Shown here: positions 1-64,000 of the stretch, in pieces | Numbering within the stretch: the first letter of the stretch is position 1 | Layout of the letters: every line of letters begins with the position of its first letter | Source of the DNA: Pyrobaculum islandicum DSM 4184 | GTDB lineage: Archaea; Thermoproteota; Thermoprotei; Thermoproteales; Thermoproteaceae | Reading direction: 5' to 3' | DNA length: 64,000 nt | Assembly: GCF_000015205.1 (NCBI RefSeq) | Contig: NC_008701.1 | Coordinates: forward strand, 1,429,436 to 1,493,435 | The notes under the pieces: model-generated | What the model was told of the DNA's origin: nothing | Databases searched by the model: none | Seen by the model: only the letters and a program-made list of their open reading frames with translations | Translations under genes and position numbers: made by a program

Positions 1-560
1 ATAAAAGAGTTGACTGCCTCGTTTACTGTATCTGTAAGTTCTTTAAGTAGTGGAAGTAACATCGTTAGTTGGATAACTAAGTAGAAGGCCTTGTACTTCT
101 TGGCGGTTTTATAATAATGGTCTACTACTTTGTATATGAAGTTCATATATCTAAGGGCCTCTACTGCTGTGGCCATGTTTTTGACTGTGACGCCGTCTTC
201 TACCAACCGGCGTATCTCCTGTTCGTAAGTCTCTACATATGTAGACAAAATGTGTTTATACTTTGGCACAATTCCGCTGGGGTCTAGCGACGTAGGTTCG
301 ATAACTGCAAAATCTACCATCTTTCTAAGGGTTTTCTCAAGGTCTTGTCTCTGGACCTCTCTTTTCTTGGATTTTTCAAGAGCTGCGAGCACGTTTGCAG
401 ACGCTGTGTTGAGGAGTTGGCCTAGGTATGATAAAAAGCCACTTACTTGACTTAGATATCTCCACATCTGGAGGTCTTGCAACATGAAAATTAACGCAAA
501 CCATATCAACATAGATAGTATATACCACATTGGGTCGTATCCCGTGGCTTGGATATACAT
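1..560 (-). CDS. DUF1512-like membrane protein, C-terminus cut by window edge
   Basis: A minus-strand reading frame is open from an ATG at 560 to the left edge (about 186 codons); it begins MYIQATGYDPMWYIL. Residues 11-27 are one hydrophobic segment (WYILSMLIWFALIFML), followed by a charged helical region. The motif MVDFAVIEPTSLDPSGI resembles the conserved patch I recall from the crenarchaeal DUF1512 family, whose function is unknown. A TATA-like run (about 580-592 read on the minus strand) lies some 25 nt before the ATG, giving a leaderless mRNA. The family call is from memory of the motif. Confidence 0.7.
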   Translation of the reverse strand, partial: MYIQATGYDPMWYILSMLIWFALIFMLQDLQMWRYLSQVSGFLSYLGQLLNTASANVLAALEKSKKREVQRQDLEKTLRKMVDFAVIEPTSLDPSGIVPKYKHILSTYVETYEQEIRRLVEDGVTVKNMATAVEALRYMNFIYKVVDHYYKTAKKYKAFYLVIQLTMLLPLLKELTDTVNEAVNSF

Positions 561-637
561 CACAGTACAGTCCTTTTAGACTTAAAAAAGTTCGCCCCGG
601 CTCGGCTACCGTGGGCAATGCGCTTGCAGTGTCTACA

Positions 638-692
638 GAGTCAGCGATCGAGGACTTGCTCACTAATCGCAAATACATCCCCTCATCACGTC
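638..692 (-). ncRNA. C/D box sRNA
   Basis: Read on the minus strand: box C GTGATGA (683-689), a 12-nt guide (671-682), D' variant GCGA (667-670), a 3-nt spacer, C' GTGAGCA (657-663), a second 12-nt guide (645-656), and box D CTGA (641-644). The even 12-nt spacing is the standard architecture of archaeal 2'-O-methylation guides. A TATA-like GCTTTTAAC at about 710-718 would place the start near 692. No protein gene competes for this gap. Targets were not identified. Confidence 0.72.
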
Positions 693-717
693 GGTATTAT
701 GCCTGTGGAGTTAAAAG

Positions 718-2211
718 CTAAACTTCTACTACATCGCGTTCTATTTTCTCTCTTGTAGCCCGGGGCTCTTTTCTCCTTAGGGCAAACGCTGTGGTTACTC
801 CCACTGTCGTAGCCGCAGCGGCTATTTTTAGAAAGCTCTCTTGCGTAAGTGTCGGCACTTTTATCTCAGGCCGTATCTGGGCTAGATATCTAACGCCGTT
901 TATCTCTACTGCCGCTCTCTCCTCTACGGGTATTATCTCCGCCACGCCGTTGTGTCCATAGAACTTGAGACTCCCGACGTATATTGTAAATGTGGTCAAG
1001 GGAGAGCCAAGCGCATCTACTACTTTTATCTTGTGAAATAGCGAAGAGACGTTTATCACTATTATTGGAGACGCCTTTTTTATAAACTCTGCTACAAAAG
1101 TGCCGTTGTAATATAGCCTAACTGTGACGTTAGAGCCTGTTTTTACCACGTCTGGCTCTACTGTGGCGTTAAAGCCGGGCGCTATGACTCTCGGCTTTAC
1201 TAGATCGGTGAAGGCTTCTACAACGCCGTTTTTAACCTCGGCGGGGTATCGATATGTTGTACTATTTGTCTTTACGTAGACAAAATACGACACCCCCTCT
1301 ACAACACATAGCCCAACTGACGCTCCGTCGTCTGTTGTTACTAGGTAGACGGGCAGGTTTTGTCCATCTATTGTTCTTGCTACTACTTCGCGAAGTCTCC
1401 ACGTAGTTATATTATCGGGCAGATAATAGAAAGAGAGGGCGTATTCCTCTCCAGTCTCAAGTTTTACATAGACTCTAAGCGGTCTCTCCAACGGATTTAC
1501 TACCGTGGCTACTCCTCTGCATTCGCCCAACACAGGTATTTTTATCTGTTCAACTACGAGGCGGGGTCTGCCGACTACTGTAGTTTGGTTAGGCGCGAAG
1601 TAAAGCTGAAAATCTGGGGCCCAGGGCTTTACGCCCTCTATCTTAACGCCTCTCGTTGGTATTTCCACATAGTAATCTGGCTTGTCGTCGGAAAGACTGA
1701 TGTATGTAATATTGGCTATTCCGTAGGCTAGTACCTGTGCCGTGTCGTAGACGATGTACTTCTCGATGTATACTCCAAATGCTGATGTCGAGCCTACTTT
1801 GTATACATACCTCCCCTCAACGAGGGGGGGCGTGAAAGATTTTATTTTTATAACTGCCGTGCCATTTATCACATAGGGCACGCCTTGGTATAAATAGGCG
1901 GAGTCCTCCCCTTTTATAGATATGGGGACGAGGGGGGCTAGGCTCCTCCATCTGTCTACTTTAACTGTCACAAAGTCGCCGCAGATCCTCCCCCTTAAGT
2001 ACTTCGGCGTTGGGTAGTGGTCTAGAGTCGGTTGTGTAAGAACGCCGTTGTTAGATATGGCGTATACAGACGCTATCCCCCAGGGCGTGAGGGGGTCTAG
2101 ATATGCCGAGAAGTTGGCACAGCCGCCAAGCGACGTAGTGTAGATAAATGGGATAGATGTAATTGGCACGGCTATCGCCGTCGTATTTATCAAGATGAAT
2201 AAAAAACCCAA
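718..2211 (-). CDS. secreted or membrane-anchored surface protein
   Basis: About 497 residues. From the ATG at 2211 the N-terminus (MLGFLFILINTTAIAVPITS) is a signal peptide. A long beta-rich extracellular-type region with many N-x-S/T sites follows, then one C-terminal transmembrane helix (about KIAAAATTVGVTTAFAL) and a basic cytoplasmic tail. An in-frame ATG exists at 2253, but a TATA (CTATATAT, about 2233-2241) sits 25 nt before 2211 and the shorter form makes a proper signal sequence. Architecture resembles the 56.3-57.6 kb protein. Function unknown; likely displayed on the cell surface. Confidence 0.7.
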   Translation of the reverse strand: MGFLFILINTTAIAVPITSIPFIYTTSLGGCANFSAYLDPLTPWGIASVYAISNNGVLTQPTLDHYPTPKYLRGRICGDFVTVKVDRWRSLAPLVPISIKGEDSAYLYQGVPYVINGTAVIKIKSFTPPLVEGRYVYKVGSTSAFGVYIEKYIVYDTAQVLAYGIANITYISLSDDKPDYYVEIPTRGVKIEGVKPWAPDFQLYFAPNQTTVVGRPRLVVEQIKIPVLGECRGVATVVNPLERPLRVYVKLETGEEYALSFYYLPDNITTWRLREVVARTIDGQNLPVYLVTTDDGASVGLCVVEGVSYFVYVKTNSTTYRYPAEVKNGVVEAFTDLVKPRVIAPGFNATVEPDVVKTGSNVTVRLYYNGTFVAEFIKKASPIIVINVSSLFHKIKVVDALGSPLTTFTIYVGSLKFYGHNGVAEIIPVEERAAVEINGVRYLAQIRPEIKVPTLTQESFLKIAAAATTVGVTTAFALRRKEPRATREKIERDVVEV

Positions 2212-2304
2212 CATGTAACTACGCCGCCCTGTGGATATATAGGCAATGTACAAAACTAATACATCTCTAGCACAACTCTTAAATATAGACGTGGTGTCTG
2301 CCGT

Positions 2305-2601
2305 GTGAAGTGGTCTCTTTATGCAATTCTCTATTTAATCGGCGTGCTTACGTTAGGCCTCCTATTGATGGGGGCTGAGAAAACCGTAGCCGCCGCGTTA
2401 GATATTGTTTTTTTAATCATAGCCGTTGTGTTTTTTAGACTTGCTCTAAAAGACGTTTCTGCAGCATTAGACATAGCTTCTGAAGAGAGGGAGAGGGCAG
2501 AGTATAGGATGTTGCAGATACTTTTGATCATAGCATTTATTATGTCGGCTGGAGTTTTGGCCTATGGTTTTCTAAAGGCGTTGTTCCCCTTTGTGCCCTA
2601 G
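2305..2601 (+). CDS. small membrane protein with three hydrophobic segments
   Basis: A GTG start 25 nt after a TATA (CTTAAATATA, about 2277-2286) gives 98 residues. Segments at about 4-22, 28-46 and 70-90 are hydrophobic; the loop between the last two is charged (DIASEERERAEYR). It ends 4 nt inside the convergent coiled-coil gene. No family recognised. The promoter, the start and the clean membrane pattern support a real gene. Confidence 0.65.
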   Translation: MKWSLYAILYLIGVLTLGLLLMGAEKTVAAALDIVFLIIAVVFFRLALKDVSAALDIASEERERAEYRMLQILLIIAFIMSAGVLAYGFLKALFPFVP

Positions 2602-3827
2602 GACTTGTCCTGTCCCCCCAGCCGGCTTTTGCACTCCTCTAACTGTGCCTTTAGTTGTGTAAGCATAGCCTCTCTCAATAGGAGACTTCTGTAAAATGCT
2701 AGTGTTTCGCGTTCCTGCTCTAGGAGACGGCGCTCCCACTCGTTTAGTCTCTGTTCCTCTTCGATTAACTTCTTGGCAAATCTGCCTAAGTTGTCTAAAA
2801 GCTCTACTTCTTTTGCTCTCACAGCCTCTTCCAGCTTTTTTAACTCTTCCTCTTTTTTAGCCACGGCGTTTTCAAACATCTTGTATTTGGCAACTAGCTC
2901 CTCAAGCTCTTGTCTCTTCTTTTCTAACGCCGCCTGTACCTCGGCGAGTTCTCTCTCCTTCTGGGAGAGCTCTGCGAGTTTTTTCTCTACCTCTCCAGCC
3001 TGTGCAATAAGAGCTTTAGTCCTTTCCTCTTGCTCTGCCAACTGTCTCTGTCTTACTGCCAGCTCTTGCTCTGTTTTTTTAAGTTCAAACTCCTTACGGA
3101 GGAGCTCCTCTCTTAACTTGCGTAATTCCTCCTCCTTCTGCGCCAGTTCTTGACCTCTTGCAGATAACAACGTGAGCATTTTTTTAGTTTCTTCAAGAGC
3201 CGCCTTTGTGGGATCTGCCAGCTCTACTATCTTCTTTATATTTTCTAACATTAGCGCGAGTTCGCCCTCTCTTTTCTTAAGCGCTTCTTCTCTTGTTTTG
3301 AGTTCTGCCTCTTTGTAAGCAAGTTGTCTAATCTTTGTCTCATACTCTTGCATCTTGGCGCCGAAATCTCTCATCAACTCCAACATAGCCGAAGCGACAG
3401 ATCTTATCTGCTCGCTTAAGTTCTTTATCGCATTTAATTGCTCTGCGAGACTCTCTACTTTTCCAGCTACGGCATCTAGCCTCTCGGCCACAGATATGAA
3501 TTGGTTTGTGGCGTCTGTTACAGCTTTTGCCGACGCAGAGAGACGTTCGGCAACTGTAGAGAGCTCTGATAGCCTATTGGCAGAGACATCGAGTTGGCTA
3601 ATCACTCTATTGAGTTGAGACGTCCCCTCGGCCAAGTCTTTTGAAATTCTGCTTAGAAGCGACGCCAAGCCTTCTACAGATTTTTTTAGATCTAGAGAGT
3701 TGGTTTTGACTTCGGCAATTACCGCGTTTCGCATCTCGTCTATACGAGAAGATAGAGTAGAGACGTCTGTGGATATTTTAGACAATATCTCGTCTATTTT
3801 TCTACTGGCGTCTTCACGCCTAAACAC
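2598..3827 (-). CDS. long coiled-coil protein
   Basis: 409 residues, nearly all heptad-like and rich in Glu, Lys, Leu and Ala, with no transmembrane helix and no Walker motifs, so it is not an SMC or Rad50 ATPase. The N-terminal third (LSSRIDEMRNAVIAEV, LNRVISQLD) resembles RmuC- or methyl-accepting-type helical repeats, and the rest is continuous coiled coil. GTG start at 3827, about 22 nt after a TATA (AATATATAC). The next upstream gene on this strand (3858-4193) is another helical protein, so the two may act together as structural components; this is inference. Confidence 0.7.
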   Translation of the reverse strand: MFRREDASRKIDEILSKISTDVSTLSSRIDEMRNAVIAEVKTNSLDLKKSVEGLASLLSRISKDLAEGTSQLNRVISQLDVSANRLSELSTVAERLSASAKAVTDATNQFISVAERLDAVAGKVESLAEQLNAIKNLSEQIRSVASAMLELMRDFGAKMQEYETKIRQLAYKEAELKTREEALKKREGELALMLENIKKIVELADPTKAALEETKKMLTLLSARGQELAQKEEELRKLREELLRKEFELKKTEQELAVRQRQLAEQEERTKALIAQAGEVEKKLAELSQKERELAEVQAALEKKRQELEELVAKYKMFENAVAKKEEELKKLEEAVRAKEVELLDNLGRFAKKLIEEEQRLNEWERRLLEQERETLAFYRSLLLREAMLTQLKAQLEECKSRLGGQDKS

Positions 3828-3857
3828 AATAGTAAGTTGGCAAGAGTATATATTTGT

Positions 3858-4193
3858 TTACTTTAAAACTTTGTTAAGAGTCTCTTGTAGAGCTATTAAC
3901 TTCTCTAACACAGCCATACAAGTTTCGTCTCTTTTCAACCTATCTTCAGCTACTACAGCTCTTATCAAGCTTGCGTTTTCTATCATAGCAGCGGCGGCGG
4001 CGTTTAACTTCTCTACAGCTTCTCTAAGGGCGGATATCACGACGTCTATATCTGTGACACGGGGCTGCGGCTCAGCTGGCTTTTTGGAGAGCTCCGCTAT
4101 CTCTCTCCGTAGGTTTACGACGTCTTGTCTCAACTGCCTTAACTCTGCAAGGACTTCAACTATATAATCCGGCACGCCGAGTTCGTCAGCCAT
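3858..4193 (-). CDS. small coiled-coil protein
   Basis: 111 residues, all-helical by composition. It begins MADELGVPDYIVEVLAELR, has a short Pro-rich hinge (KKPAEPQPR) and then a second amphipathic helix. The ATG at 4193 is 25 nt from the palindromic TATA at 4211-4223, which it shares with the divergent acyltransferase gene. It lies 30 nt before the large coiled-coil gene in the same direction. No known family. Confidence 0.65.
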   Translation of the reverse strand: MADELGVPDYIVEVLAELRQLRQDVVNLRREIAELSKKPAEPQPRVTDIDVVISALREAVEKLNAAAAAMIENASLIRAVVAEDRLKRDETCMAVLEKLIALQETLNKVLK

Positions 4194-4210
4194 GCCGTCT
4201 CCCTTGTGTA

Positions 4211-4223
4211 GAAATTTATAAGT
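4211..4223. promoter_or_regulatory. bidirectional TATA box
   Basis: GAAATTTATAAGT is close to self-complementary (AATTTATAA read one way, TTATAAATT the other). It lies about 25 nt from the start codon of both divergent genes, at 4193 (minus) and 4242 (plus). One symmetric element apparently drives two leaderless transcripts. Confidence 0.6.
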
Positions 4224-4241
4224 AACGCATATTGGCGGCCT

Positions 4242-4925
4242 ATGGGCTTTATCTCACCAAAGGCAAAGATCTATGCTAAATATGTCTCGCCTGATGCATA
4301 CATATATGGCCCCAGTATAGTTGGGAGGGGTAGTTTTATAGATACAGCGGTTATCGGCTATCCAATACGTCAAAAGATACTACAGGGCTTTTCTACACCA
4401 GATGACGTCAGCAAGGGGGCGGTGTTGGGCGAGGCTGTTGTAGTAAGGACTGGAGTTGTTATCTACGAAGGCGTCGAGATTGGAGACGGAGTTGAATTTG
4501 GCCACAACGTGTTGGTGAGAGAAGATACGAAAATTGGGAAAAATGTGAGAATCGGCACACTGTCTGTAGTAGAGAGGGGGGTTAAAATTGGAGATGGGGC
4601 ATGGATACAGTCCATGGTCTATATTCCAAATGGGACTGTTATTGAGGAGGGGGTCTTCATAGGTCCTAACACCGTGATTACAAACGATAAGTATCCGCCT
4701 AGTAAAAGACTAGCCCCCGTCATAATTAGGAGGGGGGCTGTAATTGGGGCAAATGCCACGTTGTTAGCTGGGATTGAGATCGGAGAGGGGGCTGTGGTAG
4801 CTGCCGGCGCTGTTGTAACTAGAGATGTGCCTCCAGGCGTAGTAGTGGCGGGGGTCCCCGCCAGAGTTATTGGAAAGGCTGAAGAATATCTGAGGAAAAA
4901 AGCTATTTACGAAGAGTCAGCGTAG
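4242..4925 (+). CDS. left-handed beta-helix acyl/acetyltransferase
   Basis: 227 residues with hexapeptide repeats from residue 20 to about 205 (GVEIGDGVEFGHNVLV, VGIGDGAWI-type units, GIEIGEGAVVAAGAVV). The C-terminal PPGVVVAGVPARVIGK is the classic end of the WbbJ / NeuD-like acetyltransferase fold. Such enzymes form trimers and acetylate sugars or sugar nucleotides with acetyl-CoA. The substrate cannot be told from the sequence and no glycan genes are adjacent. It ends 9 nt inside the convergent M42 peptidase gene. Confidence 0.8.
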   Translation: MGFISPKAKIYAKYVSPDAYIYGPSIVGRGSFIDTAVIGYPIRQKILQGFSTPDDVSKGAVLGEAVVVRTGVVIYEGVEIGDGVEFGHNVLVREDTKIGKNVRIGTLSVVERGVKIGDGAWIQSMVYIPNGTVIEEGVFIGPNTVITNDKYPPSKRLAPVIIRRGAVIGANATLLAGIEIGEGAVVAAGAVVTRDVPPGVVVAGVPARVIGKAEEYLRKKAIYEESA

Positions 4926-5870
4926 CTCTTCTGAAATTGCGTTAAGGAGCTCAACAGTGTATCTAAGGTCGTCTTTGTGCACCATCTCAACTGGCGAGTG
5001 GGAATACTTGCTTAATATGCCTATAGATACGGCGGGTATGCCTGAGACAAAAAACGCCGCGGCGTCTGTGCCTCCGCCTCCCCCGCCTATTTGAATAGGT
5101 ATGCCGCGTTTCTTTGCGATTTCTAAAATCCTTTTCGCCAGCTTATTGTTGTAGGCGCCGTAGTTATCAAATATCCTCAACACGGGGCCTTGCCCCGGTT
5201 TTGCAGAGCCCGTAAAATTGGGATGGCAACAAGCCGTCGTATCTACCACAACGACGTATTTACCCTCTAGTTTTTTTGAAAGCGCGCGGGCGCCGAGGAG
5301 CCCCAGCTCCTCCTGGACGCTCCATACATACGTCGCTTGGGCGCCCCTCCTATATGACTCCACAAGTGTCCAACACCCCGCTCTATCGTCTAACGCCGTA
5401 GCTGAGATATATTTGCCCATCTCCACATATCTCTTTGAAAACGCGGCGGGTGTCATAGGGCCTATACCCATGGACTCTACTTCTGCTCTGCTGGTAGCTC
5501 CTATGTCTATATATAGGTCTTGCCAAGAGATTTGAGTCTGTTGTTGCTGTTGGAAATGTGGCGGGGCTATGCCGATGACTCCCTCTACTCTAAACCCATC
5601 TCCATATAACACAACTGAAGATCCGGGGAGGATTCTGTCGTCTATCCCGCCTACTTTTCTAAACTTCATCCTCCCGTCTTCCTCTATGGAAGTCACTAAG
5701 AGACCTACCTCATCCATATGTGCTACAAAGGCGACTTTAGACTTATCCATAGCTATGACGTTGCCGAAGTCGTCGACCTCTGCGTTAGAGACTGCAGAGA
5801 GTATCTTCTGGCGGATGTCTTCTTCAAATCCCGAAACGCCAAATGCCTTTGTTAGAGTTTCTAAATCCAT
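4917..5870 (-). CDS. M42 family metallo-aminopeptidase
   Basis: 317 residues of the M42 dodecameric (TET) aminopeptidase family, cytosolic and acting on peptides released by the proteasome. Metal and catalytic motifs are in order: HMDEVG (His51), ALDDRAG (Asp161), QEELG (Glu187/188), a metal-binding Asp near 210 and SHSPVE near the end. A Gln run (QQQQQTQ, about 107-113) lies in the region that in the family is the PDZ-like/dimerisation domain. ATG at 5870 about 25 nt after a TATA (TATTATATC). Individual specificity is unknown. Confidence 0.88.
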   Translation of the reverse strand: MDLETLTKAFGVSGFEEDIRQKILSAVSNAEVDDFGNVIAMDKSKVAFVAHMDEVGLLVTSIEEDGRMKFRKVGGIDDRILPGSSVVLYGDGFRVEGVIGIAPPHFQQQQQTQISWQDLYIDIGATSRAEVESMGIGPMTPAAFSKRYVEMGKYISATALDDRAGCWTLVESYRRGAQATYVWSVQEELGLLGARALSKKLEGKYVVVVDTTACCHPNFTGSAKPGQGPVLRIFDNYGAYNNKLAKRILEIAKKRGIPIQIGGGGGGTDAAAFFVSGIPAVSIGILSKYSHSPVEMVHKDDLRYTVELLNAISEELR

Positions 5871-5932
5871 GTAGTTTTCGAAAAACTTAGATATAATACA
5901 TTTTCGTTATATACTCCGATGTATACAACGAC

Positions 5933-6601
5933 GTGCCATACCACATATGGGCTAAGCCGGGAGAGATAGCGCCTGTCGTAATAGGGGTGGGCGATCCAGC
6001 TAGAGCTAAGCTATTTGCCTCTCTAATGGAGGAGTCGCAGCTTGTTAATGAAAATAGATATTTGGTATATACTGGCAACGTCAGGGGGAGGGCTGTGTCT
6101 ATAGTGGCACATGGCATTGGGGGGCCCTCTGTAGCTATTGCACTAGAGGAACTTAAGATGTTGGGTATGGAGGTCTTCGTAAGAATAGGGACTGCGGGCT
6201 CTTTTGGCGATCTAAAAATTGGCGATGTGTTAATAGCAGCAGCAGCGGCGGCGCCTGTGGGCGGGCTTTTAAACGCGTACTTCCCTGGCTATAGCCCTCC
6301 TCTTTCCGCAGATCCGTATCTCACAGTAAAATTAGCGCAGGCGCTCAACGCGCCTATTGGTTATGTAGTATCTAGCGACGCTTTTTATGCAGAAGATCCC
6401 CAATTTGTGGAATTTTGGCAGAGACGTGGCGCTTTGGCAGTTGAGATGGAGTGTGCGACAGCTATGGCACTGGGCTGGCTTCGCGGGTTTAAAGTCGGCT
6501 GTGTCTTAGTCATATCAAACATCGTAGGTCGACACGAGGTTATAGACCTCCGCGGGAGGTTCATAGAGGTTTTCCGCCGTGTTATAGAGACTATAACATA
6601 G
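5933..6601 (+). CDS. purine/uridine nucleoside phosphorylase (NP-I family)
   Basis: 222 residues. The N-terminal IGVGDPARAK is the phosphate-binding segment of NP-I phosphorylases, GIGGPSVAIALEEL and RIGTAGSFG follow, and VEMECATAMAL is the nucleoside-binding helix with the ribose-binding Met-Glu. It would cleave purine nucleosides or uridine with phosphate for salvage. Archaeal members are often hexameric purine or MTA phosphorylases. GTG start at 5933 with a TATA at 5906-5914. Confidence 0.85.
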   Translation: MPYHIWAKPGEIAPVVIGVGDPARAKLFASLMEESQLVNENRYLVYTGNVRGRAVSIVAHGIGGPSVAIALEELKMLGMEVFVRIGTAGSFGDLKIGDVLIAAAAAAPVGGLLNAYFPGYSPPLSADPYLTVKLAQALNAPIGYVVSSDAFYAEDPQFVEFWQRRGALAVEMECATAMALGWLRGFKVGCVLVISNIVGRHEVIDLRGRFIEVFRRVIETIT

Positions 6602-6604
6602 TCA

Positions 6605-6919
6605 TCATCTATCAGAAGCGACGGCCTCTTTCATAACTTCCTTGGTATACTCTATGTAGTCTCTTAAACATTTATCACACAATGCTAATTCAACAGTTTT
6701 TCCAAATCGTATATAGCCCAAGTTTCTAATTGTCAAATAGATATTACACATATTACATCTTACTTTATGTACAGTAAGTAAGATACTTAATTCTATTTCA
6801 GAAATCTCGCTATAAATATCTCTGCCTATTTTTAAAAACCGTTTTTTCCTGTTGATTAAAAGTTTTAGTGAACCCTCTCTCAGATGTCTCACGATTTTAT
6901 ATAACGTTTTAAAAGACAC
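6605..6919 (-). CDS. small Cys-rich hypothetical protein
   Basis: 104 residues in an unusually AT-rich stretch. Two pairs, CNMC (about 55-58) and CDKC (about 80-83), could hold one zinc, and the N-terminus is basic. The GTG at 6919 would lie upstream of the best minus-strand TATA (within TTATATAAA, about 6896-6904), so the true start may be internal and the protein shorter. It ends 3 nt from the convergent nucleoside phosphorylase. No family recognised. Confidence 0.5.
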   Translation of the reverse strand: MSFKTLYKIVRHLREGSLKLLINRKKRFLKIGRDIYSEISEIELSILLTVHKVRCNMCNIYLTIRNLGYIRFGKTVELALCDKCLRDYIEYTKEVMKEAVASDR

Positions 6920-6936
6920 TGAAGAGGCTGTGGCGC

Positions 6937-7776
6937 ATGATAGAAGTTACTAAATACATGTTGCCTATTGTTATCGGCTATATAGCGGGGAAGATTCTAA
7001 GGAGGAGACCGCCGGCGTTAATTTTTACAGCGCTTGTCGTACTGCTTGTGTTTGTCGTCGCCGCCAATACCGCAGACAAGGTGTTTGAAAGCGTAGGGGT
7101 TTTCCTCGCTGTGTCTATTCTCTACGCGCTTGCCTTGGTCTTGGTAACAGGTCTCCTCGGCTCTTTTCTTGACGCACCAAGCCGCGTTGGCCCCGTTGGT
7201 ATGCCCTCTATTTCGGCGTATGTTTCTATAGCGCTGGCGGCAGGTTTTATAACAGGCATATTCATAAAAATTCCCTACGTCTTGGCGATAGATCCTCTTC
7301 TTCTAGTTCTTCTATTTACCGCTGGGATGGACATGGCTAACGTAGGCATTAGATTAGAAAAGGCTGTGCTTCTTGCGCCAGCGGCGGCGCTTCTCGGCGC
7401 AGGTATAGTAGGTTTCTTGTTCGCTACGACTCTAAATATAACACCGGCTGTGGCTTTTGGCATGGGTTGGTACAGCTTCACAGGGCCGTATCTTGCTAAC
7501 GCCGGCGATAAAACCGGAGGGGCATACGGCCTCTTGACGAATTTCCTCCGTGAACAATTTACATTTCTCCTCGGGCCTATATTAGCTAGAAGATTTGGGA
7601 AGGTGAGTATATTGGCTATCGGCGGCGCGACGACTATGGATAATACCCTTCCTCTTTACATAGCGCTATACGGCCCCTCTTTTTCACTCTATGCTTTTAC
7701 AAACGGTGTAATTTTAACATTTATAGTCCCAACACTTGTCCCTATAGTACATCAAGTCTATAGTTGTTGTAGATAG
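6937..7776 (+). CDS. LysO-family (DUF340) membrane exporter
   Basis: 279 residues with about eight transmembrane helices. The C-terminal half carries family motifs: FGMGWYSFTGPYLAN, FLREQFTFLLGPILARR and GGATTMDNTLPLYIALYG correspond to the conserved core of E. coli LysO (YbjE), which exports lysine and its analogue thialysine. The substrate here is inferred only from the family. The ATG is 25 nt after a TATA (GTTTTAAAAG). Confidence 0.8.
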   Translation: MIEVTKYMLPIVIGYIAGKILRRRPPALIFTALVVLLVFVVAANTADKVFESVGVFLAVSILYALALVLVTGLLGSFLDAPSRVGPVGMPSISAYVSIALAAGFITGIFIKIPYVLAIDPLLLVLLFTAGMDMANVGIRLEKAVLLAPAAALLGAGIVGFLFATTLNITPAVAFGMGWYSFTGPYLANAGDKTGGAYGLLTNFLREQFTFLLGPILARRFGKVSILAIGGATTMDNTLPLYIALYGPSFSLYAFTNGVILTFIVPTLVPIVHQVYSCCR

Positions 7777-7824
7777 AGGGGGGTGTACCGATAGTTAATT
7801 AAAAAATGAAAATTCGAAAAAACA

Positions 7825-7989
7825 ATGTTAAGAGTGCGGGATCTGCTAGGGGTTTCTGCAGTGTCTTTACTGCGCTACGGCATAAGACCAGATGACGACG
7901 TCTACTACGCCATTAAGGTTCTTGAAAAACAAGCTCCTCATATCGCCAGACTTCTAAAGGCTGTTGTCGGTAGCAACGGAGCCTCTTAG
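7825..7989 (+). CDS. 54-residue hypothetical protein
   Basis: ATG at 7825 lies about 25 nt after an AT-rich TATA (TAATTAAAAAATG, about 7796-7806). The product begins MLRVRDLLGVSAVSLLRYG and ends ARLLKAVVGSNGAS. It is soluble and probably helical, with codon choice like the neighbours. It ends 4 nt before the convergent ubiX stop. Promoter spacing and typical codon use favour a real small gene. Function unknown. Confidence 0.5.
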   Translation: MLRVRDLLGVSAVSLLRYGIRPDDDVYYAIKVLEKQAPHIARLLKAVVGSNGAS

Positions 7990-7993
7990 CGCC

Positions 7994-8566
7994 CTATTTC
8001 AAACTTTTCTCGTGTCTTCTCCACCTCGGCGTGAACTCGTGTTTTATCCCAAGGACATCTAACACGCGGCCTGCAAAAGTTGTTACTAACTCATCTAGAT
8101 CCTTCGGCCTTGTGTAAAAACCTGGAGACGCCGGCATAACCACTGCGCCAGCCATAGTCGCAAGTTCCATGTTTTTTATGTGGATTAGAGAGAGGGGGCT
8201 TTCTCTAATGACTAACACCACCCTCTTCCTCTCCTTAAGCCCCACCTCGGCGGCTCTTGTAATTAAATTAAGTGTCACGCCGTTTGCAATTGCGGCTAGT
8301 GTCTTTGTGGAACAGGGCACTATCGCTACGGCGTCTATGCCAAAACTACCTGAGGCAGGTGGCGCTGTTAGGTCGTTTTCATCCCATACATAATCGGCGA
8401 GAGAAGTCACATATGCCGTGTCGTACTCTGTTTCTAACTTCAGTATTTTTTCTGCAGTCTTAGATATAGATAAGTGGATTTCCACGCCGGCTTTCCTCAA
8501 TAGCTCTAACACTTTCACCCCGTATATTACGCCAGAGGCGCCTGTAATTCCTACAAAAACCCGCAT
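7994..8566 (-). CDS. ubiX: flavin prenyltransferase UbiX
   Basis: 190 residues of the UbiX/Pad1 family, which joins dimethylallyl phosphate to FMN to make the prenyl-FMN cofactor of UbiD decarboxylases. GITGASGVIYG (6-16) is the FMN phosphate loop; VPCSTKTLAAIANGV and VIRESPLSLIHIKNM are the other family signatures, with MPASPGFYTRPKD near the end. Its ATG shares one base with the stop of the upstream 236-residue gene, so the two are translated together. The client UbiD decarboxylase is not in this window. Confidence 0.92.
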   Translation of the reverse strand: MRVFVGITGASGVIYGVKVLELLRKAGVEIHLSISKTAEKILKLETEYDTAYVTSLADYVWDENDLTAPPASGSFGIDAVAIVPCSTKTLAAIANGVTLNLITRAAEVGLKERKRVVLVIRESPLSLIHIKNMELATMAGAVVMPASPGFYTRPKDLDELVTTFAGRVLDVLGIKHEFTPRWRRHEKSLK

Positions 8567-9273
8567 TAGATGTATATATACACGTCGTTGTCTATAATAA
8601 CGCCGTCGTCTTCTGCCCTACCTCCGTGGAGTATATAGATATCCTTTTTCTCAACTTTAACAACTCGTCTCTCAATGGGGGGTAGAGATGTCGCCATCTT
8701 TAGAATCTGCGCCACATGTCTCAAAAGGGGGCTAAATTCCCTTGGCGAGGGCGGTATTTTAAAAACAACGCCGTGACTATATTTCAAAGCCGCGGCGCCC
8801 TCAGGCGTGTGTGGAGATGGCGTAATTTTTCTAAGCGCCAAAGTCTGGGCTGCCACGTCTGTAGTAACGACAGCCTCAAACTCCTTACCGCCTAAAAACA
8901 CTGCAACAACCTTCGGCCTCGCCTTGTGATAGAAAGCTGTAATCTCTCTGGTCTCGGGGCTCTTAAGTTCAAGAAAGTCAAAATATATATCAATGCCGTA
9001 TGGAGATCCGCGGAGAGCTCTTTCATTGACAATAGGCACAGCGGCGATAGGCGGAAGATCTAACATGCCTTTTTTCCACATGTATAGCATAAGGGTGAGG
9101 AAATTTACCGCAGGCGAATCTTCTGGGTAGAAGCCTGACAGTGCCAATATGGGCTCGTCTCCTTTCCCAAATATGAGCGGGCCGCCCCCTAGGTATTGTG
9201 AAAGCAGATATCTGACGTATTTTACACATGTCGTATTTGACATCAAGGCTTTGTCAGGGCGGAGGAAATACAT
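8566..9273 (-). CDS. hypothetical protein coupled to UbiX
   Basis: About 235 residues, unidentified. It is soluble with no signal peptide; the central part (TFAGR-like content absent) includes KITPSPHTPEGAAALKYSHG and a KIPPSPREF segment. It is clearly smaller than a UbiD decarboxylase (about 400-500 residues) and I see no convincing UbiD signature, so a decarboxylase role is only a guess from linkage. ATG at 9273 lies 25 nt after a TATA (TTTTAAACTA). The stop overlaps the ubiX start by 1 nt, making this the lead gene of a two-gene operon. Confidence 0.7.
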   Translation of the reverse strand: MYFLRPDKALMSNTTCVKYVRYLLSQYLGGGPLIFGKGDEPILALSGFYPEDSPAVNFLTLMLYMWKKGMLDLPPIAAVPIVNERALRGSPYGIDIYFDFLELKSPETREITAFYHKARPKVVAVFLGGKEFEAVVTTDVAAQTLALRKITPSPHTPEGAAALKYSHGVVFKIPPSPREFSPLLRHVAQILKMATSLPPIERRVVKVEKKDIYILHGGRAEDDGVIIDNDVYIYI

Positions 9274-9310
9274 CAAGCGCCAAGATCTCTATAGTTTAAA
9301 AACTCGTAAC

Positions 9311-9538
9311 ATGACATTGGTAATGGGGCGTAGAAAGAGTAAAGTCCCCTTGGTACGCATAACAGTGAGACTTCCCACGGAGCTTTTGATGAGAGTAGAT
9401 AGACTGGTAGAACGTGGCGTTTTCAAAAACCGTTCACATCTTGTAAAACAAGCGTTAGAAGAGCTAATAAAGGAGCCTAAGTATCAAGAAGTTTTAAATG
9501 AGAAAGAAGATAGCTTCCCCACTCTGAGAGGCAGATAA
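9311..9538 (+). CDS. ribbon-helix-helix (CopG-like) DNA-binding protein
   Basis: 75 residues: a basic start (MGRRKSK), then the beta-strand PLVRITVRLP, helix ELLMRVDRLVERG and second helix NRSHLVKQALEELI. This is the ribbon-helix-helix fold that dimerises on DNA. A longer frame is open from 9149 but runs antisense through the 8.6-9.3 kb gene; the ATG at 9311 has a TATA (CTATAGTTTA) about 25 nt upstream. A PIN-like small ORF follows 32 nt later, so it may be the antitoxin or regulator half of a VapBC-type pair. Confidence 0.75.
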   Translation: MTLVMGRRKSKVPLVRITVRLPTELLMRVDRLVERGVFKNRSHLVKQALEELIKEPKYQEVLNEKEDSFPTLRGR

Positions 9539-9570
9539 GAATTTAAGCATAGCGCCTATGGGACTTGTTG

Positions 9571-9831
9571 ATGAAGGCAGGTGTGTGGCGACTTATGAGC
9601 GGTGGTGACAAAGCTGATTTATTTAATATGGCCGACACTTATCTTGTCCTTCATTCAACGAACTATATAAGAGGGGCAACGTTAGATGGGGACCTCCCCC
9701 TGCTTGCTCACAGCGTGGGGCTGAGGCAGAGCTTTACTCCGCAGACCCTCCAGTGCCCCTTGCGGGAAATAGGAGCCTTGGAGGTACTAGTCATAAAGCT
9801 GAGTCTACGGTATTTCTACGTTGGCATGTAG
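9571..9831 (+). CDS. 86-residue ORF resembling the C-terminal half of a PIN domain
   Basis: ATG at 9571 is about 27 nt after AATTTAAGC. The segment DLFNMADTYLVLHS followed by GATLDGDLPLLAHSVGLR looks like the second half of a PIN nuclease (acidic Asp in ATxDGDL). A full PIN domain is about 130 residues, and the first conserved Asp and the N-terminal half are missing. It is therefore a truncated toxin or a chance frame. It overlaps the convergent phosphohexuloisomerase by 27 nt. Weak C/D-like boxes in the first 50 nt are an alternative reading. Confidence 0.35.
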   Translation: MKAGVWRLMSGGDKADLFNMADTYLVLHSTNYIRGATLDGDLPLLAHSVGLRQSFTPQTLQCPLREIGALEVLVIKLSLRYFYVGM

Positions 9832-10413
9832 CTTTGCCATATCGCTTTCATTCTTGCCTATCCTTTTCATAAGTTCTGCAATAACTGCGTCGAGAACCAC
9901 CATTGCTGTGTCTTCAAAAAGTGTGCCAAGTGGTGAAAGAGGCTCATGTATTCCGAGAATCTGGCGGGCGAAGTAGTCGTCCATGGCAGCTAATTTAGTC
10001 CTACCTGGGACGAAGAGCACGAGATCTGCAACTCTGGCAAGCGGCGAGTCGTAGTAAGAAGTAATGGCGGCGACCCTTGCCTTCATTTTCTTGGCAGCTT
10101 CTGCGGCTGCGACAACGACTTGTGTCGTGCCGCTTCCAGATATGGCAACTAAGAGATCGCCCTCTTCTACCGACGGCGTGATAGTCTCTCCGACGACGTA
10201 GGACCTAGCCCCTAGATGTCTAAGTCTCATTGCAAAAGCGCGCCCTACCAACCCGCTTCTCCCGACGCCTAAGACAAGAATCTTCTTATTTTGTCTATAC
10301 ATCTCTTCTATAGTCTTTACAAAAGTCTCGACTTCATCAAGTTTTATTTTATCTAGTGCATTTAATATAAAATTTGCAATTTCTAGGTATGCCTGTTTAA
10401 AGTATGTTACCAT
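9805..10413 (-). CDS. hxlB: 6-phospho-3-hexuloisomerase
   Basis: 202 residues, a single SIS domain: VLGVGRSGLVGRAFAMRLRHLG is the sugar-phosphate loop and AISGSGTTQVVV the second binding loop, with the catalytic His/Glu region at the C-terminus (KLHANVE). In archaea this enzyme, with hexulose-phosphate synthase, interconverts fructose-6-phosphate with ribulose-5-phosphate plus formaldehyde, replacing the missing oxidative pentose pathway. The synthase partner is not adjacent. The length is normal for PHI. Confidence 0.88.
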   Translation of the reverse strand: MVTYFKQAYLEIANFILNALDKIKLDEVETFVKTIEEMYRQNKKILVLGVGRSGLVGRAFAMRLRHLGARSYVVGETITPSVEEGDLLVAISGSGTTQVVVAAAEAAKKMKARVAAITSYYDSPLARVADLVLFVPGRTKLAAMDDYFARQILGIHEPLSPLGTLFEDTAMVVLDAVIAELMKRIGKNESDMAKLHANVEIP

Positions 10414-10441
10414 GGTATTATAAAAACGTCAATTTAAAAAT

Positions 10442-10819
10442 TTACTCTTTATACATCGATCTATCTCCGAAAAACGCCTCGACTTTCTGCGGTTTCAGCT
10501 TTGATACTATATAGTCAAATGCTGCTTTAGGATCTGTATGATCGCCGCAGGTATAAACATCTACAGTAGCAAAACCGTACTCAGGCCACGTATGAATAGA
10601 AATGTGGCTCTCTGCAACTATTGCAAAGACTGTAAGACCTCCGTTAGGCCCAAATCTATATGAACCTACCGATAGAAGCATGGCGTTGGCTATCTTGGTT
10701 GCCTCCTTGATGATAGTAATGAGGGCAGACTCATCTCTCAATATCTGGGGGTCGCATCCATAGAGATTGCCGTAGATGTGTCTCCCCACTACTACCCTAG
10801 CCCCCACGCCCCCCGCCAT
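10442..10819 (-). CDS. speH: pyruvoyl AdoMet (or arginine) decarboxylase
   Basis: 125 residues. AESHISIHTWPEYGFATVDVYTCG contains the Glu-Ser autocleavage site that creates the pyruvoyl group, His in SIHTWPE and the catalytic Cys in YTCG. This family makes decarboxylated AdoMet for spermidine synthesis. In Crenarchaeota a close paralogue is an arginine decarboxylase, and the two cannot be separated here by eye. The ATG at 10819 (MAGGVGARVVVG) has a TATA (ATTTAAAAAGTT, 10838-10849) 25 nt upstream; a longer TTG-started form would lie too close to it. Confidence 0.87.
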   Translation of the reverse strand: MAGGVGARVVVGRHIYGNLYGCDPQILRDESALITIIKEATKIANAMLLSVGSYRFGPNGGLTVFAIVAESHISIHTWPEYGFATVDVYTCGDHTDPKAAFDYIVSKLKPQKVEAFFGDRSMYKE

Positions 10820-10965
10820 GTTTTCTGCGCAAATTCGCAATTTAAAAAGTTAACCCCCAAAAACCCTTATACTACAGATTTGTTCTTGCAGACACCATAC
10901 TTGTAAAATATCTAAAAGCTCGTTTAAAAAATTAGAGAGTTAAAACCGAGGACTTTTGAAAAATT

Positions 10966-11061
10966 TTACCACTCTTCTTCTTCCTCCCACTCTTCTTCAA
11001 ATTCCTCCCACAGCTCCTCTTCTTCTTCCCATTCTTCCTCTTCTCTATACAAAATCGGCAT
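10966..11061 (-). CDS. 31-residue Glu/Trp peptide
   Basis: A tiny reading frame from ATG 11061 to TAA 10966. It begins MPILYREEEEW and then consists almost only of Glu with Trp at 11, 18, 25 and 31, plus Leu17 and Phe21: 19 Glu and 4 Trp in 31 residues, with one Arg. Trp 11/18/25 are exactly seven apart, so one face of a helix would be aromatic and the rest acidic. A strong TATA (TATTTTTAAATA, 11079-11090) sits 24-25 nt before the ATG. It lies 146 nt upstream of the decarboxylase gene in the same direction, which has its own TATA. Function unknown. Confidence 0.6.
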   Translation of the reverse strand: MPILYREEEEWEEEEELWEEFEEEWEEEEEW

Positions 11062-11078
11062 AGACCCCCGAAATCTGC

Positions 11079-11090
11079 TATTTTTAAATA
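11079..11090 (-). promoter_or_regulatory. TATA box of the Glu/Trp peptide gene
   Basis: TATTTTTAAATA is centred 24-25 nt before the ATG at 11061 on the minus strand. It may also serve the divergent gene: the ATG at 11100 is only about 16 nt away, whereas an in-frame GTG at 11109 is at the standard 25 nt. Confidence 0.5.
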
Positions 11091-11099
11091 TTCAGACAT

Positions 11100-11669
11100 A
11101 TGGCGAAGGTGAGAAAAGCATATGTTCAGGGCCTTTTACAAAGGCGTGTGAAATACCGCATAGATCTCACCGAGCCAGTTACAATAAAGCAGTGGCTGTC
11201 TGAACGCCTCTGCCAACTGAAAACTTTTCTCGAAGAGGAGTGGAACGCCGTTATGTGTCTATCGGAAACGCCGCCGAGTCTGGGTCTGTTATTAATAGAG
11301 TGGCATGGGGGACATATATTAGCAGACGTCTCAATTTGTGCTCCGATATCCCACCCAAATCCTCCACCTCTGGCAATCGAAGTTGCTGTAAAGAGGATAG
11401 ATGTGTGTGTAGAGCCTATCGCGCCGATGTCGCCGCCTGTGGAATATGTAAAATTATATACGCCTGGTGTAAAAATGTTAGGTAGAATTACGCTGAGACA
11501 ACGCTATGCGGTGATAAAACATAGAGGACTTCTATTTGCAACAGAGGTTATTTACACGCCAGATGTGAGAGGCGGTGTCGAGTTAAAATTGGCGCGGTAT
11601 AAGTGTTCGTCTTACGACTTTGGAAAAGCTCTAAGAAAGCTAAAAGCCATTCTATATTCTAGGTATTGA
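11100..11669 (+). CDS. hypothetical protein
   Basis: 189 residues with a very basic N-terminus (MAKVRKAYVQGLLQRRVKYR), a mixed alpha/beta body and a basic C-terminus (KALRKLKAILYSRY). There are no transmembrane helices and no motif I recognise. Its stop TGA overlaps the ATG of the following zinc-ribbon protein (TGATG), so the two are co-translated and probably share a task. The start may be GTG 11109 judging from promoter spacing. Confidence 0.6.
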   Translation: MAKVRKAYVQGLLQRRVKYRIDLTEPVTIKQWLSERLCQLKTFLEEEWNAVMCLSETPPSLGLLLIEWHGGHILADVSICAPISHPNPPPLAIEVAVKRIDVCVEPIAPMSPPVEYVKLYTPGVKMLGRITLRQRYAVIKHRGLLFATEVIYTPDVRGGVELKLARYKCSSYDFGKALRKLKAILYSRY

Positions 11670-11857
11670 TGAGATATGTTGCTGTTGTGTGTCCTAAGTG
11701 TGGAAGAGCAAGCGCGACAAAAGCTACTGCACAACGGCATCAATGTCCCTATTGCGGCACTATTATCCGCATAAACGACGCCACGGTGATCACAGTTGGC
11801 GATTCAAAAAAAGTGAGAGAGGCCGTTGTTAGATACAATACACAGAAAAAAGTCTAG
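11669..11857 (+). CDS. zinc-ribbon protein (DUF1922-like)
   Basis: 62 residues: CPKCG (about 8-12) and CPYCG (about 26-30) form one zinc ribbon, followed by a short basic tail (KKVREAVVRYNTQKKV). Small archaeal proteins of this type (DUF1922) have unknown function, and nucleic-acid binding is plausible. ATG overlaps the stop of the preceding gene. Confidence 0.75.
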   Translation: MRYVAVVCPKCGRASATKATAQRHQCPYCGTIIRINDATVITVGDSKKVREAVVRYNTQKKV

Positions 11858-11937
11858 TCCAGACTTAGACAAGTATAGAAACTAGATAAAGCTTCCTGAT
11901 AAAAAATCCATTTATTAAAGTAATACCCTTCTAAGCC

Positions 11938-14559
11938 ATGCAACCCGAAAGGCTAGTTGTGGGAAGCAAGACTTACCGCTATTTCAGCCTCAAGAGTCTT
12001 GAAAAAGAGGGGTATGACATTGGGAGACTCCCCTACTCTATCCGCGTCTTATTAGAAAACGTAATGCGGAATTTAGATGGAAAAGATATAACAAAGGAAC
12101 ACCTCGAGAGATTAGCTAGATGGAATCCAAAGGCGCCGGAGGGAGAGGTTGCAATCAAAGTCTCGCGCGTCATAATGCAAGACTACACGGGGGTGCCCGC
12201 AGTTGTAGATCTGGCCACTATGCGCGACATCGCAGTAAAAATGGGAAAAGACCCCACAGTAATTAATCCACAAGTCCCCGTCGATTTAATTATTGACCAT
12301 TCGGTGCAAGTAGACTTCTGGGGCAGTCGCGAGGCTCTTAGAAAAAACCTAGAGCTTGAAATACAGAGAAATAAGGAGCGGTACCGCTTCCTTAAGTGGG
12401 CTCAGCAAGCGTTTAAAAACTTTAGGGTATTTCCGCCAGGCACAGGCATTATACATCAGGTAAATTTGGAGTATCTAGCAAAAGTCGTAATGACGGAGGG
12501 CGACTTGGCTTACTTCGAGACTCTAGTTGGGATGGATAGCCACACTACAATGATAAATGGGCTAGGGGTAGTGGGCTGGGGCGTCGGCGGGGTGGAAGCA
12601 GAAGCTGCAATGTTGGGAGAGCCTATTACAATTAGAGTGCCTAGGGTTATCGGCGTACATTTATATGGCGAGCCCCGGCCGGGAGTCACGGCAACAGATA
12701 TAGTGCTTGCAATTACTGAATTCTTGCGTAAAATAGACGTGGTAGACGCATTTGTAGAGTTTTTCGGAGAAGGCGTCAGAAAGCTCTCTGTGCCAGACCG
12801 CGCCACTATTGCCAATATGGCTCCTGAGTACGGCTCAACAGTAGGGCTCTTCCCCGTGGACGAAAACACACTATCTTACTTAAGGATTACCGGCAGACCA
12901 GAGGAACTCATCGCTTTAGTTAAGAAATACTACGAAGCACAGGGCGTCTTCGGCGGAGTAGAAGGCGCTGAGTATAGCCAAGTCGTAGACTTCGATTTAT
13001 CTTCCGTAGAGCGTAACGTCGCAGGGCCGACTCTGCCCTGGCAGAGACGGGCGCTCTCCGAAGTGCCCAAGAGCTTCTCTAGTTTTCTACAGGAGAGGAA
13101 GAAAAGGAGTAGAAAGGTTGTTGAAATTGAGATCGATGGTAAAAGAGTACAGTTTGGAGATGGAGATGTCGTAATTGCAGCTATTACGAGTTGTACAAAC
13201 ACCAGCAACCCATATCTCTTGGTCGCGGCAGGGCTAGTGGCCAAGAGGGCGGTAGAACTTGGGATAAGACCTCCGCCGTATGTAAAAACAAGCTTCGCCC
13301 CAGGCTCTAGGGCGGCTGCGGAAATTTTAGAGAGAAGCGGATTACAGAAGTATCTTGACGAATTAGGCTTCCACGTAGTGGCTTACGGATGTACCACATG
13401 TATTGGAAATTCAGGACCTCTGCCAGAGCCAGTCGCAAAAGCTATAAAAGAACACGATATTCTTGCCGCTGCCGTGCTTTCTGGCAATAGGAATTTTGAA
13501 GCCAGAGTCCACCCAGATGTCCGCGCAGCGTATCTTGCCTCGCCTCCATTAGTAGTGGCCTACGCCTTAGCTGGCACAGTGACAAAAGACCTCGAGAGAG
13601 AGCCCCTGGCCTATTCTAGTGGAAAACCTGTCTATCTAAAAGACATCTGGCCCAGGCCTGAGGAGGTAAACCGCATAGTAGAAGAGTGGGTTAATCCCAA
13701 TGTATATATTGAGAAGTACAGCAAAACCGGCGAACTGGTGCCCGAGTGGAACGCCTTAGAGGCCCCGGCGGGTATGTTATATCAATGGCGCGCTGATGAC
13801 ACCTATATACAGCCATCTCCGCTTTTCGAAGGCGAGGTGAAAATCGCAGATATAGTAGGAGCCAGACCGCTTTTAATTCTTGGCGATAGCATTACTACAG
13901 ACCACATCTCGCCCGCCGGTAGCATAACGGCCGATAATCCGGCGGGCCAATATCTGCTTTCGCTAGGCGTAAAACCCTCCGAGTTTAACACCTTTGGCGC
14001 ACGTAGAGGCAATTGGCAAGTAATGGTCCGCGGCACCTTCTCTAGCAAGGGTTATAAAAACAAAATCGGCAACTTAGACGGCGGGCTGACTATTAAGTTT
14101 CCAGAGGGCAAGGTAATGACTGTTTATGACGCCGCAGAGGCCTATAAGAGAGAGGGCGTGCCCATGATTGTAATCGCAGGTAAAAACTACGGCGCAGGCT
14201 CTAGCAGAGATTGGGCAGCTAAGGGGCCAAAGCTCTTAGGCGTTAGAGTCGTAATCGCAGAGAGTTTTGAGAGGATACATAGGTCTAACCTCACGATGGT
14301 TGGCATAATACCTATACAACTGCCGCCGGGCGTTACCGTCGACAGCTTGAAACTAGACGGCTCAGAGACCTTTGATATAATTGGCCTCTCAGAGGGCCTC
14401 GCGCCTGGCAAAGAGGTGGTCGTTAGGATACATAGGAAAGATGGGCGTGTAGATGAAGTTAAAGCTAGGTTGGCGATATATACCTGGGCCGAGGTCGAAT
14501 ATATTAAACACGGCGGAATTCTGCCCTACGTATTGAATAAACTTCTAAAGAGTAAATAG
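11938..14559 (+). CDS. acnA: aconitate hydratase (AcnA type)
   Basis: 873 residues, normal for AcnA. It isomerises citrate to isocitrate in the oxidative or reductive citrate cycle of Pyrobaculum. Cluster ligands are SCTNTSNP (Cys near 419) and GCTTCIGNSGP (Cys near 485 and 488). DSHTTMINGLGVVGWGVGG and the C-terminal swivel domain with AGKNYGAGSSRDWAAKGP and RIHRSNLTMVGIIP are intact. A TATA (CATTTATTAAAG) is about 25 nt before the ATG. No other citrate-cycle gene is adjacent. Confidence 0.96.
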   Translation: MQPERLVVGSKTYRYFSLKSLEKEGYDIGRLPYSIRVLLENVMRNLDGKDITKEHLERLARWNPKAPEGEVAIKVSRVIMQDYTGVPAVVDLATMRDIAVKMGKDPTVINPQVPVDLIIDHSVQVDFWGSREALRKNLELEIQRNKERYRFLKWAQQAFKNFRVFPPGTGIIHQVNLEYLAKVVMTEGDLAYFETLVGMDSHTTMINGLGVVGWGVGGVEAEAAMLGEPITIRVPRVIGVHLYGEPRPGVTATDIVLAITEFLRKIDVVDAFVEFFGEGVRKLSVPDRATIANMAPEYGSTVGLFPVDENTLSYLRITGRPEELIALVKKYYEAQGVFGGVEGAEYSQVVDFDLSSVERNVAGPTLPWQRRALSEVPKSFSSFLQERKKRSRKVVEIEIDGKRVQFGDGDVVIAAITSCTNTSNPYLLVAAGLVAKRAVELGIRPPPYVKTSFAPGSRAAAEILERSGLQKYLDELGFHVVAYGCTTCIGNSGPLPEPVAKAIKEHDILAAAVLSGNRNFEARVHPDVRAAYLASPPLVVAYALAGTVTKDLEREPLAYSSGKPVYLKDIWPRPEEVNRIVEEWVNPNVYIEKYSKTGELVPEWNALEAPAGMLYQWRADDTYIQPSPLFEGEVKIADIVGARPLLILGDSITTDHISPAGSITADNPAGQYLLSLGVKPSEFNTFGARRGNWQVMVRGTFSSKGYKNKIGNLDGGLTIKFPEGKVMTVYDAAEAYKREGVPMIVIAGKNYGAGSSRDWAAKGPKLLGVRVVIAESFERIHRSNLTMVGIIPIQLPPGVTVDSLKLDGSETFDIIGLSEGLAPGKEVVVRIHRKDGRVDEVKARLAIYTWAEVEYIKHGGILPYVLNKLLKSK

Positions 14560-14586
14560 TTTTAAAATAGATACGAACCATCTTTT

Positions 14587-14931
14587 ATGGATAAACTCCT
14601 CCCGGCTTTACTCATTCTTCTATCTCTGGGATACATAGGTATAAATTTCGTAGGTCTGCCACCCGCTTTGGTAGTTGAAAACATAATTTTAGCCGCTGTA
14701 TACATAGCATTTGCAATACTGTTATTGTATAAGCCGACTAAGCCGGCGTATGTAGCGCTTGTGTTAGTAATTTCTTTCAACGCTGGCAGAGTCTCGCGTA
14801 CGATATGGTCTCCTGTCGAGGGGTTTGGAAGACTTGCCATAGAACATGTCCCTCTCCTCTTGTATCTACTGGCAATTGCAACACTGGCGTTGTTGAAGAC
14901 TATACAATTTAATAAGCAGATCGTTAGATAA
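14587..14931 (+). CDS. small four-helix membrane protein
   Basis: 114 residues with hydrophobic spans at about 4-22, 28-47, 54-66 and 85-104. It starts 25 nt after a TATA (AGTTTTAAAATAG) and ends just before the triosephosphate isomerase gene. An opposing frame covers the same bases but has no promoter and poor codon pattern. No family recognised. Confidence 0.6.
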   Translation: MDKLLPALLILLSLGYIGINFVGLPPALVVENIILAAVYIAFAILLLYKPTKPAYVALVLVISFNAGRVSRTIWSPVEGFGRLAIEHVPLLLYLLAIATLALLKTIQFNKQIVR

Positions 14932-14934
14932 GTT

Positions 14935-15624
14935 GTGAAGTTTCCAATACTAATTATAAATCTAAAAGCCTATGGCGAGGCTGCAGGCAAAAAGGCACTG
15001 GAAATAGCCAAGGCGGCGGAAAAAGTTGCTAAAGAGCTCGGCGTAAATATAGCTGTGGCGCCTAACCATTTAGAGCTCGCCCTAGTTGCGCAGTCTGTTG
15101 AAATACCAGTGTATGCGCAAGGCGCAGATGTAGAAACGCCAGGCGCTTATACAGCGCATATAGCTGTAGATAATATAAAAGCTGTCGGAGCGTCGGGGCT
15201 GATTTTAAATCATAGTGAAGCGCCTCTTGCCTTGAACCAACTCTCTAAGTTGGCTGCAAGAGCTAAGTCTATAGGTCTAGACGTAGTGATATGCGCCCCC
15301 GACCCTGTGACAAGTCTTGCGGCGGCTGCGCTAGGGCCCCACGCCGTAGCTGTAGAGCCGCCTGAGCTAATAGGCACCGGCAAAGCTGTCTCAAAGTATA
15401 AACCTGAGACAATAATCGAAACTGTAAGGCTAGTGACAAAACACTTTCCAAACGTCGTAGTTATAACCGGCGCCGGTATTGAAACAGGTGAAGATGTAGA
15501 GGCAGCACTTAAGCTAGGCACCAAGGGGGTGCTTCTTGCAAGCGCTGCAGTTAAGGCTAAAGACCACTACCAGAAAATTTTCGAGTTGGCAAAGCCGCTT
15601 ACAGTCGCGGCGGAGCCGCCTTAG
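14935..15624 (+). CDS. tpiA: triosephosphate isomerase
   Basis: 229 residues, the short archaeal type. It begins [15 protein letters not shown] (catalytic Lys), has the catalytic His in [10 protein letters not shown] (near residue 88), the catalytic Glu in [11 protein letters not shown] (near 142) and the C-terminal phosphate loop [15 protein letters not shown]. It interconverts DHAP and glyceraldehyde-3-phosphate. GTG start 3 nt after the membrane protein stop, so probably co-transcribed with it. Confidence 0.95.
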
Positions 15625-15668
15625 GTGCCCGCCGCTCATATGCCCCCAGCAGGGGGTCGTACTATTTG

Positions 15669-15944
15669 TTATAACTTATTTATATACTCGATCCAAAGCT
15701 CTAAATCTCTCAAATCTATTTTACCTCTATAGCCATATTGATCCTCTACGTATGCATCTATTATTTTTACCATATCGCCTTCTATAACACCTCTTATGAC
15801 TATAGTTCTTCTCTCGTCTCCAAGCTCCGGGTCTGACGCCGCATCTCCAAGAGTTGGGGTGGTAAAAACCACTTCTACCTGACGTCCTCTTATTACGACA
15901 TTATAGCCATTGCCGAGTTTTCTAAGCTTATCTAGCGGGAGCAT
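15669..15944 (-). CDS. hypothetical protein, 91 residues
   Basis: It begins MLPLDKLRKLGNGYNVVIRG and ends LRDLELWIEYINKL; a small beta-rich body with a terminal helix and no cysteines or membrane spans. It stands alone on the minus strand between tpiA and a plus-strand gene. No family recognised. The 44 nt between it and tpiA contain a GC hairpin (CCCCCAGCAGGGGG) like one in the TnpB relic at 23.9 kb. Confidence 0.55.
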   Translation of the reverse strand: MLPLDKLRKLGNGYNVVIRGRQVEVVFTTPTLGDAASDPELGDERRTIVIRGVIEGDMVKIIDAYVEDQYGYRGKIDLRDLELWIEYINKL

Positions 15945-16011
15945 ATTGTGTATTTAGTTTTTGTTTTTAGCTTAAGTAACGTATATTAAATATAGTTTTA
16001 TATTACTCCTC

Positions 16012-16365
16012 ATGCTTCCGCCAGCAGTACTACGCCAACTATATGTACAGGGGAGTCTCACAAACACGCCAGAGGGGGTCTCCTTTAAGTTACGAAACTC
16101 TCTAGCGCCAGCTACAGTCGTTGGAGTAGAGGTAGCTGTTGATGGGCAGAAGGTACCCTCAGATAAAGTATTCATAATTGCAGGGGGACAAAAGCGGGGG
16201 GTCTCAGAGCTGGCATCTGTTGGGCAAAAGTTTAATGTGAGAGATGAAGTAACAATACTGCTCCAAGGACTTTCTCTATCGCCTGGAGCGCATAAAATAG
16301 ACATAAAAGCTAAGACTAAAGAGTGGGGCGAACTTGTCTTCGACGTCACCGACATGTTGAAATAG
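16012..16365 (+). CDS. conserved small beta protein (DUF6379-like)
   Basis: 117 residues. MLPPAVLRQLYVQGSLTNTPEGVSFKLRNSLAP has the opening pattern I associate with DUF6379, the family that includes the beta subunits of C-glycoside deglycosidases; archaeal members are orphan and of unknown role. It appears to be a single beta-sandwich. ATG lies 25 nt after a TATA (AAATATAGTTTTA). It overlaps the convergent gene by 20 nt. The family assignment is from memory and tentative. Confidence 0.6.
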   Translation: MLPPAVLRQLYVQGSLTNTPEGVSFKLRNSLAPATVVGVEVAVDGQKVPSDKVFIIAGGQKRGVSELASVGQKFNVRDEVTILLQGLSLSPGAHKIDIKAKTKEWGELVFDVTDMLK

Positions 16366-16972
16366 TAAAAAACCTTGCTACAAATTCTTCCAAAGCTTTT
16401 TTAAGTTCCTTAAGCTCCGGCGTTAACTCAGATGCCGCTTGTGCAAGTAGCAATGCGCCAGCTACAGTGCGTATACCAGCAGATGCAACTTTTACGCCGC
16501 CCCATTCTACAACTACGCTTCCAATTGCCATAACTCTGCCTTTATTCTCTGCCGCAACTACGGCGTCCGGATATGGATATGCTACGTATGTTAACGTTAG
16601 GGCGTGGCCGCTATACGGCATATACACCTTTTTTAAATATCGTCTTAAAGAGAAGGGGCCAACCCTATCGACAACCTTACCCCATTTCACACTGGCCGTA
16701 TCTATGAAGCTAATGTGGCTCTTGAGCCATGTGTATATATCGCCTTTTCCCGGGACGTACTCTACGTCTAATACCTTGCCTATTTCAGAGCCAAGCCAAT
16801 CGTATAACTCCATATATGGTTTTACTATATCTACAACCTCTTCCACAGATATAGATCTCTCATCGTAGCCCTCTGCCGTGCGGCCTACTGCTAAAGTTTC
16901 GCCGTCTCTGATGATAAACGTAACCTCTTGGAACTCCCGCCATTTGTCACACATAGGCACTATAAACTCCAC
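16346..16972 (-). CDS. hypothetical protein, 208 residues
   Basis: Soluble alpha/beta protein. It begins MEFIVPMCDKWREFQEV, has an acidic middle and a C-terminal helical stretch (SELTPELKELKKALEEFVARF). No active-site motif recognised. The minus-strand start lies next to the S6e promoter region. Confidence 0.6.
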   Translation of the reverse strand: MEFIVPMCDKWREFQEVTFIIRDGETLAVGRTAEGYDERSISVEEVVDIVKPYMELYDWLGSEIGKVLDVEYVPGKGDIYTWLKSHISFIDTASVKWGKVVDRVGPFSLRRYLKKVYMPYSGHALTLTYVAYPYPDAVVAAENKGRVMAIGSVVVEWGGVKVASAGIRTVAGALLLAQAASELTPELKELKKALEEFVARFFTISTCR

Positions 16973-17019
16973 GTATTACTACAGAAAATGTTTTTAAAAC
17001 CGTATCTCCTACGCGGCAC

Positions 17020-17466
17020 ATGCCGACTTTCAAACTAGTGCTTTCAGACCCCATCTCAGGCAAGGCCAGGCAGTTTGAGATAAAAGACCCACTGGCACAA
17101 CGCTTCATAGGGCTTAAGATAGGAGACGAACTAGACGGCTCTGTGTTAAAAGACTTCCTAGAGTTGCCGAAAGGCGCTAAGATTAGAATTACTGGCGGTA
17201 GTGGAATTGAGGGCGCGCCTATGCACCCCGGCGTGCCGGGACCTGTGAAAAGGTATATTCTAGCTGACGGGCCGCCGGGCTACTGGCCGCCGAAAAGAGG
17301 TATGCGAAAGAGGAAATTAGTGAGGGGCAACACGATATCCGACTCTATTGTACAAATAAACGCAGTAATTGTATATCCACAAGGCTATTCCGGACCCCCC
17401 GCCATACCGCTAGGAGCTAAGGAAATAGAAAAATTAACAAAAGCCAAAGAGGGGACACCGGCCTAA
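17020..17466 (+). CDS. rps6e: 30S ribosomal protein S6e
   Basis: 148 residues. TFKLVLSDPISGKARQFEI, then GLKIGDELDGS, ITGGSGIEGAPMHPGVPG and the basic RGMRKRKLVRGNTISDSIVQINA are the S6e signature. The eukaryal phosphorylated C-terminal extension is absent, as in other archaea. TATA (TTTTTAAAACC) about 25 nt before the ATG. Confidence 0.97.
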   Translation: MPTFKLVLSDPISGKARQFEIKDPLAQRFIGLKIGDELDGSVLKDFLELPKGAKIRITGGSGIEGAPMHPGVPGPVKRYILADGPPGYWPPKRGMRKRKLVRGNTISDSIVQINAVIVYPQGYSGPPAIPLGAKEIEKLTKAKEGTPA

Positions 17467-17469
17467 TAG

Positions 17470-17712
17470 CTATTTCACGATAGATTTAGCTATTATTAAA
17501 GTAGTTGTGCTCTTTATCTTTGGCATTTTTCTAATCTTCTCACTAATGAGTTTTCTCAAATTCTCAGCAGTATCTGTTGTAATTCTTATTACTAAGTCAT
17601 AAGGCCCATAAACAATCATAGCCTCTTTGACCTCTGGAATTTTTACTAAAGCCTCCATGACCTCGTCTTCTGCGCCTATTTCTGTGTTTATGAATACAAA
17701 CGCCTCAACCAT
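17470..17712 (-). CDS. stand-alone Lrp/AsnC ligand-binding (RAM) domain protein
   Basis: 80 residues with the ACT-like RAM fold (MVEAFVFINTEIG, IPEVKEAMIVYGPYDLVIRI, IKSTTTLIIAKSI) and no helix-turn-helix. Such SARD/RAM proteins form ring oligomers that bind amino acids and may pair with full-length Lrp regulators. A full HTH-RAM protein is encoded at 57.9 kb. Convergent with rps6e, 3 nt apart. Confidence 0.85.
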   Translation of the reverse strand: MVEAFVFINTEIGAEDEVMEALVKIPEVKEAMIVYGPYDLVIRITTDTAENLRKLISEKIRKMPKIKSTTTLIIAKSIVK

Positions 17713-17791
17713 AACTAAAAGTCTTTATCACTATTTAAACATTTAGAATTAAGCTTTAAGCGAGTGTCTAGTAAATGTACAAAGTTTAGGT

Positions 17792-17911
17792 TGGTGCCCC
17801 GGCCGGGATTTGAACCCGGGTCACGGGCTCGACTGGCCTAACCCTGCGGTTATGAGGCCCGCATCCTTGACCGGGCTAGACTACCGGCTGGGGTAGCCGG
17901 CTGGCTACGGC
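17792..17911 (-). tRNA. tRNA(CAU) with two introns, probably elongator Met
   Basis: On the minus strand the 3' half ends CCGGG-TTCAAAT-CCCGG-CCGGGGC-A-CCA. The 5' acceptor strand GCCCCGG appears only after removing 21 nt (17888-17908), whose GTAGCC/GGCTAC ends form a hairpin: an intron at position 3/4. A second 21-nt intron (17830-17850) sits at the canonical 37/38 site, restoring the stem CGGGC/GCCCG around CTCATAA. The mature RNA is 78 nt with an encoded CCA. The stem lacks the three G-C pairs of the initiator. tRNA-Ile with modified CAU cannot be fully excluded. Confidence 0.9.
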
Positions 17912-18074
17912 CCCCTCCACCGCCAGGGCGCCTTCAATTACCAAATTGTTTTAAAAATTTTTCTTCTTTAACCTGATAAAGAATTCTCCGGTTAAACAAG
18001 TCGCCTAGACCTCTAGGTTTCTTAACTGGAGGTTTGTTCAGAAAATGTTATTAAGGAAAAATGAATCATATTAA

Positions 18075-18875
18075 ATGCAGATTATAACTAAATACCTAGA
18101 GAAGGTACCTCTACTAACTACATACATCCTTAACCTTGGCGATGTCAAGGTAGTGATAGACCCCGGTCCTGCATCACTACACTCCCCGCTTGACGTTGAT
18201 GCAGTTTTATGCACACATATACACTTAGACCACTGTGGCTCAGCAGGTCATATAAACTCACCTGTTTATGTACATGAGAGGTATACTAAGTATGTAACAG
18301 AGCCGCTCAAACTTTATGAGGCGAGCAAAACTGTATTAGGTATTTTTGCAGAAAAATTCGGAGCCCCTCTCCCAAGTAGACAGGTAGTTGGCGTCAGAGA
18401 TCAGACAAGACTTTTTGACGTAATTGATGTAATATATACGCCGGGACATGCTCCACATCATGTCGTGTATTATGAGAGAGATAATAAAACTCTATTTATA
18501 GGCGATGGCGGGGGAGTATATATACCAGAGTTGGGGGTTATCGTTCCCACAACGCCGCCCCCCTTTAAACTTGATATTTATCTCCAATCTTTACACAAGA
18601 TAAAGTCGCTAGATGTTGATACAGTGTGCTTCCCCCATTATTCATGTACACGTAATATAGAAATCCTTAAGGTACATGAACAACAGATAAGAAGTTGGGC
18701 AGAAACTCTAAAAGATGTTGATATGCCAATAGATGAGGCGTTAAGGCTTTTAGCTAGAGTAGATGAAAATGTAGCAAAGATCTTGACGGTCGGCGGTTTC
18801 TACGCCGAATTTTATCTAAAAATTAGTGTGTTGGGCTTCTTAGATTATTTAAAATCTCAGAGAGCCGCTTCGTAA
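18075..18875 (+). CDS. MBL-fold metallo-hydrolase
   Basis: 266 residues of the metallo-beta-lactamase fold: HIHLDHCG (the HxHxDH dinuclear metal motif, near 45-52), TPGHAPHHVVYYE, GDGGG and FPHYSC for the later ligands. Glyoxalase-like or generic thioesterase activity is possible. The C-terminal 70 residues are helical. ATG follows an AT-rich promoter; it ends 19 nt inside the convergent amidase gene. Confidence 0.82.
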   Translation: MQIITKYLEKVPLLTTYILNLGDVKVVIDPGPASLHSPLDVDAVLCTHIHLDHCGSAGHINSPVYVHERYTKYVTEPLKLYEASKTVLGIFAEKFGAPLPSRQVVGVRDQTRLFDVIDVIYTPGHAPHHVVYYERDNKTLFIGDGGGVYIPELGVIVPTTPPPFKLDIYLQSLHKIKSLDVDTVCFPHYSCTRNIEILKVHEQQIRSWAETLKDVDMPIDEALRLLARVDENVAKILTVGGFYAEFYLKISVLGFLDYLKSQRAAS

Positions 18876-20062
18876 GCTTCGGCTATTGCTAGTAAAGTAT
18901 CTTCGTCTCTAGCCGCCACTTGAAGGCCCACAGGAAGGCTGGAAGTGGCTGGCGCCGGTACTGAAATAGCCGGATGGCCTGTTAGGTTAAAAATCTCCGT
19001 ATACGCGAGTAGTTTACGTCTCATTGTAATACTATCAGCTTGTTCTATAGGTACAGCCTCTATGGCTGTGGTTGGCGTAACTACTACATCGTATTTTTTA
19101 AATAGTATATTGAAGTATTGTGTGGCTTCCTCTTTTATCCTCTTTGCAACTATGTAAGCAACTGAGGGAAGAGCAACGCCGACACCTAATAAAGTCGCCA
19201 CGTCGCGGCCCATATGTTCGCCTACGCTTCTCAAATAGTCATAGTAGTTGGCGGCGGCTTCGGATAGCAATAACGCAGCTCTAGCAGCCGAATATTTAGT
19301 AGAGTCTAGAAAAACTTCATCTCTAAAACCTCCTATATTCTCTAAAACCTCTACAGCTTTCCAAAATGCCTTCTCTACATATCTAGAAGGTTCTGTAATA
19401 CCCATTAGTACCGCAAATCTAAATCTCTTAGGCGGCGAGAGATCTCGAGGTGCCCATCCCACAGCCGATAGTATATTTACAAGTTCTTTTACACTTCTTG
19501 CAATAAAACCGACGTGGTCTAAACTTTGTGAAAGGGGGTATATGCCGTCCATCGGAATTTTTCCATAGGGCGGCTTGTATCCGACAACACCGCATAGCGC
19601 AGCTGGTATTCTAACTGAGCCGCCTGTATCTGTGCCAATGCCTAGGTCTGCTACGCCTATGGCAACAGCGCCTGCACTACCTCCACTAGATCCGCCAGTT
19701 ATTCGAGAGGGGTCGTGGGGATTTCGCGTCGGCCCAAAATGGGGGTTTATATTCGTAACGCCAAGGGCGAGCTCGTGCATGTTTGTTTTCCCTAGCACAA
19801 CCGCGCCTTCTGCCATAAGACGTCTTACGACTGCCGCTGTTTTATCAGATATTTTCTTCATATATGGCGCTCCGTTTGTAATAGGCATGCCCATAACTTC
19901 TATGTTGTCTTTTACCGCAAGCGTCATGCCACACAGCGCCCCACACCTCCCAGCCCGCTTAAGAAATTCCACCTCTTCAACAACTTTCTCATTTAGGTAA
20001 AGGAAATAGTTTAAATCGGCATGTCTCTTAGCCTCTTCTATCTTCTTTTCAATTTCGCTCAT
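18857..20062 (-). CDS. gatA: amidase-signature protein, probable GatA
   Basis: 401 residues with the amidase triad: Lys51 (VKDN), Ser125 in GGSSGGSAG and Ser149 in GTDTGGSVR. GatA is the glutaminase and transfer subunit that amidates Asp-tRNA(Asn) or Glu-tRNA(Gln). It is shorter than bacterial GatA (about 480) and gatB is not in the window, so another amidase is possible. The ATG overlaps the stop of a 41-codon ORF (ATGA), the position gatC often holds. Confidence 0.82.
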   Translation of the reverse strand: MSEIEKKIEEAKRHADLNYFLYLNEKVVEEVEFLKRAGRCGALCGMTLAVKDNIEVMGMPITNGAPYMKKISDKTAAVVRRLMAEGAVVLGKTNMHELALGVTNINPHFGPTRNPHDPSRITGGSSGGSAGAVAIGVADLGIGTDTGGSVRIPAALCGVVGYKPPYGKIPMDGIYPLSQSLDHVGFIARSVKELVNILSAVGWAPRDLSPPKRFRFAVLMGITEPSRYVEKAFWKAVEVLENIGGFRDEVFLDSTKYSAARAALLLSEAAANYYDYLRSVGEHMGRDVATLLGVGVALPSVAYIVAKRIKEEATQYFNILFKKYDVVVTPTTAIEAVPIEQADSITMRRKLLAYTEIFNLTGHPAISVPAPATSSLPVGLQVAARDEDTLLAIAEAYEAAL

Positions 20063-20184
20063 ACAAGCCCCAAGCCCTTTAATATTCTCTCAACTTGTCT
20101 CTTAACTTCCTCTACATTGATAGTGGGTACTTTAAGTTCTTTTAGTAGGATCTCGATATAATCCATAGCCGTATTATTCGACAT
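20059..20184 (-). CDS. 41-residue ORF in the gatC position
   Basis: It reads MSNNTAMDYIEILLKELK, then about 23 residues ending RQVERILKGLGLV. It overlaps translin at its start and gatA at its stop by ATGA, so it is read in series with both. GatC wraps around GatA with two helices and an extended linker, normally about 90 residues; this could be a reduced GatC keeping one or two helices. That role is inferred from position only. The true start could be Met7. Confidence 0.5.
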   Translation of the reverse strand: MSNNTAMDYIEILLKELKVPTINVEEVKRQVERILKGLGLV

Positions 20185-20752
20185 CGCTCGTCTGTCTACA
20201 CGTAGTAGCGTAAAATAGCTTTTCTGAAATCCAATTGGCTTGAGAGCCTACATAATCTACTTTTTTCCGCAACTCATAATCACGCGGCTCAAGCGCTAGG
20301 AGATCGAGGTAGAGGCTTTCTACAGCGTCTTTAAGTCTCTTCGCCCCCTCTATGTTTTTCTTTAACAACTCCTCCGTAGCGGATCTGCCCAACTCCCCTG
20401 CCACGTCTGCCACACCCATAAGGTATGTATATACATCAACGCCTAGCTCCTCTTTAGTGGGAAACCTACCCTCTTTAATGAATAAGTACAATGTGATTGC
20501 CTCAACATACTCTTGTAGTCCAGTTGCGGCGTTATTATAAAACATGGGCCATTCGTTAATTAATTTCTTCAACTTGGCAACAACATTCTCCATCTCACGT
20601 ATAGCTTTTTCTGCTGAGACAAAATCTCTCCTAATTACGGAGTAGACTACAGCCTTAGAAAGCCGCGCAACTTTAATCGACGTCTGTATTACCTCGTCTT
20701 TCGCTTGTTCATATTGCCTTAATTCGTCGTATAAAGATTTGTTCTCTAACAC
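20174..20752 (-). CDS. translin-family protein
   Basis: 192 residues, all-helical: KVARLSKAVVYSVIRRDFVSAEKAI near the start, then LQEYVEAITLYLFIKEGRFPTKEELGVDVYTYLMGVADVAGELGR, the core translin/TRAX pattern. Archaeal translins form octamers that bind single-stranded RNA, and some are RNases acting on tRNA fragments. The gene leads an operon with the mini-ORF and gatA, which hints at a link to tRNA metabolism (inference). Confidence 0.82.
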   Translation of the reverse strand: MLENKSLYDELRQYEQAKDEVIQTSIKVARLSKAVVYSVIRRDFVSAEKAIREMENVVAKLKKLINEWPMFYNNAATGLQEYVEAITLYLFIKEGRFPTKEELGVDVYTYLMGVADVAGELGRSATEELLKKNIEGAKRLKDAVESLYLDLLALEPRDYELRKKVDYVGSQANWISEKLFYATTCRQTSDVE

Positions 20753-20783
20753 AGTCGCGTTAGAGATGCAATATATAAACTAT

Positions 20784-21641
20784 CTAGGCGATCCAAGCAA
20801 AAACCACCAGGGGATATAGAAGTAATATTGGAAACGGTAACGCGGGGCCGTAACCCCATCTTTTTAGAAATATCTTGACAGTTAGCAAAAGCCCTAGGTA
20901 TATCAACGCCGCTCCTAGACCTAACGCTATAATAAATACCGCTCTTCCGTATTGTAGAAATCTCATGGCGATAAATGAAAGCGCCATGGAGTATACTACG
21001 AAATCCCCTACGCCAAGCGAAAGGTTGTCGAGTCTAACAACAAAGCCAAATAGGGGGTTGTCGGCCTTTCTCCCAGGCGTATTGACGGCGCCGTCTCTTA
21101 ACTTCTGCACTATTCTGCCAAGAAGACCTTTGTTTACCATCAAGTAGTCGTAGATGGGTAGTGCGGTCAACAGAGCGACTATGGTTGTGGTTGGTAAAAG
21201 CCAAACAAACATAACTCCTGCAAGAGATCCGAGAAATCCAAGTAGAAGATCTCCTCTTCTCTTATGAATTAGATATACTGTAAAAATTCCGAATAGTAGG
21301 GAGGCCCACATTAGTCTAACTGCATTTACCTCATCTAGGAGGTTATTCCAATAGTATAGAATTACGTAAAACTGGAACACGCCAGTCGAAAGAACAAACC
21401 ATATAATCGACAAGAGGAGTTTTAGTAATCTTCTACGTGGGAGAATTACATATATGAGTATAGTCGCCATTATGAGAAGGGCAAAGAATATAAAAGCGTT
21501 GTATAGAGTAGTTTGGTTATCCTCTGCGTTTACATATGGGGAGATCTCCACCGGCGGGCTCTCTATTCTGCCGTGAAGTATAGTAGGTGCTACGCCTATA
21601 AACACTGCTATAACCACGAGAAGCAACGCTGAAAGCACCAC
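20784..21641 (-). CDS. presenilin / signal-peptide-peptidase-like aspartyl protease
   Basis: 285 residues, about nine membrane helices. The intramembrane catalytic motifs of family A22 are present: YD (Asp165 in ALPIYDYL), GVGD (210-213) and PALPF (266-270). Archaeal homologues cleave transmembrane peptides within the bilayer. GTG starts at 21641 or 21638; an AT-rich TATA (ATATTAATA, about 21655-21665) lies just upstream. Confidence 0.85.
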   Translation of the reverse strand: MVLSALLLVVIAVFIGVAPTILHGRIESPPVEISPYVNAEDNQTTLYNAFIFFALLIMATILIYVILPRRRLLKLLLSIIWFVLSTGVFQFYVILYYWNNLLDEVNAVRLMWASLLFGIFTVYLIHKRRGDLLLGFLGSLAGVMFVWLLPTTTIVALLTALPIYDYLMVNKGLLGRIVQKLRDGAVNTPGRKADNPLFGFVVRLDNLSLGVGDFVVYSMALSFIAMRFLQYGRAVFIIALGLGAALIYLGLLLTVKIFLKRWGYGPALPFPILLLYPLVVFAWIA

Positions 21642-21662
21642 TATATGTCGTGGATTATTAAT

Positions 21663-21863
21663 ATGTTTTTAGACGGCGCTACGCAAAAATTTTTTAAGTT
21701 GGACTCTCGGCGTCTTATGCGGACGCTTTTAGAAAAGCTAGGGCCTCTCGCGAAAATTCTGGCAGAAATGGGTATAGACCCGCACCTACCCGTCTACTTA
21801 CTAACGCCACGTATATTCACTATAGCGCCTAAGCTTGTGAATAAATTAGCAGACGCGTCATAG
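21663..21863 (+). CDS. small hypothetical protein
   Basis: About 66 residues: MFLDGATQKFFKLD, then helical RRLMRTLLEKLGPLAKILAEMG and a hydrophobic end. An in-frame ATG at 21645 exists, but the only TATA-like sequence (CTATATG, 21641-21647) is at the right distance from 21663. It diverges from the presenilin-like gene with nearly overlapping promoters. Function unknown. Confidence 0.5.
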   Translation: MFLDGATQKFFKLDSRRLMRTLLEKLGPLAKILAEMGIDPHLPVYLLTPRIFTIAPKLVNKLADAS

Positions 21864-21887
21864 TTTAAAGCTTTTATTTCTTAACTA

Positions 21888-21943
21888 GCGGTGATGAAGA
21901 ACTCGGGTCTGCGGATTTTGAAGAAGACATAGGCCGCTGAATG
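21888..21943 (+). ncRNA. C/D box sRNA
   Basis: Box C GTGATGA (21891-21897), an 11-nt guide (21898-21908), D' variant CTGC (21909-21912), spacer, C' TTGAAGA (21918-21924), a 12-nt guide AGACATAGGCCG (21925-21936) and box D CTGA (21937-21940). A TATA (AGTTTAAAG, 21862-21870) is 25 nt upstream of the expected start. Targets were not identified. Confidence 0.8.
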
Positions 21944-21989
21944 TTTTACACAATATATAGCGTAGCTATCTAAGTTTTATCTCAAACAG

Positions 21990-22120
21990 TACCCATGAAG
22001 TAAAGTATGGCTACAAGACAAGCCACGCCATTTAGAGTGTGGAGAGATTATAGGCTAGTTCATTGACGTCGGCAAGAGGCGGCCGTCGAAGTCCTGGCAG
22101 TGATAACTTTTAGAGAGGCC
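21990..22120 (+). pseudogene. possible degenerate gene fragment
   Basis: One plus-strand frame reads MATRQATPFRVWRDYRLVH, a TGA, then RRQEAAVEVLAVITFREAV and a stop. It looks like a short coding remnant broken by one stop, with no family recognised. The rest of the 180-nt stretch shows nothing else. Weak evidence. Confidence 0.25.
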
Positions 22121-22121
22121 G

Positions 22122-23084
22122 TTATCTTAGTAATGCGTTGATTAGTCTAATTCCTTGTCTAGGCCTTTTGGCCAGTGCTATAAAGAGGGTTTTTGCGCCT
22201 AAGTTCTCCTCTATGAATTCTCTCAATATAGAATCCTCTATGAATTCAATAGGCGTGCGCCCCTTGGCTAATAACCTCTGGGCTAGTCTAAGTATCCTCT
22301 TTTGAAACTCCACCTGTCTAATTATTCTCCAGACTGCGCGGCGGTAGTTCCTCAGCGGATGTCTTGTCCCTAGCGCCTTGGCTAACTCTATTGCGGAAAT
22401 TATGCCAGGTCTTATGCCCTCGCCTGTAAGAGGGTATATAAGCCCTGCGGCTTCGCCTATTCTGAAGCTTTCTCCATCATATAGCGTAATCTGCGGTACT
22501 ATTGTAAGGGGGGCGGCTCTTATATCTATAACTCTACCCCCGCCCAACCACTTCTCTATAAACTCATAAATATATGGCACTGGGTTACTAACGCCGATAA
22601 ATCCAGCGCCTATATTATAAACCCCGCCGTGTGGAAAAACCCAGTAGAAACCTATGGAGTCTTGTGGAAATATAAAGTAGGCTGTCTCGTCTTCGAGTTT
22701 TATGCCCTCTATGTAGGCTCTGGCAACATAGATTTTTTCACCAATGCTCTGATAGGGGCCGCCTGCCTTTACTAAAACCTCGGGCGTTTCTCCAGCTAAA
22801 TTTTCGCCTCGCATAGACTCTACCCAAGCTTTTTTATTTACTATATACCACCTAGGCTTTAGATATGTCACCTCTCCAACTTCTTTACGCCAGAGGTAGA
22901 ATTTGAACCGACGCACTTTGTCAACTACAAACTCTGGATCGACAAGCGGAGTTTCCACAGGCACAGCCTCGCCACACGCCTTGAAATATTGTCTAGATAA
23001 TTCTACACCTACTGCCCTACTATATGTCTTTAAAAAGGCAGAGCCAGAGGGGCCTAGCCCAACTACTTTTACAACTGGCTTCAT
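22122..23084 (-). CDS. geranylgeranyl reductase-like FAD protein
   Basis: 320 residues of the archaeal geranylgeranyl reductase group. VVGLGPSGSAFLKTY is the FAD dinucleotide loop, GIGAGF- and GEAAGLIYPLTGEGIRPGI is the conserved second FAD motif. Members saturate the isoprenoid chains of ether lipids; others act on other polyprenyl substrates. ATG overlaps the stop of the CBS gene, so they are co-translated. Confidence 0.8.
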   Translation of the reverse strand: MKPVVKVVGLGPSGSAFLKTYSRAVGVELSRQYFKACGEAVPVETPLVDPEFVVDKVRRFKFYLWRKEVGEVTYLKPRWYIVNKKAWVESMRGENLAGETPEVLVKAGGPYQSIGEKIYVARAYIEGIKLEDETAYFIFPQDSIGFYWVFPHGGVYNIGAGFIGVSNPVPYIYEFIEKWLGGGRVIDIRAAPLTIVPQITLYDGESFRIGEAAGLIYPLTGEGIRPGIISAIELAKALGTRHPLRNYRRAVWRIIRQVEFQKRILRLAQRLLAKGRTPIEFIEDSILREFIEENLGAKTLFIALAKRPRQGIRLINALLR

Positions 23085-23509
23085 TAAGTAGACATTCCAG
23101 GCTCAAAAGTCCAGTCGTAATATTCTGCAAGTTCCTTCAATGCATTTTCCTCCTTGATTAAATCTCTAATAGAAAACACGCCATAGAGTCTACCGTCTTT
23201 AGTGACCACTAGATGTCTAATCCCATATTTTACAAACGCCTCTGCGGCTTTAGCGACGTTTTCATTTGCCTCAAGAGAAATCACGTTTTTTGAGGCTATG
23301 GTTTCACACGGCATGTCTAGATCTATCTCATGTGCCACAGCTCTGACAATATCACGTTCGGAGACCACACCGACTACTCTATAGGGGTCGCTGGGGTCTA
23401 CAAGCACAACTAGGCCGACCTTCCTCTGCGCCATTAATTTAGCCACCTCTCTTATTGATGTAGACGGAAAAGCCTTAATTACGTCTGTCTTGGCAAAACT
23501 TCCGAGCAT
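23084..23509 (-). CDS. two-CBS-domain protein
   Basis: 141 residues, two tandem CBS motifs (about 8-62: IREVAKLMAQRKVGLVVLVD...VVGVVSERDIVRAV; about 73-122: VAKAAEAFVKYGIRHLVVTKDGRLYGVFSIRDLI) forming one Bateman module that senses adenosine ligands or AdoMet. A short acidic C-terminal tail follows. It has its own TATA (AATTTTTTAACT, about 23529-23540) and is coupled to the following reductase, which it may regulate. Confidence 0.88.
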   Translation of the reverse strand: MLGSFAKTDVIKAFPSTSIREVAKLMAQRKVGLVVLVDPSDPYRVVGVVSERDIVRAVAHEIDLDMPCETIASKNVISLEANENVAKAAEAFVKYGIRHLVVTKDGRLYGVFSIRDLIKEENALKELAEYYDWTFEPGMST

Positions 23510-23539
23510 ACATTTTATGTTTCTCCAGAGTTAAAAAAA

Positions 23540-23719
23540 TTAGCTAGGCGGCAATTTCATTATCACCTTCCTAATAGTTTTTCCATCTGGTAGTTTAAAG
23601 AGGGCTATGACGACACCTGGTTTGCCAGGGGGCTGGAGAACCCATGCTTTAACTGGCTTTAGCCGGTATTTTCTCCCGCCGTATTCCACTTCGTATTCAC
23701 GATCTAAGACCTCTTCCAT
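23540..23719 (-). CDS. 59-residue hypothetical protein
   Basis: ATG at 23719, 25 nt after a TATA (CTTTATATC). It begins [20 protein letters not shown] and ends [12 protein letters not shown]: a small beta-rich, basic protein with a central [18 protein letters not shown] strand pair. Codon use is normal. It precedes the CBS gene on the same strand. No family recognised, but the promoter and composition are convincing. Confidence 0.6.
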
Positions 23720-23754
23720 ACGTCAACTGCCATCTCTAGATATAAAGTTACAAC

Positions 23755-23985
23755 CGAAAGTCTCGCCCTTTAGGACGGGGATGAGTTTAAGCTAGTAAAC
23801 GTATTTTTCCATAGCAGAACAGTGAAGAAAAAGGCAAACAGCGGCGTATTCCAGATGGCGGGCAAGTCAACACGTAAGACTGCCCCAGCAGGGGGACGCC
23901 CCGGCGCGATACCCGCTCATTAACCCCAAAGAGGGACAACACCCGAGACCCCCATAGTGGAAATCCCGCCCTTTAGGGCGGGGAG
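23755..23985 (+). mobile_element. deleted TnpB (IS605-type) element, ends only
   Basis: The left end CTCGCCCTTTAGGACGGGGATG.GTTTAAGCT matches the left end of the 59.1 kb element almost base for base. The right end CGAGACCCCCATAGTGGAAA followed by a CCCGCCCTTTAGGGCGGGG hairpin and GGGTCAT matches its right end. About 100 nt of scrambled tnpB sequence remain between. It is an internally deleted, non-autonomous relic. Confidence 0.7.
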
Positions 23986-23990
23986 GCGGG

Positions 23991-24410
23991 TCATTCTGTT
24001 TCTATAACGACGTCGGCTTCTACATCAGCTGGCTGATATATAGATTCTAATAATTCGCCAATGGGGCCTTTTATGTTTATTATAAACATTTTTTGTACGT
24101 AACGTCTGGCGTTAGAGATCGGCGTGCCTAAACACGCAACTCCTATGTCAAACGGCCCAAATTCTCTAGATACATCCTCCGCAGTCCAACTGCCCTCTAG
24201 CATAATCAACGCCACTCTATCTGAGAGAGATGCTACCTGATCTATAAGCGTTGAACCTTCAAAAGGCCCGACGATAACTAGATAGGGCGCTATGAATAAC
24301 ACATCGCCATGCCAACCACATGGATATGTAAATACCAACGCCCTATTTGGAGAGTATTGCATAATTTTCTCAAGGGCATAAGCCCGTTGTCTCTGGAGAA
24401 GTATAGTCAT
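23991..24410 (-). CDS. hypothetical protein, 139 residues
   Basis: An alpha/beta protein (MTILLQRQRAYALEKI..., GDVLFIAPYLVIVGPFEG, GPFDIGVACLGTPI) with no motif recognised. Its stop codon lies in the GTCAT end of the relic insertion, so its C-terminus may have been reset by the insertion. TATA (ACTATAAAGCTC) 25 nt before the ATG. Confidence 0.55.
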   Translation of the reverse strand: MTILLQRQRAYALEKIMQYSPNRALVFTYPCGWHGDVLFIAPYLVIVGPFEGSTLIDQVASLSDRVALIMLEGSWTAEDVSREFGPFDIGVACLGTPISNARRYVQKMFIINIKGPIGELLESIYQPADVEADVVIETE

Positions 24411-24526
24411 AGCCCGGTAGAGCTTTATAGTCTTTTCATCACGCCACTCCTTTGAATATAATATTCAGCTTTCTCACAAATCCCATTAGTACTAAAGCTT
24501 TATAATCATAAGCCACAACATTATAC

Positions 24527-26293
24527 GTGTCTATTAGATCGCCATTTGTAGTAGTGATGGGACATGTCGACGTTGGAAAGACGTTACTACTTGACAAAAT
24601 TAGGGGCACTTCTGTGGCGTATAGAGAGCCAGGCATGATTACGCAACACATAGGAGTGAGTTTTGTCCCATGGCAGGCTGTGGAGAGGTTCGCAGGTCCC
24701 CTAGTGGATAAGCTAAGGCTGAGAGGTAAGATCTGGATACCGGGCTTCTTATTTATAGATACGCCGGGCCACGCCGCGTTTTCAAACTTACGCAGACGTG
24801 GAGGTTCTGTCGCAGATTTAGCTATCCTTGTGGTAGATATCACCTCAGGGCTTGAGGAGCAAGGGGTGGAGTCTCTTAAGCTCATCCAGAGCAGAGGCGT
24901 GCCGTTTATAATCGCTGCCAATAAACTAGATAGGATATACGGCTGGAAGTCTGTAGAAAATAGGCCGTTTTTATTCGCAGTTGAACAACAAGAGTGGCAT
25001 GCAATAGCAACGCTCGAGGAGGCCATTGGCAAATTGATAGATCAACTCTCACGTTTTGGAATAGAGGCTGATCGATACGACCGTGTTAGAGATTTTTCAA
25101 AACAAGTCCCCATAGTGCCTACAAGTGCTGTAACTGGCGAGGGAATTGCCGATCTGTTGCTAGTTCTAGCTGGAGTCAGCCAGAGGTTTATCCCTAGAGA
25201 AAAACTCAGTGTAAGCTACGGGCCTGCAAAAGGCGTCGTTATGGAGGTAAAGGAGGAAAGAGGGCTCGGCGTCGTGGCTGACGTGATTTTATATGATGGC
25301 GTGTTGAAAAAAGGCGATGTAATAATTACGGCGGGTATAGATGGGCCAAAGGAGACTAAGGTGCGTATGTTAATTATGCCTAAGCCTCTCGATGAAATGC
25401 GCGACCCAGAAGATCGTTATATGGCTGTAGAAGAGGTCAAGGCGGCCGCCGGCGTACGAATAGTAGCAGACGGACTCGACGGCGTTGTGGCAGGAGCGCC
25501 TATATTTGCTGTGTGGGATCTCCAAGATATTCAAAAAGTTGTCCAACTTGTCAGGGAGGAGATTTCGGAAATAAAAATAGAGACAGATAGAGAGGGCGTT
25601 ATAGCTAGGGCAGATACCTTCGGCACTTTAGAAAGTATGGTTCTCTTCCTGAGACAACAGGGGGTCCCAATTAGGAGGGCAGATGTGGGACCCCCGACCC
25701 ATAAAGATGTGGTGGAGGCTGTGTTGAGCAGAAGAAAAAATCCGACATATGGCGTGATATTGGCCTTTAATGTGAAGATACCCCCGGAGGTGGAGAGAGA
25801 GGCTATGTCGTCTGGCATAAAGATAATCAGGGGAGAGATACTATATCGGATATTTGACGAGTATATCAAATGGTCTCAGGAGGTTAAAACCAAGACTATA
25901 GAGCAGATACTGTCGCAAATGACTAAACCGGGCAAAATACAGATTTTACCTGGCTACGTCTTTAGGAGGAGTAACCCTGCAATTGTAGGCATTAAGGTAT
26001 TAGCTGGCACAATTAAGCCAGGTGTGACGTTGGTTAAAGATGGGAAGGAAGTAGGTAGGATTATGCAAATTCAGAAATCTGGCAAACCCATAAACGAGGC
26101 TGTTGTAGGAGATGAAGTTGCCATATCTATCCACGGCGATATAATTGTGGGGCGGCAGATAAGAGAGGGCGATGTGCTATATGTCTATGTGCCAGATGAA
26201 CAAATACGCCAATGGCTCTTTCAGTATAGGCAGTATCTACGGGATGATGAGCTGAAGGCTCTTGAAGAATATCTAAAGTTGAGAAAAAGGTAA
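24527..26293 (+). CDS. infB: translation initiation factor aIF5B
   Basis: 588 residues, the usual archaeal length. G-domain: G1 GHVDVGKT (12-19), G3 DTPGHAAF, G4 NKLD, G5 TSAVTGEG; then domain II beta-barrels, domain III and a C-terminal domain IV barrel ([17 protein letters not shown]). It catalyses subunit joining and initiator tRNA placement. GTG start 25 nt after TTTATAATC. Confidence 0.97.
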
Positions 26294-26315
26294 AAAATAC
26301 AACAAAGACTCCACA

Positions 26316-27470
26316 ATGCTCAAAGAGTTTAAGCTCAGGTACGAAGGTGTTTTACTCCATTTTGGCACAGGAACAATAGAGAAGAGTAAGAACTACCTAC
26401 ACCAGTTTGAAAAAGTTGTAATCGTCACTGGGAGGTCGTCAGCTAAGACATCCGGCGCCTTAGATGATGTAGAGAGAGTATTGAAGGAGCTTGGCGTTAA
26501 GTATGTGTTGTTTAACAAAGTTTCGCCAAACCCCTGGGCAAGTCAAGCGGAGGAATTAGCTAAAGTCGTATGGGAAGAGGGGGCTGATGCAGTAATAGCC
26601 ATAGGAGGCGGAAGCCCAATAGACGTCTCTAAGATTGCAACTATAATTGTTGCAAACGGCGGAAAGGTATACGACTATGTCAGAGGCGTTAAAAAAGCAA
26701 AAAGAATGATACCTCTGATAGCAGTAAATCTCACCCATGGCACAGGTACAGAGGTGGATAAATGGGCCGTAGTTACACTTGATGACACCAGAGAGAAAAT
26801 AGGTATAGCGGCGCGGTACCCAGATTTGTCTATAGACGACCCCACATATACTTTAACACTAGACGAGAGACAAACGATCTATACATCTCTAGACGCCTTT
26901 TATCACTCTTATGAATCCGCCACAGCTAAGACTTCAAATCCTCTATCGCAGTCGCTTGCCGAAAGTGCAATAGGCACAATAGCTGAAACTTTGCCTAAGT
27001 TGGCAGAAAACTTGAGAGATTTAGCGCTTCGCTATAGAATGCTCTATGCATCTATGATTGCAGGAATTGCCATAGATATGGCGCGTACACATATAATACA
27101 CGCCATAGAACATGTATTAAGCGGCCTAGAGCCCAAGCTACCACATGGCTGTGGATTAGGGTTACTGGGCCCGCGCGCAGTTTATTACATACATAAGGCG
27201 GCGCCTGAACTCTCAGCCCGTCTTCTCAGACATATAAACCCCCATATAAAGCCTACTATAGATAGCGCCGCTGAGGCAGAAAAAACAGTTGCAAAATTCC
27301 AGGAGGAGATAGGCCTTAGAGAGAGACTAAGCGACTACGGCTTCACCGAGAGAGATGTAGCAAATATAGCCGAGAGAGTCTTTACAACTTTTAGAGAGTG
27401 GATAAATACCACAGCTCCTTTAGAGGTGACAAAAGACGTAATAATCGACATATTAAAAAGCGCGCTCTAG
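26316..27470 (+). CDS. iron-containing alcohol dehydrogenase
   Basis: 384 residues. N-terminal NAD domain with AIGGGSPIDVSK (GGGS motif), then NLTHGTGTEVDKWAV and C-terminal helical metal domain with SLDAFYHSYES, HIIHAIEHVLSG and LPHGCGLGLLGP, the metal His/Asp pattern of family III. Short-chain alcohol or aldehyde is the likely substrate. It ends exactly where the convergent tRNA-Leu begins. Confidence 0.9.
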   Translation: MLKEFKLRYEGVLLHFGTGTIEKSKNYLHQFEKVVIVTGRSSAKTSGALDDVERVLKELGVKYVLFNKVSPNPWASQAEELAKVVWEEGADAVIAIGGGSPIDVSKIATIIVANGGKVYDYVRGVKKAKRMIPLIAVNLTHGTGTEVDKWAVVTLDDTREKIGIAARYPDLSIDDPTYTLTLDERQTIYTSLDAFYHSYESATAKTSNPLSQSLAESAIGTIAETLPKLAENLRDLALRYRMLYASMIAGIAIDMARTHIIHAIEHVLSGLEPKLPHGCGLGLLGPRAVYYIHKAAPELSARLLRHINPHIKPTIDSAAEAEKTVAKFQEEIGLRERLSDYGFTERDVANIAERVFTTFREWINTTAPLEVTKDVIIDILKSAL

Positions 27471-27555
27471 TGCGGGGGGTGGGATTTGAACCCACGCAGG
27501 CCTACGCCACAGGGTCTTGAGCCCTGCCCCTTTGGCCTGGCTCGGGCACCCCCGC
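27471..27555 (-). tRNA. tRNA-Leu (anticodon CAA)
   Basis: 85 nt on the minus strand: acceptor GCGGGGG / CCCCCGC with A73, D arm, anticodon stem CAGGG-CTCAAGA-CCCTG with CAA, a long leucine-type variable arm, and T arm GTGGG-TTCAAAT-CCCAC. No intron and no encoded CCA, unlike the tRNA at 17.8 kb. It abuts the stop codon of the convergent alcohol dehydrogenase without a gap. Confidence 0.95.
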
Positions 27556-27577
27556 TGTATATTATATTTTTAGAGAC

Positions 27578-28072
27578 TTATAAGCTTTCTATCGCTGCTT
27601 TCAACGGCTCAACAAGTTTTTCATAGGGGTCTTTTAATGCAGATATGTAGAAAACGCCGCATGCGCCTAGTTTTTTCACAACCTCGTCCCCTTTGAATAT
27701 AAGCCCCTTTATCTTCACTAAATCTATTTTATTCCCAATAACTACAGATCTCCTATATGGCTTTACTAATCTACTTGTCAAATGTTTCTCAATATCTAAC
27801 AACGCATATAGGGTACTTACATCCGTTACGTCATACATAAAAATAGCGAGATCTAAATAAAATGGCCAAGCCTTAGCAAGCGCCTCGGCTATCTCCGTTG
27901 CCGAGTCGCCTGGGATATCTAAAATACACATAACTACGCTATTTATAACTCCTCTATAGATCCCAGGCCTAAGCGTGGTCTTTGGCTGGACTGGGACGCC
28001 TATAAGTCTGTAGATATATGTTGTTTTCCCAACGCCGCCTACGCCGAGAACTGCCGCCAAAAGACATCTCAT
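27578..28072 (-). CDS. small Ras/Arf-like GTPase
   Basis: 164 residues. G1 GVGGVGKTT (10-18), a Thr-bearing switch I (TTLRPG), G3 DIPGD, G4 NKID and G5 SALK are all present. Archaeal small GTPases of this Ras-like sort are poorly known. ATG overlaps the stop of the phosphatase gene by 4 nt, and it is the last gene of a five-gene operon with the ABC importer. Confidence 0.82.
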   Translation of the reverse strand: MRCLLAAVLGVGGVGKTTYIYRLIGVPVQPKTTLRPGIYRGVINSVVMCILDIPGDSATEIAEALAKAWPFYLDLAIFMYDVTDVSTLYALLDIEKHLTSRLVKPYRRSVVIGNKIDLVKIKGLIFKGDEVVKKLGACGVFYISALKDPYEKLVEPLKAAIESL

Positions 28073-28566
28073 TTACAGACATTGCGTACAGTCGCCTCCA
28101 GTTCTAAAAGTGCGTAGTATTGTTGATCTGTTATAGAAATGGCGGGGTTTACTCTCTCAACACTTCTTATCGCATCGTCAGCTTTCATACATCTCTTAAC
28201 TATTAGATAAGCTGCTAGTGCCGTCGGCGTCCTCCCCATGCCGCCGACACAATGGACGACTACAGACCCCCTCTTGATCTCCGTCTCTATCACTTCTACA
28301 AGCTCGTCGAGATCTCTAGGAGGATATCCGTCGGGAGTTGGCCAGTGGATCCATTTAACGCCTTTTTCTGCCAGCGTCTTTCGGAACTCTGGCAGAGACC
28401 ACCTGCCGTAGTATTCAATCTCCCAAGACTCTGTGAGTGAGATCACAGTCTTAACGCCAAGCGAAGCCCATCTCTCTATATCCTCTTGCCTCGGCATACA
28501 TGATCCAGCTAGTTTAGGCTCCACCCAGTAGGGACACTCCATCTTGGTCTTTTTCCTCAAGCCCAT
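28069..28566 (-). CDS. dual-specificity / tyrosine phosphatase
   Basis: 165 residues, cysteine-based phosphatase: VVHCVGGMGRTPTAL is the HCxxGxxR P-loop with the nucleophilic Cys near residue 105, and a general-acid Asp lies in PTPDGYPPRDLD. N-terminal KLAGSCMPRQED matches the archaeal PTP pattern. Reaction: hydrolysis of phosphotyrosine or phosphoserine/threonine. Overlaps the permease gene by 10 nt and the GTPase by 4 nt. Confidence 0.87.
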   Translation of the reverse strand: MGLRKKTKMECPYWVEPKLAGSCMPRQEDIERWASLGVKTVISLTESWEIEYYGRWSLPEFRKTLAEKGVKWIHWPTPDGYPPRDLDELVEVIETEIKRGSVVVHCVGGMGRTPTALAAYLIVKRCMKADDAIRSVERVNPAISITDQQYYALLELEATVRNVCK

Positions 28567-29279
28567 TTTATTAATTTCCTCTCTAGCAACGACATAAGAG
28601 CATATGTGGCTACACCGGCGCCGCTTAGCGTCAAAATTGCTGCATACATTTGTAGATAGTCAAGCCTATGCCAACTGTCGTAGATCAAGGCCCCGAGCCC
28701 GTCGGTTAAGGCAAGACTTTCGGCTATAAAAGAAACCGAATATGCTGTATTAAACGCAATTTTAAGACCAGTCAATATGCCTGGTAACGCAGATGGCATA
28801 ACGACATATTTAACTATATCGCGTCGACCACCCCCCATTATATGTATCAACGTGGCTAGGTCACGTGGAAATCTCTGCGTCCACTCCATTACTGAAAGCG
28901 CAATGGGGTAAAACGCTATTAGTGACATAAGTACAATTTTACTTGTCTCAATACCAAAGAGGTGTAGTAATATTGGGAGTAGCGCAACGTGGGGTATTGG
29001 ATATGTGAGAAGTATGGCGGCTCTTAATAGATTTGCGCTTACTCTCTCAGAAAGCCATGTAGCGGCAAGACCCCCCACAAAACCTATAACAAGCGCTATT
29101 GCTACCGATATAAAGACCCTAGCCAATGTTGCAACGAGGTTTCTTAACAATATCTGTGCATCCTCCGCCATATATATCACCACGTCTGTAAACAGAGGGA
29201 GATATGGCTTGTTTATCACATACGCCAAAATTTGCCATAGTATAAATAGGGCAACTAAAGCCGTTATATAGTATTTCAT
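28557..29279 (-). CDS. ABC transporter permease (nitrate/sulfonate/taurine type)
   Basis: 240 residues, six membrane helices, with the EAA-type cytoplasmic loop (HIMGGGRRDIVKYVVMPSALPGILTGLKIA) that contacts the ATPase. Similar to SsuC/TauC/ThiX permeases. Its start overlaps the ATPase stop by 4 nt, so it is translationally coupled. Confidence 0.88.
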   Translation of the reverse strand: MKYYITALVALFILWQILAYVINKPYLPLFTDVVIYMAEDAQILLRNLVATLARVFISVAIALVIGFVGGLAATWLSERVSANLLRAAILLTYPIPHVALLPILLHLFGIETSKIVLMSLIAFYPIALSVMEWTQRFPRDLATLIHIMGGGRRDIVKYVVMPSALPGILTGLKIAFNTAYSVSFIAESLALTDGLGALIYDSWHRLDYLQMYAAILTLSGAGVATYALMSLLERKLIKWA

Positions 29280-29977
29280 TTCTTAAACGCGGACTTCACA
29301 ACCTCGGTCAGCTCCTCCGCTTTTGTATAATCGCCTGGCTTTAAAACCGCAGTAATTTTCAGCGGGGGGCCGTTGACTACATATATCTCACCGCCAAGAT
29401 CTATTGCGTCTTGTACATTATGTGTTATTACAACCATGACTTTGCCAACCCCCCTAAGTATTTGTATAAGCTCGCGCCTGTAGTCTATATCGATCATTGA
29501 GAAAGGCTCGTCGAGAAGCCACACGTCAGCCCCAGAGGCCATCGCCCGCGCCAGTAATACCTTCTGTTGCTCGCCTCCAGAGATCTCGCGGGGATATCTC
29601 TTAAGGAGGTCCGATATCTCCAATATTTCAGAAACTTTGTGGACGGTTTCCCTTATTTCCCGCTCTGGCTTCTTGAGAAGCTTAAGTGGCAACGCTATAT
29701 TTTCCTCTACAGTCATCCAGGGGTACAAGCCGCCGGATTGAGGTATGTAGGCGATTTTGCCACGTAATTCATCTGGGGGTTTTCCCAATATTTCGACAAT
29801 GCCTTCTGTAGGTTTTAAAATCCCGGCGGCGATTTTTAACAACGTCGATTTTCCACATCCGTTAGGCCCCAGTATAATTGTCAAGCTGTTAGAAAACTGG
29901 GCTGTAAAATTTTGTAATACGACGGGGCCGCGCCTATATTTGAAGTAAACCCCTCTGAAGTCAATCACGTGACGCAA
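29276..29977 (-). CDS. ABC transporter ATP-binding protein (SsuB/TauB type)
   Basis: 233 residues with Walker A GPNGCGKST (37-45), a Q-loop in YIPQSGGLYPW, the signature ISGGEQQKVLLARA, Walker B WLLDEPF and H-loop ITHNVQ. The family drives import of sulfonates, nitrate, taurine or pyrimidine precursors. Start overlaps the binding-protein stop by 13 nt. Confidence 0.92.
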   Translation of the reverse strand: MRHVIDFRGVYFKYRRGPVVLQNFTAQFSNSLTIILGPNGCGKSTLLKIAAGILKPTEGIVEILGKPPDELRGKIAYIPQSGGLYPWMTVEENIALPLKLLKKPEREIRETVHKVSEILEISDLLKRYPREISGGEQQKVLLARAMASGADVWLLDEPFSMIDIDYRRELIQILRGVGKVMVVITHNVQDAIDLGGEIYVVNGPPLKITAVLKPGDYTKAEELTEVVKSAFKK

Positions 29978-30858
29978 GCTTCATATCTAGGCGCTTGTTT
30001 TACAAGCCCCTTTTTCACAAGCCAGTTAGTTGCGTCGTCAAATATCTCACGAGGCATCTTAACTATATGCGCTTTCCATACTATTGTATGTTGTTTAAAC
30101 TCCGCCGGCAGTCTCAACTTCTCTGCCAAAATATCTCTATACTTCTCAGGATTGGCGTTGTATAGATCAACTGCCTTGTTTAAAGCTGTGACAAGTTTCT
30201 CCACCGCCCTCCGCCCCTCTGGCGTATTTAGAAGCCTCTCGCTTGCCACAAGCACAACTAAGTCTCTATGTCTGGCTATTAAAGTGGCGTTTTTCATTAT
30301 GGCCAAAGTGCCCCATGGGTCTGGTAAAACTGCGGCATCTACCTTACCCTCTATAAGGAGTTGATATCTATTGGCTATGCTTGGGACATCAACAAATTCA
30401 ACATCGCCCTTGACGATTTTCGAAGCTACATATTCAATAATTGTATTTTTTGAAATAGCTACGGTCTTTATATTACGGACGCCGGGCGCTCTTACATAGT
30501 AAAATCCGACGTTAGAATCTGTCTCGTTTAGACAACAGACAAAGCCTACGATTTTTATAGGTACGCCATTTCCAATTAACATAAGCGCGCCGACTGGGTC
30601 GTGAACAGCGACGTCTACCTGCCCCGCGACAATAGCCGAATCTCTATCTCTGGCAGAGCCAAAGTATATAAGCTCGACGTCTAACCCCTCCGCTTTGAAC
30701 AAGTTTTCTTTTTCTGCAACTACAAAAGGTAGCGCATCTACTATCGGCAATAAACCCACCTTAATCTTAGGCGGAGGTGGTACAAAAGGTTGGAAGAAAA
30801 ATAGAAATAAAATAGCGGCAATAATTATAACAACTAGAAGAGATATCCACTTTGCCAT
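29965..30858 (-). CDS. ABC transporter substrate-binding protein (NMT1/SsuA-like)
   Basis: 297 residues. N-terminal hydrophobic segment (SLLVVIIIAAILFLFFF) acts as signal or anchor. KIKVGLLPIVDALPFVVAEKENLFKAEGL is the NMT1/THI5-like opening; GQVDVAVHDPVGALML and AVLPDPWGTLAI are binding-cleft loops. The ligand cannot be named (sulfonate, bicarbonate or thiamine precursor are all possible). First gene of the operon. Confidence 0.85.
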   Translation of the reverse strand: MAKWISLLVVIIIAAILFLFFFQPFVPPPPKIKVGLLPIVDALPFVVAEKENLFKAEGLDVELIYFGSARDRDSAIVAGQVDVAVHDPVGALMLIGNGVPIKIVGFVCCLNETDSNVGFYYVRAPGVRNIKTVAISKNTIIEYVASKIVKGDVEFVDVPSIANRYQLLIEGKVDAAVLPDPWGTLAIMKNATLIARHRDLVVLVASERLLNTPEGRRAVEKLVTALNKAVDLYNANPEKYRDILAEKLRLPAEFKQHTIVWKAHIVKMPREIFDDATNWLVKKGLVKQAPRYEACVT

Positions 30859-30879
30859 ATGTGGCGCTTGGTCTAGTTT

Positions 30880-32100
30880 TTAAAACTTAAAGAGCGTTGA
30901 AAAAACGCGTAGACCGGCGGCTTCTCCAACTAGCAACATCCCAAGAGCTATGGAGATAAAACCTACAGCGTATTCCAACCTCCTACCCCAAGAAGCCCAC
31001 TTTATACTCTTTGTGGCACGGCTAGCCCCGCGTCTAAGCGTCTCTACAAGAAGATAAACTACGGTTGCAAGACCAGTAGCATATGCCAATGTAGAGACAA
31101 ATAGCGCAAGATAATCTCTACTTAACGCAGACGCAACAAAATTTGCCACTACAACCGCTCCAAAAAACGGCGCTATGCACGGCGTCCAAACGGCGCCTAG
31201 AGACGCGCCAAGAGTTAAATCGCCTATCTTGCCAACGCCTCTTCTAGATGCCTTGTAAGCAGATGTCTGAAATCTAGAAGTCCACAGTACAAAGGCCTTA
31301 TTTAACCTTTCAACAACTAACACCAAGCCCATGGCGATTAACACAACGCCGCCTACGGCGTACAGTACCGTGTTGGTAACCTCCCCTATCCAAGAGGCTA
31401 GAGCTGTAACAACAGTTGCCAAAGTAGCAAAAGAAAGAACCATACCTATTAACACCAGGGGAAGACTACGCCTCGCCAAATATGTCGTAGCTGCGATTGT
31501 AAGAACAGGCAAGACGCATGGCGAAAAGACACTCACAGCCCCCGCTATAAAAGACGCCGTGAGTTGTAAGACTAAAATAGGAGGTCGCATAGAAGGCGGG
31601 GAGGTTTGGAAGTTCTCGCCGTATGCCGCTTTTATAAACTTAAGGAATGTCGCCGGGTCTGTCGCGCCTATCATTATAAATGTGGTATGTATCTCCCCGC
31701 CTCTTACAAAACCCATTATGACTGTAGGGGTGCCAATCACCGGTATCTTCTGCGTGCCCGAAGTCTTTTGTACAAAGAGAGAACCGCCGTAGTATAAATA
31801 TACTTGGCCGTCTGTCACTACATCTAAACTACGCAGAGGATATTTAGACAAGTCTATTGCGACTAGTTTAATATTTTCTAACGCCTTAACCACTTGGCCG
31901 TCGGTAAAAACCTGCGTTTTTAGATACATACAGCCGGGACAGTCGGGCTGATGTATAAAAATCAAGACAGGCCCCTCCCTAATCGCGTTTTTGAAATCTT
32001 GGCTTGAATAGACGTCTACAAAATGGAGCTGACCTATCTGTAGCGCTAGTATAAACGCGGATATTAACAATGGTACTATTAACGACTTCACATTTTTCAA
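30880..32100 (-). CDS. thioredoxin-CcdA fusion (DsbD-like thiol:disulfide carrier)
   Basis: 406 residues. After a signal/anchor helix comes a thioredoxin-like domain with CPGC (54-57) facing outside, then a six-helix CcdA domain with FSPCVLPV and WTPCIAP, the two membrane Cys that carry electrons across. Role: reducing extracellular disulfides or feeding cytochrome c maturation. Both domains are complete. Ends 21 nt from the ABC operon start in the same direction. Confidence 0.88.
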   Translation of the reverse strand: MKNVKSLIVPLLISAFILALQIGQLHFVDVYSSQDFKNAIREGPVLIFIHQPDCPGCMYLKTQVFTDGQVVKALENIKLVAIDLSKYPLRSLDVVTDGQVYLYYGGSLFVQKTSGTQKIPVIGTPTVIMGFVRGGEIHTTFIMIGATDPATFLKFIKAAYGENFQTSPPSMRPPILVLQLTASFIAGAVSVFSPCVLPVLTIAATTYLARRSLPLVLIGMVLSFATLATVVTALASWIGEVTNTVLYAVGGVVLIAMGLVLVVERLNKAFVLWTSRFQTSAYKASRRGVGKIGDLTLGASLGAVWTPCIAPFFGAVVVANFVASALSRDYLALFVSTLAYATGLATVVYLLVETLRRGASRATKSIKWASWGRRLEYAVGFISIALGMLLVGEAAGLRVFSTLFKF

Positions 32101-32122
32101 ACACGTCTACCATTTTTAAAAC

Positions 32123-32743
32123 GTGATTGTAGAAAAAATCGTCACGGGGCCCTTAGCCACAAATTCATACTTGGCGTGTAAAGACGATGTATGCATAGTG
32201 ATAGATCCGGCAGACGCCGAGCCTATAATACAAGCGCTGAGACGGAGAGGCATTGTCGCAGTGGTGGCGACGCATCTCCATTTTGACCATGCGGCTGGCG
32301 TTAGACGCGTCGTAGAGTTATTTAACGCCCCTTTTTACGCTCATCCAGCCGACTGGGCCGTATATAGGGAGATAAACGAGGTGGCACTTGAATGGGGGTT
32401 TGAAATCCCAGATATCCCAGAGCCAAAGCCCATCCCGGATAGACTCTGGATTTTTGAAGTGTGGCACACGCCTGGACACACGCCAGGGTCTATAACTTTG
32501 GTAGCCGACGGCGTTGTGTTTACCGGCGATACGCTCTTCAAGAGTTCTGTAGGTCGTACAGACCTACCGCTGGGAGATTGGGACGCTCTTGTACAGTCTA
32601 TATGTAGGCTTTATACGCTCCCGAACTATTACGTAGTATACCCAGGCCACGGCCCTAAGACTGACATCGGCTCCGAGGCGTCTAAAAACCCCTTTATAAA
32701 TATCTCCATTTGTAAAAGTGGGGTGCCCCGCAATCCATATTAA
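32123..32743 (+). CDS. MBL-fold hydrolase (glyoxalase II-like)
   Basis: 206 residues. THLHFDHAAGV (HxHxDH, near 51-58), HTPGHTPGS, FTGDTLFKSSVGRTDL and YPGHGPKT are all the metal ligands and loop of the glyoxalase II group. Persulfide dioxygenase or lactoylglutathione-type hydrolase are possible. Divergent from the CcdA fusion. Confidence 0.87.
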   Translation: MIVEKIVTGPLATNSYLACKDDVCIVIDPADAEPIIQALRRRGIVAVVATHLHFDHAAGVRRVVELFNAPFYAHPADWAVYREINEVALEWGFEIPDIPEPKPIPDRLWIFEVWHTPGHTPGSITLVADGVVFTGDTLFKSSVGRTDLPLGDWDALVQSICRLYTLPNYYVVYPGHGPKTDIGSEASKNPFINISICKSGVPRNPY

Positions 32744-32764
32744 CATTACTGCTATGAGAACACA

Positions 32765-32926
32765 ATGCAGACCGCTGTGAGAGCAAAACTTTTGCAGTAT
32801 CCTCCCCCTCCAATACTTACGCCACAGCTTATCACAGCCGTTTCGTTAATCTCGACAAGGCTTTACGGCCTTTTCGACCTCGGCGTCTTTATTGCAAAAC
32901 TTGTTGAGTCGGGTATACAGAAATGA
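32765..32926 (+). CDS. 53-residue hypothetical protein
   Basis: MQTAVRAKLLQYPPPPILTP at the start, then LITAVSLISTRLYGLFDLGVF and an amphipathic end. Too short to classify. It overlaps the next frame, which is open from 32892, so the two may be translationally coupled. Codon use resembles its neighbours. Moderate support. Confidence 0.45.
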   Translation: MQTAVRAKLLQYPPPPILTPQLITAVSLISTRLYGLFDLGVFIAKLVESGIQK

Positions 32927-33155
32927 CGAAAAACTCGACCCTTGCTGGCTATATATTGCGCTTCCAAACGGTTATAAACACTTCGCATATTTCTCAAACG
33001 ACGTCCCAGACGCGGCAGTATATGCCACACTTTATCCAGACCCCTACTTAGGGGCATTATTTATCGCAGCCTCTGGCAGAAGAGCTGCCTTTAGGCCGCT
33101 GGGAAACGACTATCTAGACGGGCTGTTTGAAACGCTAGCCCAAAGCGAGGGCTAG
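32892..33155 (+). CDS. hypothetical protein, 87 residues
   Basis: Open from a TTG at 32892 (another TTG at 32901 is equally possible). The sequence from EKLDPCWLYIALPNGYKHF onwards looks like a compact alpha/beta protein. It overlaps the preceding small ORF by 35 nt, and a further small gene follows after 21 nt, giving three short genes in a row before the FAD oxidoreductase. Function unknown. Confidence 0.5.
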   Translation: MQNLLSRVYRNDEKLDPCWLYIALPNGYKHFAYFSNDVPDAAVYATLYPDPYLGALFIAASGRRAAFRPLGNDYLDGLFETLAQSEG

Positions 33156-33176
33156 AATATCCACGTATCTAACTAC

Positions 33177-33431
33177 GTGGAGTATGAGGTATATCAAAAC
33201 AAACACGTAGTAGACAAAGAGTATATTGTAAAGAGACTAAAGGCGATGTTACCCAGAGAAGCAACGTATGAAAAAGACGCCTTATTAGGCGTCCTTGTGC
33301 CAACTATGCCACAGGCCTTGCTCACAGACCCCCAGCTGATGAAGATGATCTCGTTGGGTTTAATGGAGTATAGAAAAACCACTATTGTGCCGACACAACT
33401 ACTGGTCTCTTTACTTGGAATGCTTTTTTAA
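33177..33431 (+). CDS. hypothetical protein, 84 residues
   Basis: GTG start; MEYEVYQNKHVVDKEYIVKR then helical LLGVLVPTMPQALLTDPQLM and a short hydrophobic C-terminus (LLVSLLGMLF). No family recognised. It ends 20 nt before the FAD oxidoreductase and may be co-transcribed with it. Confidence 0.5.
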   Translation: MEYEVYQNKHVVDKEYIVKRLKAMLPREATYEKDALLGVLVPTMPQALLTDPQLMKMISLGLMEYRKTTIVPTQLLVSLLGMLF

Positions 33432-33451
33432 GAAGGTAAAGAAATAGTGAC

Positions 33452-34480
33452 GTGAGAGTAGTCATCCTTGGCGGGGGGATAGCGGGCGTATTCACTGCAT
33501 ATTTCCTCAAGAGAAGGGGCTTCGAAGTTGTCGGAATAGGCGGCGAGGTTACATATCCCACGGCATCTTTAGTATTAACGCTATCTATGCCGCATAAAGA
33601 GGATGTGGAACTTGCCAAAAGAAGTCTCGAGATTTATAGAGAATTTGTAAACCCTAGAGAGGTTACGTCAGTAGATATCCTCCCGAGGTGGGTAGATTTA
33701 TCTAAACTAGCCGTCCCTCACGAGGTTGTCGACGCGATAGACGGCATACGACTGAGCCAAGACGAGGTTGCTGTGATAACAAAAGACTATCTCATCCCTG
33801 TTAGAAAAGTCGTGACAAAGTTAAGGAGGGAATTAGGTTTTGTAGACTCCTACGGGTTGTTGAAAATCAAAGATAGAAAAGCCTATGTAGTTGTAGATGG
33901 GGAGAGAGTAGAGGGTGACGTAGTGGTATTAGCAGCCGGGTATAGAAACAATATATTGGCACAAGAGGCCGGCGTATCTCTCCCACTGGCCCCTTATGAA
34001 TGTTACGCCGTGGTATATCTAGTTGGTAGAAAAGTGTGGAGATATAGCATCGGCGATTATATACTGGGTTGGTATGGAAGACCTCTTTCGCCTCCTTTAT
34101 ATATAGCTGGAGATGGCTGTGGACGCTATGGACAAGGGCCGCCTCCTGGCTATATGCAGAAAATCACTAACTTGATAAGACAGAGGGTGGGACATATATT
34201 TCCGCTCTACTTAAAGACTGGGTATTGTGAAATAGGCCCCCACGGAGGGCCCATCTATGGCAAACACCCGGAGGTAGAAAATCTCTATGTGATAGGGGGG
34301 CTCGATGGCTATGGCAGCATGGTTGGACCTGCGCTAGCGGAGCGGCTTGTGGAATTAATCGCCGGCCGTGGGGCGGAAGATGTCTATAGACTTGAGAAAT
34401 ACTTTGGTATACAAGTGTCTAACCCGTGCAATATAGCTGAACGACACGATTGGAGCGCCGTTTTACTACGTAATGCTTAA
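33452..34480 (+). CDS. FAD-dependent oxidoreductase (DAO family)
   Basis: 342 residues. VVILGGGIAGVFTAYFLKRRGFEVVGIG is the N-terminal FAD loop and GGLDGYGSMVGPALAERL is the C-terminal DAO signature (GHxGxG...Gxx replaced by GLDGYGSM). Likely oxidises an amino acid or glycine-type substrate. GTG start. Overlaps the next RHH gene by 8 nt. Confidence 0.82.
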   Translation: MRVVILGGGIAGVFTAYFLKRRGFEVVGIGGEVTYPTASLVLTLSMPHKEDVELAKRSLEIYREFVNPREVTSVDILPRWVDLSKLAVPHEVVDAIDGIRLSQDEVAVITKDYLIPVRKVVTKLRRELGFVDSYGLLKIKDRKAYVVVDGERVEGDVVVLAAGYRNNILAQEAGVSLPLAPYECYAVVYLVGRKVWRYSIGDYILGWYGRPLSPPLYIAGDGCGRYGQGPPPGYMQKITNLIRQRVGHIFPLYLKTGYCEIGPHGGPIYGKHPEVENLYVIGGLDGYGSMVGPALAERLVELIAGRGAEDVYRLEKYFGIQVSNPCNIAERHDWSAVLLRNA

Positions 34481-34670
34481 AAAGATGGAGAAAAAGTCCA
34501 ACGTGGCTAAAGAAAGAGAAAAAATGATCCTTATCTCCTTCCACGTACCTCAATCATATGTAGAGATTTTAGACGAGCTTGTAAAAATGGGGTTCTACCC
34601 CAGTAGAAGCGAAGCTATTAGGGCGGCATTGAGAGAGCTTTTAAATAGATATAAACTAAACGGCGTCTAA
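34473..34670 (+). CDS. ribbon-helix-helix DNA-binding protein
   Basis: 65 residues: basic start, MILISFHVPQSYVEILDELVKMGFYPSRSEAIRAALRELLNRY is the RHH beta-alpha-alpha unit with the typical SRSEAIR helix. The start is inside the end of the FAD oxidoreductase gene (8-nt overlap); Met5 (34485) is an alternative. It may regulate that gene. Confidence 0.82.
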   Translation: MLKKMEKKSNVAKEREKMILISFHVPQSYVEILDELVKMGFYPSRSEAIRAALRELLNRYKLNGV

Positions 34671-34700
34671 AATTTATAGCCCCAACCTGTCCCACACCCG

Positions 34701-35513
34701 GTGAATGGGTTAGCATCGGCGCTTATAGCCACTCTGGCTTTTTCTATAAACGCGCCGCTTGTACACGCTGCGTCAAAGAAAGGAGCAAACTCATTTGCCC
34801 TAGTGGCCATAAGAAATATCACAGCGCTTTTATTACTTCTGCCATTTGCAGATTTTAGAGTGGCTCTATCTACCCTCCTTGTCGTTTTATCTTCTGCAAT
34901 TTCCGGACCGGGCCTAGGCGACTACTTCTACTTTAAAGCGATATCGCATAGCGGAGTAGCTGTAGCTGTGACTATAGGCTACACCTATATTTTCACGACA
35001 CAGTTTTTCTCTGCACTAATGGGGGTAGAGCCGGTGAGATCTGGCGCTTTACTAGGCGCTCTTTTGGCGTTTCTAGGAGTTGTGATTACATTAGGCGGCA
35101 GACCTAGAGGCCCTGGCGTATTATACGGATTTATAACATCGCTGTTATGGGGTTTTGCATCAGCTCTCTTAGGAATGGCGGCAAAGGAAACGTCGCCGTA
35201 TACAATCGCCGTGGTTAGATCTGCCGTGTTAAGTCTAATCTTTATTCCGTTTTCAAAAATCCGCACTATCTCTACATCCGGCTTGATATATGCCGTCTTA
35301 TCTGGCGCAATAGGCCTGGCCTTGGGCTCTCTTGCGTTTATCTACGCAATGGCTTACGTCGGAGTTGCAACTACCGTCATAACTACATCTCTAACGCCAA
35401 TACTCTCTCAAATTTTTGACAGAGCTATCAACAAGACCTCTATCTCTCCGAAATATATATTAGGCGCTTTACTAGTCGGACTTGGAATTGCCACAACTGT
35501 GATGATTAACTAG
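34701..35513 (+). CDS. EamA/DMT family transporter
   Basis: 270 residues, about ten membrane helices in two EamA repeats (residues 5-125 and 140-268). DMT exporters move amino acids or nucleotide sugars out. GTG start. Its last codons (GTG ATG ATT AAC TAG) are box C and the first guide of an overlapping C/D sRNA, which constrains the 3' end. Confidence 0.85.
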   Translation: MNGLASALIATLAFSINAPLVHAASKKGANSFALVAIRNITALLLLLPFADFRVALSTLLVVLSSAISGPGLGDYFYFKAISHSGVAVAVTIGYTYIFTTQFFSALMGVEPVRSGALLGALLAFLGVVITLGGRPRGPGVLYGFITSLLWGFASALLGMAAKETSPYTIAVVRSAVLSLIFIPFSKIRTISTSGLIYAVLSGAIGLALGSLAFIYAMAYVGVATTVITTSLTPILSQIFDRAINKTSISPKYILGALLVGLGIATTVMIN

Positions 35514-35550
35514 ACGGCTGATGTTTGAAGAACTGACGACGGGCTGAATA
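35496..35550 (+). ncRNA. C/D box sRNA overlapping the 3' end of the EamA gene
   Basis: Box C GTGATGA (35499-35505), guide TTAACTAGACGG (12 nt), D' CTGA (35518-35521), spacer TGT, C' TTGAAGA (35525-35531), guide ACTGACGACGGG (12 nt), box D CTGA (35544-35547). All boxes are canonical or near so, and both guides are 12 nt. The second guide complements CCGUCGUCAGU, which resembles the conserved GUCGUCAG segment of 16S rRNA (around E. coli 1055-1070), so that is a likely target (inference). Confidence 0.87.
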
Positions 35551-35853
35551 TTATGTCTGTTTCTTTAACTCTGCTAATTTCCTGTTTATCTCGTCTAGCA
35601 ACTGATCTTTTGTCTTCCCCTCGGTTGATATACCTAGGGATTTTGCCATCTCGACAATTTTCTGGTCTATCTCCTCCCTCTTTTCAACTTTCCTAGGCTC
35701 CTCTTCTACGCCAGAAGCGGCCTTTCTAAACTCCCTAATGGCCTCTCCCAACCCTCTCGCTAGAGAGGGCAGTTTGGAGGGGCCCCAGATGAGAATTATG
35801 ACGATAGCTATAAGAACAACAAGCCACTCTTGTCCGGCTAATATTAAGTACAT
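35551..35853 (-). CDS. tatA: TatA twin-arginine translocase subunit
   Basis: About 100 residues: one membrane helix (LAGQEWLVVLIAIVIILIWG), the hinge GPSKLPSLARGLGEAIREFRKA amphipathic helix, then an acidic/basic tail. Membrane pore component of Tat export of folded proteins. The frame is open to 35907, but ATG 35853 is the one 25 nt after a TATA (TTTATTAATTTT read in reverse). tatC lies 600 nt away, divergent. Confidence 0.9.
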   Translation of the reverse strand: MYLILAGQEWLVVLIAIVIILIWGPSKLPSLARGLGEAIREFRKAASGVEEEPRKVEKREEIDQKIVEMAKSLGISTEGKTKDQLLDEINRKLAELKKQT

Positions 35854-35924
35854 AAGCCTTAGTGAGTAGTCCTTTATTAATTTTATGCCGCCTCTCCCTA
35901 GGCGCAACAGCTTAGAGACTTTCT

Positions 35925-36262
35925 CCTAGCCCACGCCTTCACCGGTATCCAAGAGCGTGGGGGTCATCGGGCATGGGAGACGGCGATGTGGCCTTTTCGT
36001 GAGTGCCCTGAGATAACAAATCGGGGTACTTTCCGCGAAGCTCTTTGTAGAGGGCCTTCCTAAGCGTAATGCGGTCCTCCGTTCTGTTTTGAAAGTCCCA
36101 CAAATTCGGCCACGATTTCCCTATACGCCCTTTCGAATCCTTAAGGGTGTTGAACTTACACCAGCCCCAGCCACGCGCTAAAGACAGCGACAGCGCGGAT
36201 CAACGTGTACATACCCTCCTTCTATTTCTTCCGCCGTTTTTGTCACGGTTATGCTTTTTACC
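35925..36262 (-). pseudogene. decayed tnpB fragment between tatA and tatC
   Basis: Minus-strand pieces in several frames recall TnpB: a start-like GTG-ACA-AAA-ACG-GCG-GAA-GAA (MTKTAEE, cf. LVKTAEE of the 59.2 kb copy), and further on ITLRKALYKELRGKYPDLLSQGTH, the LxxELRxxYPxLPS pattern of TnpB N-terminal halves. Stops and frame changes interrupt it and the catalytic domain is gone. The remaining intergenic bases up to the tatC promoter hold nothing I can name. Confidence 0.55.
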
Positions 36263-36454
36263 GCCTCCCTTCTCTTCTTCTCTCACGAGAAGATGTGGAT
36301 TAAAAGGTAGCTGAAACGGCGGTGGGGCTTTTAGGGCTGGCGGTACACGCCGTCTCCGGCGTAGGAACGCTTGGGCTGGGCCGCTGGAGAGCAACGACAC
36401 ACTTACGCCGTCTATAACCCAAGTAGCTTTTTAATATCGACTTCAGTAAGTTTT

Positions 36455-37303
36455 GTGGAATCTAAACCGCCTCGCGACAAGGAAATGCCTCTGTGGGAAC
36501 ATTTAGCCGAATTAGGCACGCGGCTTAAACGTGTGCTTATAGCTTTTGCCGTAGTTTTTATCCTCATGTGGATGCCCGCCCCAGATCTAAGCGGAGGAAA
36601 TCCGTTGAGTATAGCCACTTCTTTTTTCATAACTGGAGAGTATAACCCATTTGCATATTGGGTATTTATGCAATCTATTAACCCACTTTTAGAGGGTCTC
36701 AACAGAACTGGGTATGTTAGAATTGCTTTAATCGCCGGCGAGGTATGGAATCCGCTTGCGGCTGTAATGTACTCCTCGCTTTATCTAACGGCACTTGTGG
36801 TATTTCCATATTTCGTATATCAAATGTGGCTTTATATACAACCGGCTCTCTACCCACACGAAGAGAGAGCTGTGAAAAAGTATCTATGGATTGCCCTACT
36901 TCTGTTTTATGCCGGAAACCTCTTCGGGATATTGATCATATATCCCTCCCTCTTTAGATTTGTCGTAGGTCTGGCACAAGTGATTAAGGTAGAGCAGATC
37001 TTCAGCGTGGCGTCTGTGGTAAGTACTTGGATCCAGATTGCCTTCTGGACTGGAGTGATCTTCGAGACGCCCATTGTGATGGCTATATTGTCTGAGATCT
37101 GTCTCTTAAATCCCTGGACGTTAGCAGAATACAGGCCGTTAGTATATGCGGCGGCACTAATTTTAATTGCCATGGTGACGCCAGATACTACGCTCATATC
37201 TACATTTCTCACGTTTATACCCTTCGCTATACTTTTTGAAATTGGACTAATCTGGAGCAGGAGGATTGTCCGCAAGTGCCCCGATGTTCAACGTCGGCGG
37301 TAA
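36455..37303 (+). CDS. tatC: TatC twin-arginine translocase subunit
   Basis: About 282 residues with six membrane helices. MPLWEHLAELGTRLKRVL is the TatC opening with Glu and Arg residues that bind the RR signal peptide. FRF, AIFWTGVIFETPIVM and the C-terminal VTPDTTLISTFLTFIPFAILFEIGL are family segments. The frame is open to 36371, but GTG 36455 (VESKPPRDKEM) is 25 nt after a TATA (CTTTTTAATATC). Confidence 0.93.
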   Translation: MESKPPRDKEMPLWEHLAELGTRLKRVLIAFAVVFILMWMPAPDLSGGNPLSIATSFFITGEYNPFAYWVFMQSINPLLEGLNRTGYVRIALIAGEVWNPLAAVMYSSLYLTALVVFPYFVYQMWLYIQPALYPHEERAVKKYLWIALLLFYAGNLFGILIIYPSLFRFVVGLAQVIKVEQIFSVASVVSTWIQIAFWTGVIFETPIVMAILSEICLLNPWTLAEYRPLVYAAALILIAMVTPDTTLISTFLTFIPFAILFEIGLIWSRRIVRKCPDVQRRR

Positions 37304-38124
37304 AGGCCGTATAGATAGAGGAGTTTTGGCGTAGAGGACCAACCGCCGGGCACTTGTTTTATAAAGCCCCACTTGGCTAAATAGCCGAGTTGCCATGTCG
37401 TGATGTGGTCAAGGATATAACTATGGCTTAAAACGCTTTGAGAAGCCAAATCTTCGAAAAAGTCTATATCTAGGTTTAATATTTCGCCTACGCGTTTTAA
37501 CGCATCCCAGAACCTTGGTTCTGTAGGTGTAGAGTTTTCTTCGACTGTAGCTTTAGAAAGCGTGATCTCGCCTCTTCTAATTGATACATCGCCTGGCGTT
37601 TTTATATAACGTTCCCTTAGATAGGGCGGGGCAGATGAGTGAAATATTATGTCGCCAGGTAACTCGAGGGGTTTTACAACTATTAACTGCACCTCTGCGC
37701 CGAGCTCTTCTGCACGTTCTGCCAAAAAATGAGCGTATTCCCCATAGCCATAGCGGAGATCCACCGCCACTGGGGCAATACCTACTGACAACACCGCAAG
37801 TGTTGCGACTATGGGGTCTGGGCGTGGGGTAAAACAACTTCCGGCGGCTACGCCGTATGGTAATATGCGGGCTAGCCACATATCCTCAAGTGGTAGTTGT
37901 CCAAATAACAAGACGTTGTCAAGGACGTCAAGTCCTAAGTCTATTTGGTCTTGTAGAGCGCCAAATATCTCCACGCCGTATATCCTCTTGACAGCTTTGG
38001 CAAGTATGCAGAAGGAAGAGAGACGTGGAGAGGGCGGCGGGTTTTTACAACGTGGCGAAACAATTGCGCGTACATCTCCCAAAGTATGTATTGACTCGCT
38101 ATAGTCTACTATTTGTAGAATCAC
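37288..38124 (-). CDS. hypothetical protein, 278 residues
   Basis: Soluble alpha/beta protein, weakly Rossmann-like in the middle (ATLAVLSVGIAPVAVDLRYGYGEYAHFL) with a helical C-terminus (TWQLGYLAKWGFIKQVPGGW) that could be a winged helix. No motif recognised. Overlaps tatC convergently by 16 nt. It appears intact, with neighbour-like codon use. Confidence 0.6.
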   Translation of the reverse strand: MILQIVDYSESIHTLGDVRAIVSPRCKNPPPSPRLSSFCILAKAVKRIYGVEIFGALQDQIDLGLDVLDNVLLFGQLPLEDMWLARILPYGVAAGSCFTPRPDPIVATLAVLSVGIAPVAVDLRYGYGEYAHFLAERAEELGAEVQLIVVKPLELPGDIIFHSSAPPYLRERYIKTPGDVSIRRGEITLSKATVEENSTPTEPRFWDALKRVGEILNLDIDFFEDLASQSVLSHSYILDHITTWQLGYLAKWGFIKQVPGGWSSTPKLLYLYGLYRRR

Positions 38125-38157
38125 AGAGTTTTTATAAAGTCTCGCATTTTAAAAGCC

Positions 38158-38523
38158 ATGAGTGTCGTAGGTATCAGGTTTGATTATATACATGCTGAGA
38201 GATTTGGAGCCCCGCCTCCAGGCGCCCAGTTACAAATGAATGTACAAGTTATGATAGAGGGAGAGAGAGCTGTAAAAAGAGGTGGCACGATAGAGTTACC
38301 ATTTACGGTAAGCATAGCCTCTAGCCCAAGTGTAGTTACAGTGACTATCAGAGGCACTGCAGTGATACAGGGCGAGGTAGATGTGAAAAATCTCCCGCCG
38401 CAAGTGGCAGGGCCTATAATGCAAGCCGCCTTGTTTGAGGCGGCGCTTGTCATGAGGGAGTTGGGCTTTCCACCGCCGCTTCCCATACAGCCGCAGTCGC
38501 AACAGACGCCGCATTACGCGTGA
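38158..38523 (+). CDS. small archaeal protein, SecB-like
   Basis: 121 residues. MSVVGIRFDYIHAERFG and VQVMIEGERAVKRGGTIELPFTVSIASSPSVVTVTIRGTAVIQG form a beta sheet, followed by a helix (PIMQAALFEAALVMREL) and a Pro/Gln tail. This pattern resembles the archaeal SecB-like group (MJ0357 type). Chaperone function is a guess. TATA (TTTATAAAGTC, about 38131) about 25 nt before the ATG. Confidence 0.55.
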   Translation: MSVVGIRFDYIHAERFGAPPPGAQLQMNVQVMIEGERAVKRGGTIELPFTVSIASSPSVVTVTIRGTAVIQGEVDVKNLPPQVAGPIMQAALFEAALVMRELGFPPPLPIQPQSQQTPHYA

Positions 38524-38562
38524 TGAGCCAACCCCGGCACTGAGTTGTGAAGTAGTTTTAGA

Positions 38563-39648
38563 ATGCTGATATATCTCGTACTACTCTCGCGCGCAGTTTA
38601 TGCATTAATGTGGTTCTACATCGCGCCTGTGATACCTATGATGTTGAGAGAGTTTAACGTAGACCCAGCTCTAGCGGGTGTTTTACCTGCGGTTTTTATA
38701 GTTGGCGCAAAACGGCACAGCTACCGGCAAGTTTTATAGGCGCTAAATTCGGCCATAATAAAATCGCCGGAATTGGCTTGATAATCTTCGGCATATCGTC
38801 TATAGCCGTCGGCCTCTCCCCCAGCTGGGAGTGGGCGTTGTTTTTTAGGGCACTGGGCGGCTTAGGCGCTGGCCTCTTTTTTTCTACAGCAGGCGCTGTG
38901 CTTAGTTCTTAAACCTGACGCCGTTGGTTCTATCCTAGGTTGGTATAACGCTTCTTTTAACCTAGGCGGCTTTCTGGGTTACTACTGGGGCTATGTAGCG
39001 TCGTTAGTCGGATGGCGTATTGCAATAGCAATACCAGGGGTTATTTCGGCGGCTTTCGGAGCTATGCTTTTAAAAAGCGCGAGCTTAAAAAGTGAGACAT
39101 CTATCAGTTGGAAAACTAGTGTATTTGGCCTAGCATCTTTCCCCTTCTGGGGGGCCGTATATGCAGCTAATAGTCTCACAGCTACGTGGCTACATTTATT
39201 CCGCGGCATGGAAGAGAGTTATGCAGGCGCAATTTCGTCGGCGTCTATGCTGTCGGGATTTTTCGGCGGGGTGTTTGGAAGGCTTTACGATAGAACAAAA
39301 AACAAAAGACGCTTGCTACTCTACACTCCGATTTTTGCATCTATTGTATATTTAGCAATGCCAGATACGCCAATAGAGGCGGCGCCTCTTCTCGTATTTA
39401 TATACGGGGCTTCATTTTCTGCATACATAACCGCTGTATATGCCACAGTATCAAAGGTTTCTAGAAATCCTGCATCTGCCCTAGCCGTAATCAATGTTAT
39501 AAATATGGCTCTCGGTCTTCATTTTAGCTACGCTTTCTCTTTACTTATGGCCTTTTCGCCTACATATCCCTGGCTTCTACTTTCGGCACTAGCTTTTTTA
39601 TCTGCTATAGCGACATATATAGTCATAAATATGCTAAAGATTTATTAA
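38563..39648 (+). pseudogene. MFS transporter with two frameshifts
   Basis: Frame 1 reads MLIYLVLLSRAVYALMWFY...VFIVGA and then breaks near 38710. The next frame reads TAQLPASFIGAKFGHNKIAG...LSS up to a stop near 38910. From there LKPDAVGSILGWYNASFN continues in the original-type frame to 39648. The joined product would be about 360 residues, 12 helices, MFS type. The two shifts are opposite, so the ends agree in frame. The first lies in an A-run (GCAAAACGG). No promoter or start beyond 39064 suits a shorter functional product. Confidence 0.75.
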
Positions 39649-39668
39649 TATTTCGATTAACACAGAAA

Positions 39669-40565
39669 GTGAGGGTAGTTATAGCGCTGGGGGGCAATGC
39701 GTTTAATCAACCTGGCGAGCCTATAAATCAGGAGACTCATTTAAAAAACGTCGATCTAGCGGCAAGAGTAATTGCTAAAGTCGTACAAGAGGGACATCAA
39801 GTCGTTATAACACATGGCAATGGCCCGCAGATTGGATATCTTGCCGAATTACAGAGGGGGGATGGGGCGTTTAAACTAGACGTCTTAAACGCGGCGACCC
39901 AAGGTATGTTAGGCTACTTTATAGTTTCTGCTCTCGACAGGTATTTAGGCTCTGGGAGGTCTGTAGCTATTGTTACCCGCGTGGAGGTAGATTGCAACGA
40001 CCCCGCTTTTAAAACTCCGACAAAACCTATAGGGCCTGTGTATTCTGAAGAACAAGCTATTGAGTTAGCGAAGAGATACGGCTGGATATTTAAACAAGAC
40101 CCAAGGGGAGGGTGGCGGCGGGTTGTGCCATCTCCTACACCACGTAAGATCTTAGAAGTAGATGTGATAAAACAGCTTTTAGAAAGCGGCTATGTCGTAG
40201 TTGCAACCGGCGGAGGCGGCATACCTATGTGTAATGGCGTAGGCGTAGAGGGAGTTATAGACAAGGATTTAGCTTCTTCATTACTAGCAATAGAGCTGGG
40301 TGCAGATTTCCTCGTCATACTCACAGATGTAGATGGCATTTATATAAACTTCAAAAAGCCTAGCCAGAGGAAGCTTGACGTTGTAAGAGTTGATGAGCTG
40401 GAGAAGTATATGTCTGAAGGACATTTTCCGCCGGGCTCTATGGGGCCTAAGGTACAGGCGGTTATAAATTTCGTACGTAAGACTGGCAAAAAAGCTGCTG
40501 TTGGCGCATTAGAAAGAGGCTATGAGGTGTTTAAGGGGATTAGCGGCACTCAAGTTGTGCCGTAG
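39669..40565 (+). CDS. arcC: carbamate kinase
   Basis: 298 residues, amino-acid-kinase fold: VVIALGGNAFNQPGEP, VITHGNGPQIGYLA, AATGGGGIPM (as VVATGGGGIPMCNG), DVDGIYINF and PGSMGPKVQAVINFV. It makes ATP from carbamoyl phosphate and ADP, or the reverse. GTG start. Overlaps hisS convergently by 16 nt. Confidence 0.93.
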   Translation: MRVVIALGGNAFNQPGEPINQETHLKNVDLAARVIAKVVQEGHQVVITHGNGPQIGYLAELQRGDGAFKLDVLNAATQGMLGYFIVSALDRYLGSGRSVAIVTRVEVDCNDPAFKTPTKPIGPVYSEEQAIELAKRYGWIFKQDPRGGWRRVVPSPTPRKILEVDVIKQLLESGYVVVATGGGGIPMCNGVGVEGVIDKDLASSLLAIELGADFLVILTDVDGIYINFKKPSQRKLDVVRVDELEKYMSEGHFPPGSMGPKVQAVINFVRKTGKKAAVGALERGYEVFKGISGTQVVP

Positions 40566-41815
40566 AATTCGCTAAACGGCTTCTCAAACTCCTCACGTCT
40601 TTGTAAATCTCTAATTTTCACAACGCCTTTTTCAAGCTCCTTTTTCCCTATAATTATCAAATACCTAGTGCCTATCTTTAGTATGTACTCGAAGACTTCT
40701 TTTAGGTTCTTCTCGCCGAGTTCTACCACAACACTGTAGCCGGCGGAACGGAGTCTCTTTGCTATAGCAACTGCGTATGGGTACGCGTCGTCGTCAAAGA
40801 TATATATGTAGTAGTCCAACGGCTTCTCTACGCCTTCAAGTCCCACCGCCTCCATTAGTCTCTCCACGCCTATTGCAAAACCGAGAGCCGGCATTTTAAC
40901 GCCACTGTAGAGCTCTAAAAGGTCGTCATAACGTCCTCCGCCTCCTACAGCTAGTTTGTACTCTCCAGCAAATGCCTCAAACACCATGCCTGTGTAATAG
41001 TCTAACCCTCTGACTATAGACATATCAAATCTAAATTTGTCTAGCGATACGGCAGCTTCTAAATATTTCAATAATTTGTTATAGAAAGACCCCAGGCCGC
41101 TGTCTAGTTTAGTTATGACATTAACCGCCTCTTCTATTGACATCTCCTCGGCTATGTCATATATACGCTCTGCCGTATCAAGCGAAACGCCGCCTTCAGC
41201 CATTAACTTTATCACCTCTTCTCTTGAGAGTTTAAGCTTCTTATCTAATGCACGGTAAATGACATCTCTATATGCAGAAACTCCTAATCTCTCAAGCAAC
41301 TTGTCTACAACTCTTCTATCGTTGATTTTAACAATATAACTCCTTGCACCAACTGCGTCAAGAGCTTGTGTAAATACTTGAAGCACTTCAGCGTCCGCTC
41401 TAGGGCTCGCCGAACCTATTAGCTCTATCCCAAATTGATAAAACTCTCTATATCTGCCGTGTTGCGGTTCGTCGTAACGAAATACCTTAGTGAAATAGTA
41501 CCACCTTATTGGTCTGGGAAGGCTGAGGTTATAAGAAATGACACGGGCAATAGGGACCGTCATGTCGAATCTAAGCCCTAGGTCGCGGCCTGCTTTATCT
41601 TTGAAGTAGTATATCTCATTCACCACCTCTTGGCCGGCTTTTTTCGCGAGTACTTCAAAATGTTCTACCACAGGTGTTTCAACTCTCCTGTATCCAAAGG
41701 CCTCAGCTACTTTAGACAACGTCTCCTCCATATGTCTAAGCGCATAAAACTGCGGCGGAAGCCAGTCTCGCATCCCGCGTGGGGGTCTTCTTAAATAGTC
41801 TGGAAGGCCGCTCAT
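40550..41815 (-). CDS. hisS: histidyl-tRNA synthetase
   Basis: 421 residues, class II: motif 2 RYFTKVFRYDEPQHGRYREFYQ, the histidine-A motif GLDYYTGMVFEAF and motif 3 LGFAIGVERLM, then the C-terminal anticodon domain (YYIYIFDD...SVVVELGEKNLKE). Charges tRNA-His. Start overlaps the end of the saccharopine-dehydrogenase-like gene by 4 nt. Confidence 0.96.
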   Translation of the reverse strand: MSGLPDYLRRPPRGMRDWLPPQFYALRHMEETLSKVAEAFGYRRVETPVVEHFEVLAKKAGQEVVNEIYYFKDKAGRDLGLRFDMTVPIARVISYNLSLPRPIRWYYFTKVFRYDEPQHGRYREFYQFGIELIGSASPRADAEVLQVFTQALDAVGARSYIVKINDRRVVDKLLERLGVSAYRDVIYRALDKKLKLSREEVIKLMAEGGVSLDTAERIYDIAEEMSIEEAVNVITKLDSGLGSFYNKLLKYLEAAVSLDKFRFDMSIVRGLDYYTGMVFEAFAGEYKLAVGGGGRYDDLLELYSGVKMPALGFAIGVERLMEAVGLEGVEKPLDYYIYIFDDDAYPYAVAIAKRLRSAGYSVVVELGEKNLKEVFEYILKIGTRYLIIIGKKELEKGVVKIRDLQRREEFEKPFSEFYGTT

Positions 41816-42858
41816 AAAACCACCCTCTCTACAACTTCTCGTGATATATAGACTCCATGTTGTTTCACAGTAGATATAATCCTTGGAAATAGCTTGTTAG
41901 ACATGCCTATATACTCCGGCGGCGTAACACCAGGTTCTAGCTCTTTTATTACGTATTGCATAGCTATTGCAACGCTCCCAGTGGCTATCTGCATAGCTGT
42001 CCACCTGTCGCGAGACTTTACCAAGACCTCGTACTGTATCTTCTTGTCGCCTCTAGTTCCAAATACACGCATATATACTACGTCTGGGACGTCGAATTTA
42101 AGCTTGGAAAGAACTGTCGCAGTTACTAACCGCGGAGGTGGCTCTCCGCTTTCATCCATGAGGCCTAGGTCGCGGAGTAGGCGTATTTTTTCAACGTGGC
42201 CTGGCCACCTAAGCGTTTTTTCATACATTGTTGATACTCTGTCTGCTAGGGTTTTTAGGAGTGTACGAAGTCCGTCGGTATAAAAAGCTTCTAATTCGCC
42301 TATTGGTGAATGTATATACTCAACTTCGTTAAGTGGGTCGACGGATGTCACCTCGCCGTTTTTTAAAACTCTGGCTGGTCGTGTGTACTCCTCTACCAGA
42401 TCGAGCGGGTTCCATGTAACCGAGTAGCCGAGTGGACCCACGGGCTTTTCAGGTATGCCACCTACGTAAATACCTAGTTCGTCTACTCTATCTAACTCGG
42501 CCGCGAGTCTCCCAGCCAATATGTTGCTAAGGCCGGGGGCAATTCCGGCGTCTGGTATATATCTCGCGCCACTTTTAACTGCGATTTGATGTAAAGAGAG
42601 GGGGTCCTCTGCGTAGTAGGAAATATCTATTGTATCAAGCCCAGCTTCTAGCGCTCTCTTTGACGCCTTATATGCGATACTGCCTGGCAACGCGTTTATC
42701 ACTAAATCGTAGCCGCCCAGAGGCGTCTCTAACGCATCTTGTTGTAACGCATTTGGACACGCCTTTGCTTTATCAACTACTACAACATCGTGTTTTGTCG
42801 AGAGATAGTCATATACGTATCTACCTATATTTCCACAACCTAGAACTAACACTCTCAC
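41812..42858 (-). CDS. saccharopine dehydrogenase-like reductase
   Basis: 348 residues. VLVLGCGNIGRYVYDYLS is an NAD(P) Rossmann loop; DISYYAEDP, ARYIPDAGIAPGLSNILAGRLA and GGIPEKPVGPLGYSVTWNP are saccharopine-dehydrogenase / lysine 6-dehydrogenase features. A lysine- or carboxynorspermidine-type role is possible. Coupled to hisS, but the metabolic link is unclear. Confidence 0.8.
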   Translation of the reverse strand: MRVLVLGCGNIGRYVYDYLSTKHDVVVVDKAKACPNALQQDALETPLGGYDLVINALPGSIAYKASKRALEAGLDTIDISYYAEDPLSLHQIAVKSGARYIPDAGIAPGLSNILAGRLAAELDRVDELGIYVGGIPEKPVGPLGYSVTWNPLDLVEEYTRPARVLKNGEVTSVDPLNEVEYIHSPIGELEAFYTDGLRTLLKTLADRVSTMYEKTLRWPGHVEKIRLLRDLGLMDESGEPPPRLVTATVLSKLKFDVPDVVYMRVFGTRGDKKIQYEVLVKSRDRWTAMQIATGSVAIAMQYVIKELEPGVTPPEYIGMSNKLFPRIISTVKQHGVYISREVVERVVL

Positions 42859-42894
42859 ATTGCTGGAACTGGTTGTTAGTATTTATACTATCAC

Positions 42895-43032
42895 AACTGA
42901 GAACTGCCCTTTAGGGCGGGAAGAAGTCATAACCAAAGCCGGCCCCTCTTTACCCCACGTCGAACAGCTTGATGACCCGACGAGAGACTCCGCTATGCAG
43001 ATCCCGCTCTTCAAAGCGAGGAGGGGGACGTC
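42895..43032 (+). mobile_element. TnpB right-end relic(s)
   Basis: Two traces of the TnpB-element right end: CTGCCCTTTAGGGCGGG hairpin plus GTCATAA, and then CCCACGTCGAAC, GAGACTCCGCTATGCAGATCCCGC hairpin and GGACGTCATAAAG, matching the 59-60 kb element (CCCACGTCGAAC; GAGACCCCCACAGTGGAAA; GTCATAAA). No ORF remains. The second end supplies the stop of the convergent glycosyltransferase. Confidence 0.6.
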
Positions 43033-44048
43033 ATAAAGACTGTTAACTCAGAGAGAATGTAGTTAACAGCGTAGCCTGCTATAACGCCTATTAGATAGGC
43101 TATGTATACCCAGACGCCAAGTATATTTAACGCTAGCGTCGTTATGTAATTTGTCGCATTTCCAGCCGCCGTGGCCACGTGGTACCTCAGCCAACCTATT
43201 AACGCCGGCGTTTTTCTCTCTGCGAAAGTCCAGAGGCGGTTCAATAGATAGTTTGAGGTGAGGGACGTCTCTATGGCCGCGGCGACTGAGAGGTAGGGCG
43301 GCAGTGGGGACAAGAGGTAGAGGACTGCCCAAGCCACAAAGACGCCGCTGGCGCCCACCGCGGCGAACTTTAGGGGGCGCCACTTGCTTAACCTAAGTAG
43401 TTGTCTTAGATAGTCTAACATGTGTCTAGTGCCTAGCTTCGACCGGCCGCGCGTCCTTAGGCCAAAGATGTAGGGCACCTCCACGACGCACCTCGGCTTG
43501 CACTGGACGAGGACATCTAGCAAGATCTTGTAGAGGCCGGTGGGCTTTATCTGAGCTAGACACTCTCTACTGTAGGCAAAAAAGCCAGAAACCGGGTCGC
43601 GGACCGCCCTAGCCTCGGGCAGTAGAAGTCTCGCGAGAAAGACGGCGCCTTTAGACACAATACGCCTGTAGAGAGACCAACCCCTGACCCCGCCGCCTTT
43701 CACATACCGCGACGCCACCGCCAGACAACCTCTCTCAGCGATCTCCGCCAACTTAGGCACTAGCTCAGGCGGGTGTTGGAGGTCTGCATCCATGACGACT
43801 ACGACGTCGCCGCTCGCCCACTTGGCCCCCTCCGCCACGGCGCTAGAGAGACCTAGGCGGTTTTTTCTAGTGACGACTTTCACAGGGTACTTCTTTGCCA
43901 GACTTTTTGCCACTTCGACAGTTCCATCTAAGCTGTTATCATCAACAATGACAACCTCGTAGTTGCTACCTAACGCTTTATGAAGCCTTTCTACGAGTTC
44001 TCTTATATTTTCAGCCTCGTTATATGTCGGTACTATAACAGATATCAT
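43011..44048 (-). CDS. glycosyltransferase family 2 (dolichyl-P-mannose synthase-like) fused to GtrA
   Basis: 345 residues. Residues 1-220 are GT2 (ISVIVPTYNEAENI, IVDDNSLDGT, VVMDADLQHPPELV; the DxD-like DADLQHP). Residues 225-345 are a GtrA domain with four membrane helices. It transfers a sugar from a nucleotide sugar to polyprenyl phosphate and anchors or flips it for N-glycan or surface glycan assembly. Codons are markedly GC-rich compared with neighbours. The last residues and the stop lie in the TnpB relic. Confidence 0.88.
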   Translation of the reverse strand: MISVIVPTYNEAENIRELVERLHKALGSNYEVVIVDDNSLDGTVEVAKSLAKKYPVKVVTRKNRLGLSSAVAEGAKWASGDVVVVMDADLQHPPELVPKLAEIAERGCLAVASRYVKGGGVRGWSLYRRIVSKGAVFLARLLLPEARAVRDPVSGFFAYSRECLAQIKPTGLYKILLDVLVQCKPRCVVEVPYIFGLRTRGRSKLGTRHMLDYLRQLLRLSKWRPLKFAAVGASGVFVAWAVLYLLSPLPPYLSVAAAIETSLTSNYLLNRLWTFAERKTPALIGWLRYHVATAAGNATNYITTLALNILGVWVYIAYLIGVIAGYAVNYILSELTVFMTSPSSL

Positions 44049-44127
44049 ATTTTGGCCTATTTTTAAATAGCTATATTTAGTTGATTCCTAAAGGCGTTTT
44101 TAAATGTAGTAACCGTAAAGTATTAAT

Positions 44128-45179
44128 ATGTTCTGTCCAACTACGCTGTGGATTTTAGACATATTTTTGCAGAAAGAGTTTCCTTTGTATACGGAGCGAG
44201 CGGCACTGATAAAACTGTGCTTATTTCTAAAGTGGCTTTTGACTTTGCAAAAGCAGGAAGGAGAGTTGTGTGAGTCACCTTTAACGAGCGGAGGAACACT
44301 TTACATGAGATGTGGAAAAGTTTCGGATGGAGAGTTGAAGACGTAGTAGTATATGACTACCCCTATGTGCCACAGTACAAAGAAACTCTCTTTAACCAAG
44401 TGATGGACTTAGCGTATAGGGAGAAGGCAGATGTCTTCATTATAGATGATGTCGATGCCGTGGTATTTGATAGAGCTACGGCGGATGCCTAGGCAAAGAC
44501 GGGACTCTACAGCGTTATAGGTATAGAGAATAAGTACAACCCACTTGCCGATGTTGCAGACGTGATAGTAAAACTCGAAGCCAAATATGTAGATTATGCA
44601 ACTATTAGGCGTGTAAAGATTCTAAAGGCTAGGGGGCTTGAAGTAGTCAAACCTGTCTACTACATGGTCCTTTCAACTGGCCCAGTTATATTAACCAATG
44701 AAGTTACGCCGTCTTCTGAACATAAATACGTCACGCCACCTGGTCTCATCTCGCATTTTGTAAAAGAGGTGCCTCTTGGGGCTCAAATTGCAGTATACGG
44801 CCCTCTCCAGAGTCTATCCGCCGCTGTTGTCGACTCTCCAAACGCCATAACATATGTACATAAGCCGTATCAACCGGCTTTCTTCAAGAAAGCCAAACCG
44901 CGCCTTGTTTCATTAATGGAACATATGCGCCTAGAACATTACGCTCAGAAAGTGCTGTCTACCTATGTTATAACACTTGACGCAGAAAATATACAAAGGT
45001 GGTTCAGATCGTTTAGAGGGCCGGGAGCTGTCTGGGTAGATATCTATACATCAGTGCCTAGGCCCTCTGACTCTGAGTACGACTATATATTTTATGTAGA
45101 CAGAGAAAAAATACGCGTCGAACATTCGCCAGAACCATTGCCACAGACGGAGCTCCGTTTCCAGTTCTCTTCGGGGTGA
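44128..45179 (+). pseudogene. dead RecA/KaiC-like ATPase
   Basis: One frame runs from about 44136 to 45179 but carries an in-frame TGA (after AKAGRRVV, about 44267) and TAG (after FDRATADA, about 44490). Walker A reads GASGTDKT, with Asp for the usual Gly before Lys, and Walker B is DVFIIDDVDAV. No start codon lies in frame at the 5' end. The C-terminal 205 residues are otherwise open. A formerly functional KaiC/RadA-related ATPase is inferred. Confidence 0.75.
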
Positions 45180-45294
45180 ACCATATATAAGCTTTACTAA
45201 TCGAGTTCGTTCCCTTAGCAAACCAGTGATTCACTACATTTTCACGTGGTGAACTTAATTTGACCCTTAAAAGACGGCGCTTTGTCGAAGAACT

Positions 45295-45699
45295 ATGGAT
45301 ATCATAGCTATAGCCCGCGGCCCCACTCGTGGTCTTTACTTCGTCGTATCTGGCCCCCCAAAGTGTGGCCAATTGCCGGTTAAACTAATGGAGTTACCAA
45401 CAGACATGGAACCCCCCTTCAGGGCTAGACTAGTAAAGAGTAGATATGGGGCGGTTTTGACCAATATAACAAAGATAGACTTTAACGGTTTTCTCTTAGA
45501 GAACTATGACCAACTTATCGAGGGCGAAGTCCATGGGAATGTCCTAGAGGGTGTGGTGTGCAATAAGAGAGTTAGAATAAAAATCTTGGATCCTACAGTG
45601 TCAGGTCCCGTATTAGCAGTTATACCGACTATAGGGAGGAGAAAGACCTTGCCAAATGTTGCAGTTACACTATTCGCCTATAGATTGCAACTAGTCTAA
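45295..45699 (+). CDS. hypothetical protein, 134 residues
   Basis: Beta-rich: MDIIAIARGPTRGLYFVVSGPPKCG, then ALTNITK, LIEGEVHGNVLEGVVCNKRVRI and VLAVIPTIGRRKTL. No family recognised. It overlaps ndk convergently by 9 nt. The 5' side holds a partly palindromic TTTCACGTGGTGAA-like stretch (near 45240) that could be a regulatory site. Confidence 0.55.
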   Translation: MDIIAIARGPTRGLYFVVSGPPKCGQLPVKLMELPTDMEPPFRARLVKSRYGAVLTNITKIDFNGFLLENYDQLIEGEVHGNVLEGVVCNKRVRIKILDPTVSGPVLAVIPTIGRRKTLPNVAVTLFAYRLQLV

Positions 45700-46242
45700 T
45701 ATCTCGTCTTCTCTAAACCAGAAACGTATCTCTCTTTCAGCCTCGGCTACACTATCTGACGCGTGGACCAAGTTGTAGACGACTCTGTCCTCCTCAGCGG
45801 CTAGATCTGGAGAGTCGCACGAGTAATCCCCTCTGATTGTGCCAGGCGGCGCTATGTGTGGAGATGTAGGGCCTACTAATTTTCTCACTACCTCTACCGC
45901 TCTGTTCCCCTTTAGTACTAGTATAACTATGGGCCCAGAGGTCATATATTTAACCAAGCTCTCCTTAATCTTCTTGCCGACAAGCACCGGGTCGTCTGTA
46001 CCGATCTTGCTACGCGGGTCTATTCCAAGCTCTTGGTAGGCCTTTAGGAGTTTACTCCCTGCAGATCTATACCACTCCTCTGAAGAGGGGTAGAATTTCT
46101 CTATTTGTTCCGGCGTTGCTTTAATCATCTTCATCGCTACGATCTTTAACCCAGCTTTTTCAAATCGTGAAATAATTTCGCCAACGAGGCCGCGTTGTAC
46201 AGCATCCGGCTTTAAGATTACTAACGTCCTCTCAATGGGCAT
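45691..46242 (-). CDS. ndk: nucleoside diphosphate kinase
   Basis: 183 residues. ERTLVILKPDAVQRGLVGEI, the phosphate loop and the catalytic-His motif NLVHASDSVAEAEREI are present. It is longer than the 140-residue bacterial form because of an insert (about 58-100), as in other crenarchaeal NDKs. It equilibrates NTP and NDP. Follows nuoN with 11 nt between, so it may be co-transcribed. Confidence 0.95.
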   Translation of the reverse strand: MPIERTLVILKPDAVQRGLVGEIISRFEKAGLKIVAMKMIKATPEQIEKFYPSSEEWYRSAGSKLLKAYQELGIDPRSKIGTDDPVLVGKKIKESLVKYMTSGPIVILVLKGNRAVEVVRKLVGPTSPHIAPPGTIRGDYSCDSPDLAAEEDRVVYNLVHASDSVAEAEREIRFWFREDEILD

Positions 46243-46253
46243 AGATCAACCTA

Positions 46254-47492
46254 TTACACAAGCGTATAGACGATAAGCGGCATTATGACGCCAAGCGCTG
46301 TAGATATAAAAGCTGTGTAAGTCGACGTGATATTATCTGCCAGGGGGCCTGGCGCCTCTGCCACCATTCTTAAAACTCTCAAATAATACGGAGTTGCCAT
46401 TGCGCTGTTTAAAACTACCCAAGCTACTAAAAATGCGACAAGCAAAGGCTGTGGATAGGCTATAATTAATAGCACCAGAAACAGTTTAGCCCAAAAGCCA
46501 AGTAGCGGGGGCAACCCCAGCAGAGAAAGTATGTTTAATATATTGAGGACGCTCTTCCTCGGGGGGAGTAGATCAGATATGTTTGTCGCTAGATAGCCAA
46601 AGACTCCGGCTTTTGCAAAACCAGAACTTAAAGCTTCAATCACTACCACAAGTGCGGCGAGGTCGACGGCTTTTATGGGCACGCCGAATATCTGTATGCC
46701 TGTGCTAGGTTCTCCAAGCCACCACACTAGGGCGACTGCGGCTAAGGCGTAAGACATATGAGCTATGGAAGAGTAGGCCATGATACGACCTAGTGTCTTA
46801 GCAGTTAGACCGGCTACATTTGCTACAAACATAGATGATAACGCTACTATTAACGCTACAAGACCTATTTCTCTAGTAGCAGAAACCGATTTAAATATCG
46901 CAAGTAGAACAAAAAGCGCCGTGACTTTACTAAAAGCGGCTAAAGCCGCAACTCCCCTAGGAGAGCCGAGGGCATAGGCGTCTACAACCCATGCATGGAA
47001 GGGCACGATGCCTAGTTCAAACATAAAGCCGAGGACTGTTAGATAGAGTCCCTGAGGCCAACCAGAGGCGGCAAGCATATAGCCTGAGACTATAAGCACC
47101 TTGCCCACGCCTGAAAATACCAAATATTTCACAGCGCCTTCTATATTTTCTTTGCTCTTATCCATAGCCAATAGGCCATATACCGCGGCGGTGACTAACG
47201 CCAACGCAACTAGCCCATAGACTACAGGCGCCGAGCTGTAGTAGACATAAGCCGCAAGCAACGCGCTTATAACAGAGACAGCCAAGGCGACTCCAAACGA
47301 TTTTAAACGCCAGTCTAGAGATAGCGCAAGAGCCACAACTGAAATTATTACTCCCACGGGAAACCATAGGTATATAGATAGGACTAGTAAGATAGCCGAT
47401 ACGCCCGCCGTGATATAACGTCCATCTATTCTCAACGCCAGTGGAGATGTGAGAGACACTGCGAGTATTAGGTATGTGAGGAAGTCTATCAT
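46254..47492 (-). CDS. nuoN: Complex I antiporter-like subunit NuoN
   Basis: 412 residues, about 12-14 membrane helices. The Proton_antipo_M core reads FELGIVPFHAWVVDAYALGSPRGVAALAAFSKV, with conserved Lys/Glu, and GLPPLLGFWAKLF. It is the third of the three antiporter-like subunits in this operon and likely pumps H+ or Na+. Confidence 0.9.
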   Translation of the reverse strand: MIDFLTYLILAVSLTSPLALRIDGRYITAGVSAILLVLSIYLWFPVGVIISVVALALSLDWRLKSFGVALAVSVISALLAAYVYYSSAPVVYGLVALALVTAAVYGLLAMDKSKENIEGAVKYLVFSGVGKVLIVSGYMLAASGWPQGLYLTVLGFMFELGIVPFHAWVVDAYALGSPRGVAALAAFSKVTALFVLLAIFKSVSATREIGLVALIVALSSMFVANVAGLTAKTLGRIMAYSSIAHMSYALAAVALVWWLGEPSTGIQIFGVPIKAVDLAALVVVIEALSSGFAKAGVFGYLATNISDLLPPRKSVLNILNILSLLGLPPLLGFWAKLFLVLLIIAYPQPLLVAFLVAWVVLNSAMATPYYLRVLRMVAEAPGPLADNITSTYTAFISTALGVIMPLIVYTLV

Positions 47493-49342
47493 AGTACCAC
47501 CAAGAGGAGTAGTGCTATTAATATTCCCACTATGGTGTAGAAGATGTAAATACTTATGTTGCCTGTCACTAATCTCCTTACACTGTTAGACAGCATTTCG
47601 AAAACTCCGGGAATTACAGTGTGATACAACCCGTCGAAAAGCCCCTTGTCAAATACTACATATATAAATTTGGCAAACCAAGTAAATAAAAGCGGAAATA
47701 CTCCATCGTATAAAATAGGCAGATAAAATCTACGATACGCCACCTCCCACAGCGGCTGTAGTGTCTCAGATTTAAAGCCTGGAAGCAGTACATATAGTAT
47801 TAGGCCAATCAAGAAGCCTAGCAAGACTGCTATCAAGGCTTCTGTCAATGGGAATTTTACAGCTACGGCGAAGTAACCTCCTAATGCCAAAGTAGCTATA
47901 GCTAGCGCCGTGTAGGGCAGCCACATTAAGACAGGCGCTTCGTGAACTTCTTCAGGCTCTCTCCCGTGGAGAAACGTCAGCCCTACCAGACGTAGACCAT
48001 ATATCGGTGTGAGAAACAGCAGGAGGTATAGTGCAGGCGCGAGAATATCTACGTGAGATATATGCACGACTTCAAACACGTTTTCAAGCGCCAGGTCTTT
48101 TGTTATATATCCCACAAACGGCGGTATGCCTACCAAGCTTAACATAGAGAGGGCCATGGCTATCGCAGTTATCTTCATGTGGCGCCATAGTTTGCCCACT
48201 TCGCCAATGAAGCGTGTGCCCGCTTCGTGTATCACAGCGCCAAATCCCATAAATAGGGAGGCCTTAGACACCGCGTGGCCGGCTATGTGTAAAAAGGCGT
48301 AGAAGAGGAGCGTATGTAGAAGCTTCTCTTCGCGTAGGCCTAGCAAGCCTGCGGCGCCTGCCGCCGCGGCGATTATGCCGAGGTTCGCTGCCGTAGAGCC
48401 AGCCAGTACAAGTTTAAACTCCATAGAGGTTAGGGCGATTATTGTAGCTGTAAGAGCCGTGATTACGCCAATCGCCGTCACTATCCAGAAGTACAACTCG
48501 GAGCCGTGTACTAAGAGGAATATCGGCGTTGTTATTATCAACACGTAGACCCCGGCCTTTACCATAGTCGCTGCGTGGATTAGCGCAGATACGCTAGTGG
48601 GCCCCGTCATTGCTGTAAGAAGCCATTCGTGAAATGGAAACTGGGCGCTTTTTGTAAATGGCCCCAGGGCGAAAAATATAAGGGGAACTACGCCCAGAGC
48701 CTTTAGACTCTCTGAATGGAGTAAACCTGTAAGCGAAGCGGTGCCTGTAACTACGTAGAAGAGAGCTATCGCCACGAGGAAAAAGGAATCTCCAAAGCGC
48801 ACAGTTAATATGGCGCGTAGCCCGGCTTTACTCGGCGTCCACCAGTAAGGCACGCCAAATACTCTCTCCTCTCTGCCCACCCATTTATCGTATTCATCGC
48901 GATACCAATGCCCTATGAGAGCCCAGGAGGCAAGCCCAACGCCCTCCCAGCCGGCTAGTAGGAACCAGAGGTTCTCTGCATATACCACCACTAACATAGA
49001 GGTGGCAAAGAAGCCAAAGAAGAACCAATACCACCCTGGCCTGTAGTCTCCCTCCATGTATTTGACAGAGTAGAGCGAAATGGCGGCTATTAGCCAAGCT
49101 ACTAAAAGGCCCATGGGTATGCTAAATTCGTCAAGCCTAACCTCTATCTTAGCCCCTATTGATTCAATCCAATCTACACCATATACGCCATGTGGCGCTG
49201 TGAAAAAGAGATATGTTGCTAATAACGCAGATACAAAAGTGCCAAATGTCACTACCCAAGATTTGAATTTCTCGGAGTAGCTAAACAGCGATATTATAGA
49301 GGCGAGCAACGGCGTAAAAATAGTAAAGAGGATTACTTCCAT
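47489..49342 (-). CDS. nuoL: Complex I antiporter-like subunit NuoL
   Basis: 617 residues, about 16 helices with a C-terminal lateral helix. AGWEGVGLASWALIGHWY, GPFTKSAQFPFHEWLLTAMTGPTSVSALIHAATMVKAGVYVL and GIPPFVGYITKDL are NuoL signatures. Stop overlaps the nuoN start by 4 nt. Confidence 0.95.
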   Translation of the reverse strand: MEVILFTIFTPLLASIISLFSYSEKFKSWVVTFGTFVSALLATYLFFTAPHGVYGVDWIESIGAKIEVRLDEFSIPMGLLVAWLIAAISLYSVKYMEGDYRPGWYWFFFGFFATSMLVVVYAENLWFLLAGWEGVGLASWALIGHWYRDEYDKWVGREERVFGVPYWWTPSKAGLRAILTVRFGDSFFLVAIALFYVVTGTASLTGLLHSESLKALGVVPLIFFALGPFTKSAQFPFHEWLLTAMTGPTSVSALIHAATMVKAGVYVLIITTPIFLLVHGSELYFWIVTAIGVITALTATIIALTSMEFKLVLAGSTAANLGIIAAAAGAAGLLGLREEKLLHTLLFYAFLHIAGHAVSKASLFMGFGAVIHEAGTRFIGEVGKLWRHMKITAIAMALSMLSLVGIPPFVGYITKDLALENVFEVVHISHVDILAPALYLLLFLTPIYGLRLVGLTFLHGREPEEVHEAPVLMWLPYTALAIATLALGGYFAVAVKFPLTEALIAVLLGFLIGLILYVLLPGFKSETLQPLWEVAYRRFYLPILYDGVFPLLFTWFAKFIYVVFDKGLFDGLYHTVIPGVFEMLSNSVRRLVTGNISIYIFYTIVGILIALLLLVVL

Positions 49343-50763
49343 AACTTCAGCACTTCTATGGTATTATATACGTTGTCTGCTAAAGCGTTTGAAAATGGCG
49401 GCAGTAGAAATAATATAGAGAGAAGTGCCACAGCTACTATAGATGTCAACGCGATGTCTACAGGGCCTCTGCCCTCGTATTTATGAGGCCCGAAGAACAC
49501 TGCGCGGATTGTGTTAAACGCGTAGATGCTTGTAACAAGCAACATAAGCGCGTACGGGATGTAGTATGCGTAACTAAAACTGAAATACTTGGCATAAGAC
49601 ACAGTCAATATAATTTCAGACACCATACCTATTGTCAATATGCCGGCTAGATTGAGAAAACCTACAATAGCGGCCCCTGCGAGCTCAGGCCGCCACCCAT
49701 ATAGGCCCCCCATTTTCTCTATGTCACGTGTATGTAAATACATAATGAAATATCCGGCTGTCATAAAGAGCACCGCTTTGCCCAAGCCATGGCTAAGGTA
49801 AAAAAGTGCTGCAGCTGTATAGCCATGTGGATTAAAGAGGGCTACCCCAAGGAGGAGGTATCCCATCTGCGACACTGTGGAGTACGCAAAGAGTCTTTTG
49901 ATGTCTTTTTGGAGAAACGCCATCAAGCCACCGTATATGGCTGTTGCAAGTGCGTAGTAGATAAGCCATTGCGTCAGCTCTGGGCTCGGCAGTATATACA
50001 TGCCAACTGCAGCTACTATATAGCCGCCTACGCCGACTAGCACAGGCGATAGGAGTGCTGACAATGGAGTTGGGGCTTCCGCGTGTACATATGGAAGCCA
50101 CATATGGACGCCGAGGGCAGCCATTTTGACAAGAGACCCTATTAGTATCAACAGAAATGCTACATAATCGGCGCCAAGATGTTTGACATCTACGAGAAGT
50201 GGCACGTAGTAGATCCCCCTTAAGTAGAGAAATAGAAAGCCAGCGAGTACTAATAACGCCCCCACATGCGACCATATTAAATACATGATAGTTATTCTAA
50301 CTCTATCTCCATATCCATAATAAAGAATTTGGAAAAGAGATGCAATAAGTGCGATTTCAATAAAGATGTATATCATAATTAAATTAACTGCGACAAAGGC
50401 TCCGGCAAGGCCGCCGAGGAAAAAGCCGTATGTCAAATAGAAAATTGATGTATCTCTCCCCAACTCGTGGCTTCTGTGCTCCATATAGGGTGCCGAATAA
50501 AGGGCGACAAATATCCCAACTAGTGCAACTGTAAAAGCGAAAACTCCATTGAATGGAGTAATCTTAAACGCCAATATATCAAAGCCTTGGAATGTGCCCT
50601 CTGTGTAAATAACGCCGCTAAACGTGGTGTATCCAGAGATTACTAAAAGCGGTACTAACGCAATGGCAGATATATAGCTTGCCAAATATGTAGATTTCTT
50701 TGCTACAATATATGCTACAAGAGATAATGCCATAGGTATGAGTAAAGAGACTAGAATCATCAT
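49333..50763 (-). CDS. nuoM: Complex I antiporter-like subunit NuoM
   Basis: 476 residues, about 14 helices. FLILIGSLVKMAALGVHMWLPYVHAEAPTPLSALLSPVLVGVGGY is the M-type core with the conserved Lys and Glu, and RLFAYSTVSQMGYLL follows. Placed between nuoK and nuoL, with a 4-nt overlap with nuoK. Proton-translocating membrane arm. Confidence 0.94.
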   Translation of the reverse strand: MMILVSLLIPMALSLVAYIVAKKSTYLASYISAIALVPLLVISGYTTFSGVIYTEGTFQGFDILAFKITPFNGVFAFTVALVGIFVALYSAPYMEHRSHELGRDTSIFYLTYGFFLGGLAGAFVAVNLIMIYIFIEIALIASLFQILYYGYGDRVRITIMYLIWSHVGALLVLAGFLFLYLRGIYYVPLLVDVKHLGADYVAFLLILIGSLVKMAALGVHMWLPYVHAEAPTPLSALLSPVLVGVGGYIVAAVGMYILPSPELTQWLIYYALATAIYGGLMAFLQKDIKRLFAYSTVSQMGYLLLGVALFNPHGYTAAALFYLSHGLGKAVLFMTAGYFIMYLHTRDIEKMGGLYGWRPELAGAAIVGFLNLAGILTIGMVSEIILTVSYAKYFSFSYAYYIPYALMLLVTSIYAFNTIRAVFFGPHKYEGRGPVDIALTSIVAVALLSILFLLPPFSNALADNVYNTIEVLKLWK

Positions 50764-51053
50764 ATTTCCCTCCCGCTTTTCATCGCAGATATATCTGTTT
50801 CTCTTGTTAATATGTAATTGCGGTAAATTAAAGCAGCAAGTATTGACGCTTCAGATACAGAGATCATAACTAAAATTAAGACTCCGTAAAATGCCAATAT
50901 TGAATTCTTTAAGACAATAGGTGTTAAAATGAGGAAAGCGCCTACTGTAGCGAGTTCCAAAGAGATTAAAATTCTCACTAGATTCCTAGTTATAGCTATA
51001 CTATATAGGCCGAGAAGAATCAAAATAAATCCAACGACAAATGCCGCGTTCAT
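50760..51053 (-). CDS. nuoK: Complex I subunit NuoK
   Basis: 97 residues, three membrane helices; LIRLEL-type core NLVRILISLELATVGAFLIL with the conserved membrane Glu in LISLELAT, then ISVSEASILAALIY with a second Glu. Normal NuoK size. Overlaps nuoJ by 4 nt. Confidence 0.93.
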   Translation of the reverse strand: MNAAFVVGFILILLGLYSIAITRNLVRILISLELATVGAFLILTPIVLKNSILAFYGVLILVMISVSEASILAALIYRNYILTRETDISAMKSGREI

Positions 51054-51478
51054 AACTTTTTTGCAACTTCCACACTTACTACAAGCGAAACCGCAGCAAC
51101 TCCAAGTAGCAAAATTATAATGCTATGTAAATCGCCTAATTGTATAGGAGTTGCTAAAGTCGTATGGGGCGTAAACCAGAGCCAAATTCCTAGAACTGAA
51201 GTAACAAGAAATACTATAGATACGACTAGGAGATATTTAACACCCCATCTCTGGACACCGCCGTACATGGCTGCTGTAATTATGACAAGCAACATGACAG
51301 CACCGATGTATATCACGAAAATTAAGAAGGCAGAAGCAAATTGTGCTAGATATGCATAATATGCGCCTACTGTTCCAGCAGTAATAGATAGACTAATAGC
51401 TGCGTATACGTTATCTCTAGAAAATACAGTGAGTAAGCCGAAAAATAATGTAGTAAATAGGATTAGCAAGTCTAGCAT
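51050..51478 (-). CDS. nuoJ: Complex I subunit NuoJ
   Basis: 142 residues, five helices; LSITAGTVGAYYAYLAQFASAFLIFVIYIGAVMLLVIIT is the central J-subunit segment. An internal promoter (CATTTTAAAACTGG read on the minus strand) 25 nt before the ATG could drive nuoJKMLN independently of nuoDHI, which lies 82 nt upstream. Confidence 0.93.
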   Translation of the reverse strand: MLDLLILFTTLFFGLLTVFSRDNVYAAISLSITAGTVGAYYAYLAQFASAFLIFVIYIGAVMLLVIITAAMYGGVQRWGVKYLLVVSIVFLVTSVLGIWLWFTPHTTLATPIQLGDLHSIIILLLGVAAVSLVVSVEVAKKL

Positions 51479-51560
51479 GATACGCGTCCTAATTCCAGTT
51501 TTAAAATGTTGTTACTTATACATAAGTTACCTTAACTTCATATACCTATCTAAATATAAG

Positions 51561-52040
51561 TCACGCTAATTTAACCTTCTTGGGAATTCCGCCGGCGTAT
51601 TTTATAGCAACTTTTATAGGTTTGTGTAGCTGGTGTATTTTCGGCGGTTCTCTCTCCATTTCTGGTGTGTATAACATCTCTTTTGAGTCATACCACGTCA
51701 GTTCTTTTATGTCTGTTGGAAATAATGCTTCTGTTGGACACACGTCGATACAGAAGTGACACATAATACAACGACCGTAGTCTATGCCTGGATAACGCTT
51801 ACCGTTTGGCGCAACATACATCTTTATGGCATTTGCAGGACATATACGGGCGCACATCATACAAGAGGTACATTTCTCAACTAACAGCCCTATCCACCCC
51901 CTTGCCCTCCCGTATTCGAGTTTCTCATATGGATAGTAAATAGTTATACGCTCTGGTTTTACAAAGTTTCTTGCCGCTATAGAAATGGCGTCGATTGTCG
52001 CCTTTATAATAGCACTATACGAGAGCTTTCCACTACTCAT
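51561..52040 (-). CDS. nuoI: Complex I ferredoxin subunit NuoI
   Basis: About 159 residues with two 4Fe-4S motifs, CTSCMMCARICP and CIMCHFCIDVCP. The frame extends to 52115, but ATG 52040 (MSSGKLSYSAIIK) overlaps the nuoH stop (ATGA) and is the natural start. It passes electrons within the hydrophilic arm. Confidence 0.93.
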   Translation of the reverse strand: MSSGKLSYSAIIKATIDAISIAARNFVKPERITIYYPYEKLEYGRARGWIGLLVEKCTSCMMCARICPANAIKMYVAPNGKRYPGIDYGRCIMCHFCIDVCPTEALFPTDIKELTWYDSKEMLYTPEMEREPPKIHQLHKPIKVAIKYAGGIPKKVKLA

Positions 52041-53089
52041 GGAACCACCCCTAAAATCCTTAGTATTATTGACCATACTACAGCTATAAATCCAAGTATT
52101 AGGAGACCTCTCCAACCAAGTATAAGCGTGTGATCAAGCCTAAGTACGGGCATTGCGGCTCTTAGAAATGCGAATAAAAACATCAATATTGTAACTTTTA
52201 GAAAGACCCATACTGCTAACACTAGGTGGCCTAACAAATCTTGTGGCCAGGGACCTACGACATAGCTAGGAAGAGCCCATCCGCCAAGGAATAAGAGCGT
52301 GGCGAAAAAAGAGAAGGAGAAGGTGGCATAATAGGTTCCGCCTGCAAAAGAAAGAACCAGAAATATGCCGCCGTAGTCGCTATAGGGACCTGTGGCTACG
52401 TCTCCTTCATAATCTGCTATTTCAAAGGGGAAGCGGGCCGTGGCCATAGCGGTAGCTATAATAAATACCAAAAACGCTAGTGGATTAAGTATAGCGCCTA
52501 CAAGCAAAGACTGTTTATTTACTATCTCTATGGGGTTTAACGTCCCATATAAAATTGCCATAGCGAGAAAAGAGAGTATCAGCGGAATTTCATACGCCGT
52601 TACTAAAAGCGCCTCGCGTACTGCTCCAATATACGCAAATTTATTATTCACAGACCAGCCTATGATTACAACAGAGATCGATACTAGGAGAAGAATCACC
52701 AAAGAAAACACTAAGCCATATGGGAGTAGGTTGACGTCTTTAATCAGTCTTAACTCTGGAGTTAACGGAAGGAGAAGAGATGCGCCAAATGCGAGAGTTA
52801 TAAAAATGGCAGGTCCCCAGACGAAGAGAATCTTATGCGCCCCTTTGGGTATAATCGGCTCACTTATTATGAATTTAAACGCATCTGCAAGTAGCTGGAG
52901 ATAGCCGCCGAGCCAAGGCGAGACGTGGTAAGGACCCACACGCATCTGTACCCTCGCCGCAGCCTTACGCTCAAACCAAACTACAGTAAGTAATATAACA
53001 CTAGATGCAATAAACATAATTATAAAGAACCAAAGACGCTGTGAGAGAAGGAGATTCCAGAGGTCCATAATTATGTTTAAACCTGACAT
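52037..53089 (-). CDS. nuoH: Complex I subunit NuoH
   Basis: 350 residues, eight helices. ERKAAARVQMRVGPYHVSPWLGGYLQLLADAFKFIISE is the H-subunit quinone-site loop, and PFEIADYEGDVATGPYSDYGGIF is the second conserved region. It joins the peripheral and membrane arms. Starts 9 nt after nuoD. Confidence 0.94.
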   Translation of the reverse strand: MSGLNIIMDLWNLLLSQRLWFFIIMFIASSVILLTVVWFERKAAARVQMRVGPYHVSPWLGGYLQLLADAFKFIISEPIIPKGAHKILFVWGPAIFITLAFGASLLLPLTPELRLIKDVNLLPYGLVFSLVILLLVSISVVIIGWSVNNKFAYIGAVREALLVTAYEIPLILSFLAMAILYGTLNPIEIVNKQSLLVGAILNPLAFLVFIIATAMATARFPFEIADYEGDVATGPYSDYGGIFLVLSFAGGTYYATFSFSFFATLLFLGGWALPSYVVGPWPQDLLGHLVLAVWVFLKVTILMFLFAFLRAAMPVLRLDHTLILGWRGLLILGFIAVVWSIILRILGVVP

Positions 53090-53098
53090 ATTAATTCA

Positions 53099-54307
53099 TT
53101 ACCTGTCTTGCTCCGGCGGAAAGTATCCAAAAGAGCCGTATATTGCTGGAAGATCCATAAGCCGTGCGCCAATAAAAGCCTTTATCATTGGGCGAAGGTT
53201 TTGCCAAGATGGTGTAGATATCCTAACTCTATATGGCTTTTCTGTCCCATCGCCAAAGACGTGGAAAAAGTAACGGCCGCGGCCACCCTCTGTTATCCCA
53301 ACTCCCTCGCCTTGTGGAAGCATTGTAGTAAACAGCGCCCCTAACCTGATATATTCATTTGCTTTTTCTCTTTGTTTCGGCGGTATTCTATGTAAAAGAG
53401 ACTCTCCTACCAGTGGCCCATCTCTTGGAGTCCTGTCTATGGCTTGTCTTATTATTCTTGCACTTTGTTTTATCTCACAGATTCTTACTAAAGTCCTAGC
53501 AAGCGAATCTCCTCCGTCCTCTACGCAAACCTCCCATTCGAATTCGTCATAAAGCCCGTATCTATACGTCTTACGGGCATCCCATTCAATGCCAGAGCCT
53601 CTGGCGCCCGGCCCAGTGGCCATGAGCTTTGCCGCATCTTCTTTGCTTAAGTAGCCGACGTCTTTAAGCCTATAGTAGCCGACAGGGTTCTTAATAACAA
53701 GTCTAATAAACTCATCTAATTTCTTCTCTAAATAGTTAAGAAAGCCCTTTGTCTGTTCATAAAAGGCGTCTGGAGGAGCTGTTCTCACGCCGCCAGGCAG
53801 TACCCAAGTTGGCGTTGTCCTAGAGCCCGTCACCATAGCCCACAGCTGTACCAACAGCTCGCGGAGACCGAAACACCACATAAACCCGGTGGAAGACCCT
53901 ATCATAATAGAGTGAATACCCAGGTCGTATAGATGTGTTGAGATACGGCTTAACTCCCCCATTATAACCCGGAGATATTGCGCCCTGGGCGATACGTCAT
54001 ATTTAGTCAACTTCTCTATTGCAATTGCATACGCCCACGTTACATTTATTGCATCTGGTAATGAAAGTCTTTCAAATAGGGGGATGTTCTGTATCCAATG
54101 TCTTGTCTCGCCCAGCTTCTCCATAGTGCGATGAACATAGCCTGGGTCAGGCGTGACGTTTACAACTATATCTCCGTCAACCTCTACTATAAACCTGGTA
54201 TGTCCCGAAGAGGGGTGTTGCGGACCCCAGAAAATATCTAAAATGCGGCGGCCGCCTTCTAACTTCTCTTCTTTTAAAATAAGTCCGTACTCCTCTGACT
54301 TAATCAT
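53099..54307 (-). CDS. nuoD: Complex I 49-kDa subunit NuoD
   Basis: 402 residues. WGPQHPSSGHTRFIVEVDGDIVV, DPGYVHRTMEKLGETR and the C-terminal DLPAIYGSFGYFPPEQDR are NuoD features. No CxxC pairs at the ends, so this is not a NiFe hydrogenase. It carries the quinone pocket. First gene of the operon; TATA about 25 nt before the ATG. nuoA, B and C are not in the window. Confidence 0.94.
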   Translation of the reverse strand: MIKSEEYGLILKEEKLEGGRRILDIFWGPQHPSSGHTRFIVEVDGDIVVNVTPDPGYVHRTMEKLGETRHWIQNIPLFERLSLPDAINVTWAYAIAIEKLTKYDVSPRAQYLRVIMGELSRISTHLYDLGIHSIMIGSSTGFMWCFGLRELLVQLWAMVTGSRTTPTWVLPGGVRTAPPDAFYEQTKGFLNYLEKKLDEFIRLVIKNPVGYYRLKDVGYLSKEDAAKLMATGPGARGSGIEWDARKTYRYGLYDEFEWEVCVEDGGDSLARTLVRICEIKQSARIIRQAIDRTPRDGPLVGESLLHRIPPKQREKANEYIRLGALFTTMLPQGEGVGITEGGRGRYFFHVFGDGTEKPYRVRISTPSWQNLRPMIKAFIGARLMDLPAIYGSFGYFPPEQDR

Positions 54308-55105
54308 TAGGGTTTTGTATTTCTGAAGTATTTATCTATGAATATCCATAGATGTTTCTCCTTATAGTAGCGGTAGCTCTTTACGATCTTATACATTTGA
54401 TCTCTGAAATCTTGATAAAACCCAGCCCAGCGGCTAGTTGTCGTTCAGTACTAATACTTCCAACAAGAGAGACAACCTAGAGAAACGTAGAAAAAGCTAC
54501 CAGGGTTGGACTTAGGCCTTAAATATAGTGACAAAGCGGGGACATTGACGACAGCTTTAGAGGATATTGAGACGGATCTATATGTGTTTATACTTGGCGG
54601 CTTTGATTGGATAGTGTGGAAGCAAACTAGATTTATGTATGGTGGGGCTATGTCTATACCTGCTGAGAAAAGGAAAGAGGCCACAGAGGCCTCAAGAGTT
54701 GTCCAGTTGATGATATGGCTATTACCGCAGTGGCAGACGATGTCAAAGTTTTACCCCATCTGGCGTCTGTGGAACCGGCGGGGATGCTTGGGAATTCTTT
54801 ATCAGATAGGCGACAGCGGCTAAGATAGGCAACATAAAACTATGGGCTGTGGAGTTGTTCTACTAAGGGCTTTGGACTGCCGCAGCTTTGCTTTTTCCGC
54901 CACTCTTTCTGTTACACGCTGTGAGAACCGCAGTAAGATCGCAAAGGGCCCTGGGCAAGGTGGAGTGGGGTCAAGTTCTGTTATCGCCTATAGAGAGACC
55001 TCTATTTAATATTTTTAGCATCTTTATTTAAAAATGCTTTAAATGGCAAGAACAAGTGATATGTGGATGCCGGAAATAGCCTAGTCTACACAATCGAGTT
55101 ATCAT
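54308..55105. other. about 800 nt with no secure gene
   Basis: Between nuoD and folE the sequence has no convincing gene. A plus-strand frame at 54506-54823 (105 codons, containing FILGGFDWIVWKQTRFMYGG and EASRVVQLMIWLLPQW) is open with a TATA-like CCTTAAATATA near its beginning, but it has no RBS and no family. Parts may be the decayed end of an element or a lost gene. I find no tRNA, C/D sRNA, SRP RNA or RNase P RNA signature. Confidence 0.5.
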
Positions 55106-55112
55106 CTTTATA
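55106..55112 (+). promoter_or_regulatory. TATA box deciding the folE start
   Basis: CTTTATA lies 25 nt before GTG 55134, and this sets the start against the in-frame TTG at 55113. Confidence 0.4.
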
Positions 55113-55133
55113 TTGGCAATTCGGGGCGTCTAT

Positions 55134-55694
55134 GTGACTTTGGAAAAAAAGATGTTAAAGCCGGAGGAGGGCGTTAAGATACTTCTAGAACATCTAGGGG
55201 AGGATGTCACAAGGCCGGGCGTTGTCGAGACGCCTAAGAGGTTTGTAAAAGCGTTATGGGAACTGACTAGAGGCTTAAGGGAGCCGCCTCCTGAGGTCGT
55301 GTTTTTTCCAATGGAATACGATGCAGAGCCGGGGCCTGTTGTGATTGAAAACATAAGCGCAGTCTCTCTCTGCGAACATCATCTGCTTCCCATATTCCTC
55401 AGCGTCTCAGTCGCCTATGTTCCCGGAGATGGCGTGCCAGGGCTTAGCAAGGTGATTAGGTTAGTCAAGTGGGCTGCCGCGAGACCTATAATGCAAGAGA
55501 GGTTCACCCAGTGGCTTGCCGATCTGTTAATGGAAAAACTCAAAGCAAGAGCGGTCGCGGTGAGGGTATGTGGCGTGCATATGTGTTCGTTTATCAGAGG
55601 AGTTCGCGACGAACATCACAACATGGTTACTGTAGCAAAGAGGGGGGATATCGATGTGAAACTAAGATGTAGAAGGCCGCCGCTGTGTAAATGA
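55134..55694 (+). CDS. folE: GTP cyclohydrolase I
   Basis: About 186 residues of type IA: ISAVSLCEHHLLPIF (Cys and His zinc ligands), GLSKVIRLVKWAAARPIMQERFTQWLADLL, and CGVHMCSFIRGV with the second Cys. It converts GTP to dihydroneopterin triphosphate. Most archaea use MptA instead, so a FolE1 enzyme is notable. TGA overlaps the ATG of the following SDR gene. Confidence 0.92.
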   Translation: MTLEKKMLKPEEGVKILLEHLGEDVTRPGVVETPKRFVKALWELTRGLREPPPEVVFFPMEYDAEPGPVVIENISAVSLCEHHLLPIFLSVSVAYVPGDGVPGLSKVIRLVKWAAARPIMQERFTQWLADLLMEKLKARAVAVRVCGVHMCSFIRGVRDEHHNMVTVAKRGDIDVKLRCRRPPLCK

Positions 55695-56365
55695 AAATAG
55701 TTGTCACAGGAGCGAGCGGAGGCATAGGAGACGCCCTTGTCAAGCTAGCCAAACGCCGTGGTGATTACGTAGTTGGCATTTCTAGAGGCAACTCTGAGGC
55801 TAATGTGCACTATAGTTGCGACGTGCTCAACATCGCTTGTCTAGAGAAGGCAGCTGCCGATGTGAGAGAGGTAGACGGCGTGGCTGTTGTACACGGCCAT
55901 GGAGAGGCTTCTTTATGGACAAAAGGAGTGAAGGTGCTGACTGGCGAGGATTTTCTCGAGGTTTTTAGAGTTGATGTTGTTGGTAGCTTCAACGTCGTTA
56001 AGGCTTTTCTCCCAGCACTTAAGCCCACAGCGTCTATAGTATTGGTGTCGTCGACTCCGGGACTCCTCGGCGATAGATATGGTATTCCATATGCAGTAGC
56101 CAAAGGAGCTGTCATAGCGCTTGCTAGAAGCCTTGCAAAGACTCTAGCGCCAATTAGGGTAAACGCCGTGGCCTTCGGCCCCATTGAGACTAAGTGGACA
56201 AGTTGAGTTACATCAGAGGAATTTGAAAAGTTCAAGTTAAGGACTTTACTAAAGAGACTGGGACGCCCAGAGGAGGCGGCTGAGGCGATCTATTGGCTAC
56301 TATCGCCGGCCTCTAGCTATGTGACTGGCCACGTCCTTGTGGTAGACGGCGGCGAGTCTCTTTAA
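55691..56365 (+). pseudogene. SDR oxidoreductase interrupted by one in-frame TGA
   Basis: Residues 1-171 carry the SDR fold: GASGGIGDA (NADPH loop), VVHGHG, the catalytic Ser in LVSSTPG and YAVAKGA (Tyr and Lys). After the TGA at 56204-56206 the same frame goes on for 52 codons, [20 protein letters not shown] and [12 protein letters not shown], the normal SDR end. One nonsense codon in an otherwise intact 225-codon gene. It could be a recent inactivation, readthrough or a sequence error. Coupled to folE; a pteridine reductase role is plausible. Confidence 0.7.
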
Positions 56366-57650
56366 GTACGACTAGGAGGGCAATTACTACCATAAGGAAG
56401 ACTACGCCAATGAACATGTACAGTGTCGGAGTCTTCTCCTGCTGCGTCTGCGGCTTTGTTAGGCCTATGGTAAGATGGGCTATTTCTCCGGGCCTCAGTG
56501 TTATGGCATATGTGACGTTTCTGCCGCCTACCTCTGTATATATTTTATAAGTGCCTGGGGGTAGTTCCGCCCGTCGCGGCATTTGTGCCACCAGCGTATA
56601 GTTTCCCACTATATATACTCTATCAACAGCCTGTTGATAATTAAAGAGTATGTAGGCGTTTTCAACGACTATTATATAAGTCTCGGAGGGGTGAGACGCC
56701 ACTAAGGTGACGTTTTTCTTTGTAAAGCCAGCGTCTACAGCCACGCTGTATACTACATGCGGCAAAACCCACAGCTCTGCCTGGCCTTTAAAAGCCCGGC
56801 CGGCGATATATATCGTCCAGTCTGTTCTCAATACGCCAAACGAATCTATAGCGCGTACTACTAGTCTAGTGGCGTTTATTGTAATTATACGGCCGCAGTA
56901 GTCTCCCGGGTGGAACTTAGCCTTATACGCCGTCCCGTTCGGCAGTATAACCTGAGTCTCCACTACGCCTAGGTATGTCGCCCCCTTTGTTAGAAAAACT
57001 GTAACATTAACTATGCCCGAGGTCAAGGTGCGGTTTCCCTGATATATTAAAATACGAGTTGCCGGAGGTTTTGCAGAAATTCTACAACGTGCGACTAAAC
57101 CAATAGATTCTAGATCTATGCTTAAATCCCATACGGTTCTCTTGACTATAGATGCGTTTGGCAATTCTACACCACCTATATCCGTTATATATACTTCTAC
57201 TGGATAGTTTATATTTCCCACGGGCAAAGGATGTGTTAATTTATTTTCGGCATATGGAATTTTTATATCTGCATATGTCCCATTTCTAAGCTTAGCCATT
57301 TTTATGACTATAAAGCCGCTTGTGTTTATCGGCAATATGTCTAAGTAGTGTATATATCTAATAGTTACAAGGTCGTAACCAGTGGCGTAGGTCTTCCAGA
57401 CAAGTAAGTCTCCTATGTAGATCTCAATAGGTAGTCCCTGCGGCACCTTTGCTACACCTGAGGAATTTGTCAAAGTGCAATAATCTAGGTAACACACTGT
57501 GGCATTTACTACGGGGAACCCTAGACTATCTCGTATTTCTACTATAGCTCCTAGAGCTAGTATAGAAGCTAATAAAACAAATAGACTTTCTGTAAATACA
57601 AAGATGAGAACTCGAAAGTTAGCAACGTAAAGTATAGAGCTTGCGTGCAC
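56313..57650 (-). CDS. secreted or membrane-anchored surface protein
   Basis: 445 residues. An N-terminal signal or anchor ([23 protein letters not shown]) precedes extracellular beta-rich repeats with many N-x-S/T sites, then a C-terminal transmembrane helix ([19 protein letters not shown]) and a basic tail. Its domain starts ([20 protein letters not shown]-like) resemble carboxypeptidase-regulatory-like beta-sandwiches. Its 3' end overlaps the broken SDR gene by 53 nt. Confidence 0.65.
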
Positions 57651-57827
57651 TGAACAAAAGTTTCTTGGAGGTTAAAAACTTGATCTAGAGACGATGTACA
57701 TCTCTGTGAATTGTCTGCCAAAAGATCTATGTTCAAACTGCCTACTCCGATATATGTATTTATTCACTTTAGCTTTTATCGCCATAATGGTTAAAGAAAG
57801 GTTTTTATATATACAGAGATCTAGGTC

Positions 57828-57947
57828 ATGCCGTTTTACACTTCACAATTTGCATCACTAGTCTTAACTAAAAAAATACAGGATGTCTATGCTTTCAATT
57901 TAGCGATACATTTAAATATCTCTAATTTGCTCAGTTACTATGACTGA
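57828..57947 (+). CDS. 39-codon ORF upstream of the Lrp-like gene
   Basis: ATG at 57828 is about 22 nt after TTTTTATATATA and the ORF (MPFYTSQFASLVLTKK...) ends with TGA inside the first codons of the regulator gene. It could be a small gene or leader peptide. The remaining bases from 57651 hold only promoter-like AT tracts. Weak. Confidence 0.3.
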   Translation: MPFYTSQFASLVLTKKIQDVYAFNLAIHLNISNLLSYYD

Positions 57948-58410
57948 GGAGGTGAAATTAACAGATAGACAGTATCAGTTACTAAATCACTTGCTTCAGA
58001 GGGCGCAACCAATGAGGGTTTATACAGTATATGGCGACCAAGATGAGATAGCTAGAGAACTTGGCATGACGCGGCAAGCCCTGGCAATACATCTAAAACG
58101 GCTTAAAGAACTTGGACTTGTGCGAACTGGTAGAGAGTTTGTAGATATCACTGAGAAGGCGGTTAAGTTGCTCAAAGGTCAGTCTAATGACGTAATTATA
58201 CTTGTAAAAATAGAGCCAAAATATAGAGAGAAGGTATATGATGCCGCAAAGAAGCTTCCGATAGAAAAGGCTATGAGACTTGCGGGCGATTACGACTTGG
58301 CAATCATCACGCAGGAGACTGTGTTAGACAAAGTGCTAGATTCTATAAACAATATGGAGGGTGTAAAAGAGACTAAGACATTAATATCTATAGGCGCAAT
58401 CAAGGAGTAG
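57940..58410 (+). CDS. Lrp/AsnC-type regulator with HTH and RAM domains
   Basis: 156 residues. About 7-80: winged-helix HTH (DEIARELGMTRQALAIHLKRLKELGLV). About 84-152: a RAM ligand domain (DVIILVKIEPKYREKVYDAAKKLPIEKAMRLAGDYDLAIIT). TATA (CATTTAAATAT) 25 nt before the ATG. Likely senses an amino acid and controls a local gene. Confidence 0.87.
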   Translation: MTEEVKLTDRQYQLLNHLLQRAQPMRVYTVYGDQDEIARELGMTRQALAIHLKRLKELGLVRTGREFVDITEKAVKLLKGQSNDVIILVKIEPKYREKVYDAAKKLPIEKAMRLAGDYDLAIITQETVLDKVLDSINNMEGVKETKTLISIGAIKE

Positions 58411-58424
58411 TTTCAAAACTTTTT

Positions 58425-59042
58425 TTAAAAATACTCTGTCGGTGCGTTAAGTATTGTAAAGAACGTAGGCGTGACATATTTCAACTCTTTCAACTTCATA
58501 ACTTCCTGTGGAAGAGCTATGTCACGTGCTATGGCTTTGCCATCCTCTGTTAAGATGTATCTGTCGCCGTCTCTCATGACGTAGCCTCGCTTCTCCATAG
58601 CCGCTACTATTTGCCATACAGACGCCAATAACTCCGGAGTGGTATCTCCAAGAGTCTTCAAGATGCCAGCAACGATAGGTATTAAACTCTCTACTTCAAC
58701 TCTGTCTGTTAGAATAGCGATTTCGGCAGGTAAAACGCCTCTCTCTACATAATCTCTAAGAGTAGACAAATTATAATCTCCGCGATCTATGTCGTAAAGC
58801 GCTAGTGTAAGAATGAGAGTGACATCTCCATAGTTTAGATATCTGGCTATATCATAATTATATAGCTTCATAAATGCTATTTCACAAAACTTTCTATCTT
58901 TTTTACTACACCACTTGTTTGCCATGGCCTTTGCATAGAGCTCTTTTAACGGAGGGAGTTTTTTATAATTCCTAACGCCTAGCATATAGAGTAGCCATGC
59001 GATTTGGTACGCCATCTTGGTCTTTAACTCGGTAGCAAACAT
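58425..59042 (-). CDS. hypothetical protein with a possible winged helix
   Basis: 205 residues, mostly helical. The C-terminal MEKRGYVMRDGDRYILTEDGKAIARDI is a typical winged-helix wing (Gly-x-x-Tyr, LTxxGK). The N-terminal part (NYKKLPPLKELYAKAMANKW) is unlike any family I know. It may be a DNA-binding protein. Met10 could be the start. Ends 14 nt from the Lrp gene, convergent. Confidence 0.55.
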   Translation of the reverse strand: MFATELKTKMAYQIAWLLYMLGVRNYKKLPPLKELYAKAMANKWCSKKDRKFCEIAFMKLYNYDIARYLNYGDVTLILTLALYDIDRGDYNLSTLRDYVERGVLPAEIAILTDRVEVESLIPIVAGILKTLGDTTPELLASVWQIVAAMEKRGYVMRDGDRYILTEDGKAIARDIALPQEVMKLKELKYVTPTFFTILNAPTEYF

Positions 59043-59128
59043 AACCCCAGCTTAAGCAACGCTATATCCTTGAATTAAAGTTTTACGGTTTTAACGCAAC
59101 GGTTCCCAACAGTGGTTTGACTTTGCAA

Positions 59129-60123
59129 ACAGCAAGCCTCGCCCTTCAGGGCGGGGATGGATTTAAGCTTATCTATATTTTTTCATGGCTGAGCTAGTGA
59201 AGACAGCGGAAGAGAGGAGAGGGAGGGGCGGGCGCCGTGCGGGGGGCAAATCCAAGCGTGGGATGGCCCTGGCGGGGGGACGCCCCGCCCAGATGCCTCC
59301 CGTGCGGGCTGTCCGCCTGAGGCTCCTCCCCACGACTGCGCAGGAGAGGAAGCTACACAGGTTGGCAGACGCCGCGGCTAAGGCCTGGAACGAAGTGAAC
59401 TACCTGAGGAGACGGCAGTTCTTCGCGAAGCAGGGCGTAGACCTAAGGGGCACGTATAACGAAATATACAACAAGTACAACCGTCTCCTCGCGCCCGCCG
59501 CCCTCCAGCAGATCCTCAACAAGAACGACGAGGCTTGGCGGAGTTTCTTCGCCCTCCTGGCCAAGCTGAAGGCCGGGGAGCTGCCGCCGCACATGAAGAA
59601 GGTCTCTCCTCCCGGCTACTGGAAGGACCGCCTGTTCGGCAAGAGGGTGAAACGCCTTATCGTCAGGAGCGACCGGTACTACGTGGAGCCTATCAACGAC
59701 GGAGAAGGGTACATAGCCCTTAAGGACTTCGGCATGAGGATACGCCGGGGTGATAAAGTGGTCTAGAAGGCAGGGCCGCCTAGAGGTCATATACAAGCGG
59801 GGAGGTGGTTCGCATACCTCACCATAGAGGTCGGCGTCTGGTCGCCCGCCAGCAACCCCAGGGGGTATACGACCACACCTAGATAAAGCGGCTAAATCCA
59901 CGAGAACGGCGGAGTCCACCGCGGCCTCTGCAAGAAGTTCAACATCGTGCTAAACGCCGACGTAAACGCCGCGAGAAACATAGCCGCGAAGCTCGGCCAC
60001 AAGACGCCAACGCCGAGGAGGATAGAAGCCTACTATCCCACGTCGAACGGATTAACCCCGGAGAGGGGAAACGGCCGAGACCCCCACAGTGGAAACCCCG
60101 CCTAAGGGGAGGGGGTCATAAAC
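59129..60123 (+). mobile_element. decayed TnpB (IS605-family) element
   Basis: Left end hairpin GCCTCGCCCTTCAGGGCGGGG then GGATTTAAGCTT; right end CGAGACCCCCACAGTGGAAACC, hairpin CCCCGCC..GGGGAG and GGGGGTCATAAACC. The tnpB ORF lies between (59185-60117, broken). No tnpA is present. The left end and the 3' boundary recur in three other relics, so the family has been active in this genome. Confidence 0.75.
59185..60117 (+). pseudogene. tnpB (RNA-guided nuclease) pseudogene
   Basis: The first 193 codons read as TnpB N-terminal half: MPPVRAVRLRLLPTTAQERKLHRLADAAAKAWNEVNYLRRRQFF, ALQQILNKNDEAWRSFFALL and KVSPPGYWKD. A stop at 59764 follows. Then frames with further stops retain NADVNAARNIAAKLG, the C-terminal TnpB helix, but the RuvC catalytic core is gone. 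The right end of the element overlaps its 3' part. GC-rich relative to the neighbourhood. Confidence 0.82.
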
Positions 60124-60166
60124 CACTGGGCAAATATTTTTAACATGGAATGTCGCAACCCCTACA

Positions 60167-62632
60167 ATGAAGTATCTTATTGGTAGAGATTTTGCATTTC
60201 CAGAGTATATGCCAAGATTTCCGCCATTTTACGAGTTTGATATTCTTAAAATGTACCTCAATATTACAATAAATATTGAACAAAGAGCTGTAGAGGGCTT
60301 AGTTAAATATAGAGTAAAGGCGAAAAAAGATTCTGCAAAGGTTTTACTAGATGCTGTTGAAATCGATTTACTAGACGTAAGCCACGAATTTTATTACGAC
60401 GGAGAAAAGATAGAGATCAGGCCGCAGTGGAAAGCCGGCGAGGTTGTTGAAGTAGCGGTAAAATACAGAGCTAGGCCTCGGGCTGGGATGTACTTCGTCA
60501 CCCCCCATGGCCAAAGGAGAAGCGTCTACGTGTGGACCCAGGGGGAGAGCGAGTACAACCGCTACTGGGTTCCGCTACCGGATTCCCCCAACATAAAGTT
60601 CCCGTGGACTGTGGCGGTGACGGTGCCTAAGCCCCTCGTCGCGGGAAGCAATGGGCTGTTGGTGGAGATCAAGGAGGGGGAGGACAGCCGGACCTACGTC
60701 TGGGAGATGAGACACCCCATGTCTCCATATCTCTTGGCCATAGCCGCCGGCGACTTCGAGATATATAGCGAGAAGTGCGGCGAGGTTTTGCTGGAGTACT
60801 ACATCCCGAGGTACATAGGCGGCGAGTGGCGCTATAGCTTCTACAACACTTGTGACATAATGCGGTTCTTTTCGGAATATCTCGGCGTTCCCTACCCCTA
60901 CGAGCGATATGCCCAGGTAGTGGTGCCAGAGTTCATATACGGAGGGATGGAAAACACGACATTTACCATACTTACGGACTGGACTATACACGACAAACAC
61001 GCCCACTGTCCCTACGGCGAGTTCCCCTGCCCCGGCCAGGAGGACTTCTCCTCCGATCCGCTGGTTGCCCACGAGATGGCTCACATGTGGTTTGGCGATT
61101 TAGTCACGGCAAAAGACTGGGGGCACATAGCGATAAACGAGTCCTTCGCGACCTTCATAGAGGCGTTGTGGACCGAGAGGTCCAAGGGCCGGGAGGAGTA
61201 CCTCTACGAGATTTATACAAACTTCAAGACGTATCTGGGCGAGTACTCCCGCCGCTATTCGAGGCCTATTGTTACCAACGTCTATAAGATCCCTGACGAG
61301 GTCTTCGATAGACATGCCTACGAGAAGGGGTCTGTCGTCCTCCACATGCTGAGGAGTCTCCTCGGCGACGACGTCTTTAGGAGGGGGCTGAAGGTATTTC
61401 TGGAACGGAATAGGTATAGGGCTGTGGATATAGAGGATCTCCGGAAGGCTCTAGAGGAGGCGGCGGGGAGAGATCTGGAGTGGTTCTGGAGGCAGTTTTT
61501 CTACTCGGCTGGTCACCCCGTGTTAAAAATCTCGTGGAACTATTCAGACGGCGTTATAAAACTACAAATTAAACAAACGCAAGGCGAGGACAGCTACCCG
61601 GTTTACACTCTCCCCCTCGAGATTAAGATAGTGTATGAAGACGGAAAGAGAGAAACTAGAGAAATTATGCTGGATGAAAAAGAGGCAACTTTACACATAT
61701 CTGGAGGCAAGCCAAGGTATATATGTATAGACCCCGCTTTTAAAGTAATGAAAGCGCTAGATCTTCAGTATCCTCTGGAGTCTGCAATTGCTATGCTTGA
61801 CGACGAAGATTTCTACTGCCGTATCCAGGCTGTAGAGGTACTTAAGAAAAATGGGAGTGTAAAAGCTGTTGATGCCTTAGCCAGGGCGTTACAAGATAAA
61901 TTCTGGGGCGTGGCTACAGAAGCCGCCAAGGCCCTTGGGGAAATTGGAACAGCTTATGCAGTTACTAAACTAATAGAGAGTTATCACATAGTTTCTCATC
62001 CAAGAGTTAGACGAGCTATAGTCGAAGCCCTAGGCTCCTCAAGACGGAAAGAAGCAGCAGAATTTCTAGACAAAATACTGCATAACCAAAACGAAAGTTA
62101 TTATGTGAGAGCAGAGGCGGCGAGAGCACTCGGCAAGATTAAGTGGGAGTTTGCCGAGCATAGTTTAAAAAGAGCCTTGGAATATACAAGCCACCTAGAC
62201 GTGATTAAGAGGGGAGCTTTGGAAGGGCTTGCAGAGCTAGGGACAGACGATGCTTTAAAAATAGTATTGCGTCATACTGAACTAGACATGCCCACTTATG
62301 TTAGAGTAACTGCTGTACAATCTCTAGCTAAGTTTGGCCCACGTAGAGAAGTCCTAGAAACCATCAGAGCCGCTCTCCGCGATGAAAACTTTAGAGTTAG
62401 ATATGCAGCAGTAACGGCAGCACTTGAGTTATTAGATCAGCGTCTCATACCGGATTTACAGGAGCGCATGGAAAGAGATGTAGACGGTAGAATTAGACGT
62501 GTGGCTAGGGAGGTTATTGAGAAAATCAAGAGGGCTATGGAGAGGGGGGCTGAGTACCAGAAGTTGAGAGAAGAGGTAGAAAAACTACGTGACGAATATA
62601 GAAAACTACTTGACCGAATAGGCAAACATTGA
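60167..62632 (+). CDS. M1-family aminopeptidase with HEAT repeats
   Basis: 821 residues. Residues 1-200 are the N-terminal beta saddle; GGMEN (about 265) and HEMAH..E ([10 protein letters not shown], His about 302, and NESFATF) are the gluzincin zinc and exopeptidase motifs; 540-790 carry five to six HEAT-like helical repeats ([23 protein letters not shown]) and a final coiled coil. Codons from about 60470 to 61510 are far more GC-rich than those of either side. Confidence 0.93.
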
Positions 62633-62636
62633 TCCT

Positions 62637-63272
62637 ATGCCTGTAAAAATCATCGATCATGTTTACGCCCAGTATCTCCTTACTCAATTAAGAAACAGAA
62701 ATACAAAAGGTATTGACTTTAGAAAGGGACTTGTAAGACTAGGACGTATCGTAGGGTATGAGCTTGTAAGGTATTTCCCGACTAGAGAGGTAGAGGTAGA
62801 GACTCCTTTAGGCAAGGCTGTGGGTATTGAAATACTGGGTCTTGACAAAGTTATAATTGTACAAATTCTCCGCGCTGCCATGCCCTTTGTCGAAGGTCTA
62901 TTAAAGGCTTTTCCACAAGCACGTCTAGGCGTGATAGCTGCAAGAAGGAAGGAGGAGGGGGGTGTAGTAGACGTGGAGGTTTTCTACTCAAAAATTCCAA
63001 CCGTCGAAAGGGAAGACATAGTCATAGTAGCAGACCCTATGTTAGCCACAGGCATTACGATGACTAGAGCAATAGAGGAGGTTTATAGAGTGGGACAACC
63101 TGGAAGACTCATTGTAGTCTCTGTAATTGCCACGCCTGTGGGTATTGAGCGTGTTTTATCTAAATATCCGGAGACAGAGATCTTTGTAGTAGCTATAGAT
63201 CCCACACTTAACGATAAAGCTTTTATAGTGCCCGGTCTGGGCGACGCCGGCGATCGTGCCTTCTCAACTTAG
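62637..63272 (+). CDS. upp: uracil phosphoribosyltransferase
   Basis: 211 residues. [34 protein letters not shown] (PRPP loop) and the C-terminal [26 protein letters not shown] are UPRT features. It makes UMP from uracil and PRPP. ATG is 2 nt after the aminopeptidase stop, so they may be one operon. Confidence 0.95.
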
Positions 63273-63842
63273 TGTCCGTATTGTGATATATGCCCAGTAT
63301 CCCACGGCCAAATACGCTAGGTAGGGCAGGCCGTATCTCGCCTTAATCCACTCCTTTTCGGTTTTAATAGCCGTAGGATTGTATTTCTCCATATCTTTTA
63401 CCTCTCCCACTATATATTTAAGCGGATTTTTTAAAAACTCTTGACGTGACACACAGACATGAGTTATTTTTTCCAAGGCCGACATTTGACACGGTCTCTT
63501 ACGGTTTTTTAAGTACAGCCATAACATAGTTAGAGGTAGCAAGAGGGATCCGGCTATAACTACCACAAACGGAGTTGGCAAAAAGAGTACAGGTGGCGCG
63601 GCGCTAATAAGCGCTAGCGCTATAGAGTCGGCGTATCCGGCCCCCAACAGTCTCATAGACAGAGCCAATGCGGCGCCTATAGCAAGCGAGAAGAGGTAGA
63701 GCGGGCTCCCCCAGTTTAGGTATATCAACATGGCGGCAGGAGCCGCTGACGCTATGAAGATCCGCGGATCTATCTCCCTGGTCTTGAGGTCTTGTATTGC
63801 CGCAATCGTCAGCAAAATGCCGAGAGCTACCTCGCCTATCAT
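63264..63842 (-). CDS. prepilin-peptidase-like A24 aspartyl protease
   Basis: 192 residues. About six membrane helices. [10 protein letters not shown] gives Asp18 and [10 protein letters not shown] gives Asp72, the two catalytic Asp of the A24 family that cleaves class III signal peptides of pili and archaella; the second motif is GYAD rather than the textbook GxGD. A 50-residue cytoplasmic insert precedes the last helices. Its start overlaps the upstream gene's stop by ATGA. Confidence 0.75.
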
Positions 63843-64000
63843 CGCTGGAGTCTCCTCTTTAAGGCGTCGATCCGCGGAGTTGCCAGGGGATTCACCCCTT
63901 TGGTTTCCGCAAGTTTAACTGACGCTATACCAACTTCCCTAAGGAAAGAGAGTATACCTCTTGGGTGCATCTCCACTGTGTATTGTACCCCGCCGAGGAT
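63839..64000 (-). CDS. C-terminal end of a gene cut by the right edge
   Basis: 54 codons visible: ILGGVQYTVEMHPRGILSFLREVGIASVKLAETKG, then a basic tail KRRLQR and TGA. The TGA overlaps the start of the prepilin-peptidase-like gene, so they are co-translated. No family recognised from the fragment. Confidence 0.55.
   Translation of the reverse strand: MLGGVQYTVEMHPRGILSFLREVGIASVKLAETKGVNPLATPRIDALKRRLQR

Follow-up and report, generated by a model that had tools for sequence, protein, structure and literature searches.

The locus raises the question of whether a very short open reading frame consisting essentially of glutamate and tryptophan codons encodes a protein, and if so, with which cellular process that protein is connected. 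The frame lies in the window, i.e., the whole stretch of 64,000 nucleotides that was analyzed, which is part of the genome of Pyrobaculum islandicum (1,826,402 bases). It is situated upstream of and parallel to speD, with a gap of 143 nt to the speD ATG at 10822:

10966–11061, minus strand: gene of the EW microprotein, 31 amino acids (MPILYREEEEWEEEEELWEEFEEEWEEEEEW), ATG start, TAA stop
10442–10822, minus strand: speD, S-adenosylmethionine decarboxylase (PF02675, E 1.9e-37)

The initial annotation had described an ATG-initiated ORF of 31 codons with 19 Glu and 4 Trp, of which Trp 11, 18 and 25 are seven residues apart, in a parallel position upstream of a polyamine-synthesis decarboxylase gene. 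Both the composition and the position were confirmed, the fourth Trp being the last residue (position 31).

Near-identical EW peptides were found at the equivalent place in 10 Pyrobaculum genomes, so that a conserved short ORF exists at this locus in relatives, and together with the neighboring gene U189 also in five Thermoproteus genomes. Within the 19-codon core, 0/19, 0/19 and 15/19 columns were variable at codon positions 1, 2 and 3, respectively (14 Thermoproteaceae sequences), and pairwise comparison of these 14 genomes gave 587 synonymous versus 26 non-synonymous differences, the few amino acid changes within the core being replacements of Glu by Asp. The approximate omega is 0.006–0.013, a range set by the assumed transition bias, and thus lies at about 0.01 and not near 1. 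Past the stop codon, conservation falls in the locus alignment. A chance low-complexity ORF is ruled out by the codon-position pattern, and a composition scan for EW-like frames in 101,811 bp (the window plus unrelated loci) recovered only the window's own. An RNA element was also considered and rejected, as Rfam gave no match at the locus. Another frame overlapping the gene is open over 55 amino acids (10932–11099 minus) and rich in Lys/Arg because the GAR and TGG codons of EW, when shifted by one, read as Lys, Arg or Gly. It was discarded as the true gene since the variable third positions of EW are amino acid changes in this frame, which indicates that selection acts on the EW frame. Gene callers could wrongly choose the 55-residue frame over EW. 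Judged from these substitution patterns, the EW ORF is a genuine protein whose sequence is strongly constrained by purifying selection.

On its other side EW is bordered by U189, which begins 38 bases from the EW ATG on the opposite strand:

11062–11070, minus strand: conserved element CGGGGGTCT (CGGGGGGTCT in most Pyrobaculum), directly before the EW ATG in the alignment of eight Pyrobaculum loci
11081–11088, no strand assigned: TATA-like box TTTAAAAA, whose center lies 23 nt upstream of the EW ATG and, on the other side, 24 nt from the candidate GTG start of U189
11100–11669, plus strand: U189, divergent uncharacterized gene, constant neighbor of EW in Pyrobaculum and Thermoproteus, with four invariant Cys

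Among 15 Thermoproteaceae genomes, 14 have the center of the TATA-like box 23 or 24 nt upstream of the EW ATG, in agreement with the earlier claim that the ORF has its own promoter, and in about 11 of the 15 a start codon of U189 is found 19–27 nt from the same box on its other side. The spacing kept on both sides suggests that EW and U189 probably share one bidirectional promoter with near-leaderless starts; the true start of U189 is probably the GTG at 11109. The conserved CGGGGGTCT element may represent a Shine-Dalgarno-like or a promoter element. One genome (G006, locus L052), presumably P. aerophilum, has about 700 bases between EW and U189, with the TATA box retained by EW.

After U189 come two ORFs (assigned by eye), one for a Zn ribbon of 62 residues and one for an aconitase-like product of 873 residues. 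U189 itself is confined to the Thermoproteaceae and is present in 17 of 61 relatives. It had no sequence match in Pfam, NCBIfam or the PDB. Despite a confident AF2 model (pLDDT 93.7), its fold was uninformative as a clue to function, as a search against PDB folds returned no match (best E 0.04, TM at most about 0.35).

The adjacent speD had led the initial annotation to consider a peptide that binds or senses polyamines. Such a role would agree with the strong negative charge of EW and with its parallel position next to speD, which is limited to Pyrobaculum and two of the five Thermoproteus genomes. However, the other three Thermoproteus genomes (L064–L066) carry EW and U189 together at a locus without speD, and no speD link was found in any other family examined, where ABCE1 is the main neighbor, besides THUMP, TFS-like Zn-ribbon and asparaginase genes. 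A polyamine-responsive uORF of AdoMetDC would occur in the decarboxylase leader wherever it is present, whereas EW is away from speD in L064–L066. speD is outside the conserved context of the EW family, and a polyamine function is thus not supported and very improbable. Two speD paralogs exist in the window genome (10442–10822 and, in genome coordinates, 1551116–1551460) and in most relatives.

The distribution of EW extends well beyond this genus. When one genome per GTDB species was searched for exact DNA matches to the 10-codon motif WEEFEEEWEE, 16 loci were obtained, all of which belong to the Thermoproteales; a viral origin was discarded, as the motif had no match in viral contigs. The relaxed codon pattern EEWEEE matched 230 of the 398 genomes of Thermoproteota species, and far fewer when read backward as a control. 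Nearly all EW loci read are stand-alone frames of about 20–80 residues made up of Glu (some Asp) and spaced W, F or L (e.g., MIFEEEDDWEEGEDEEWEEEEW). The distant family f14 repeats the substitution pattern of the Thermoproteaceae, with 1, 1 and 7 variable columns at the first, second and third codon position, respectively (last eight codons, 26 genomes). Vulcanisaeta and related MAGs have an EW peptide (...EEWEEFEEEWEEEL or ...EEEF; the Vulcanisaeta peptide ends in Leu) divergent to a THUMP-domain gene. In f31, apparently the Sulfolobaceae, the loci were found by looking upstream of ABCE1; one 30-residue frame (...LVFEEDWEEEFEEFEEEEDWEEEEDWEEEW) ends about 60 bases before ABCE1 in a genome of 2,225,959 bases, which we take to be that of S. 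acidocaldarius DSM 639.

EW had no match in Pfam or NCBIfam and no sequence match in the PDB, and five EW microproteins compared to Pfam at E values up to 10 also remained without a match, a test limited by their low complexity. The motif is absent in an archaeal context from the open-licence PMC literature, an earlier description elsewhere being possible. EW is apparently an undescribed family of archaeal microproteins of 20–80 residues. Because of the low complexity, homology of the distant ORFs is unprovable by alignment and convergence is possible; the argument therefore rests on position, orientation and C-terminus, in an uneven phylum sample with 26 f14 loci among those compared. The window peptide has all three features of the family, being short, mostly Glu with spaced aromatics, and terminated by an aromatic residue, and the linkage to the ABCE1 cluster, absent from the window genome, is seen in the sister genus g2.

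Of the 117 EW loci, 112 have W (82), F (18) or L (12) as the C-terminal residue. W or F occupies this position at 100 of the 117 loci and at most loci of 30 of the 36 families, and the residue is Trp in 15/15 Pyrobaculum and Thermoproteus loci. Compared to an internal share of aromatics of 16%, the C-terminal enrichment of W/F has a p of about 7e-19 when calculated by family. The heptad stripe of tryptophans proposed initially holds for the window peptide, but this spacing is not conserved across families, in which successive W, F, Y or L residues are mostly 3–8 and most commonly 4–5 residues apart. The conserved property of EW is the combination of spaced aromatics in an acidic chain with an aromatic last residue.

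ABCE1 is an essential ribosome-recycling ATPase with two Fe-S clusters. In an all-against-all comparison of the neighboring ORFs at EW loci, its gene (identified by PF04068 and ABC domains) formed the largest cluster. A first count placed ABCE1 near EW at 45 of 72 loci, and a stricter N-terminal query at 48 of 117 loci from 21 families, 47 of these with EW upstream on the same strand. When the f28, f31 and f15 loci (found via ABCE1) and those of f3, f8, f9 and f12 (found via THUMP) were left out, 15 of the 30 families found without reference to ABCE1 had this gene within about 1.2 kb downstream of EW on the same strand, for which the chance is about 1e-31 under simple assumptions: a single ABCE1 gene in each genome, an inspected stretch of a few kb, and independence of the families. 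Reciprocally, an acidic-aromatic frame occurred near 19 of 70 ABCE1 loci, versus one (the window's own) in the 101,811 bp background. The typical gene order is a divergent THUMP gene, EW, a TFS-like Zn ribbon (PF02150) and ABCE1; in f14 it is asparaginase, EW, ABCE1. A frame of about 926 residues at ABCE1 (f22 g38, L298) was considered as a natural EW-ABCE1 fusion and rejected, as the 1 kb read at its start contained no EW segment. Several families possess ABCE1 without a recognizable EW (e.g., most f16, f24 and f53 genomes), and ABCE1 thus does not universally need EW.

Pyrobaculum, the genus of the window, has no ABCE1 close to EW. In the Thermoproteaceae genus g2 (L324, L325), EW (MRPFLMEEELWEEEEFEEFEEWEEEEEEW), the TFS-like gene and ABCE1 follow each other on one strand, with THUMP about 5–6 kb away on the same contig, and EW-TFS-ABCE1 is also kept in genus g7 of f2 (L323). 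The best reading of the Pyrobaculum/Thermoproteus gene is therefore that it belongs to the ABCE1-linked family and was relocated. In genus g2, U189 occurs at a separate locus without EW, and it is probably the newer neighbor. These arrangements also bear on the idea that EW is a partner of U189 only, forming with it a two-gene unit of the Thermoproteaceae that is functionally unrelated to EW elsewhere. The adjacency of both genes and their common TATA box in Pyrobaculum and Thermoproteus would fit such a unit, but its dissolution in g2 and the presence of WEEFEEEWEE in Vulcanisaeta, whose genomes lack U189, render this idea decidedly improbable.

In many genomes ABCE1 or speD follows EW directly on the same strand, and EW might then be a cis-acting leader peptide whose Glu-rich nascent chain would destabilize the translating ribosome (intrinsic ribosome destabilization, IRD), report ribosome stability, Mg2+ or polyamine supply, and control the next gene. 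D/E-rich N-terminal nascent chains indeed abort translation in E. coli and yeast, an effect counteracted by Mg2+, and the acidic IRD leader peptides resemble EW as short ORFs that are D/E-rich from the N-terminus and often precede another gene (PMC9718836). However, the exact W/F positions and the C-terminal aromatic residue of EW are conserved, neither of which is required for IRD. Furthermore, the leader position seen at many ABCE1 loci is not found throughout, as Vulcanisaeta and the Thermoproteus genomes G012, G015 and G018 have no credible gene in the same direction after EW, and in g2 the TFS-ABCE1 genes have a TATA-like sequence of their own downstream of EW. Control in cis by a leader peptide is accordingly considered improbable.

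The neighbor sets of EW also hold THUMP, TFS-like and asparaginase genes, and its functional partner could thus be another member of the cluster. EW may in this case be a general acidic nucleic-acid mimic or a chaperone for a basic protein (DSS1-like, SSB-tail-like, aromatic-anchored), with partners drawn from the THUMP/TFS/ABCE1 cluster other than ABCE1 itself. Its composition and aromatic spacing appear similar to those of DSS1/SEM1 and acidic SSB tails, it is divergent to the THUMP gene in several families, and EW segments also form the tails of Zn-ribbon proteins (L225, L226, L233) and of a protein of about 90–117 amino acids in the window genome. Nevertheless, no such family was matched in Pfam at E values up to 10, and the linkage of EW to ABCE1 is much stronger than that to any other gene, so that we regard this explanation as possible but rather unlikely.

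The window genome contains three copies of the latter protein (L061–L063; 586497–586754 minus, 1159612–1159881 plus and 1069134–1069397 plus in genome coordinates), whose C-terminus is an EW segment (...EEELWEEFEEEWEQEDEWEEEWEEEEEW; in one copy truncated to ...LWEEFEEEW). At least one of them is located beside a TnpB/Cas12f-like gene (PF07282), and their N-terminal domain was not found in relatives. In L233 (1327–1605), a LysW-like Zn-ribbon domain (PF21344) runs into a long Glu/Trp tail with Trp as last residue. The small Zn-finger-like proteins L225 and L226 carry Glu/Trp tails with Asn in place of Trp at the end and possibly represent a separate use of the same tail type.

The reading we prefer, with about even confidence, is that EW is a trans-acting acidic microprotein that docks on a partner by its aromatic C-terminus and acts with ABCE1 or the ribosome, this last step being suggested only by gene neighborhood, which by itself does not amount to a physical interaction. 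Once translated, EW would be largely disordered when free: at growth temperature, a Glu chain lacking Lys/Arg should be mostly unfolded, and EW is thus most likely a linear-motif ligand. Its acidic body would bind a basic, RNA-facing protein surface and its aromatic C-terminus would lock into a pocket, the site of action presumably being ABCE1 itself or a ribosome to which ABCE1 is bound. The Pyrobaculum and Thermoproteus gene would have moved to the U189/speD region, with its product acting in trans. Two versions are conceivable. EW might help, as a minimal adaptor or chaperone, to insert Fe-S clusters into ABCE1, with its C-terminal [DE]-[WF] acting like the C-terminal Trp of Lto1, or it might mimic, or compete with, the acidic, aromatic-ended aP1 stalk tail that binds ABCE1 and translational GTPases.

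Peptides as short as EW are usually missed by annotation, and its composition of almost only Glu, Trp, Phe and Leu belongs to no known family. The broad distribution, the near-zero omega, the near-invariant aromatic C-terminus and the ABCE1 linkage suggest that a component of ribosome recycling or of ABCE1 maturation in archaea has been overlooked. The microprotein family appears to be new, and its frequent position beside ABCE1 points to ribosome recycling rather than polyamines, a link that can be tested. Sulfolobus acidocaldarius is a genetically tractable species, and the 30-residue copy just upstream of ABCE1 in its presumed genome makes the question directly testable.

Among known systems, DSS1/SEM1 is a small acidic disordered protein with spaced Trp/Phe. 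It resembles EW in size, acidity and spaced aromatics, and action by mimicry would be conceivable; however, DSS1/SEM1 contains a D/E mix, whereas EW is nearly E-only and without a Pfam match. The aP1 tails (such as KKEEEVDLSGLSGMFGF) bind aEF1A (PMC6791870), and binding of the aP1 tail to aABCE1 is cited there. Like EW, the aP1 tail is an acidic stretch ending in aromatic or hydrophobic residues, but EW lacks the stalk dimerization domain and the GLSALFG / LSGLSGMFGF (LSxLFG/GMFGF-type) motif and carries many aromatics along its whole chain, the window peptide being essentially E/W. A looser precedent for EW and ABCE1 than Lto1 or aP1 is provided by eIF3j/Hcr1, which assists ABCE1 (PMC7196836). 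The C-terminal Trp of Lto1 recruits the assembly complex for Rli1/ABCE1 (PMC4523923), and of the targeting tripeptide [LIM]-[DES]-[WF]-COO- only the last two positions are conserved (PMC10623007). EW and this Yae1-Lto1/CIA system have in common ABCE1/Rli1 as the gene concerned (for EW by genomic linkage alone) and a C-terminal Trp, replaced by Phe in some organisms, that is preceded by an acidic residue. The last position of the tripeptide is matched by W/F in 100 of 117 EW frames and the penultimate one by the E that precedes it in the listed EW sequences, the window's included, but the third-last residue is Glu (or Asp) instead of L/I/M in nearly all of them, and Gly repeats like the deca-GX3 motif of Yae1/Lto1 occur in no EW sequence. 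For these reasons EW is not filed as an Lto1-type member; the CIA targeting complex is eukaryotic and is not known from archaea. By analogy, EW might still be the archaeal counterpart of the Yae1-Lto1/targeting-tripeptide system, with its [DE]-[WF] end recruiting Fe-S assembly machinery to ABCE1; we consider this unlikely, but if it were true, the C-terminal aromatic targeting code would predate the eukaryotes.
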